From contig JAUXDH010000007.1 of the NCBI GenBank assembly GCA_030618545.1, positions 1 through 35,621 of the forward strand: a stretch of 35,621 nt of DNA. The letters run 5' to 3'. Both the position numbers and the translations under genes were made by a program. The notes under the pieces are model-generated. The model saw only the letters and a program-made list of their open reading frames with translations, was not told the origin of the DNA and made no database searches. Origin of the DNA: Chlorobiota bacterium. GTDB lineage: Bacteria > Bacteroidota > Bacteroidia > Bacteroidales > F082. How positions within the stretch are numbered: position 1 is the first letter of the stretch; every line of letters begins with the position of its first letter. Shown piece by piece: positions 1-35,621 of the stretch.

Positions 1-843
1 CGTGAAGAAATCCAGAATTCATTTTCTATTGGGAAGGATGGGGTTTATATTGTTTCCAATTATGCTTTATACAAACTACATTTTAACGAGGAGAACAAAC
101 AGATTGAGCTTGATCCAAAATGGGTTGAAGCATACAAGGAAGGTGACTTGGTTTATAACAACGATAGACAGGTCAAGCCCGGCCAGTTGAATGCCGGAAG
201 CGGAACTACCCCCACCCTGATGGATGATCGCTTTGTGGCCATTTGTGATAACGACTCACTCCAGGTAAACCTTTGTATTTACTCGCAGGAAACCGGACTG
301 CTGGTCTCTAAGCACAAATTATTTACCAATGCCGGCGCCGCGGTAGAAAACTCAGTTGTTGCCTATGACAACAGTTTCATTCTCGCTAATACTTATGGTT
401 ATGAGGACCCGTTTGAAGACAATATAACCCCCGGTGGCATCATGCGCTTTGATTACAATGAGACGAAAGGAATTTTTGAAGTGGTTGAAAACTGGCCGGC
501 AAGTGGCAATTACGACTGCAAAACAGCCACTCCGAAATTATCCACACCGGTAGGGATGATGTATGTGTACAACCGTTCGGATGACGACTACGATGGCCAT
601 TACGACTGGCAAATCACCGGTATTGATTACAAGACAGGATTAAGGGTGTTTTACATCAAACCATATTTCGAAAAAGGTCATTTTGGTGACAACATCAATT
701 TCCTGCTGAAGTGGGGGTCTCTGGGCTCAAAGCATTACGACCGCAAAGTGTTTAATAACATCTGGGGTACTTTTACTTTCGGCCCGGGCAATAGTTTTTA
801 CATCGGCGCTTATCGGGGATTTATAAGAGTATCCTCTGATTAG
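1..843 (+). CDS. Secreted beta-propeller-like protein, 3' part (start outside window)
   Basis: Frame 1 is open from the first base to the TAG at 841-843, so about 280 codons of a longer gene are visible. The track start at 148 is an internal TTG. Recurrent short beta-strand blocks (DGVYIVSNYALYKL, DRFVAICDN, NSVVAYDNSFILAN) separated by polar loops look like blades of a PQQ-type propeller. The segment PGQLNAGSGTTPTL resembles a conserved stretch I associate with uncharacterised exported propeller proteins. No catalytic motif, membrane segment or C-terminal sorting domain is visible, and any signal peptide would be upstream of the window. No function is assigned. The fold call is from pattern only. 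Confidence 0.6.
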   Translation, partial: REEIQNSFSIGKDGVYIVSNYALYKLHFNEENKQIELDPKWVEAYKEGDLVYNNDRQVKPGQLNAGSGTTPTLMDDRFVAICDNDSLQVNLCIYSQETGLLVSKHKLFTNAGAAVENSVVAYDNSFILANTYGYEDPFEDNITPGGIMRFDYNETKGIFEVVENWPASGNYDCKTATPKLSTPVGMMYVYNRSDDDYDGHYDWQITGIDYKTGLRVFYIKPYFEKGHFGDNINFLLKWGSLGSKHYDRKVFNNIWGTFTFGPGNSFYIGAYRGFIRVSSD

Positions 844-872
844 GCCGGTTTTTCTTCCTATGATGATTACTT

Positions 873-1100
873 TTACTTTGTTTGTTTATTGTTTAGTTTA
901 TCTATTTCCATTACTTTAAGAACTATCCATAGCAAAGTCCAAAAACCTATAAGAATTAATATTATAGTTCCTGTTCTTATGGTATTGGATAACCAATAGT
1001 AAAATTCAACCTGATCCCAGAAATAAACAATACTTATTACCGCTAATACAATTAGACCGGTTTGGAAAATAATAGTCTCAATTTTAATTTTCTTATTCAT
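873..1100 (-). CDS. Small two-helix membrane protein, hypothetical
   Basis: This 75-aa ORF has a basic N-terminus (MNKKIKIE), a hydrophobic helix at about residues 10-27 (FQTGLIVLAVISIVYFW), a short aromatic loop, a second helix at about 43-62 (GTIILILIGFWTLLWIVL) and a charged C-terminus (NNKQTK). That is a plausible inner-membrane hairpin rather than a random ORF. A purine-rich AGAAAG precedes the ATG. It lies alone between a convergent plus-strand gene and the terminator of the large minus-strand gene, so it probably has its own promoter. I do not recognise a family. Confidence 0.55.
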   Translation of the reverse strand: MNKKIKIETIIFQTGLIVLAVISIVYFWDQVEFYYWLSNTIRTGTIILILIGFWTLLWIVLKVMEIDKLNNKQTK

Positions 1101-1125
1101 CTTTCTACTTAATTTGGTTGTTTCT

Positions 1126-1159
1126 TTAAAAAGCAGAGGAGCCCTGTGAGGGGCTCCTC
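1126..1159 (-). terminator. Rho-independent terminator of the 1211-aa gene
   Basis: A perfect 9-bp inverted repeat (GAGGAGCCC / GGGCTCCTC, 6-nt loop, 1136-1159) is followed on the minus strand by GCTTTTTAAA. It lies 27 bp past the stop of the T9SS-cargo gene and separates it from the small membrane protein. Confidence 0.85.
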
Positions 1160-1185
1160 AAGAAAAAGCAAAGTTGAATTGGACA

Positions 1186-4100
1186 TTATTTAACAATGCT
1201 CACACGTGAAGTCATCACCGCACCACCTTCAGAAATTTTTATAATATAGTTCCCATTCTGAAGAAATGACAGATCGACTTTGTATTTACCATAAATGCCC
1301 TCATCATTAATCACCAATGCTCCTACAATGCTATAAATCCTGATGTTCGCTTTATCAAGATTTTCTATCCAGAGTGTATTTTTCGCCGGATTAGGATAGA
1401 TTTTAATTTTCCGTGCCAGTTCTTCATTGATGCCGGTAGTTTGCATTTCAACACCAAGGCTTATGTCTGAACCATTCACAGTCAGGTTACCACTAACTTC
1501 AATATAGTCGGTTGCAATTACAGTATAGGAATATGTGCCGTCAGCCAACCCACTGATCATTGCTTTACCTTCCGCATCAGTAGTTACAGCATCAAAACCC
1601 GAAATGGTTATAGTTGCATTCGCAATTGGATTGCCTCCATCAAGATCTGTTACATTAAATGCCGCTTTGTAAGTTGCGACTTCTGTAATCTCCTCTACAA
1701 CCCAAACATCATCAAGATTCCAATTATTTATTTTATCAGAATCGCCCGAAAAGCGGAATGCAATTTGAATACTACCTGCAGTGAGATATTCTTCTCCAAG
1801 TTCAATTTGAAGAATTTCAGGATCAATATTCTTGGGAATTGTTGACCATAATGTATTCCAGCCATCTCCAGTTGAGGCAAGAATAAAAAGTTCATAATCT
1901 TCCGCAGTTTCCCCCTGGTAATTACTCACATACTGTTTCAAAATGAGTGAGGCATTGCTACGGCCTGTGAGATCCACAACCGGGGTAATAAAATCAGACT
2001 CTCCAATAGTTGCCGGATACCAACTGAACATTAACTCAGGTGCTGTGCCTCCTGCAGCCGCAGTTTCGCTTTGATACCAATTATCAGGAAGGTCACCAGT
2101 TAATTCCCAGCCAACCGGAGGCCAGTTATTAGTATCTGCAAAATCTTCACTGAAGATGATGTTAGCCAGAATCAATTCAACATTAAATTCCAGATTTTCT
2201 AACCTTACCACTTTCGTACTGGAAAGCCCGGGTAAATAGCCTGCTTTTCCATAAGAAAATAAATAGGGACCGGGTTCCACATCAGCGAAAGTTACCTGAC
2301 CTTCGGTATTTGTTAATTCTGAAAGTTCTCCGAAGTGGACAAGTACACCTTCTAATGCCGAACCATTATTGTCCACAGCAGTGACATTAACATCAGCAAA
2401 TTTTTCAATTTCTTTAACCTCCACCTTGTCTGCATTAAACACCTCTTTTGTTGCGGTATGCTGAACATAAACAACTACTTCACATAGTTCAGGTACCCAG
2501 GTAACGTCCAAAGTAAATTCAATAGGAACAATTTGCTGGCCTCCTGATAAGTCCAGTGGATAACCATTAGCCCCGTTGAACATTGCCCGGTCCACATGAT
2601 TCATTTCAAACTGGGTTTGCCAGGCGTAATCAATGTGTGATTCGGTGATAACAGCATACAATACAATTTCACCTTCAGGAAATATACTTACCGGATTAAT
2701 GTTTACATCGGCAGTAAAAGTAGTACCATCGAAGTTTACATCTTCAAGATCAACCTTAATAGGGGTTGGCATGGCCATACGATCTTCTACTATTGGAATA
2801 TAGTTATCAATCATTGATTCTGTGGCAGAACCACCGATAAACTCCTGAACACCGTCAAATTTTACAGTTGGGAATCCGGTTATTTCATAAAAGTCCTCTC
2901 TTGCAGCACTTTCCTCGGTTACATAGGGATCGCCATTATGGAATGCGATAGCGGCTACATCATATCCAAGATGTAACAGATCATCAATACCCATTGCTGC
3001 ACCCGGACAATAACCACACCATGCACCGGTAAAATCTTCGGCAACAACCATATTCCTGAACACACCATCAATTACAGTAAAATTATAAGTAGTTGTATCG
3101 TTTGCTGTATTTTCATCGCCATCCAGCATAGTCACAACAGTAGCTTCCATGTTTCCAACTTCAGTAATCCATGAATCGAAACCTACAGTCATTTCTTCAA
3201 AACCTGCAAGATCATCCATTGCCTGGATAGATTCATAAACATCATCTGAACCATTGTTAATGGTCATCTTGATATCGAAAGTGACAGTATTGCCTGAAAG
3301 GTTTTTCACAGTTACACCGGGGAGTACTTCTTCATCAACATTCATCATTGGTACGAAACCTGTAATTCCATAAGGGGTTACATCGCTTTGGGGAGGCTCC
3401 CTCAATACAATATCATCAATATGCCAGGAATTAATAAAATCACTGTTGCCTTCGAAAGTATAAGCCAGTTGGAAAGTTTCGCTTCCAACATCATCATTCG
3501 AAAAACCAAGTACTACAAATTCAGCATCAATACCTTCCTGCACATCATAAATTGCCCATATTTCATTCCAGGAGGTTCCTCCATCACTTGTGGTCTCAAT
3601 TTTTAGATTATAACCGCCTGCGTAAAGATCTAAATATTGCCTGAACTCAAGCGAAAATTCTGTATAAGCACTTGCATCAACAACAGGCGATACAAAGCGT
3701 GATACGCCATCAAAAATAGGTGAATAGGAGAATGCCAGTTCAGGAATACTGCCGCCGGCAGCATTTGATGATAAAACATTCCAGTTAGCCTCGCCATCAC
3801 CCATTACCTGCCAGTCTCCGGCTCCATTTGTAAAATCCTGAAAGAGCAATGTGCCGGCCAATACTGAAAATGAATAACTGATCTCATCGTTGTCAGGGTT
3901 TTCATCGCCATTAAGCATGCTAGTAACATAGACGGTAAATTGCCCTTCAACTGATGTTGTCCAGGAGTCAAAAGTGGCTGTTGCAGATTCAGTTGAACCA
4001 AGATCGGTTATGGTAGCGGTTGAAGTGTAAACATCGGATGTGCCATCATTGATCCGTATATTAACATCGAAACTAACTGTTTCGCTTCCGTAATTGAAAA

Positions 4101-4821
4101 CATCTGCTGTTGGAGTCAGTTCAATCCCAACATCATTAACAATATCAATGCCTCCAATTGAAGTGGGGGCAACATCTTTTTCAAGGCTTTCCTCTAACAG
4201 GACATCATCGATGCTCCAGCCATCAGTAAAATCACTATTTCCATCATAAGTAAAAGCAATCTGAAAAGTCTCTGAACCAACATCTGCATTATCAATTCCA
4301 ACTAAAACTGCTTCCGGTCCTACATCACCCCCAGCTATATAAAGTGACCAGGCTTCATTCCAGTTGATACCATCGCTTGATGTTTCAACCTTTATGGTGT
4401 AATCAGCAACATAATCATTCAAATAATGTTTGAATGACAAAAGCAGTGCGGTCATTCCAGATGTATTCACTGCTGTAGAAGCTAATTTGGAATTTCCATC
4501 AAATACAGGCGCATATTGAAGTCTGGCTTCAGGAGACTCGCCACCGGCCGCATTTGTTTCAGATACAATCCAATTATCCTGTCCATCCCCAATAATTGCC
4601 CATCCTTCAGGAGGGAAAACCCCACTCGAGAAATCTTCGTCAATCAGACCTGCTCTGTCGCGCAGATTGGAGATTGTTGTAAGATCAGAAGTAATCTTTG
4701 TTACCCCAAAATCCGCCTGGATTCTGTGTTTGGGCAAAGGTTCATGTCTTTGCCCGTACGCACCGGCAAAAAATGACAGGGCAATAAGCCCGATAAATAA
4801 TCGTAAAAAATCTTTTTTCAT
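1186..4821 (-). CDS. T9SS-exported multidomain adhesin-like protein with Omp28/thioredoxin-like module
   Basis: 1211 aa. A Sec signal peptide (MKKDFLRLFIGLIALSFFAG, to about residue 24) is followed by a choice-of-anchor J/MAM-like jelly roll (~60-210), a CARDB-like beta segment, a second J domain (~325-475), another beta segment, and an Omp28-related module containing AWCGYCPG (~597-605). Then come two carboxypeptidase-regulatory-like domains (~807-865 and ~1048-1125) flanking a third J domain (~885-1040), and a T9SS type A sorting domain (IKIYPNPAKN, ~1143 to the end). The J domains repeat the signatures SETNAAGG/SSNAAGG/SETAAAGG and W-IDD. The product should be secreted or surface-anchored through the Por system. 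The CGYC pair suggests a redox-active or structural disulfide. The substrate is unknown. The gene has its own -7 element and terminator, so it is monocistronic. Confidence 0.9.
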   Translation of the reverse strand: MKKDFLRLFIGLIALSFFAGAYGQRHEPLPKHRIQADFGVTKITSDLTTISNLRDRAGLIDEDFSSGVFPPEGWAIIGDGQDNWIVSETNAAGGESPEARLQYAPVFDGNSKLASTAVNTSGMTALLLSFKHYLNDYVADYTIKVETSSDGINWNEAWSLYIAGGDVGPEAVLVGIDNADVGSETFQIAFTYDGNSDFTDGWSIDDVLLEESLEKDVAPTSIGGIDIVNDVGIELTPTADVFNYGSETVSFDVNIRINDGTSDVYTSTATITDLGSTESATATFDSWTTSVEGQFTVYVTSMLNGDENPDNDEISYSFSVLAGTLLFQDFTNGAGDWQVMGDGEANWNVLSSNAAGGSIPELAFSYSPIFDGVSRFVSPVVDASAYTEFSLEFRQYLDLYAGGYNLKIETTSDGGTSWNEIWAIYDVQEGIDAEFVVLGFSNDDVGSETFQLAYTFEGNSDFINSWHIDDIVLREPPQSDVTPYGITGFVPMMNVDEEVLPGVTVKNLSGNTVTFDIKMTINNGSDDVYESIQAMDDLAGFEEMTVGFDSWITEVGNMEATVVTMLDGDENTANDTTTYNFTVIDGVFRNMVVAEDFTGAWCGYCPGAAMGIDDLLHLGYDVAAIAFHNGDPYVTEESAAREDFYEITGFPTVKFDGVQEFIGGSATESMIDNYIPIVEDRMAMPTPIKVDLEDVNFDGTTFTADVNINPVSIFPEGEIVLYAVITESHIDYAWQTQFEMNHVDRAMFNGANGYPLDLSGGQQIVPIEFTLDVTWVPELCEVVVYVQHTATKEVFNADKVEVKEIEKFADVNVTAVDNNGSALEGVLVHFGELSELTNTEGQVTFADVEPGPYLFSYGKAGYLPGLSSTKVVRLENLEFNVELILANIIFSEDFADTNNWPPVGWELTGDLPDNWYQSETAAAGGTAPELMFSWYPATIGESDFITPVVDLTGRSNASLILKQYVSNYQGETAEDYELFILASTGDGWNTLWSTIPKNIDPEILQIELGEEYLTAGSIQIAFRFSGDSDKINNWNLDDVWVVEEITEVATYKAAFNVTDLDGGNPIANATITISGFDAVTTDAEGKAMISGLADGTYSYTVIATDYIEVSGNLTVNGSDISLGVEMQTTGINEELARKIKIYPNPAKNTLWIENLDKANIRIYSIVGALVINDEGIYGKYKVDLSFLQNGNYIIKISEGGAVMTSRVSIVK

Positions 4822-4857
4822 AATAAATAAATTTTAATTGTTAAATAAATCCACGGG

Positions 4858-4865
4858 CAAAAGTA
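4858..4865 (-). promoter_or_regulatory. Bacteroidota -7 element (TACTTTTG) for the T9SS-cargo gene
   Basis: TACTTTTG on the minus strand matches the TAnnTTTG consensus and lies 36 bp upstream of the ATG at 4821, giving a leader of about 30 nt. No clear TTTG -33 element sits at the usual spacing. Confidence 0.55.
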
Positions 4866-4918
4866 TTGGGATGTATAATGCTATTAGTAAAAACAGGCGG
4901 TACAGTACCAAGACATGG

Positions 4919-4948
4919 ATAAAAAACTACCGGGACATTACCGGGACA
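4919..4948. repeat. TACCGGGACA direct repeat; 17-mer shared with position 25245
   Basis: TACCGGGACA occurs twice at an 11-bp period (4928-4937, 4939-4948). The string ATAAAAAACTACCGGGA at 4919-4935 recurs exactly at 25245-25261. There it forms the 3' arm and T-tract of a minus-strand terminator. Here no complementary arm lies nearby, so it is either a broken terminator or a stray repeat. It lies just past the 3' end of the TPR-HTH gene. Confidence 0.6.
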
Positions 4949-4999
4949 AGATTTGCATGATGCAGATAACTAATGAATTAATAATGATCTTGCTTGATA

Positions 5000-6622
5000 T
5001 TAGTAAGATTGCAGGAAAGAGGAAAGATTTGTCTCGCTTCCGGTTAAATTCAACTTTTTCCTTAACCGCGTGCGTGCCTTTTCAACACTCGGTATTTCGA
5101 GATGGGAAATTTCTGAAATCTCTTTGCTGTTCATATTTAATTTAAGGAATGCACACAAACGTTTTTCATTTTGTGTCACCTCAGGAAAATCGATACTTAG
5201 CTTTTCAAAAAAAGATGGATGCACCTCTGTAAATTCCTTATCAAAAGACTCAAGAATATTCGTTTTCTTGTTCATTTTAAGACTGGCAACAATTTCGTTT
5301 ATATTCTTTTGGTTCTCTTCTTTGAAATCCACTCCCGGTGAAGAGAGTCTGTTAAGTATATCATTAATCATTTCGTTCATGCTGCTTAAATGCATGGTTT
5401 TCGTAATTAACTCACGTGATTTAGCATCAATCTCTTTTTTAAGAAGTTCTTTTTCAATCTCAAGTTTTTCCTTTACAAGCTGATCTTTTTTTGATTTAAG
5501 TCGTTGCAGATAAAAAAGGGCAAATGCAATACTCACCGTAAATACCAGTAAAGTGATAATGGTCCAATATAAAAGGGTCTGGTTTTTATGTTTTAACTCC
5601 GACAATTTAATTTCTCTCTCAAACTTATAAACCATATTTAACCTGTCAATTTCGCTAAGCCGGTTGTTTTGCATCAGCGAATCGCTTTTTGCTTTTATTT
5701 GATTCAGCAATTGATAAGCCGTTTTAATATCCCCTTCTGATTCATAGATTTCTTTTAAATGCAACATGGCTTTGATCTCCATGTCACGATTGCTCATTAA
5801 TTTTGATTTTTCAATCGCCATCAAAGAATAGTGTTTTGATTGTTTCAAATCATTGATTCTGAAATAATAGATCCCCATGTTGTTGTAAATCCATGGCAAC
5901 AAACGATCAAAGTCATATTCCAGAGCTAATTGCAGACTGCGATTCAAGTATGTTATAGCCTGCTCCATTTCGCCTGATGCGTTATAAATGTTCCCGATAT
6001 TCATATAATTGGTGGATAACCAGAGCCGGTTTTTACTTTTTTCATTTATTTCAGCAGCTTTTTCGTAGTAGATAATGGCGATGCTGTCGTTGCCTTTTGA
6101 AGCATAAGCAACTCCAAAATTATTATATAAGGCTGCTATAAGTGAGTCGTTTTCGATTGTTTTAAAAGCCTCTAATGCCTGGTTGTAATAGGCAATCTCT
6201 TCATCGTATAAGCCTAAACTATTTTTCAGGTTACCGATGCTGTTGAAAAGTTTGCCCTGAAGGTATTTGTCATTAATGTTTTTCGCAATAACCATTGATT
6301 CAAGTAAAAACTTTTCAGCAATATCATAATCATAATCAATAAATATCCGGGCCATAAAAAAATTGCCATAAGCTATTCCTTTCTGATTATTACTTTTCTT
6401 TGATAAAACAAGTAGCTGATCCGCATAATCTCTTGTCTTATCCGGATCTTTCCACACATAAAATTCTGCCAGTTTAATGAGGATCTCGATTTTTTCTTCA
6501 ACATTATCTGTCGTTACTAACTTTCGGTCAAGACTATCAGGATTAAATGCTCCATTAGCGTTACCCGCACTGGTAAAACCAAATAAAAAAGCGAACAATA
6601 TAAACCACAATTGATATAACAT
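5000..6622 (-). CDS. Membrane-anchored TPR sensor with C-terminal LuxR-like HTH
   Basis: 540 aa. An N-terminal export signal (MLYQLWFILFAFLFGF, to ~24) precedes about six tetratricopeptide repeats (~50-310; e.g. YNNFGVAYASKGN, YMNIGNIYNASGEM, YNNMGIYYFRINDL). One transmembrane helix (~351-373, LYWTIITLLVFTVSIAF) follows, then a cytoplasmic coiled coil (KSKKDQLVKEKLEIEKELL) and an HTH (~470-535, NMNSKEISEISHLEIPSVEK). Proteins with this layout are common in Bacteroidota. They are thought to bind peptides or proteins in the periplasm and regulate transcription directly, without a kinase; that role is inferred here. A -7 element TACTTTTG lies at 6651-6658, 28 bp upstream of the ATG. No target gene is evident beside it. 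Confidence 0.88.
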   Translation of the reverse strand: MLYQLWFILFAFLFGFTSAGNANGAFNPDSLDRKLVTTDNVEEKIEILIKLAEFYVWKDPDKTRDYADQLLVLSKKSNNQKGIAYGNFFMARIFIDYDYDIAEKFLLESMVIAKNINDKYLQGKLFNSIGNLKNSLGLYDEEIAYYNQALEAFKTIENDSLIAALYNNFGVAYASKGNDSIAIIYYEKAAEINEKSKNRLWLSTNYMNIGNIYNASGEMEQAITYLNRSLQLALEYDFDRLLPWIYNNMGIYYFRINDLKQSKHYSLMAIEKSKLMSNRDMEIKAMLHLKEIYESEGDIKTAYQLLNQIKAKSDSLMQNNRLSEIDRLNMVYKFEREIKLSELKHKNQTLLYWTIITLLVFTVSIAFALFYLQRLKSKKDQLVKEKLEIEKELLKKEIDAKSRELITKTMHLSSMNEMINDILNRLSSPGVDFKEENQKNINEIVASLKMNKKTNILESFDKEFTEVHPSFFEKLSIDFPEVTQNEKRLCAFLKLNMNSKEISEISHLEIPSVEKARTRLRKKLNLTGSETNLSSFLQSY

Positions 6623-6931
6623 GCCTGATCTGAGATGATTTGCAGATACTCAAAAGTAGACTTTTTTCAAAAACAGATTCATTATACATTCCAAAATGCA
6701 TACTTTCGCTTATGATCAGGAATTGGAAATATTACTAGCTTGCCGGTGCGTACTCAGGATATCAATAAATCAGCGCTCGTTTTACTCTCAGTATACCTTT
6801 TGTATACTCCAAATATTATGTGCAATCAAATAATTTCAATTTCTTTATTTTCTTATTTTTATGGTTTTAGGGCTGGACTCATGTTTTTGTATTTCCCGAA
6901 TTCAATTAATCTCAAATAAAATAGTTTAACA
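6623..6931. other. Divergent intergenic region with a 7-bp palindrome
   Basis: This 309-bp gap separates the divergent TPR-HTH and AI-2E-family genes. It contains AGTATAC-CTTTT-GTATACT (6790-6808), a perfect 7-bp inverted repeat of operator size, and the minus-strand -7 element at 6651-6658. No ORF or RNA gene is visible. The palindrome could be a binding site for a regulator of the permease gene, but its distance from the ATG (123 bp) leaves this open. Confidence 0.45.
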
Positions 6932-8008
6932 ATGGAAACAAACGACAAAGTTTACAGATTTACCATCCGCCTTGTTCTGGCTATGTTAATCGTTTACATC
7001 CTGATTATCGGAAAATCATTTTTGACGCCCCTGGTATGGGCTATTGTTATTGGGCTGGCAAGTATTCAGTTCATCGAAAAGATCAAGCAAAAATCAAAAA
7101 TGCCTGTCGGTCTTATCATCTTATCTTATCTGTTGATGATCGTTACCGTTATTTTCCTGACCTTTTATTTCTTCTATGTTGAGTTAAGCCACATTATTGC
7201 GGACCTGCCGGAAATAAATGACAAAATAACTTCCAGCCTGCATAGTATTTCTGTAAGTCTGCAAGGCTCCGGTATACATGTCCCTGATCATATCGATAAA
7301 CAATTGATCAATGGATGGGTGGAAAATAACTCCGACTCAATTTTCGGATTTATCAGCGGTTTTGGTGAAAGCATCGGGCACCTGGTTTTAGGCGCTTTTT
7401 ATTTGTTCTTTATTCTTTTTTACGGTGACCTGGTTCCGCAATTTTTTGAAAACAAAATAAAAAATGAAAAGAAAAGGGAAGCTTTGAAAGAAAATACCAA
7501 CAAAGCCATCAGTATTATTAAAAGTTATATCGTAGGATTATTGATACTGGCTTTAATAACCGCCGTGTTTGTGTATATCATCTTACTTATATTTGGAGTG
7601 GAATATGCAATATTTTTTGCTGTGTTACTCGGGGTGCTGAGTTTAATTCCCTTTATCGGCAACCCAGTCGGAATTATTATTGTTGGGTTATTTACATTGC
7701 TGACAAAAGACTCACTCACAACTCCGATCCTCGTTGTGGTCTTTATCTGGATCACAAATGTTATCCATGAAAATGTGATCAGACCGTGGCTGATGGGCGA
7801 CAGGCTGCAAATAAACGCCTTCGTAGTTTTCATCTCTGTAATTATCGGAGGATTGTTGTGGGGAGTATCGGGTATGATTTTGTTTATCCCACTGGCAGGT
7901 ATTATTAAAGTGGCCCTGATGTATAGCGAAGAAACCTCGCATTATGCAATTTTACTTGGTGAAAAGCCTAAAAAGGAAAAACGGAAGCGGGTAAGAAAAG
8001 GGGTATAG
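6932..8008 (+). CDS. AI-2E family transporter (PerM/YdiK type)
   Basis: 358 aa, typical length. It has two early helices (~15-50), a third (~60-85), a soluble segment with heptad-like residues (~90-140), then five more helices in pairs (~145-335) and a strongly basic tail (KKEKRKRVRKG). The second half holds the family signatures LIPFIGNPVGI and the NVIHENVIRPWLMGDRLQIN region. The family exports autoinducer-2 or other small solutes, or exchanges Na+/H+, depending on the member, so the substrate cannot be read from sequence. The ATG at 6932 follows an A/T-rich leader with no Shine-Dalgarno, as is usual here. Downstream is a dense hairpin/tandem repeat that may act as its transcript end. Confidence 0.9.
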   Translation: METNDKVYRFTIRLVLAMLIVYILIIGKSFLTPLVWAIVIGLASIQFIEKIKQKSKMPVGLIILSYLLMIVTVIFLTFYFFYVELSHIIADLPEINDKITSSLHSISVSLQGSGIHVPDHIDKQLINGWVENNSDSIFGFISGFGESIGHLVLGAFYLFFILFYGDLVPQFFENKIKNEKKREALKENTNKAISIIKSYIVGLLILALITAVFVYIILLIFGVEYAIFFAVLLGVLSLIPFIGNPVGIIIVGLFTLLTKDSLTTPILVVVFIWITNVIHENVIRPWLMGDRLQINAFVVFISVIIGGLLWGVSGMILFIPLAGIIKVALMYSEETSHYAILLGEKPKKEKRKRVRKGV

Positions 8009-8151
8009 AGGTATATGGTTATAAGAGTATATGGGTATAAGGGTATAGGGGTTATATTCCCGTATAACCCTATACCCCTATACCCCCTATTCCTTTATAC
8101 CCCTATTCCCTTTATACCCCCTATTCCCTCTATAACCTATCCCCCTTATCC
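8001..8151. repeat. GGTATA/TATACC low-complexity inverted and tandem repeat
   Basis: The first half is built of GGGTATA-like units and the second of TATACCCC-like units. They meet at a hairpin (GTATAGGGGTTATA / TATAACCCTATAC, loop TTCCCG, 8043-8075, one bulge). The right half continues as roughly 18-bp tandem units TTTATACCCCTATTCCC. It starts at the last codons of the upstream permease gene. No T-tract follows, so it is not a classical terminator. Confidence 0.8.
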
Positions 8152-8223
8152 TGGAATTCAACAATAATTTTTGATAAGAAAGTTTCAGTTTTAATTTAGT
8201 ACTGATTAGACACAACCGATAAA

Positions 8224-8868
8224 ATGAATTATCTTAAGAAAATCCTAACCATCCTTCTGATATCAATATTAATGATATCGTGCAGTACCAGCACAAAAGT
8301 TATTGGCACCTGGAAGAAAAGCGAAGAGAAGATTTATGATTATAGTAAGATTGTTATTCTGGGAATAGCCCACGATGCGGCTACCCGGAAAGTGTTTGAG
8401 ATGGCCATTGAAGAACGTATGCTCGCCGATGGATATGCTGCTGAGGGTGCACTGGATTTCCTGCCTCCCAATGCCAATGAAGACAACACTTCTCCTGAAG
8501 TAGTGATGGCGTTCTTTAAATCGGCGAAAGTAGATGCCGTAATGACAATCAGTTTGATGGAAGTTGATGATAGCAGACGTTATGTTCCGGGAACCGTTTA
8601 CTTCTTCCCCTATTACAGTACTTACACATTCTACGATCACTATGTCGAGTACTATGATTATGTTTATGTACCCGGATTCTACACCGGAGAGATGGATGTA
8701 TTTCTGGAAGCTAACCTGTTTGATTTTGAAACAGGCGACCTGATCTGGTCGGCGCAAACCGAGACAATGGATCTTAACAGTATTTCAGAAATTGCAAACA
8801 GTTATGCTGATGTATTGGTTGATGACCTGCTAAACAGCAAAATATTAATTTCATCCACTAATAAATGA
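8224..8868 (+). CDS. Putative outer-membrane lipoprotein, DUF4136-like
   Basis: 214 aa. A lipoprotein signal peptide ends in the lipobox ILMISC (Cys at ~20), so the mature protein should be lipid-anchored and periplasm-facing. The body alternates strands and helices: KIVILGIAHDAATRKVFE, a Y/F-rich stretch (YFFPYYSTYTFYDHYVEYY) and LEANLFDFETGDLIWSAQTE. The last stretch is typical of small envelope lipoproteins in the DUF4136/YajG-like group, where a TonB-C-like fold is suspected. It is 27 bp upstream of corA on the same strand and may be co-transcribed. Function is unknown, and the family assignment is by resemblance only. Confidence 0.7.
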   Translation: MNYLKKILTILLISILMISCSTSTKVIGTWKKSEEKIYDYSKIVILGIAHDAATRKVFEMAIEERMLADGYAAEGALDFLPPNANEDNTSPEVVMAFFKSAKVDAVMTISLMEVDDSRRYVPGTVYFFPYYSTYTFYDHYVEYYDYVYVPGFYTGEMDVFLEANLFDFETGDLIWSAQTETMDLNSISEIANSYADVLVDDLLNSKILISSTNK

Positions 8869-8895
8869 TATTTTCACCCATTCAATTTTTTGACG

Positions 8896-9972
8896 ATGAA
8901 CCACCATTTAGAAGGAATAAAAAAGAGAATCAGAATCAAGAGACGATCGAGAGATCCGTTCAGGATAGAGTTTGTCGGTGATCAATACTTAGATAATCCG
9001 GATCTTCAGTTGATTACTTATGATAAAAGCCAGTTTCAGGAATTAAAAGATATTAACCTGTCGCATATTCCTGAATTTGATAATCGGAAAAATGTGTATT
9101 GGTTAAATGTGCATGGTATTCACGAAGCGGAATTAATTAAAAATCTTGGTCTGAAGCATGGCATTGACCTTCTCGTACTGGAGGACATTCTTGACACTAC
9201 GGAACGGCCGAAGATGCAGAATTACGACGATTATCTGTTCTTCACAATCAAGTCAATACTACCTTTGGAAGGCAGCGAATTAGAAACAGAGCATATCAGT
9301 TTTATCCTTGGGAAAAACTATCTGTTGTCTTTCCAGGAACGCAAAGGAGATCACTTCGAACACATTCGGAACAGAATTCGCCAGAACCTGGGACTGGTGA
9401 GGGAACAGGGCTCCGACTTTCTTTTGTACATGATGCTTGAGGCGATACTTGATAATTATTTCAGTACAATGGAAAACCTGGAAACTGAAATTTATGAATT
9501 GACCACCATGGATGAATCGGATCCTGATCCGGATATTGTCCGTGAGATTGAGAGATACAAAAAGCTGCTATACTTCATTAAAAAGTCACTGTTTCCTTTA
9601 AAAGAGGCGGTAGGTGGAATTGAAAAAGGAATGTTTGACCTGGTCGCGAAACAACACTTCAAATATTACAACGACCTGAAAGAGCAGGGAATGCAACTGC
9701 TGGAAAATATTGAAACTTTGAACATGCGTTTGGAGAGCGGGCTCAACCTGTTTTATTCGTTGCAGGGTCACAAAATGAACCAGATCATGAAGACCCTGAC
9801 AGTGATTGCAACGATATTTATTCCACTTACTTTCGTAGCAGGTGTTTATGGGATGAATTTCAGAAATATGCCGGAATTGGTCTGGGAATGGGGATACTTT
9901 TCCACCTGGGGAGTCATGATCACGATGGTGATCGGTATGATGTTTTACTTTAAGAAAAAGAAGTGGTTTTAA
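8896..9972 (+). CDS. corA: Magnesium/cobalt channel CorA
   Basis: About 358 aa. The track start (8890) is a TTG; I prefer the ATG at 8896 (MNHHLEGIKK). A soluble alpha/beta domain (~1-240) and long stalk helices (~245-300) lead to two C-terminal membrane helices (~293-313, ~333-350). The first ends in the selectivity motif YGMNF (GMN at 319-321), followed by the short periplasmic loop NMPELVWEWG. The protein ends with basic residues (KKKKWF) facing the cytosol. CorA pentamers import Mg2+ and gate on internal Mg2+. The invariant GMN is intact, so the protein should be functional. No Mg2+ riboswitch-like structure is seen in the 27-bp gap upstream. Confidence 0.95.
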   Translation: MNHHLEGIKKRIRIKRRSRDPFRIEFVGDQYLDNPDLQLITYDKSQFQELKDINLSHIPEFDNRKNVYWLNVHGIHEAELIKNLGLKHGIDLLVLEDILDTTERPKMQNYDDYLFFTIKSILPLEGSELETEHISFILGKNYLLSFQERKGDHFEHIRNRIRQNLGLVREQGSDFLLYMMLEAILDNYFSTMENLETEIYELTTMDESDPDPDIVREIERYKKLLYFIKKSLFPLKEAVGGIEKGMFDLVAKQHFKYYNDLKEQGMQLLENIETLNMRLESGLNLFYSLQGHKMNQIMKTLTVIATIFIPLTFVAGVYGMNFRNMPELVWEWGYFSTWGVMITMVIGMMFYFKKKKWF

Positions 9973-10109
9973 TGTACCTAAAAAATTCATCATCAGTTTG
10001 CCATATCCAAGGCAAGATCCTGTGCTTCTGATGTAAAAAAAATCCTTTTCTAACGATACTGAATAAATTTGTAATTTTCAAATCCATTTGGTCTGAAACC
10101 ACACTTTTT

Positions 10110-10949
10110 ATGATCATCAGAAATAGGCATATTATTTTCTTTCTGTTTCTCATTCTGTCTTTAAACGTTTTTCCTTTAAACTGCGATAAATCATCTTTAG
10201 ATAGCCTCAAGCAACTCGCATTTTCAAGAGAAGTTGACAGCCTATCCAAAATTCTAACTGAACGAATACTTACCAAAACAGATCGAGCACTCCTCTACGC
10301 TACATTAGCTGAGGCGTATATGGAACTAAACAATGACTCCTCTTTTGCTATGGCAAAACGAGGTCTTGATCTGGCAAAAGAACTAAATGATTATAAGGCT
10401 TTAGCCGAGAATTATAAAGTACTGGGAATGCTAGCGTATTTAAATGATAGTCTTCATACCGCAAAACTTTACTATTTATTAGTAGAGGATCTTTTTGATA
10501 AATACCAGTCCGATGATCTAAAATTACACACATGGATGATGCTCGGGCTAATTTTTGAGCTGCAGGGCGATTTCGATAAAGCCTTGCATTACGATCAGAA
10601 AGGTTTAAGATTAGCAGATTCAACTAATAATAAAATTTTCTCAGCTAAATTTTATAACAATACTAGTATTGTTTATTCAGTTACTGAAGATTATAGAAAT
10701 GCGATAGTTTATGCCGAAAAGGCGGGTAAATTATTTAAAGAACTCGGTGATGAAATTCATTATGCTAATACGCTGGTGAACCAGGCTTCTGAATACTTAA
10801 GTTTAGGAAATAATGATAGCGCGAGGTTTTATATAGACACAGCGATAATTGCGCAATATGGTTTAAATCACTACTATGGATTGATCAATGTTTATGCAAT
10901 TGCCGGCGAATTGTATTTATTTGGAAAAACAATAATTCACACGAAGTAA
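10110..10949 (+). pseudogene. Truncated TPR regulator gene fused into a higB remnant
   Basis: The 279-codon ORF has a signal peptide (MIIRNRHIIFFLFLILSLN) and about five TPR units (LLYATLAEAYMELNN, YKVLGMLAYLNDSLH, WMMLGLIFELQGDF, YNNTSIVYSVTEDY, LVNQASEYLSLGN). It then stops without the membrane helix, coiled coil and HTH expected in this protein type (compare the 540-aa protein at 5000-6622). The last ~15 codons (LYLFGKTIIHTK) read through sequence that in another frame encodes a HigB toxin tail, so the 3' half was lost at a recombination or deletion junction near 10895-10915. A -7 element TAAATTTG lies at 10064-10071. It may still express a secreted TPR protein, but it is best treated as a broken gene. 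Confidence 0.7.
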
Positions 10950-10972
10950 CAATTATAGACTATCATAAATAG
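10904..10972 (+). pseudogene. higB: C-terminal remnant of a HigB-family toxin gene
   Basis: Read in frame 2, this segment gives RRIVFIWKNNNS and then HEVTIIDYHK before a TAG, seven bases upstream of the higA ATG. It matches the conserved end of HigB/RelE-fold toxins (RI-F-W ... V-I-DYH) and has the correct higB-higA order and spacing. No start codon or toxin N-terminus precedes it; the upstream DNA belongs to the TPR gene in a different frame. Only about 22 codons remain, so no active toxin is made. Confidence 0.75.
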
Positions 10973-10979
10973 TAAAAAA

Positions 10980-11294
10980 ATGGAAAGACTGGAGAACATA
11001 CACCCCGGAGAAATATTATCAGAAGAATTTTTGAAACCAATGCGGATATCTGCATATAAACTCTCAAAAGAAATTAATATTCCCCAGACAAGAGTTTCAC
11101 AAATCATCAAAGGAAACAGAAGAATCACAGCAGACACAGCATTGAGGTTAAGTTCTTATTTTGGCAATTCTGCTAAATTCTGGTTAGGATTACAAGACGA
11201 TTATGATATTGAAGATGAAAGACAAAAAAAGACTGAAATATTCAGGAAAATCAGAATCTTAAGAAAAAACGTATCCCCGCTAGCGAAAGTCTGA
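10980..11294 (+). CDS. higA: HigA-family antitoxin (XRE HTH), orphan
   Basis: 104 aa. It opens with the HigA hallmark IHPGEILSEEFL, followed by an XRE-type helix-turn-helix (~25-70: ISAYKLSKEINIPQTRVSQI, then RRITADTALRLSSYFG) and the family tail FWLGLQDDYDIEDE. HigA binds HigB and represses its own operon. Here the partner toxin has been reduced to a 22-codon tail upstream, so the antitoxin is an orphan that could act as a stand-alone repressor or protect against a HigB encoded elsewhere. The ORF itself looks intact and of normal length. Transcription presumably now comes from the TPR gene promoter, since the native higBA promoter is gone. Confidence 0.9.
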   Translation: MERLENIHPGEILSEEFLKPMRISAYKLSKEINIPQTRVSQIIKGNRRITADTALRLSSYFGNSAKFWLGLQDDYDIEDERQKKTEIFRKIRILRKNVSPLAKV

Positions 11295-11304
11295 AGCGAT
11301 GACC

Positions 11305-11508
11305 GGCGTATAGGCTTACCCATCAGATTCGCCAGTTGAAGGATTAATGATTATCAGTTAGTAATCAGTATTTTATCGTCTTTAACTTGATAAATCAGTC
11401 TGTGTTCGCTATCAATTCTCCGTGACCAAAATCCTTTATACTTATATTTCAAAGGTTCTGGTTTTCTTTAAATAGGGAGTAACTGGCGTATAAAAGCCAC
11501 GAATTCGC
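11305..11508. repeat. Intergenic decay region with GGCGTATA...ATTCGC direct repeats
   Basis: The 347 bp between higA and the sigma factor gene hold two copies of GGCGTATA-N11-14-ATTCGC (11305-11332 and 11485-11508). An 8-bp inverted pair, CGCCAGTT (11330-11337) and AACTGGCG (11481-11488), frames the yoeB fragment. The layout resembles the boundary of a lost or shuffled cassette. No transposase or integrase is present, and the copies do not fit an integron attC consensus well. Confidence 0.55.
11354..11467 (-). pseudogene. yoeB: C-terminal remnant of a YoeB/Txe-family toxin gene
   Basis: On the minus strand, 37 codons read RKPEPLKYKYKGFWSRRID then SEHRLIYQVKDDKILITN and stop at 11354-11356. 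KPEPLK-x5-WSRRI-x2-EHRL-Y is the diagnostic C-terminal block of YoeB RNases. An in-frame TAA immediately precedes the block, the N-terminal half is missing, and the normal final segment (CRYHY-like) is altered to TN. No YefM antitoxin gene is adjacent. It is too short for the supplied ORF track. It is dead coding sequence from a second toxin-antitoxin module. Confidence 0.85.
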
Positions 11509-11521
11509 TAATTATTAAACA

Positions 11522-11537
11522 TTAACATTTTTTTAAC
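11522..11537. promoter_or_regulatory. Paired TTAAC boxes upstream of the ECF sigma gene
   Basis: TTAAC at 11522-11526 and 11533-11537 form a direct repeat with an 11-bp period (both continue as TTAACATT). This is the same core as the four-box array in front of the histidine kinase gene (23032-23066). It lies about 105 bp upstream of the sigma factor ATG. This is a candidate OmpR-family operator, and the link to that regulator is inferred from core identity only. Confidence 0.4.
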
Positions 11538-11641
11538 ATTCACTAAGTGTAAGCAAATGATAATAATAATCGTCTAATATGCACAATATGATTAATGAAT
11601 AGTTAAAATGACTTGACAAAATAAATTAAAAACATACGATC

Positions 11642-12148
11642 ATGACACTTCACGAATTTAACCACAGGATGCTCGGCCTTCAGGAAAGTCTCCAATATTA
11701 TGCTTACTCATTAACCTCTAACCCGGATGATGCCTGCGATCTTCTGCAGGATACCTTTTATAAGGCTCTTTCAAATAAAGATAAATTTGATCCTGCCACA
11801 AATATGAAAGCATGGACTTACACCATAATGAAGAATACCTTTATTAATAACTACAGGAAAGCACAAAGGGCAAATACCATTATTGATGATTCTCAGGATT
11901 TGTATTTCATCAACAGCAATCAGAAAACGATCAGTATCAGCCCGGATTCTGAGTTCAACCATGGTGAAATTATGAAGTCGATAAGAAGTCTGGAGGATGA
12001 TCAACGTGTTCCATTCGAAATGCACATTGAAGGTTTTAAGTACAGGGAAATTGCTGAGGAATTAAACGTGCCCATTGGAACAGTGAAAAGCAGGATCTTC
12101 CTTACCAGAAGAAAACTCTCTGAAAAATTGAAAGACTATCAGAACTAA
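11642..12148 (+). CDS. ECF-type RNA polymerase sigma factor
   Basis: 168 aa, the normal ECF length. Region 2 (~10-75) contains DDACDLLQDTFYKAL, matching the core-binding and -10 recognition helices, followed by MKAWTYTIMKNTFINNYRK. Region 4 (~110-165) contains DDQRVPFEMHIEGFKYREIA and the recognition helix LNVPIGTVKSRIFLTRRKL. A ~30-residue polar linker separates the two. No anti-sigma gene follows; the next gene, tsaB, is on the opposite strand. Either its anti-sigma is elsewhere or it is controlled transcriptionally, for which the TTAAC boxes upstream are candidates. The closest type is the anti-sigma-less ECF group common in Bacteroidota; that subgroup assignment is an inference. Confidence 0.92.
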   Translation: MTLHEFNHRMLGLQESLQYYAYSLTSNPDDACDLLQDTFYKALSNKDKFDPATNMKAWTYTIMKNTFINNYRKAQRANTIIDDSQDLYFINSNQKTISISPDSEFNHGEIMKSIRSLEDDQRVPFEMHIEGFKYREIAEELNVPIGTVKSRIFLTRRKLSEKLKDYQN

Positions 12149-12211
12149 AAACTTATTGGTAAAGCAATACCACCTTTGACAGAAATGGAGTTGACATTGT
12201 TGGCTCTTTTT

Positions 12212-12282
12212 TTTCACGCAGAGGCGCAGCGGCGCAAAGAATTGTTTTTAGGGTTTCACGCAGAGGCGCAAAGGCGCGGGGA
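12212..12282. repeat. TTTCACGCAGAGGCGCA repeat, two copies
   Basis: TTTCACGCAGAGGCGCA(G/A)(C/A)GGCGC occurs at 12212 and 12254 (42-bp offset). It is a recognisable dispersed intergenic repeat of Bacteroidota genomes, often mis-called as ORFs reading FHAEAQRR. It sits between the convergent sigma factor and tsaB genes. Confidence 0.85.
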
Positions 12283-12299
12283 AAGAAAAACAATTAACG

Positions 12300-12998
12300 T
12301 TACTTCAGCCCCTTCACTTTCGGAACTCCCGCTACAAAATCCTTCAGGTAAAAAGGCTCGAAATAAGCCACGTTTTCGAATTCGTTTTCGCTGAAATGTT
12401 GCTCTGCAAGATCAATCAGAAATGTTGCTGAGGGTAAAAGGTTATCCTGAAACAGCGCATTCGGGTTGCTTTCAAGGGCAGCTTTACATTTTTCAGCTCC
12501 ATCGCCGGCGAAGGCTATTTTGTGTTTATCGAGTAATTCTGCGAAAGAAGACTCATCAATGATTACAGCTTCGGTCTCCTTTACAGCTTGTAGCCGATGA
12601 TCAAAAATTGCAGCATAAACTTCCATTCTGCGGGCATCTATCATCGGGCAGAAAAGATATTCATGAGGGTTTTCCTGCTTTTGGATCATTCCTGCAGCCA
12701 GCGACTTTAGCGTCCCAATCGCAATGAGTGGCTTATCCAGAGCATAGCAAAAACCTTTGGCTGTGGAAACACCGATTCTTAACCCTGTGTACGAACCGGG
12801 GCCTTTAGAAACTGCGATAGCATCCAGGTCACTAAAGACTATCCCCGCCTTCTTGATTACAGATTCGGAAAACAGTGTAATATTTTCCGCATGGGCATTT
12901 TTTTCATGGGATTCTTTCAGGGAGATCAGTTCACCATCAATCGAGACAGCTACCGAGCAAACACGGGTGGAAGTTTCAATATTTAGGATCTTCGCCAT
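12300..12998 (-). CDS. tsaB: tRNA t6A37 biosynthesis protein TsaB
   Basis: 232 aa from the ATG at 12998 (MAKILNIETST). The track start 48 bp upstream adds a non-conserved leader. The ASKHA-fold N-terminal half carries the family motifs ILNIETSTRVCSVA, KNAHAENITLFSE and SKGPGSYTGLRIGVSTAKG. TsaB is the inactive paralogue of TsaD; it scaffolds TsaD and TsaE to make threonylcarbamoyl-A37 in ANN-decoding tRNAs in the cytoplasm. Upstream on the minus strand, TATCTTTG 10-17 bp before the ATG fits a -7 element. The gene follows the efflux adaptor gene in the same direction after about 200 bp that contains a 13-bp inverted repeat, so it may have its own promoter. Confidence 0.95.
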   Translation of the reverse strand: MAKILNIETSTRVCSVAVSIDGELISLKESHEKNAHAENITLFSESVIKKAGIVFSDLDAIAVSKGPGSYTGLRIGVSTAKGFCYALDKPLIAIGTLKSLAAGMIQKQENPHEYLFCPMIDARRMEVYAAIFDHRLQAVKETEAVIIDESSFAELLDKHKIAFAGDGAEKCKAALESNPNALFQDNLLPSATFLIDLAEQHFSENEFENVAYFEPFYLKDFVAGVPKVKGLK

Positions 12999-13070
12999 AA
13001 AATATGCAAAGATAGCACTACTCTGGTTTAAGATTTGTTTAGCCACAAATTGAAGACTAATGGCTTATTA

Positions 13071-13115
13071 GCTGCGGATTCGCGAATGATCATGTTTTAT
13101 TAGCGAATCCGCGGC
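13071..13115. repeat. 13-bp inverted repeat (GCTGCGGATTCGC) between adaptor and tsaB
   Basis: GCTGCGGATTCGC (13071-13083) pairs with GCGAATCCGCGGC (13103-13115) with one G.T wobble and a 19-nt loop. Neither strand has a following T-tract, so it is not an intrinsic terminator. It looks like a REP/attenuator-like dispersed element between two genes transcribed in the same direction. Confidence 0.75.
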
Positions 13116-13196
13116 AAATGAAATATACGGAAATTAGTTGTAAGGACTGTGTAATATGTACGACGACTGAATCAACAATTCATAAATCATCCTTCC

Positions 13197-14558
13197 TTAA
13201 TCTTCTCCTTTAAACAAATCCTCCTTATCAACTTTCTCCACCTCATCACGATTTTTAAGGGATTTTGATACAGCCCGGTAGGGTGCGATGATAATCTCAG
13301 CGCCTTCTTCAATACCTTCGAGGATCTCGATGTGGGCATTATCCTGAACACCGGTTTTAACTTGTATGAGCATGGCGAGGTCGTTTTCAAATACAAAGAC
13401 ATACTCATTGACCTTTTCATTTTTCTTGACATCCTCTTCATCTTTCCCGGCACGTTCTTCTCTTCGTTCTCTTGCAGACTTTCTGCGACCTGATGTGTCA
13501 GCCCTGGTGGTTACTGCCTGAATAGGCACAGTAAGAACAGCATAGGCTGTTTCGGTTTCTATTTCCACTGTAGCTGACATGCCCGGCCTGAAAGGAGAAG
13601 GAATGGGGCTATCCGGTTTGATCAGGTCTTCGTATGATTTCTTGAGCATCATGATCTTCACATCAAAATTGGTCACCTGGTCAGCGCTTACACCCAGTGT
13701 ATTGGCAGAGGTAGCAATTTCAGTTACAATTCCTTTGAATTCCCGGTCAAGGTAGGCATCTACTTCAATAATGGCTGTATCCATCAGCATCACCCTGACA
13801 ATGTCATTTTCATTTACTTCAACATTCACCTCTAAAATGTCCAGGTTTGCGATACGCATAATTTCTGTACCTGCCGAAAACTGGGAAGCGCCCGTTACAC
13901 GTTCCCCTACTTCAACATTGAGTTTTGATACTGTGCCGTCGTTAGGTGCGAAAATACTGGTCCTGTCAAGGTTTTCCTTGGCCTCTTTCAAAGAAGCCCT
14001 GGCGCTGCTCACCTGAAATTGTGCCGAACGGAAACTTTCTTTTGAAGCTGTCAGGTCTGCTTCCGCGATCTGGAAAGCTGAAGTAGCCGCATCAAAATCC
14101 GCCTGCGAGATTACATCTTTTTCAAACAGTGTTTTGCTGCGGTCATAATCTAATAGCGCCTTGGTAAACTGGGCCTTACTTTGTGCGATACGGGCTTTTG
14201 CACTGGCTTCATTTGCCTGGGCAGTTTTATAAGCTGCCTCAATCCGTTCATAATTTGAAATATAAATCTCCGGATCGATCCTGGCAAGGATCTGTCCTTT
14301 GTCAACAAACTCACCCTCTCTGACGTACAATTCAACCACTTCTCCCGAAATGTAAGGGCTGATCATGACATCTTTGGCCGGCTGTATCTTGCCATTGGCA
14401 GAAACTGTTTCTACGATAGTCCTTAGTTCAGCCTGCTCAGTGGCAATTTTTGTTTTACCTGATTGCCTGCCTTTATTGATGGCCAGGCCTATGATAACGA
14501 TGAGAACAACTGCTGCCGCGATGATCAGCCAGAGCTTTTTTTTCTTAGACTTTGCCAT
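13197..14558 (-). CDS. Efflux periplasmic adaptor (HlyD/MacA-like membrane fusion protein)
   Basis: 453 aa from the ATG at 14558; the track start is a TTG two codons earlier. It has an N-terminal membrane anchor (~6-26, LWLIIAAAVVLIVIIGLAIN), then a barrel-sandwich half (VSANGKIQPAKDVMISPYIS), a long alpha-hairpin rich in Ala/Lys/Glu (~95-190), the second lipoyl half (RTSIFAPNDGTVSKLNVEVG) and beta-barrel/membrane-proximal domains. A charged insertion (SGRRKSARERREERAGKDEE) interrupts the C-terminal part. Adaptors bridge an inner-membrane pump to TolC; the hairpin plus basic C-terminal region is closest to MacA-type partners of ABC pumps. It lies 77 bp downstream of the tolC-like gene, but no pump gene follows; tsaB is next. 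Confidence 0.92.
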   Translation of the reverse strand: MAKSKKKKLWLIIAAAVVLIVIIGLAINKGRQSGKTKIATEQAELRTIVETVSANGKIQPAKDVMISPYISGEVVELYVREGEFVDKGQILARIDPEIYISNYERIEAAYKTAQANEASAKARIAQSKAQFTKALLDYDRSKTLFEKDVISQADFDAATSAFQIAEADLTASKESFRSAQFQVSSARASLKEAKENLDRTSIFAPNDGTVSKLNVEVGERVTGASQFSAGTEIMRIANLDILEVNVEVNENDIVRVMLMDTAIIEVDAYLDREFKGIVTEIATSANTLGVSADQVTNFDVKIMMLKKSYEDLIKPDSPIPSPFRPGMSATVEIETETAYAVLTVPIQAVTTRADTSGRRKSARERREERAGKDEEDVKKNEKVNEYVFVFENDLAMLIQVKTGVQDNAHIEILEGIEEGAEIIIAPYRAVSKSLKNRDEVEKVDKEDLFKGED

Positions 14559-14635
14559 GTTCAATGGAATTAGATGGGGCTAAATTCAGGTATTAAAATT
14601 AGCTTTTATTCGCTAATGAAAATCTCGATATAGTA

Positions 14636-16015
14636 TTATTCCTCAGTCACACCTGAAATGTCATCCAGAGTGAAGGAGCGGCCCAGGTAAAAGTCAAGGA
14701 TCTTTACCTTAAAGATGTAATCGTATTTAGCTGCGGCAAGATCCGATTCGGCAGAGCTAAGCTGGATTTTTGACACATTGTAGTCGGTGGTATTCACCAT
14801 GCCCACATTAAACTTTTCTTCCATGTATATGAATGACTCACCGAATGCATCAACAGATTTGTTGCGCGAAACATAGGTCTTATAGGCTGCCAGAGCATCG
14901 GCATAAGCCGTTTCAACATTCTTCCTTAACTCGTTCTTTTCATTTTGAAGATTAAGCTGAGCCGTTTCCTGAAGAATTCGGGCTTTTCTCATATTTGTTG
15001 TGACCTGATAACCATTAAAGATGGGGATAGACAGGCCTAAGTAAAGAGCGCCATTCCTGTTCTCCCTGAACTGCTGATCAAAAGGCAGAGTGGGACTATC
15101 AAGATCAAGGGGATCTGTCCTGATCTGGTTAGATATATTCGTCCCATATTGTCCCTGTGCAAATATTCTTGGACTATTGTAACCTTTAGCTCTTGCAAGT
15201 GTCTTCTCAGCGCTCTGAACACGGTAATCAGCACTTTTAATCTCCGGCATGATCTCAATGGCTTTGCTATAAATCATGTTAACAGGAAGAAGCGAAGGAG
15301 TGCTTGTGATTTCCAGATCAGGTTTTTCAATATCAAAGTCAGAGGAAGCCTCTATGTCAAGCAATTGCATCAGGTCTAAATAGGCCAGCAAAAGATTGTT
15401 TTTTGCCGTAATAAGATTGGCTTCATCGCTCGCTTCCTGTGCCTGGATGTCATATAAACTGCCCCTTGGCAATGCACCGGCGTCCACCTGCTTTTCTGTT
15501 CTGTCCATTTGCTCAACTGAAATATCCAGTTGTCGCTGAGCATTGTTCACCAATTCAAGGTTGAACAAAATAGTCAGGTAAGATGCTGCGATATACAACG
15601 AAATATCGTTTCGGATTTTATCAGAGTCGTACTTCGATGCCAGATAGTCATACTGAAGTTTCCTGATATTGTTGATTTGTTGCAATCCCTGGAATAAAGT
15701 TATCTCAGAGTTAATTCCGAAGAATGTATTTTGTGTTTGCTGTGTAACGTAAATGTTTGTTCCCGGGTCGGGTGCACGGCCCCATCCGAAATTAAGCCCT
15801 GCAGAACTGTTGAGTGATGGAACAGTGTTAAGCTTACTCTGGAGTAAATCATGCTCAGCATCCATCACGTCCAGTTTGCTCTGTTTAATAGTCAGGTTAT
15901 TATCAAATGCATAAGTGATACACTTTTCTAATGACCACAATTCCTGAGCTATAACATTAATACTAAAAAGTACCATGCCCAGAATTATGAGCAGGAAAAC
16001 AGGCTTTTTGTTCAT
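14636..16015 (-). CDS. TolC-family outer-membrane efflux protein
   Basis: 459 aa from the ATG at 16015 (MNKKPVFLLIILGMVLF); the track start adds 17 codons without a signal peptide. After the signal peptide come the usual two internal repeats of long coiled helices. Motifs include SLEKCITYAFDNNLTIKQSK, the turn LNFGWGRAPDPGTN, LYLGLSIPIFNGYQVTTNM and the second-repeat helix NELRKNVETAYADALAAYK. TolC trimers form the outer-membrane and periplasmic channel for the adaptor encoded immediately downstream. The promoter region holds TATATTTG (16066-16073) and a 10-bp inverted repeat likely to be regulatory. Confidence 0.93.
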   Translation of the reverse strand: MNKKPVFLLIILGMVLFSINVIAQELWSLEKCITYAFDNNLTIKQSKLDVMDAEHDLLQSKLNTVPSLNSSAGLNFGWGRAPDPGTNIYVTQQTQNTFFGINSEITLFQGLQQINNIRKLQYDYLASKYDSDKIRNDISLYIAASYLTILFNLELVNNAQRQLDISVEQMDRTEKQVDAGALPRGSLYDIQAQEASDEANLITAKNNLLLAYLDLMQLLDIEASSDFDIEKPDLEITSTPSLLPVNMIYSKAIEIMPEIKSADYRVQSAEKTLARAKGYNSPRIFAQGQYGTNISNQIRTDPLDLDSPTLPFDQQFRENRNGALYLGLSIPIFNGYQVTTNMRKARILQETAQLNLQNEKNELRKNVETAYADALAAYKTYVSRNKSVDAFGESFIYMEEKFNVGMVNTTDYNVSKIQLSSAESDLAAAKYDYIFKVKILDFYLGRSFTLDDISGVTEE

Positions 16016-16065
16016 TTGAATTGTTTTTTGGTAAATAAAATATAGGGTTATCCAAAAATGTGCCA

Positions 16066-16140
16066 CAAATATAATTAACTGGAAGCCAAAGAAGTCCTGT
16101 TGGTAAAGGAGTTTTCAACCAACTGATTTGTCCAGTTAAT
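16066..16140 (-). promoter_or_regulatory. tolC-adaptor promoter with nested inverted repeats
   Basis: A minus-strand -7 element TATATTTG (16066-16073) is immediately preceded by one arm of a perfect 10-bp inverted repeat: ATTAACTGGA (16074-16083) and TCCAGTTAAT (16131-16140), 47 bp apart. A second pair, GTTGGT (16099-16104) / ACCAAC (16118-16123), is nested inside. The geometry suits a looping or dimeric repressor, or a MITE-like element. The rest of the 377-bp gap up to 16392 contains only the C-rich repeat and the M1 promoter, listed separately. Confidence 0.5.
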
Positions 16141-16257
16141 GACATTGAATGTTCATAAACGTACATGCGTGAAAATATGGATTTTCCTGAACGGCTGATG
16201 TCAGTTATTCTAATGGGATGTTCTTAGCCTGATTAATTCATAAGCTGATTTGATTTT

Positions 16258-16298
16258 GCCCCGTCCTGCCCCGTCCTGCCCCGTCCTTTAGGGCGGGG
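16258..16298. repeat. Triple GCCCCGTCCT tandem repeat with terminal hairpin
   Basis: GCCCCGTCCT occurs three times head to tail (16258-16287). The last copy pairs with GGGCGGGG (16291-16298): an 8-bp stem with one wobble and loop TTTA. This CCGTCC-TTTA-GGGCGG hairpin is a common dispersed intergenic element in Bacteroidota. The copy-number expansion at its 5' arm suggests slippage. Confidence 0.8.
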
Positions 16299-16346
16299 AT
16301 AATCAGAAGCTACATCTTGAAGGCTTTAGCCATTAATCAGGTTAGG

Positions 16347-16375
16347 TTTGGTTATAACCAAAAGCTGTACTTTTG
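16347..16375 (+). promoter_or_regulatory. Promoter of the M1 aminopeptidase gene with 16-bp palindrome
   Basis: TTTG (16347-16350), 17 bp, then TACTTTTG (16368-16375) gives a good Bacteroidota -33/-7 pair 18 bp before the ATG. The -33 box is embedded in a perfect 16-bp palindrome TTTGGTTATAACCAAA (16347-16362), so a bound dimer would block the polymerase. The operator role is inferred. Confidence 0.65.
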
Positions 16376-16392
16376 CCGTGATTTCCTGAGGT

Positions 16393-18708
16393 ATGAGAAA
16401 AGCATTTTTATTTTTATTGGCTGCCTTAATATGGCAGATTGCGCAAGGTCAATATTACGATCCCCGTATTGGGGACACCATCAGCGCTGTTCATTATTCA
16501 ATTCACCTCACAGAGATTGATACCGATGATAAGACCATACATGGTTTTACCGAAATAAAACTCACTCCTGATATCGATGGACTCAACTATATCCCTCTTG
16601 AATTACAAGACCTGACAGTAGACTCAACTTTCGTTGACGGGATTGACAGACCCTTTTCACATTCCAATGAAATTGTCAGGATTAATCCAGGTACTGCGCT
16701 CTCAATAGATGATACGCTGAATGTTAAGGTTTATTATCATGGAGAACCTTTTAATGAATCGTGGGGCGGTTTTCACTTCTCAGGAGACTATGCATTCAAC
16801 CTGGGTGTTGGATTTGTTTCCATTCCACATAACCTTGGCAAGACCTGGTTTCCGTGTGTGGATGATTTTACCGACAGGGCAACCTACGATTTTCATGTGA
16901 CTGTAGAAGATGATAAAAAAGCCATCTGCGGTGGGATGTTGCAGGATACAATTGACAATGGCGACGGAACCAAAACCTGGATATGGAACTTGCCTGAAAG
17001 GATACCGACCTACCTGGCCTCAGTAGCTACAGGAGATTATGTGCTCTATGAAGACGAATTTTATGGTGTTGAAGATACCGTTCCTATTCAGATTTACACC
17101 AGGCCTTCGGAAGCCTCCAAGGTTGCAGGTTCTTTTGTCAACCTTAAACAGATCCTTGAATGGTTTGAAGAACGATTCGGACCTTATCCCTTCGAAAGAG
17201 TAGGCTATACAGGAACAGCTATTGGAGCCATGGAACATGCTACCAATATAGCATATCCTCATTCGTCAATCAATGGCAATACATCACAGGAGTCGCTTGC
17301 CACTCATGAATTGTCCCATATGTGGTTTGGGAATAAGGTTACCTGCTCATCAGCCGAAGATATGTGGCTCAACGAAGGCTGGGCTTCCTTTTGCGAAATT
17401 TATTACCTGAATGATCTTTACAGTTATGAAGATTACCTGAGTACCATGAGGGATGTGCACTGGGAAGTCCTTCTGAGAGTCCATACCAAGGATGATGGTT
17501 ATCACGCATTAAACAACATACCCCAGGAACATACTTATGGAGCTCATGCTTACGATAAGGGAGCAACCGTCGCCAATTCTTTGCGTGCTTACCTTGGTGA
17601 TTCCCTGTTCTTTGATGCAATGACAGCCTACCTTAATCATTTTGCATACCAGTCAGTTTCTTCAGAGGATATGAGAGACATCCTTTCAGATCATACCGGA
17701 ATAGATATGACGGGATTTTTTGACTCCTGGGTACTCACACCAGGAACACCTCATTTTTCTCTTGACTCAAGTAAAGTCACAGAGGGAGACGCGTCTTACA
17801 TGGTTGATGTCTGGATGAAGTACAAACACAAAGGGGCTGATCATGTTGGCGATGACAACATTGTAGAACTCACATTTGCTGATGAACATTTCAACCTGTA
17901 TTCCGATACTGTTCATTTTTCTTCTTCCTCAACCCATTCTGTGAAATACTTCGGGTTCGAACCCAAAGCGATATTTGTTGACCTTTTTGAAAAACTCAAC
18001 GATGCCACCACTGACAGGTACCGTTATTTCACTGAACCGGAAGAGTATTCATTTCCACAAACTTACTTCAAACTTTTCATCGAACAGTTGAACGATTCCG
18101 CAATGGTTCAGGTTACCCACAACTGGGTACCTCCCGATAGTTTGAAAATGCCTGTAGAAGGGCTGACTTTATCAGATTATCATTACTGGGAGGTGAGCGG
18201 AATTATGCCGGATGAAATGGAGGCGATGGGGCGTTTTCCATACGACCGTCAAGGTTTACTGGACGGTGGCCTCATTCATTCAGACAGTGATTCAGTGATT
18301 ATTTTATACAGGGAGGGCGCCTGGGAAGAATGGCATGAGGTAGAACAAACAAGGTTCGGAACTTGGTTTTATGGCCATATTGATGTGCTTCAACTCTTAC
18401 CCGGTGAATATACCCTGGCAGTATGGGACAAATACATTGTTGGAACCGAAGACTTTCCACAGCAGGAAGATGTCAGGATATTCCCGAATCCAACAAAGGG
18501 AAGCCTGAATTTCGAATTTCAGGAAAGGGACAAATACCGGATCAAACTGTATGATGCAAAAGGCGCGTTATTGGAAGAATTTTCAATCAACTCGCGCAAA
18601 AAAACCTGGAAATGGCGTGACCAGGGTGCCTTCAGCGGGATTGTTTTTGTGCATGTGTACAGAGGCAGTGACCTGTTAACAGTGAAGAAACTCATCTTTA
18701 CCAGGTAA
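16393..18708 (+). CDS. M1-family zinc aminopeptidase with T9SS sorting domain
   Basis: 771 aa. A signal peptide (MRKAFLFLLAALIWQIAQG) is followed by the N-terminal beta saddle (~30-215) and the gluzincin catalytic domain with GAMEH (278-282) and HELSH-x18-E (305-309, E328), the intact zinc and catalytic residues. A beta domain follows, and then a T9SS type A C-terminal domain (DVRIFPNPTKGSLNFEF, ~695 to the end). The ERAP/APN C-terminal helical domain is absent, as in short secreted bacterial members. It should cleave N-terminal residues from peptides outside the cell or at the surface. The AlkD-like gene starts 8 bp after the stop, so the two are probably co-transcribed despite unrelated roles. 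Confidence 0.95.
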   Translation: MRKAFLFLLAALIWQIAQGQYYDPRIGDTISAVHYSIHLTEIDTDDKTIHGFTEIKLTPDIDGLNYIPLELQDLTVDSTFVDGIDRPFSHSNEIVRINPGTALSIDDTLNVKVYYHGEPFNESWGGFHFSGDYAFNLGVGFVSIPHNLGKTWFPCVDDFTDRATYDFHVTVEDDKKAICGGMLQDTIDNGDGTKTWIWNLPERIPTYLASVATGDYVLYEDEFYGVEDTVPIQIYTRPSEASKVAGSFVNLKQILEWFEERFGPYPFERVGYTGTAIGAMEHATNIAYPHSSINGNTSQESLATHELSHMWFGNKVTCSSAEDMWLNEGWASFCEIYYLNDLYSYEDYLSTMRDVHWEVLLRVHTKDDGYHALNNIPQEHTYGAHAYDKGATVANSLRAYLGDSLFFDAMTAYLNHFAYQSVSSEDMRDILSDHTGIDMTGFFDSWVLTPGTPHFSLDSSKVTEGDASYMVDVWMKYKHKGADHVGDDNIVELTFADEHFNLYSDTVHFSSSSTHSVKYFGFEPKAIFVDLFEKLNDATTDRYRYFTEPEEYSFPQTYFKLFIEQLNDSAMVQVTHNWVPPDSLKMPVEGLTLSDYHYWEVSGIMPDEMEAMGRFPYDRQGLLDGGLIHSDSDSVIILYREGAWEEWHEVEQTRFGTWFYGHIDVLQLLPGEYTLAVWDKYIVGTEDFPQQEDVRIFPNPTKGSLNFEFQERDKYRIKLYDAKGALLEEFSINSRKKTWKWRDQGAFSGIVFVHVYRGSDLLTVKKLIFTR

Positions 18709-18716
18709 TTCACTTC

Positions 18717-19406
18717 ATGCCAACTCCTGAATACCTTCAAGTTCTTGAAAGCCGCTTTATGGCTCATGCTGATGCTGAGATATCTTTGCAGATGAAAAAG
18801 TATATGAAAGACAGGTTCGAATTCTATGGTATAAAATCACCTTTGCGCAGCAAACTGTATCGTGAGCATAAAAAACAATTTGGACTTATCCCGACAGATA
18901 AAAAAAGTAAAATAGTGAGGTGGTGCTGGAATGCTCCCCAAAGGGAATGGCAGTATTTTGCGATGGAGTTTCTGGGTAAAGAGACAAAGAAAGCTGACCA
19001 ACAACTTATAGAATTGTATGAGTTCATGATTGTCAATAAAAGTTGGTGGGATAGCGTCGATTACATAGCAGTCAATCTTGTCGGTCCTTTTCTTCAAAAG
19101 TTCCCTGAGAGAATTTCGGGCTTAACGGAAAAATGGATGGACTCGGGAAATATGTGGTTGCAGCGAACGTGTATCCTGTTCCAGTTGAAATATAAAAGTA
19201 ATACCGACACTGAATTGCTTGAAAGATTTATCATCCGGCTTATGGATTCAAAAGAGTTTTTTATTAGAAAAGCCATCGGCTGGGCTTTACGTGAATACTC
19301 AAAAACCAATCCTGAATACGTAAAAGAATTTGTCTTAACTCACCAACTCTCAGGGCTCAGCCATCGTGAAGCGCTTAAATGGATGGAAAACAAAGGAATG
19401 ATTTAA
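18717..19406 (+). CDS. AlkD-like DNA alkylation repair glycosylase (HEAT-repeat)
   Basis: 229 aa, the usual length for the ALK (AlkC/AlkD) superfamily. It is all-helical with HEAT-like repeats. Candidate active-site positions are kept: the aromatic/acid cluster KSWWDSVDYIA (~104-114, Trp and Asp equivalents of the AlkD catalytic pair), WLQRTCILFQL (~145-155, Arg facing the DNA backbone) and IRKAIGWALREYSK (~185-198, Trp). AlkD members excise positively charged N3/N7-alkylpurines without base flipping. The gene starts 8 bp after the aminopeptidase stop and has no visible promoter of its own. There is no ada or alkA neighbour, so no adaptive-response context. Confidence 0.9.
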   Translation: MPTPEYLQVLESRFMAHADAEISLQMKKYMKDRFEFYGIKSPLRSKLYREHKKQFGLIPTDKKSKIVRWCWNAPQREWQYFAMEFLGKETKKADQQLIELYEFMIVNKSWWDSVDYIAVNLVGPFLQKFPERISGLTEKWMDSGNMWLQRTCILFQLKYKSNTDTELLERFIIRLMDSKEFFIRKAIGWALREYSKTNPEYVKEFVLTHQLSGLSHREALKWMENKGMI

Positions 19407-19463
19407 ATCGTCCGCTTACATTTCAACCTTATTAATTCATACAATATTTCCTGTCTATTCCGT

Positions 19464-19471
19464 TATATTTG
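19464..19471 (+). promoter_or_regulatory. -7 element TATATTTG close to the serine hydrolase ATG
   Basis: TATATTTG ends 9 bp before the ATG at 19481. With the usual start about 5-7 nt past this box, the mRNA would have almost no leader. This fits the lack of a Shine-Dalgarno. No clear -33 box. Confidence 0.5.
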
Positions 19472-19480
19472 CGGCCTTTT

Positions 19481-20701
19481 ATGCTGAGCAACCTGATTAC
19501 ATATTTGTCACAATTATACATTCTCATTGGATTTTCTATCCTTATGCTTTTTACTTCGTGCACCGAGACACCTGAAAAGGTGAATGAAGTTGAAGTGATC
19601 CCGGAAGTTGATAAGGGTTTATTCATTAACCTGGATAGCATTATTATCAAGGAGAAATCTGAAGATCTTGACAGATTATTTTCTCGTCTGCAAAAAAGAA
19701 CCGGATTCAACGGTACAGTGTTATATGGTGAGAAAGGAAGAGTCATCTTTAAAAAGGCATACGGTTTCAGGAATGTGCGATATAAAAAGGATAGCCTTCA
19801 ACTGGATGATGCTTTTCAACTGGCATCAGTGTCGAAGATGTTCACAGCCATGGCCATCATGATCCTGAAAAACGAAGGCGAACTGAATTACGATGAAGAT
19901 ATCAGAACCTACCTGCCTGAGTTCCCCTATGAGGATGTGACTTGCCGATGGCTGATGACCCATCGCGCAGGATTGCCCAGGTACATGAGTCTGGCCCACG
20001 ATAAGTGGAAAAACAAAGAGCTTCCGTTGGATAACGACAATATGCTTGAGTTATTCGTAGAATATCATCCGGATAAATACTTCACTCCTGACAGGGGATT
20101 TCATTACTGTAACTCCAACTATGCAGTGTTGGTAAATGTTGTAGAAGCAGTTAGCGGAGAACACTTCGAGGATTTTATGGAAGAAAAGATATTTAATCCT
20201 CTCGGAATGAACAATAGTTTTGTTTACAATATGCGTGGTGATAGCGCGGTATCCCTCTTTGTAGAAAAAGGTGTTCCGGGCTTCCGGCATAGAGGATGGC
20301 GATGGAGGGAAATGGAAAACTATTACCTGAATGGCGTGATGGGAGACAAAGGAATCTATACTTCGGTAGAAGATCTTTATAAATTCGACCGGTCGCTGGA
20401 TCAGTTTACCCTCCTTCCCGATAGCATATTGAGGGAAGCCTTTAAACCCGGAAGTAAGAAATACTGGAAACGCAAGAACAATTATGGTTTTGGATGGAGG
20501 TTACGCGACGGAATGGACAGTACCGCATACCACTTCGGTTGGTGGAAAGGATTTCGCACTTTTTACATTCGCGACATGGAACATGAGAAAACATTGATTG
20601 TTTTATCCAATAAGGACAAGGGTCCCGGCTCAGATAATTTCTGGAATATCATCAAATCCGACACATTGCCGATTGGTCCGTATACCGAAGTGATGAATTA
20701 G
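19481..20701 (+). CDS. Serine hydrolase lipoprotein, class C beta-lactamase/DD-peptidase fold
   Basis: 406 aa from the ATG at 19481; the track start is an upstream TTG. The N-terminus is a lipoprotein signal (ILIGFSILMLFTSC), so it should be anchored in the envelope. Active-site motifs are present in order: S-x-x-K as SVSK (S116, K119) in FQLASVSKMFTAMA, Y-x-N as YCN (Y209) and H-x-G as HFG (H351). Together these mark the beta-lactamase class C / PBP4* / esterase group. The fold acts on D-Ala peptides, amides or esters, and sequence alone does not say which. The replacement of the common YSN by YCN is mild. It stands alone between the AlkD-like gene and a convergent response regulator gene. 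Confidence 0.92.
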   Translation: MLSNLITYLSQLYILIGFSILMLFTSCTETPEKVNEVEVIPEVDKGLFINLDSIIIKEKSEDLDRLFSRLQKRTGFNGTVLYGEKGRVIFKKAYGFRNVRYKKDSLQLDDAFQLASVSKMFTAMAIMILKNEGELNYDEDIRTYLPEFPYEDVTCRWLMTHRAGLPRYMSLAHDKWKNKELPLDNDNMLELFVEYHPDKYFTPDRGFHYCNSNYAVLVNVVEAVSGEHFEDFMEEKIFNPLGMNNSFVYNMRGDSAVSLFVEKGVPGFRHRGWRWREMENYYLNGVMGDKGIYTSVEDLYKFDRSLDQFTLLPDSILREAFKPGSKKYWKRKNNYGFGWRLRDGMDSTAYHFGWWKGFRTFYIRDMEHEKTLIVLSNKDKGPGSDNFWNIIKSDTLPIGPYTEVMN

Positions 20702-20862
20702 ATTTTAATATCAGTGTAAATGAGCTAAAGACACTTCAATCAAATTCGCCAAATGAACCCTGTTACTGGTATTGGGACACCCATAGTTAAGTTAAAGCCC
20801 TTAAATGTCAATGGTAAAATGGTCTCTTTTATTCTCGTGATGAAAACCAGAGTGATTACAAA

Positions 20863-21558
20863 CTATGGCGAAACCAGTTTAAACCCAACTCCATGCACAT
20901 TCATCAATTCTACATCAGGATCTTCTTTTAAATACTTCCTGAGTTTGGTGATGTACACATCCATCGAACGGGCATTGAAATAGCTGTCATCGTACCAGAT
21001 TTTATTCAAGGCGGCAGACCGGTCCAATACATTGTTCATGTTCTGGCAAAGCAGCCTCAGCAGGTCGGCTTCTTTTGAGGTGAGCTTTTGCTGGCTGTTG
21101 TCTGTTGTAAGCATCTGCCTGTTGTAATCGAAAACATATTTGCCAAACTTGAAAACATTATCGCTGGGTTTGTTCTTTTTACCTTCCTCGACCCTCCTCC
21201 TGATAGCCCTTATCCGCAACAATAATTCCTCCATACTGAATGGTTTGGTCAGGTAATCATCAGCGCCCAGTTCAAGACCCTGAATCCGATCCTCCTGCAT
21301 GGATTTAGCAGTGAGAAACAAAAACGGGACATGTGCATCCAGCTTCCTGACCTCTTTGGCCAACGTAAATCCATCCATTACAGGCATCATGATATCGAAG
21401 ATACAAAAGTCAAATTCATTTCTCTTGAAAGTCTCGAGGGCTTCTTTACCATCGATGCACAAAGTCGCGTTAAAACCTTTGGCTTCCAGGTATGCTTTTA
21501 ACACATTACCCAGGTTCTTGTCGTCTTCAGCAAGAAGTATTTTAGTTTTTGTCTGCAT
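20863..21558 (-). CDS. OmpR-family response regulator
   Basis: 231 aa. The receiver domain (~5-120) has the acidic pair ED/D12-D13, phospho-acceptor D55 in FDIMMPVMDGF, T in FLTAKSM and K in YLTKPFS. The winged-helix DNA-binding domain (~135-230) has LTSKEADLLRLL and the recognition helix region RSMDVYITKLRKYL. The histidine kinase gene ends 9 bp upstream, so they form one operon and a cognate pair. Overall likeness to Bacteroides RprY is noted but not tested. OmpR-type dimers bind direct repeats about 10-11 bp apart, and such an array occurs upstream of this operon (23032-23066). Confidence 0.95.
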   Translation of the reverse strand: MQTKTKILLAEDDKNLGNVLKAYLEAKGFNATLCIDGKEALETFKRNEFDFCIFDIMMPVMDGFTLAKEVRKLDAHVPFLFLTAKSMQEDRIQGLELGADDYLTKPFSMEELLLRIRAIRRRVEEGKKNKPSDNVFKFGKYVFDYNRQMLTTDNSQQKLTSKEADLLRLLCQNMNNVLDRSAALNKIWYDDSYFNARSMDVYITKLRKYLKEDPDVELMNVHGVGFKLVSP

Positions 21559-21567
21559 ATTCAGTAT

Positions 21568-22992
21568 TTAATTATTTGGCAAATCAATTGTAAATGTTGA
21601 TCCTTTTCCAGGTTCCGAATCCACAGAAACCATACCGTTATGAAGTTCTGTAGTGGCCTTCACATAATTCAGACCCAGTCCGAATCCTTTGAAGTCGTGT
21701 ACATTTCCGGTAGGGACCCTGTACAGTTTATCAAATATTTTTTTCTGCGATGATTTACCGATTCCAATTCCGTTGTCTTTAACCCTGATGAGCAATGATC
21801 CCTCATTATTTATTGTGTTAATCACCACATGAGGTCTGTTCAGGTTGTATTTAAGAGCGTTATCGATCAGGTTGATCATGATGTTTGTGAGATGAATACG
21901 GTCGCCAAGCAGTATGGACCTGGCAGCTTTCAGTTCAAGATCGATTTTTCCGCCTTTTTCTTCGGCGGCAATGTTCTTACTATTGGCTGCCTGCCGGATG
22001 ATCTCATGCATATCAACCTCACTGGTTTTGAGTTTTAATGTCCCTTTTTCCAGAACCGCGGTTTGCAGTATTTGCTCAGCCATCGTACCAAGGCGTGCAT
22101 TTTCCTCGTTTATTACTCCTACATAATTGTCGAACATAACATCAGATTCTTTGATGTCACTATCTTTCAATGCTTCACAGGCAAGAGCAATTGTTGATAT
22201 CGGGGTTTTGAATTCATGGGTCATGTTATTGATGAAATCGTTTTTCATTTCTGAAAGACGTTTCTGACGGTAAATAATAATGATGCTGAATGAGAAACTG
22301 AAAATGATGACCAGGAAAAGAAAAACGGAAACAAACAACAGTTTCCAAAGCTGTCGGACTATGAAGCTCTGTTCATTTGGAAAATATATAAGGAGCTTAT
22401 TTGGGTAGGCGTACAGACTGCCCAGCGGGGCAAGGTTGAAAAAGTAACCTTCTTCAAGCAATTCATTAGGATACTGTCCGGATTTCTGAACGATCATAGA
22501 ATTGGTTGCCGGACTGAAAATACCAAATTCATAAGCGGTGCGGATGTTTTTATCCCTTAGTTCGCGGGCGATGAGCGAATCTATTATCTTTTTGTTTGAA
22601 AAAATAAAACTAACCGATTCCTGATCGTAATAATTAAAAGTAAGCTGTTGTAATGTTTTGCTGGCAAGATTGGTGTTTCGGATAAAATGGTCGAAGTCGG
22701 AAGGGCTTTGGAGGTTTTCTATATTCATAAGCATAACCTCATTAATGGAGTCGAATGTCTCATAAATTGACTGGTTATGACTGTAAGCTTTTTTCTGTTT
22801 AATCACCCTTTCATGCAGCCTCATCCGGTCAAGTTCATACACCACCCGCAACATAGCCTGGTTTACGTCCCTGAAAAAAACAGCCTGTTTAACCTTCACG
22901 GCATCCCTTATCCAGTAAACCTGGATAATCATCAAACCAATGGTTGCTGAAGTGACAAGTGCAATAATAAGACCGGTTGTCCACTTATTCAT
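21568..22992 (-). CDS. Membrane sensor histidine kinase, partner of the OmpR regulator
   Basis: 474 aa from the ATG at 22992; the track start adds seven codons from a TTG. It has TM1 (~5-25, TGLIIALVTSATIGLMIIQV), a ~185-residue periplasmic sensor of no recognised family, TM2 (~213-238, VSVFLFLVIIFSFSF), an H-box NNMTHEFKTPIS with H259, and HATPase_c with the N box (NLIDNALKYN), G1 (VKDNGIGIG), F (FDKLYRV) and G2 (GFGLGLNY). All catalytic boxes are intact. Layout and motifs resemble the RprX type of Bacteroides. A -7 element TATTTTTG sits only 5 bp before the ATG (22997-23004), so the message may be leaderless. Confidence 0.95.
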   Translation of the reverse strand: MNKWTTGLIIALVTSATIGLMIIQVYWIRDAVKVKQAVFFRDVNQAMLRVVYELDRMRLHERVIKQKKAYSHNQSIYETFDSINEVMLMNIENLQSPSDFDHFIRNTNLASKTLQQLTFNYYDQESVSFIFSNKKIIDSLIARELRDKNIRTAYEFGIFSPATNSMIVQKSGQYPNELLEEGYFFNLAPLGSLYAYPNKLLIYFPNEQSFIVRQLWKLLFVSVFLFLVIIFSFSFSIIIIYRQKRLSEMKNDFINNMTHEFKTPISTIALACEALKDSDIKESDVMFDNYVGVINEENARLGTMAEQILQTAVLEKGTLKLKTSEVDMHEIIRQAANSKNIAAEEKGGKIDLELKAARSILLGDRIHLTNIMINLIDNALKYNLNRPHVVINTINNEGSLLIRVKDNGIGIGKSSQKKIFDKLYRVPTGNVHDFKGFGLGLNYVKATTELHNGMVSVDSEPGKGSTFTIDLPNN

Positions 22993-23031
22993 GAAACAAA
23001 AATATGCTATCAACTCATTGATAAACAGCTT

Positions 23032-23066
23032 TTAACTTTTATTAACACTTGTTAATCTTGGTTAAC
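23032..23066. promoter_or_regulatory. Four-box TTAAC array at exact 10-bp spacing (OmpR-type operator)
   Basis: TTAAC (23032), TTAAC (23042), TTAAT (23052) and TTAAC (23062) lie on one helical face with a 10-bp period. Direct repeats of this period are the standard target of OmpR/PhoB-family dimers. The array is 27 bp from the kinase gene -7 box (22997-23004) and 22 bp from the divergent -7 box at 23089, placing it at activator distance from both. Confidence 0.7.
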
Positions 23067-23088
23067 ATTTTATTATTTGTACAACATA

Positions 23089-23096
23089 TACTTTTG
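23089..23096 (+). promoter_or_regulatory. -7 element TACTTTTG of the candidate small RNA
   Basis: TACTTTTG fits TAnnTTTG. No TTTG/TTG box lies 17-23 bp upstream (the nearest are at 9 and 28 bp), so this promoter would need an activator. The TTAAC array ends 22 bp upstream. Confidence 0.5.
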
Positions 23097-23101
23097 TATC
23101 T

Positions 23102-23219
23102 GAATTTATAAGTAAAGAAAAAAGCCGGTTTGTAACTGTAATTTCCGGCCTAAAATTCTGCTTAATTTCATAATTGTTGGTTTTTGGTTAGCGGCCCCTC
23201 CCGGGGCCGCGTTTTTTTT
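23102..23219 (+). ncRNA. Candidate small RNA between histidine kinase gene and dnaG
   Basis: About 118 nt lie between a -7 element (23089-23096) and a strong intrinsic terminator (23191-23219). No protein gene on the plus strand ends here; the nearest upstream one stops at 20701. The segment contains no ATG and has stops in all frames. A 5-bp hairpin, GCCGG...CCGGC, precedes an unstructured U-rich stretch (TAATTGTTGGTTTTTGG), a plausible target-pairing region. dnaG has its own promoter downstream of the terminator, so an attenuator role is less likely. Start and function are inferred. Confidence 0.5.
23191..23219 (+). terminator. Rho-independent terminator with no upstream protein gene
   Basis: GCGGCCCC-TCCC-GGGGCCGC (8-bp perfect stem, 4-nt loop) is followed by G and eight T residues. 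The reverse strand lacks a T-tract, so it works only rightward. Confidence 0.92.
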
Positions 23220-23235
23220 GTGGAAAAGTTACCGA

Positions 23236-23264
23236 TTGGATACCACTGTTTTAGTTTAACTTTG
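23236..23264 (+). promoter_or_regulatory. dnaG promoter (TTG-N18-TAACTTTG)
   Basis: TTG (23236-23238) and TAACTTTG (23257-23264), 18 bp apart, form a Bacteroidota-type promoter. It begins 17 bp past the preceding terminator and 19 bp separate its end from the dnaG ATG. Confidence 0.7.
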
Positions 23265-23282
23265 TAAGCCATTTTTTAAAGT

Positions 23283-25220
23283 ATGATCAAGCCCGGAACC
23301 ATACAGCAAATCATAGAAACATCCCGTATTGAGGAAGTTGTAGGAGACTTTGTTACCTTGAAAAAGCGAGGGGCAAATTACCTGGGGTTGTGCCCTTTCC
23401 ATAATGAAAAGACACCATCATTTTCTGTTTCTCCAAGCAAGGGGATATACAAATGTTTTGGTTGTGGAAAAGCAGGTAACGCTATTGGCTTTATCATGGA
23501 ACATGAGCATTACTCCTATCCTGAAGCCTTAAAGTTAATAGCAAAGAAATATGGCATCGAGATTGAAGAAGAGGAGATGACTCCTGAATTGCAGCAGGAA
23601 CTGGATGAAAGGGAAAGCATGTTTGCTGCAAACAGTTTCGTATCAAAATATTTCAGCAAAAACCTTATTCATACCGAAGAAGGAAAATCAATTGGCCTTT
23701 CCTACCTTAAGGAAAGGGATTTCCTGGAATCGACTATCGAGAAGTTTCAGCTTGGTTATGCTATCGACAAATGGGAGGATTATTCCAGGCACGCACTCAG
23801 CAACGGATACAAGAAAGAAGTGCTGATTAGTACCGGCATGAGCATCGCTAAAGACACCAGGCTTATTGACAGGTTCAGGGGGAGGGTGATCTTCCCTATC
23901 CACAACCTTACCGGTAAGGTGATCGGTTTTGGCGGAAGGATACTGTCGTCAGAAAAATCCACCGCCAAATACATTAACTCCCCCGAGTCGGACATCTATA
24001 ATAAAAGCAAGACTCTGTATGGGATCTACTTTTCACGCGGCAGTATCGTGAAAAGCGACAATTGCTTCCTGGTAGAAGGATACACTGATGTGATCTCACT
24101 CCACCAGGCAGGGATTGAAAATGTGGTGGCCTCATCCGGAACTTCTTTAACGGTGGATCAGATCAAACTCATAAAAAGATTCACCCAAAACATCACTATA
24201 CTATTTGACGGTGACCCCGCCGGGTTGAAAGCCGCATTTCGTGGAATTGATCTTATTCTGGAAGAGGGCATGAATGTGAAAATCGTACTTTTCCCTGATG
24301 GCGAAGACCCCGATTCTTATGTCCGAAGCCATCGTTCGAGTGAGGTGGAATCGTTTATCACCAATAAAGCAGTTGATTTCATCAAATTCAAAACAAACCT
24401 TTTGCTGGATGAAACAGTGGGTGATCCTGCCGGGAAGGCAAAGCTGATCAAGGATATTGTGGAGACCATCTCATATATCCCGGATGGCATCAACAGGACA
24501 GTTTACATCAAGGAGTGCAGTGTAATGCTGGATGTGCCTGAACAGACGCTGATGAATGAGCTGAATAAAAGATTGCGTCAGCGATTCCGCAGAAGGACAC
24601 AGACTCCCGAAGCCATTATTCCTGAACCGGAGACAAAAAGAGAGATTTCGGATCAGTTAAAAATCGACCCACTTGATATAGCTGCACATGAAGAACACCT
24701 TATTCGGGTGCTGCTGTTGTATGGCAACCTGACAATCAAACTCAAAGATCCCAATGGAGAAATTGATTGGGAAGGGCCGGTTTCAGAATATATAATCAAT
24801 GACCTGGAGCATGAGCAGATCACCTTTGAAAATGACATTTTCAACGAGATCCTGGCCGAATATATAGCAGCGAAAGAAAAAGGCCTTGAAGTGGATGAGC
24901 TATACTTTATCAATCATACAAGGACAAGCCTGGCTACAACTACCATCGAACTCATTGCCAGTCAGCACAACCTCAGTGAGAACTGGAAGAGCAACAAAAT
25001 ATATGTAAAAACAGAGCAGGATCAATTGAGCAACCTCACTATTGCTTCAGTGTTATCCCTGAAATCCAGGCTTATTGGAAAACAATTAAAGCACTTGGTA
25101 GAGGATATGAAAGTGACCGAGGATGACGGACAGATATTCATCTTGCAACAGCAGTTTTTCGAGTTGAAAAGTATCGCCAACGAAATCGACGACGTACTCA
25201 GTCGGACTTTTAATTATTAG
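23283..25220 (+). CDS. dnaG: DNA primase DnaG
   Basis: 645 aa. An N-terminal CHC2 zinc finger (C37, H40, C58, C61: LCPFHNEKTPSF ... YKCFGCGKAG) is followed by the RNA-polymerase fold with FRGRVIFPIHN and GFGGRIL, and the Toprim core (LVEGYTDVISLHQAGIENVV, SSGTSLT, ILFDGDPAG). A C-terminal helicase-binding region (~450-645) has the variable sequence normal for the family. It makes RNA primers on the lagging strand with the replicative helicase. It has its own promoter and is not in the rpsU-dnaG-rpoD arrangement known from enterobacteria. Length and motifs are complete. Confidence 0.97.
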   Translation: MIKPGTIQQIIETSRIEEVVGDFVTLKKRGANYLGLCPFHNEKTPSFSVSPSKGIYKCFGCGKAGNAIGFIMEHEHYSYPEALKLIAKKYGIEIEEEEMTPELQQELDERESMFAANSFVSKYFSKNLIHTEEGKSIGLSYLKERDFLESTIEKFQLGYAIDKWEDYSRHALSNGYKKEVLISTGMSIAKDTRLIDRFRGRVIFPIHNLTGKVIGFGGRILSSEKSTAKYINSPESDIYNKSKTLYGIYFSRGSIVKSDNCFLVEGYTDVISLHQAGIENVVASSGTSLTVDQIKLIKRFTQNITILFDGDPAGLKAAFRGIDLILEEGMNVKIVLFPDGEDPDSYVRSHRSSEVESFITNKAVDFIKFKTNLLLDETVGDPAGKAKLIKDIVETISYIPDGINRTVYIKECSVMLDVPEQTLMNELNKRLRQRFRRRTQTPEAIIPEPETKREISDQLKIDPLDIAAHEEHLIRVLLLYGNLTIKLKDPNGEIDWEGPVSEYIINDLEHEQITFENDIFNEILAEYIAAKEKGLEVDELYFINHTRTSLATTTIELIASQHNLSENWKSNKIYVKTEQDQLSNLTIASVLSLKSRLIGKQLKHLVEDMKVTEDDGQIFILQQQFFELKSIANEIDDVLSRTFNY

Positions 25221-25244
25221 TTATTTCAGGTAGGACAAACCTAT

Positions 25245-25686
25245 ATAAAAAACTACCGGGAACAAACTCTTGCGAATCTATTCCCGGTCACTCCCTTCTC
25301 TGCCGTAGCGTTGAAGTTTGCGGCAGGTTGTGTTATTACGGCTGTTTACTTACTTCCACCCCATAGGGCTTCTGCTTTCTTCAGGCTTTCTTCCGGTTTC
25401 CGCCTTGCGGCTTCATCCTTCATCCGTCCCGGTTTCAATGTGGCTCCTCAATTTGGCTTCCCTTGCGGGTTACCTCTTTGAGATGGGTCCGGTTCCGCTT
25501 GCGCTTCCTCTTCTCCTGCCCTGGTCCCCCTTGCGGGTTTCCTGCTTGGTCGGGTCTGGTTTCCTCCGGTTGCCCTTTGGTTCCCTTTCCCTTCCAGGTG
25601 GTCCGGTCCAACTTCTTTCCGATTGCTCTTCTGTCCGTTTTTCCTTTCCGGGCTTCATTAAAACCTGCCCTTTATCTTCACCTGCT
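25245..25686 (-). ncRNA. Candidate structured RNA, ~440 nt, purine-rich
   Basis: The 573-bp gap between dnaG and tadA holds a minus-strand transcription unit. A strong promoter match (25691-25723) starts it near 25686 and an intrinsic terminator (25247-25288) ends it. The RNA strand is roughly 70-77% purine and about 60% GC in the 25381-25620 core, well above its A/T-rich flanks. Four short hairpins capped by GCAA tetraloops occur in this strand: GCC-GCAA-GGC (25402-25411), CCC-GCAA-GGG (25460-25469), GC-GCAA-GC (25497-25504) and CCC-GCAA-GGG (25528-25537). GGCAGGTT near the 5' end (25662-25669) can pair with AACCTGCC near the 3' end (25322-25329), closing a ~350-nt domain; a local CTGCCG/CGGCAG hairpin (25300-25326) competes with it. 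The overlapping ORFs encode low-complexity sequence. It matches no RNA I recognise. Confidence 0.6.
25247..25288 (-). terminator. Rho-independent terminator of the candidate RNA
   Basis: ACCGGGAA / TTCCCGGT (8-bp perfect stem, 25255-25262 and 25281-25288, 18-nt loop) is followed on the minus strand by AG and six T residues (TAGTTTTTTATA). The plus strand lacks a T-tract, so it does not serve dnaG. Confidence 0.8.
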
Positions 25687-25690
25687 GACA

Positions 25691-25723
25691 CAAATGTACG
25701 GCGATATTTTATAGATGCGCAAA
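25691..25723 (-). promoter_or_regulatory. Promoter of the candidate RNA (TTTG-N21-TACATTTG)
   Basis: On the minus strand, TTTG (25723-25720) and TACATTTG (25698-25691), 21 bp apart, match both boxes of the Bacteroidota consensus. This is one of the best promoter matches in the window. Confidence 0.7.
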
Positions 25724-25762
25724 TTTCCATAGTGGTTAAAACACACAAGAAATTAACAGGAG

Positions 25763-25788
25763 TTATCAACAATTGTTAATTATTCACA
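25763..25788. other. Two DnaA-box-like 9-mers around a 10-bp palindrome
   Basis: TTATTCACA (25780-25788) fits TTATNCACA. TTATCAACA (25763-25771) differs from TTATCCACA at one base. AACAATTGTT (25768-25777) is a perfect palindrome between and over them. Two boxes are too few to call an origin. They could be a DnaA-responsive or other operator upstream of the RNA promoter. Confidence 0.3.
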
Positions 25789-25793
25789 ACAGA

Positions 25794-26246
25794 TTAATTT
25801 TCACGTATCTTCAGGAAGAATTCCTGTAAAAGCTGTTTACTTTCTTCCTCAAGTACACCCGAAGAAATTTGGGTAGAGGGATGCAAAACCGGTTTTTTAA
25901 CGAGGGAATATCCCCGTTTTTCGTCAGAAGCACCATACACAATTTTTCCTATCTGAGTCCAGAAAGCCGCCCCTGCACACATCAGGCATGGTTCAAGGGT
26001 GACGTAAAGGGTGCAATCTTTCAGGTATTTCCCTCCAATAAATCCTGAAGCCGCAGTAAAAGCCTGCATCTCGGCATGGGCAGTCACATCAGTTAAGGTT
26101 TCGGTTAGGTTATGTGTTCGGGCAATTATCTGGTTTTTGCAAACTATGACAGCCCCCACCGGTACTTCATCTTTATCAAAAGCTTTTTGAGCTTCCTTTA
26201 AAGCTTCTTTCATAAAGTGTTTATCGGAAAAAATGGTTAATGTCAT
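25794..26246 (-). CDS. tadA: tRNA adenosine(34) deaminase TadA
   Basis: 150 aa, the typical length. The cytidine-deaminase-fold zinc site is complete: HAE (H57, catalytic E59) and PCLMC (C87, C90). The N-terminal KEALKEAQKAFDKDEVPVGA and mid-segment IGKIVYGASDEKRGYS fit the TadA/nucleoside deaminase family. TadA converts A34 to inosine in tRNA-Arg(ACG). The similar guanine deaminases cannot be fully excluded, but the EVPVGAV and HAEM context favours TadA. It starts 19 bp after the symporter gene on the same strand, last in the ruvB-to-tadA run. Confidence 0.9.
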   Translation of the reverse strand: MTLTIFSDKHFMKEALKEAQKAFDKDEVPVGAVIVCKNQIIARTHNLTETLTDVTAHAEMQAFTAASGFIGGKYLKDCTLYVTLEPCLMCAGAAFWTQIGKIVYGASDEKRGYSLVKKPVLHPSTQISSGVLEEESKQLLQEFFLKIREN

Positions 26247-26265
26247 AATAATTAATCACTTTGGT

Positions 26266-27756
26266 TTAAGCGTCGATGCTTAAATCCGAATCCTTTTGGT
26301 CCAATGGTTTTTCTTTGGTCATTTTAACACCGGCAATCAAAACCAGTGTCGCCAGAATAAAGGCGTAAATAAATGACGACTTGGCCGAAAACTGGTCAGG
26401 ACGCAGGATACCCCAGGTAAACAAAATCACATTAAATGCAAAAGCAGAAAGGATGCTCGCAAGGGCTGCTTTCCGGAAATGGTAAACATCTTTTTTGATC
26501 AATGCCAGGAAAGTTATGGGAGCAAACAGGGCAATGGTCGAAATTCCGACGACCATCAGATCAACGATGTGTGGGAAAACAAGCGCTACGAAAAGGGCAA
26601 TGATCCCAAATACAATGGTAGTGTATCTTATCATGCGGTAAATAGTCTTTTGATCGACCTCCTTTTTCTTACTCCATCCGGCAAAATCCTTAACTGCCGA
26701 AATGGAAATAATGTTCAAAAAGCTGTCTCCGGATGACATCAGCGCCGACAACAAACCAACCACTGCGAAACCAAGGATAACGGGTCCGAGTTTTAGTCCG
26801 TAGATCATATAATCTTCAAGATGGCGGGCAATAAACTTGTAAGCAATATCGGCCGATTCGCTGCTACTTAACTCATGATCAAGTACCAGACGCATAGCCA
26901 TACCAATGAGCGGAAAAACTATATAAAACGGCAACATGCCCAAGCCTGATATTAGGCTGACCCTTTTGGCCACCTTTTCGCTTTTTGCCGCCAGAATGCG
27001 TTGCCAGATATCCATGCGGACGATGACCGACCAGGAAAGGAAAAGAGGAAGCGCTATTAAAAAATCTATGCCAAGGGCAGTACCGTTCAGCATGTTCGCA
27101 GGCAATTCGTTCATCCTTTCAAACATTACCGTATCCTTGAGGATACCCGGAATGAAAATCAGGAGAATCATAATTACAATGGCGGCAAACTGGATCATAT
27201 CGGTAATAATTACCCCCGACAATCCCGCGATGGCGGTGTAAACAATGACAATAATTGCCGAAATAATAGCCGCTGTGAGGTAATTCAAATCAAAGGAGAA
27301 TTTTAGCAGACTGGCCATAGCCACAAACTGCGCTGCCAATAAAAAGAAAAATATGAAAATATTAACCCCGCTTACCGTAGCTGAGAAAATTTTGGCAAAT
27401 TGAGGGTTTTCCTTAGTTGTGTATTTGTGGTTCAAAAAATGCGGAAAGCTGTAAATCTTATGAGTGGCTCCGTAAGTCCTGATCTTTCCGGCAAAAAAAG
27501 ACATAATGCCAAACCCGATAACGTAAGCGATTCCAATGCCTACCGCCGCAAAGCCCGATTCGTAACCCATGGCCATTAACCCGATGGAAGTTCCCCCTCC
27601 GACAAAGGTTGCCAGTACCGTAAACACTAAGGGCAGGGTTTTGGTGCGCCTGTTGTTTACCAGATACTGTTCAAGATCTGATGTTTTGATGTGGCGTAGT
27701 GATAGAATAACAATGAGAATGAGGTAAGCGACGATCCAGAAAATCAACCAATTCAT
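26266..27756 (-). CDS. Sodium:solute symporter (SSS family)
   Basis: 496 aa with about 13 hydrophobic helices across its whole length and only short loops. The N-terminal half carries the SSS signatures FTVLATFVGGGTSIGLMAMG, the later VIVYTAIAGLSGVIITDMIQ and the mid-protein VVGLLSALMSSGDSFLNIIS, which bear the Na1/Na2 site residues of the LeuT fold. The ligand (sugar, amino acid, organic acid or other) cannot be told from sequence. Position suggests co-transcription with tadA (19 bp apart) and possibly with the AlbA_2 sensor gene 67 bp upstream. Confidence 0.93.
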   Translation of the reverse strand: MNWLIFWIVAYLILIVILSLRHIKTSDLEQYLVNNRRTKTLPLVFTVLATFVGGGTSIGLMAMGYESGFAAVGIGIAYVIGFGIMSFFAGKIRTYGATHKIYSFPHFLNHKYTTKENPQFAKIFSATVSGVNIFIFFFLLAAQFVAMASLLKFSFDLNYLTAAIISAIIVIVYTAIAGLSGVIITDMIQFAAIVIMILLIFIPGILKDTVMFERMNELPANMLNGTALGIDFLIALPLFLSWSVIVRMDIWQRILAAKSEKVAKRVSLISGLGMLPFYIVFPLIGMAMRLVLDHELSSSESADIAYKFIARHLEDYMIYGLKLGPVILGFAVVGLLSALMSSGDSFLNIISISAVKDFAGWSKKKEVDQKTIYRMIRYTTIVFGIIALFVALVFPHIVDLMVVGISTIALFAPITFLALIKKDVYHFRKAALASILSAFAFNVILFTWGILRPDQFSAKSSFIYAFILATLVLIAGVKMTKEKPLDQKDSDLSIDA

Positions 27757-27823
27757 AAGCAGGATTTAGGGAAAAAGCAAATATAGAAGGATATGTTGAA
27801 TTGCATCTTCAAAGCCTCTGAAA

Positions 27824-29407
27824 TCATTCAATCTTGAATCTGCTTTTAATATATTCGTTGATCTCTTTCAGGGAGGTGATTTCCTGGGAGGCATTTCCTG
27901 ACCGTACAAAAAACCTCTCCACTTCATGACCTTGTTTGTTTTTTATTTTTAAATACAGTGGGGAATCACCGGCAGAGAGATATATCACACAGATTATTTT
28001 TGATTCTATTTCCAAAAACTCCATCAGGATATACTTGTTGGAAAACCTTAAACTAAACTCGTTATTGATAAGTTTGCGAAGATGCAACTCAAAATAATCC
28101 ACATCTTGCTTCTTTAACGTTTTAAAATCGTGTTCAAGGCCAATGATTTTTTGTTCATCGGTAACTCCAATAAACAGTGTTCCGCCTTTGGCATTTGCAA
28201 AGGCGGAAATGCTTTTAAGTATGACGTCCTCTAATATTTTGTTTACTTTTTCTTCCCGGAAATCCCATCGGAGTGATGACTTAAACTCCACGAGTTCACT
28301 CTCACCTTTATTGATCATGCTTAATATTTCATCATCTGAAAGAGACTTCAATTTACTTATTGGTACTGATTTTTTCTTTTGTTTTTTTCGATATAGCGGA
28401 AGGAACGCAGCCACAGCAAATATCAGGAGGAGTATAGCCAGGTAGAGGTAAGCCTCATCAACTTTCCTTTTTTTCGCAATAAGGTCATTTTTTGAAATGG
28501 TAACCCCGAAGCCGCGGGCGCCAAGTGTTGGAGTCAGGGTATCTATCCTTAACCAAAATTCTGTATTGAGCGTGGCAATTGAGTAAGTAAAGGCAGAATC
28601 GGGATTCATTGTCATCCAGTTGTTAAAAACACTTTTCACTTCTGTTGTTAGTTGGTCATACACAGCGATTTTTGCAGTATCATCAGTCCGCATGGGGGTA
28701 ACTATCGAATCTCTGGTGGTTAGAATAGAAACCAGCGGATTTTCAAAGCTCAACACATTTCTAAACCTTTCGTCCAGTTCGCCTGTTCTGTACATAAATG
28801 CCACAAGATCATCGCTGCCTGTAATGCCCAACCTAAAAATATTGAAAATCAAATCCCTGTTGATATCCACATTGCTGTTGGCAGTTCTCCAAACGTGCTC
28901 GCCTTCACTTAGTACAATGTTCTTAATTGTTTCAAAATCCTCCGGGTACATGAACGAATTATAGGTGTCCATCCATCCTCCAATTTCTTCAAGCTTAGTG
29001 TTTAACCTGCTCCATTGAAGCAGGCTATCTGTTATACTGTTGTGGGTGGTCACCCAACTGTTCTCATCCTTATAAATGAAGAAATTCATATTTTCTCCCA
29101 ATACAACAACACCTTTCAGGTAAGGCTCGCTGTCAATCAGGCCGGAAAAGTAATTGTTGAGTCTATCCTTATTTATCATGTCCACATCAACCGAGCGGGC
29201 GTTTTTTTGGATTGTATCAACGGAGCCTTCAACAGTCTTGAGGAAAGATTTTAAGTCTTTTTTGAATAAATCTGAAACCTGTTCGATGACTTCATCAGCA
29301 TAGAAATCCTTTTTCTTAACAGTCAGGAACAGGATGAAACTGATAACGGCTAACATAAGGAAAGAGATGGAAATCCAGAAACCAAACTTTTTTAACATGC
29401 TTTTCAA
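27824..29407 (-). CDS. Membrane sensor with cytoplasmic Schlafen AlbA_2 domain
   Basis: 527 aa. TM1 (~9-29, FWISISFLMLAVISFILFL) is followed by a ~295-residue periplasmic region with a dCache-like size and pattern (EQVSDLFKKDLKSFLKTVEG helix, then mixed strands), TM2 (~323-343, YLAILLLIFAVAAFLPLY), a short basic linker and an AlbA_2/divergent-AAA (Schlafen-like) domain (~363-525). Motifs of the last are ESELVEFKSSL, SISAFANAKGGTLFIGVTD, IIGLEHDF and the C-terminal FVRSGNASQEITS. The AlbA_2 domain is linked to nucleic-acid or nucleotide binding, and the periplasmic part presumably senses a ligand. No kinase, HTH or cyclase domain is present. Gaps of 21 bp to queG upstream and 67 bp to the symporter gene downstream suggest one operon. 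Confidence 0.8.
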   Translation of the reverse strand: MKSMLKKFGFWISISFLMLAVISFILFLTVKKKDFYADEVIEQVSDLFKKDLKSFLKTVEGSVDTIQKNARSVDVDMINKDRLNNYFSGLIDSEPYLKGVVVLGENMNFFIYKDENSWVTTHNSITDSLLQWSRLNTKLEEIGGWMDTYNSFMYPEDFETIKNIVLSEGEHVWRTANSNVDINRDLIFNIFRLGITGSDDLVAFMYRTGELDERFRNVLSFENPLVSILTTRDSIVTPMRTDDTAKIAVYDQLTTEVKSVFNNWMTMNPDSAFTYSIATLNTEFWLRIDTLTPTLGARGFGVTISKNDLIAKKRKVDEAYLYLAILLLIFAVAAFLPLYRKKQKKKSVPISKLKSLSDDEILSMINKGESELVEFKSSLRWDFREEKVNKILEDVILKSISAFANAKGGTLFIGVTDEQKIIGLEHDFKTLKKQDVDYFELHLRKLINNEFSLRFSNKYILMEFLEIESKIICVIYLSAGDSPLYLKIKNKQGHEVERFFVRSGNASQEITSLKEINEYIKSRFKIE

Positions 29408-29428
29408 TCTTTCAAATTCAAATGTAGC

Positions 29429-30370
29429 TTATTCCTCTAAATATCTGATATTTCTTTTCAGTTTCTGAAAAGTGGTTCTGCGGACAGCGCTATTGTTGAA
29501 CAGCCTGATGAATTCTCCCTGATTTAGATTCTCCCACTCAGTTTTATCCATTGACTTGAGTTCATCAGATAATTCAAACAGCTTTTCATTATGCGGTTCA
29601 GCATCCCGGTTCCACGGGCAAACTTCCTGGCAAATGTCGCAACCAAAAATCCAGTCTTCAAATTGACTTTTAAACTCTTCAGGGATTTCACTCCGGTGTT
29701 CAATAGTCAGATAAGAAATACATTTCCGGGCATCTAACCTAAAAGGTTCCAGTGCTTTTGTTGGACAGGCTTTGATACAAAGGGTGCAGCTCCCACAAAA
29801 ATTCTTTTCAGGATGATCGGATTCATATTCAAGTTCAAGGTCAAGTATGATATGCCCGATAAAGAAATATGATCCTCCATTTCTATTGATCAGCAGGGTG
29901 TTCTTACCAATAAAACCAAGTCCGCTTTTATGTGCCCATGCACGGTCAAGAACGGGAGCAGAGTCCACACATACACGGGCGTCACGTTTTCCTGTTTCCC
30001 TCTCGATATGCTCCAGCAGCGAATACAATTTATTTTTTACTACTTCATGGTAATCTGATCCGTAAGTATAATTGGAAAGCTTGTAATTGTTCCTGCCTGA
30101 GAGCTTTTCTTTTGGAGTGTAGTTGTAGATTACGGTTATAATGGACTTTGCTCCATCAACAAGTTTTGCCGGATTGTATCTCTTTTCTTTGTTCCTTTCG
30201 AGCCACGACATTTCGCCATGCAGGCCTGCTGCCAGCCAGGCCTCAATCCTTTCTTCATCATCTGGTAAATGCGCTGTTTTTGAAATACCACTTTTGTAAA
30301 ACCCCAAACGTTTTGCTTCAGTTTTGATCAATTGGGAATACTTCGACCGTTGCAGTGTTGAGATGACCAT
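29429..30370 (-). CDS. queG: Epoxyqueuosine reductase QueG
   Basis: 313 aa. The N-terminal cobalamin-binding region (~1-160) includes WLAAGLHGEMSWLERN, AKSIITVIYNYTP, CVDSAPVLDRAWAHKSGLGF and IGKNTLLI. The two [4Fe-4S] motifs follow: CGSCTLCIKACP (~188-199) and CDICQEVCPWN (~238-248). QueG reduces epoxyqueuosine to queuosine at position 34 of GUN tRNAs, the last step of the pathway. Length is slightly shorter than E. coli QueG because the C-terminal HEAT-like domain is reduced, as is usual in Bacteroidota. It starts 22 bp after ruvB and 21 bp before the AlbA_2 sensor gene. Confidence 0.95.
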   Translation of the reverse strand: MVISTLQRSKYSQLIKTEAKRLGFYKSGISKTAHLPDDEERIEAWLAAGLHGEMSWLERNKEKRYNPAKLVDGAKSIITVIYNYTPKEKLSGRNNYKLSNYTYGSDYHEVVKNKLYSLLEHIERETGKRDARVCVDSAPVLDRAWAHKSGLGFIGKNTLLINRNGGSYFFIGHIILDLELEYESDHPEKNFCGSCTLCIKACPTKALEPFRLDARKCISYLTIEHRSEIPEEFKSQFEDWIFGCDICQEVCPWNRDAEPHNEKLFELSDELKSMDKTEWENLNQGEFIRLFNNSAVRRTTFQKLKRNIRYLEE

Positions 30371-30392
30371 CGCAGTAAAATGAAAATACGAG

Positions 30393-31415
30393 TTAAAACA
30401 GTTTTCCCTGATCCGTTTTTTTTATTTTGCCAAGGTGCTTGTAAGCAAGTTCTGTAGCCTCCCTTCCACGCGGTGTGCGCATCAGGTAACCTTCCTGGAT
30501 CAGGAAGGGTTCATAAACTTCTTCAATTGTACCAGCCTCTTCGGCGACCGCGGTGGCAATAGTTGTTATACCTACGGGCCCTCCTTTAAACTTATCGATG
30601 ATGGTCGTCAGAATTCGGTTATCCATTTCGTCAAGCCCGTTTTTGTCGACGTGAAGAGCTTCCAGAGAATGCAAAGAAATGTCCATGTCGATGTCCCCAT
30701 TGCCTTTGATCTGTGCAAAATCCCTTACCCTTCTGAGCAGGAGATTTGCTATTCTTGGAGTCCCACGACTCCTTCTGGCAACCTCCATAGCCGCATTATC
30801 CTCAATGTCCACCTTTAGTATAGAAGCAGATCTTTTGATGATGCCTGCCAGGATAGGTGTATTGTAATAAGACAGTCGCGAATTGATGCCAAAACGTGAC
30901 CTTAGCGGTGCAGTAAGCAATCCTGACCTGGTAGTTGCCCCGATAAGTGTAAACGGGCTCAGATTTATTTGAACCGATCTTGCATTGGGTCCTGTCTCTA
31001 TCATGATATCGATCCTGAAGTCTTCCATAGCTGAGTAAAGATACTCTTCCACAACAGGACTCAGCCGATGTATTTCATCGATAAAAAGTACATCATTTTC
31101 GCTCAGATTTGTTAACAGCCCTGCCAGGTCCCCGGGCTTGTCAAGCACAGGCCCGGAAGACGTGATAATGTTAGCACCAAGTTCATTGGAGATAATATAG
31201 GATAGGGTTGTTTTTCCAAGTCCGGGAGGACCATGCAGGAGCACATGATCCAGTGCATCACCTCTTTGCCTGGCTGCTTCCACAAACACCCTGAGGTTAT
31301 TTACTACATTTGGTTGCCCGGCAAAGCTATCGAATCGGGAGGGCCTGAGGACTCTCTCCATTTCCATCTCAGTTTTGCTAAGATGATCACCGGTGGCATC
31401 AAAGTTTTCGTTCAT
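30393..31415 (-). CDS. ruvB: Holliday junction branch-migration helicase RuvB
   Basis: 340 aa. The AAA+ core has Walker A GPPGLGKT (62-69), Walker B FIDEIH (111-116), sensor 1 [10 protein letters not shown], and the arginine-finger/sensor-2 region APLRSRFG and [17 protein letters not shown]-terminal winged helix contains [22 protein letters not shown]-type sequence (here beginning TIEEVYEP). RuvB hexamers drive branch migration with RuvA. Neither ruvA nor ruvC is adjacent, as is common outside enterobacteria. It is first in the minus-strand run, with TACTTTTG about 20 bp before the ATG as a probable -7 box. Confidence 0.97.
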
Positions 31416-31621
31416 CCGTTTTTACTTACCTCAACAAAAGTAACAATTAGTTATACATTTTTTGAGAAGCGATTTTGTCGTTACAGATTTCCTTGTCTTT
31501 TTGTATTTTTTGTACAGTTTATGTATTGAAAAAACCATTATATTAGCTACAAAATCAGGCCGAATTGTCTGGGTTGTTGATGTTTTCAATTGAAAATCAA
31601 ATACCTACAAACACAATAGTC

Positions 31622-32452
31622 ATGAAAAACATTCTAGTCGCCATCGATTTCTCGAAGAATGCAGAACATGCTTTAGAATACGCCCTCCTTTTTGCCGGTA
31701 AGATGGATGCCGGAATTCACCTTATCTGGGTGGATAACACCATGTCAGACGAAAGCGTTACCGATACCATTGAAGGTGATTTACGCAGGGAAAAGAAATC
31801 ATACATGAAATCGCTGATAGAAAAATATCAGCCCCAATTGGAAGGCCGTAAGATCAAGGTATTATTTAGAAAGGGGAGAGTTTACCAGGAAATAACAAAA
31901 GCTGCAAGGCACGTTGATGCCGACCTGATTTTTACCGGTACGCACGGTGTTTCAGGGTATGAACAATATTGGATCGGCAGCAATGCATACCGGATTGTTA
32001 CTCAGGCGCCCTGTCCGGTTGTTACTGTTCGCAGGGATTATGAAATCAGTGAAGGCATTAACAACATACTTCTGCCTATCGACAGTTCTTTGGAAACCAA
32101 GCAGAAACTTCCTTATACCTGTGACCTGTCCATAATGTTTAATGCGAAAATACATTTGCTGATCATTTACAATACCCCACTGAATGTAATTCGTAAGCGA
32201 ATTGACAAAATTGCTGCAGAAGCTGAAGTTTGTTTAAAAGAAAAAAGCGTAAAATACGTTTTTGAAAAACTGGAAGCAAATAATGTGGCAGCCGCGATAC
32301 TTAAATATACCGAGAAACATAACATTGACTTGCTCACGATCATGACGGACCAGGGAACTACTACAGCAAATAAGTTCCTGGGACCTTATGCCCAGCAGTT
32401 GATCAATAATTCTATGATCCCGATAATGAGTTTAAAGGCGAAAGATTTTTAA
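31622..32452 (+). CDS. Tandem universal stress protein (UspA x2), first copy
   Basis: 276 aa from the ATG at 31622 (MKNILVAIDFSKNAEHALEY); the longer track ORF begins at a TTG and is not conserved-looking. Two Usp domains are present. The first (~1-145) has the nucleotide-loop pattern GTHGVSGYEQYWIGSNAYRI then PCPVVTVR, matching G-x2-G-x9-G-(S/T/N) of ATP-binding Usps. The second (~150-276) has a degenerate TDQGTTTANKFLGPYAQQLI loop, so it is probably non-binding. Usps are cytoplasmic stress or energy-state proteins. It is followed after 13 bp by the SPOR-domain gene and then by a second tandem Usp of the same design. Confidence 0.93.
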   Translation: MKNILVAIDFSKNAEHALEYALLFAGKMDAGIHLIWVDNTMSDESVTDTIEGDLRREKKSYMKSLIEKYQPQLEGRKIKVLFRKGRVYQEITKAARHVDADLIFTGTHGVSGYEQYWIGSNAYRIVTQAPCPVVTVRRDYEISEGINNILLPIDSSLETKQKLPYTCDLSIMFNAKIHLLIIYNTPLNVIRKRIDKIAAEAEVCLKEKSVKYVFEKLEANNVAAAILKYTEKHNIDLLTIMTDQGTTTANKFLGPYAQQLINNSMIPIMSLKAKDF

Positions 32453-32465
32453 TAAAAATGATTGG

Positions 32466-32900
32466 ATGAGACATACCTTCAAAAGATCAATATTAATTGG
32501 CATAATGCTTATCGTTTGGACTGGGATGACACTGGCCCAGGAAAACAATGAAGGTGTGTTAATTGTCCATGCAGATCCTGGAATTGACAATCTCATACAA
32601 TTACATATAGCGTATAATGAAGCCTTTCCTGTGATGGATGGTTTTCGCATCCATATTTTTATGGGATCGGGAAATGAAGCGCTTGACAGGGCCGAAGAAA
32701 TAAAAATGAAGTTTGAAGAGAAGTATGATGATGTTCCCGCCTATATCACTTTTGCTGAACCTTATTACCGGGTTAGGGCAGGTGATTTCAGGACTAGGCT
32801 CGAAGCCGGGCAGTTTTTGCAGCGGATCACCCGCAAATACCCAAATGCCTGGGTGATTAAAGAAAAAATCAATTTACCAATTATACCAAAATACCAATAA
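32466..32900 (+). CDS. SPOR-domain periplasmic protein
   Basis: 144 aa. A signal peptide (to ~25, IGIMLIVWTGMTLAQ) precedes a short spacer, then a SPOR fold (~58-138) with the usual RNP-like pattern: MDGFRIHIFMGSGNEALDRA, ITFAEPYYRVRAGDFRTRLE and AGQFLQRITRKYPNAWVI. SPOR domains bind peptidoglycan strands stripped of stem peptides and bring proteins to division sites. Here almost the whole mature protein is SPOR, so it may be a simple wall-binding factor. It is encoded between two Usp genes with gaps of 13 and 10 bp, so all three are surely one operon. Confidence 0.9.
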   Translation: MRHTFKRSILIGIMLIVWTGMTLAQENNEGVLIVHADPGIDNLIQLHIAYNEAFPVMDGFRIHIFMGSGNEALDRAEEIKMKFEEKYDDVPAYITFAEPYYRVRAGDFRTRLEAGQFLQRITRKYPNAWVIKEKINLPIIPKYQ

Positions 32901-32910
32901 ACAAATCATT

Positions 32911-33756
32911 ATGAGTAAGAAAATAGTAGTCGGCATCGATTTTTCAGAATGTTCAATTAACGGATTTGAGCACGCTATTACCATAGCGCAGAAAGCCAAA
33001 GCAGCTATCACGATGGTTTGGGTAAACCATCTCGATTATTCCAAAGAGATTTTCTCTGTTGAGCCAAAACAATTAACCGCGGAAGTTGCCACCAGGTTCG
33101 AGGATCTCGTTGCATCCCATAAGGATAAATTGTGGGGACAACCCCTCAACTATGTGATACGAAAGGGAAAGGTTTACAAAGAAATATGTGCAGTAGCCGA
33201 GGAGGAGAATGCATTTCTAATCGTAATTGGCACCCATGGTTCATCCGGATTTGAAGAATTCTGGATTGGAAGCAATGCGAACAGAATGGTTTCGGCCTGC
33301 CGTAAACCCATCATTACCATAAGGGGTGGAATTGATGTGGGAAAAGATTTAAAAACCATCGTTATGCCATTTGACAGCACAAAAGTTACCCGTCAGAAAT
33401 TACCGATGACGGCGCTTCTTGCCAGTTATTTTGATTCAGAAGTTCATGTGCTTGGAATGTTCACATCAAAACTTGATGACCTGAGGTACCGTATTCGCAC
33501 CTATGTTGCTCAGGCCGAAGATTATTTTAAGGAAAACAATGTGAGGTTTAAAGTTGTGTTTCTTGAAGTTGATAACATCACCGAGGCAACCTTAGAATAT
33601 GCGGATAAAGTGGATGCCAACCTGATCTCTATTATGACCGAACAGGAAACCACCACTTCCAATCTATGGTTGGGACCCTTTGCAGCCCAGATGGTAAATC
33701 ATGCCGGAATTCCGGTGATGAGCATCCATCCCGACAGATACGGGTTTGTTCCGTAG
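32911..33756 (+). CDS. Tandem universal stress protein (UspA x2), second copy
   Basis: 281 aa. Same two-domain plan as the protein at 31622, clearly a paralogue: MSKKIVVGIDFSECSINGFE, GTHGSSGFEEFWIGSNANRM and PIITIRGG in the first domain (ATP-loop pattern kept), and TEQETTTSNLWLGPFAAQMV with GIPVMSIHPDRYG in the second (loop degenerate). Divergence between the copies is large, so the duplication is old. It follows the SPOR gene by 10 bp. No terminator hairpin with a T-tract is visible directly after the stop. Confidence 0.93.
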   Translation: MSKKIVVGIDFSECSINGFEHAITIAQKAKAAITMVWVNHLDYSKEIFSVEPKQLTAEVATRFEDLVASHKDKLWGQPLNYVIRKGKVYKEICAVAEEENAFLIVIGTHGSSGFEEFWIGSNANRMVSACRKPIITIRGGIDVGKDLKTIVMPFDSTKVTRQKLPMTALLASYFDSEVHVLGMFTSKLDDLRYRIRTYVAQAEDYFKENNVRFKVVFLEVDNITEATLEYADKVDANLISIMTEQETTTSNLWLGPFAAQMVNHAGIPVMSIHPDRYGFVP

Positions 33757-33830
33757 AAAGCAATCATTTCTGACACAGGACAACCACTAATAATCATATA
33801 ATACCAGGTTAATATAAAAATGAGCTAGGA

Positions 33831-33982
33831 GACTTGAGACAGAAGACCTGAGACGCAAGAGTCAAGAGCCAAGATCCAAGACAGTGCCAAAGATGGTAGT
33901 CGGCAGGCCTGCCTATATGACCAGAAGGAGTCCATGGACCAATACTAATGACTAATTATCCAATGACCAATGACTAATGACC
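33831..33982. repeat. Degenerate short tandem repeats between Usp and rng
   Basis: The 311-bp gap between these convergent genes contains GAGAC/CAAGA-type units (GACTTGAGAC, GACCTGAGAC, GTCAAGAGCCAAGATCCAAG; 33831-33882), a perfect 12-bp palindrome GGCAGGCCTGCC (33902-33913), and CAATGAC/TAATGAC heptads (33937-33982). All three are typical low-complexity intergenic sequence of this phylum. No ORF or RNA is supported. Confidence 0.7.
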
Positions 33983-34018
33983 CCGCCTTATTTTTTAGCA
34001 CATTATGAAATAAAAATG

Positions 34019-34056
34019 GTATAAGTAGTTCTGAAATTGTTCTACTGCTTTTATAC
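34019..34056 (-). terminator. Possible terminator of rng
   Basis: GTATAAGTAG pairs with CTAC-(5-nt bulge)-TTATAC, and on the minus strand CATTTTTATTT follows. The bulged stem and short T-tract make this a moderate candidate, 12 bp past the rng stop. Confidence 0.4.
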
Positions 34057-34067
34057 TTTGTTTGTGG

Positions 34068-35618
34068 CTAGTTTTTTATCTCATCCCCGGTTTTATTGTA
34101 AAACTTGTATTTCATCAGATGGAAATTCTTCGTAGGATGGATTTTTATCCAACGTTTATATTTAATAAACCATTTCATCTGAACCGAGTTGATTCCTTTA
34201 GTAAGAAATGCAGCGATATACGGATGTACACTTAAACTCAGGTGTTTTTCATTCTGTTCCTGGATAAGATAATTGAGGTTGTTTTCAATATCATCTATCA
34301 GCATGATACTTGACTTGATCTCACCGGTTCCACTGCATGCAGGGCACTGTTCCAGTACGGTTACAGCCATTTCGGGTCTTACCCTTTGTCTGGTTATTTG
34401 CACAAGACCGAACTTACTTGGCGGCAAAATAGTATGCTTGGCGCTGTCTTTCGCCATTTCCTCTTTCAGTTTCTGATAGAGGGCCTTTCGGTTCTTGGAT
34501 TCATGCATGTCGATAAAATCAATAACGATGATTCCACCCATATCCCGTAAGCGCAGTTGCCGGGCCACTTCAGCGGCTGATTCGATATTGACAGTCTTCG
34601 CATTTTCTTCCTGCGAGTTTTCCTTGTTCACACGATGGCCGCTGTTGATGTCAATCACATGCATAGCCTCAGTGTGTTCAATGATAATGTAGACGCCACT
34701 TTTTATCGTTACGGTTTTGCCGAAAGAGTTTTTCACCTGTTTATCGATACCGAAATAATCGAATATCGGGGTTCGGCCCCTGTAACGTTTAACAATGTCT
34801 TTTTTATCGGGAGATATATTCCCGATCATGCTTTTGGCTTCTTCGTAAATTACCGGATCATTTGTGTAAATGCTGTTGAATGATTCGTTAAGGTTATCCC
34901 TTAATATTGCGGAGGTACGATCCAGTTCGCTTAAAACCTTGTGCGGTGCACTTAGGTTGGGTAATTTTGCAATGATCTTATCCCATTTGCTGAGCAGGTT
35001 TCTCAGGTCAGAATCCAATTCGGCCACTTTTTTATTCTCAGCTACCGTTCGGATGATTACACCGAAGTTATTAGGCTTAATACTCAGTATGAGTCTTTTC
35101 AGCCTGTTTCTTTCTTCTTTGCTTTTAATTTTCTGGGAAATAGAAATCTTGTTAGAGAAGGGAAGTAAGACAATATACCTTCCGGGGAAGGAAACCTCAG
35201 TGGTGATCCTTGGACCTTTAGTGGAAATTGGTTCCTTAGCGATCTGCAAAATAATTTGCTGACCTGTAGTAAGAACCTGGGTTATCTTGCCTGTTTTTTC
35301 AATGTCTTTTTCCGGTTTGAACTTGTCGATATTGATCATATTCAACCTGCTTTGAATGGCAAGCCGAGTATACTTGTTCAATGATCGAATTTGCGGACCA
35401 AGGTCAAGGTAATGCAAAAAAGCATCCTTTTCATAACCAACATTTACAAAAGCTGCATTGAGCCCGGGCATGATTTTTTTAACCTTGCCAAGATATACAT
35501 CTCCTACTGCAAAACTCTGGTTATGCTTCTCCTTATGTAATTCAACCAAAAACTTTTCTTCAAGAAGGGCAATATTGACTTCGGTAGAATTGGAATCTAT
35601 TATTAATTCTTTTGTCAA
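34068..35618 (-). CDS. rng: Ribonuclease G/E (Rne/Rng family), 5' end at window edge
   Basis: 516 aa visible. The protein opens with ELIIDSNSTEVNIALLEEKF and an S1-type RNA-binding domain (VGDVYLGKVKKIMPGLNAAF, VGYEKDAFLHY), then the RNase H-like and DNase I-like catalytic core with EHTEAMHVIDINSGH and GGIIVIDFIDM (the paired Asp Mg2+ ligands), and the zinc-link CPACSGTG (~423-430) that joins dimers. The C-terminal RNase E scaffold is absent, so it is the RNase G type, processing rRNA 5' ends and initiating mRNA decay. The first candidate start in the window is a TTG at 35618, preceded by one in-frame codon before the window ends, so the true start may lie just outside. Confidence 0.93.
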   Translation of the reverse strand: MTKELIIDSNSTEVNIALLEEKFLVELHKEKHNQSFAVGDVYLGKVKKIMPGLNAAFVNVGYEKDAFLHYLDLGPQIRSLNKYTRLAIQSRLNMINIDKFKPEKDIEKTGKITQVLTTGQQIILQIAKEPISTKGPRITTEVSFPGRYIVLLPFSNKISISQKIKSKEERNRLKRLILSIKPNNFGVIIRTVAENKKVAELDSDLRNLLSKWDKIIAKLPNLSAPHKVLSELDRTSAILRDNLNESFNSIYTNDPVIYEEAKSMIGNISPDKKDIVKRYRGRTPIFDYFGIDKQVKNSFGKTVTIKSGVYIIIEHTEAMHVIDINSGHRVNKENSQEENAKTVNIESAAEVARQLRLRDMGGIIVIDFIDMHESKNRKALYQKLKEEMAKDSAKHTILPPSKFGLVQITRQRVRPEMAVTVLEQCPACSGTGEIKSSIMLIDDIENNLNYLIQEQNEKHLSLSVHPYIAAFLTKGINSVQMKWFIKYKRWIKIHPTKNFHLMKYKFYNKTGDEIKN

Positions 35619-35621
35619 AAT

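Follow-up and report, generated by a model that had tools for sequence, protein, structure and literature searches.

A predicted small RNA gene divergent from an RprXY-like two-component system in Bacteroidales has a conserved core complementary to translation start regions

What lies between the genes for a sensor kinase and the primase DnaG, where two promoters face away from a shared array of operator boxes? The window analysed here, a stretch of 35,621 nucleotides, is contig C131 of the source genome G000, an uncultured Bacteroidales assembly. Its kinase-dnaG gap of 290 bp holds four boxes, two outward-facing -7 elements, a stretch free of open reading frames (ORFs) and a strong terminator. 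An earlier note on this DNA had suggested the layout of a small RNA (sRNA) linked to the neighbouring response regulator, which is supported by the conserved operator, the promoter geometry, an unpaired core, the terminator and the divergent kinase gene. The main clue to function, a core antisense to start codons, is absent from that note.

The two-component genes are located on the minus strand. The regulator gene (20866-21558) encodes a receiver and a winged-helix output domain, as in OmpR/PhoB response regulators (Pfam Response_reg, 5e-29; Trans_reg_C, 2e-16), and it adjoins its cognate kinase gene, as in RprXY. The best NCBIfam family for the regulator was NF051850 RprY, with 327.6 bits against a cut-off of 370 and 186 for the next family. 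The system thus resembles RprXY of B. fragilis and RprY of Porphyromonas gingivalis in its top family, but differs in that the regulator scores below the RprY family cut-off. The kinase gene (21571-22992; Pfam HisKA and HATPase_c), divergent from the sRNA gene, encodes an RprX-like membrane sensor histidine kinase with its ATG at 22992-22990, and an orthologue is in place at strong sRNA loci. The -7 element of the kinase operon, TATTTTTG (23004-22997, minus strand), is kept in relatives and ends 4 nt upstream of this ATG, so the kinase mRNA is predicted to be leaderless or nearly so.

The four-box array between outward promoters, already described in the earlier note, is present as a shared operator (23032-23066) with TTAAC at 23032, TTAAC at 23042, TTAAT at 23052 and TTAAC at 23062, each exactly 10 bp from the next. 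Tandem half-sites at 10 bp spacing are used by OmpR-family regulators, which fits these boxes. On the plus strand, the -7 element TACTTTTG (23089-23096) indeed lacks a -33 box, with no TTTG at that position in the window sequence. The sRNA gene that would follow (23102-23219, plus strand; about 117 nt) has a 5ʹ end estimated from the -7 element, and its description as ORF-less holds, since no ATG-started ORF is found on the plus strand in 23102-23218. The unit carries a 5ʹ hairpin GCCGG...CCGGC (23124-23149), which in relatives has other stem sequences at the same place, followed by a near-invariant unpaired core, or seed, TTCTGCTTAATTTCATAATTGTTGGTTTTTGG (23156-23187), which is supported by alignment, start-codon matches and a dip in pairing energy and contains CAT, an anti-AUG, at 23169-23171. 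It ends in an intrinsic terminator (23191-23219), where the GC hairpin with T8 noted before was confirmed as an all-GC stem of 8 bp (23191-23198/23203-23210) followed by T8; relatives have a hairpin with differing stems. A promoter had also been placed before dnaG, and a -7-like element, TAACTTTG, recognized from its sequence alone, is located at 23257-23264 on the plus strand. The dnaG gene itself (23283-25220, plus strand; Pfam; ATG at 23283) is the downstream neighbour and stands outside the system. Just past it, a long terminator-like hairpin of 15 pairs is found on the opposite, minus strand (25288-25255).

Promoter- and terminator-like sites in the window alone were no commoner than in shuffled sequences, so the evidence from a single sequence is weak and conservation decides. 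The earlier note had proposed looking for the segment in relatives, and a DNA search of 41 genomes recovered it in the same genus and family at 69-76% identity over about 200-230 bp, ending at the terminator (E down to 4e-37). In the oriented alignment, the boxes, the -7 element and a 30-nt core were near-invariant. The 5ʹ stem and the terminator stem varied in sequence, yet folded into hairpins in most copies, and the core was unpaired in most predicted folds. The distance from the start of the last box to the -7 element was exactly 27 nt in all 29 full arrays, which places regulator-type sites at a fixed distance, of an activating kind, from the promoter; the box-to-box spacing was 10 bp in the same 29. 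TTAAC arrays with at most one mismatch were almost confined to the sRNA locus in each genome. The terminator covariation was only slightly above that of shuffled alignments because the stems align poorly, and poor alignment of the terminators also explains why no pairs emerged from the first consensus folding.

A covariance model of the core and terminator matched 83 of the 119 family genomes at E<=0.05, with all 16 sampled genera represented, and the kinase gene was divergent upstream in every strong match not cut by a contig end. When 20 weaker matches were fetched, about half proved to be a second subtype at the kinase locus, a few came from genus g14, where the adjacent regulator was diverged or was not detected, and others were unrelated. 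One assembly (G004) carried two sRNA-kinase loci, on contigs C148 and C175, indicating either a duplication or mixed strains. Taken by computation, this is a conserved gene with a fixed promoter geometry and a kinase linkage; as judged from sequence and conservation, it is a discrete non-coding gene with its own promoter and terminator. The comparative evidence indicates that the segment is a real sRNA gene, which would be transcribed from the plus-strand -7 element.

Two other readings of the unit bear on its neighbours and its coding capacity. As dnaG is the downstream gene here and in roughly two of every three relatives, the segment could be a dnaG 5ʹ leader or attenuator with a conditional terminator. 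However, synteny revealed no fixed linkage: dnaG was not the next gene in about a third of relatives, which argues that the sRNA is not a dnaG leader, and where dnaG was absent or 1.5-2.9 kb off (L130, L138, and L146) the RNA and terminator were intact. Moreover, the conserved part is the core rather than an anti-terminator, and dnaG has its own -7-like element, which makes a leader very improbable. A small protein on the plus strand, or a mini-ORF started by the ATG of the core on the minus strand, which reads ATGAAA there, is hardly credible, as the plus strand has no ATG ORF, the minus-strand frames are unconserved and 2-37 codons long, many of them Met-Lys-stop, and the T-run of the terminator exists on the plus strand only.

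To what extent does the RNA occur beyond the family? The second subtype has the core TTTCATAAATTTTGGTTTTTGGTT; CAU and GGUUUUUGG are common to both subtypes. A covariance model for subtype 2, made from the RNA alone without the window copy and including L102 from family f47, was run over 393 genomes of the order, where it matched 49 genomes at E<=0.01 and found the window RNA again (E 0.0024). Among its best 30 loci, 20 (window included) had a divergent upstream kinase, usually with TTAAC boxes, and two more adjoined a related regulator; at E<2.5e-4, the kinase or a related regulator was adjacent at nearly all fetched loci. Copies beside the kinase and TTAAC boxes were found in eight further families (f47, f148, f151, f157, f172, f174, f178, and f188), and RNA-like units upstream of the kinase in other families (L104, L107, L112, L115, L120, L428, and L439). 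No RNA-like unit was found upstream of the kinase in some families (L421 and others).

Several loci depart from this layout. In some other Bacteroidales families (L119, L122, and L440), a small secreted-protein gene (MKK...) divergent from rprX replaces the sRNA, a different output under a similar operator. The copies in genus g14 (L353-L355, L391-L392, and L394) belong to subtype 2, and in them the core was strongly conserved and the TTAAC array degraded; the neighbouring regulator was about 45-51% identical, or the kinase or regulator was undetected. In other orders of the class, 394 genomes gave 7 weak matches, with about 4 expected by chance and none beside the kinase, and no convincing copy was found outside the order. 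One locus of another order (L316, in G379) carried an sRNA-like unit with the core TTTTCATAAAAGTTGGTTTAG and a terminator, but not beside this kinase, which raises the possibility that the phylum has more anti-start sRNAs.

TTAAC boxes in families lacking the RNA (L119, L122, and L440, with the secreted-protein gene next) would suit the view that the segment is only rprXY regulatory DNA, an operator with a barrier terminator and no functional RNA. Against this, conservation is highest past the promoter, in the core, which there is no reason to keep as DNA, and the 5ʹ stem and terminator differ in sequence with the same shape; we regard this view as quite improbable.

If the unit is an sRNA gene, what would its RNA recognize? 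The unpaired core, TTTCATAATTGTTGGTTTTTG, is near-invariant and runs antisense to a translation start of the Bacteroidota type: its reverse complement, CAAAAACCAACAATTATGAAA, is a typical A-rich start region of the phylum. An exact scan of about 85,000 species gave 40 matches to the core, 30 of which were sRNA loci (29 with a divergent upstream kinase and one at a contig edge). The 10 matches elsewhere, in Flavobacteriia, Chitinophagaceae, Prolixibacteraceae and others, all sit opposite the ATGAAA start codon of an ORF of 66-778 aa. For 350 genes of the relative G016, the pairing energy of the core dipped at the start codon (-9.5, compared with about -8.1 to each side of it), and shuffled cores dipped less. 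The mean over about 930 start regions was -10.0 kcal/mol for the core vs -9.2 (sd 0.33) for shuffled cores. A general start-codon complementarity is therefore a computed property of the core. The genome-wide excess of very strong start-region sites was modest and inside the shuffled range, so few targets are individually certain, and complementarity to start codons is claimed for the seed rather than as a proven target list. When whole sRNAs of other lineages were scored, the anti-start signal reached z -2.6 to -3.8 for L015, L054, L102, and L107; L104 and L105 lacked it, and it was weak for L108 and for the whole window RNA.

The small number of strong, conserved individual targets would also be expected of a real, regulator-controlled RNA that mainly binds a protein, perhaps RbpB or another RRM protein of Bacteroidota, or acts as a decoy, with the core as the protein site. 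The core is U/G-rich and unpaired, and binding to RbpB is described for the FopS sRNAs of B. theta (PMC11697453). However, the core holds an anti-AUG context, its exact matches elsewhere all fall at start codons, and CAU plus GGUUUUUGG is retained in both subtypes, and on balance we consider a mainly protein-binding RNA unlikely.

Returning to an sRNA that pairs with start regions, the best conserved candidate target is predicted to be a UspA-family gene in the window (32911-33756, plus strand), with pairing at its start codon. It ranked 6th of about 160 genes in the examined part of its own genome and 4th of about 930 in that of G016, and it was chosen because of this high rank. Across 24 genomes, the mean pairing energy of its start region was -17.7 kcal/mol, which was reached by none of 200 shuffled cores. 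In the window, the upstream SPOR gene extends with its 3ʹ end into the pairing site, which could thus be conserved in part because it is coding.

Other candidates were rejected. Action in cis on rprX or dnaG found no support, as the pairing of their start regions did not exceed that of shuffled cores or fell inside the shuffled range. Pairing with nrfA was very strong in only one of nine genomes, and a wobble-pattern scan for full-length targets gave few sites, which were not orthologous between genomes. A sponge RNA upstream of carA was discarded because relatives keep the element without the core complement, except partially in one. This element (L034, 1474-1555, minus strand; G000:C88) has a 5ʹ hairpin, an unpaired stretch and a GACGGC...GCCGTC terminator, with a fold z of -5.0; in G000, 17 nt of it are perfectly complementary to the sRNA core. 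Most of 20 relatives likewise have a GACGGY-type hairpin with a T-run before carA, and the element is probably an undescribed carA leader or attenuator.

How, then, might the locus work? We consider it rather probable that the RprY-like regulator activates the sRNA, which in turn represses translation by start-codon pairing. The adjacent regulator would bind the four-box array between the rprXY operon and the sRNA gene and activate the sRNA promoter; the lack of a -33 box, the constant 27-nt distance and the divergent arrangement of the genes all suggest activation. Since the two -7 elements are about equally far from the array, autoregulation of rprXY is probable as well, and this fits the finding that RprY of P. 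gingivalis binds its own promoter (PMC3646045). The RNA of about 117 nt would end at its own terminator and expose the unpaired core, an anti-AUG CAU flanked by U/G-rich sequence, which could base-pair with A-rich initiation regions of the ACCAAAAACC..ATGAAA type and block ribosome loading. As the best-conserved part of the RNA complements a typical start-codon region of these bacteria, the sRNA, whose gene adjoins the sensor gene in many uncultured Bacteroidales, probably lets the sensor switch off the translation of other genes, among which the UspA-family gene is a putative target. More speculatively, and with considerable doubt on our part, the order-wide sRNA might be a broad translation brake by which one stress-sensing two-component system damps many mRNAs rather than few; envelope and secreted proteins would be especially hit, the core being antisense to the common A-rich start region of the phylum.

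If true, this would tie the widespread, poorly understood RprXY system to post-transcriptional control in Bacteroidota, where targets are known for just a few sRNAs. It would also suggest a targeting rule for mRNAs without a Shine-Dalgarno sequence, namely pairing with the A-rich start region itself, and a single regulator and operator together with a 20-nt seed would suffice to test the prediction. The earlier statement that no such case was known for this family in Bacteroidota stands: so far as we found, a regulator-driven sRNA of this kind is undescribed in the phylum, and none linked to RprY appears in the open-access papers found. In Rfam 15, which may or may not include FopS, no family matched at the gathering score, and the best matches below it were unrelated.

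We class the predicted gene as a new sRNA family of a known kind, the regulator-driven trans-acting sRNAs. In Proteobacteria, response regulators drive such RNAs, as OmpR does OmrA/OmrB and as in CpxR- and PhoP-controlled sRNAs, and Vibrio Qrr1 is divergent from luxOU. The window sRNA would share with these its control by a regulator and its action in trans, and with Qrr1 also the divergent position beside its regulator; it differs in having no sequence relation to them and a promoter of the Bacteroidota -7 type, and there is no evidence for Hfq. Within Bacteroidota, FopS/GibS and BatR of Bacteroides thetaiotaomicron are trans-acting sRNAs with an unpaired seed for start-codon regions, FopS and BatR repress at start codons, and FopS likewise has a terminal hairpin (PMC11697453, PMC10861873). 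No adjacent regulator is reported for FopS, which forms a family of 14 copies, whereas the window sRNA is usually present in one copy beside rprX and a TTAAC array. The putative sRNA would thus be like FopS and BatR in the way it meets mRNAs and like the regulator-driven sRNAs of Proteobacteria in the way it is switched on, but need not be a member of either group.
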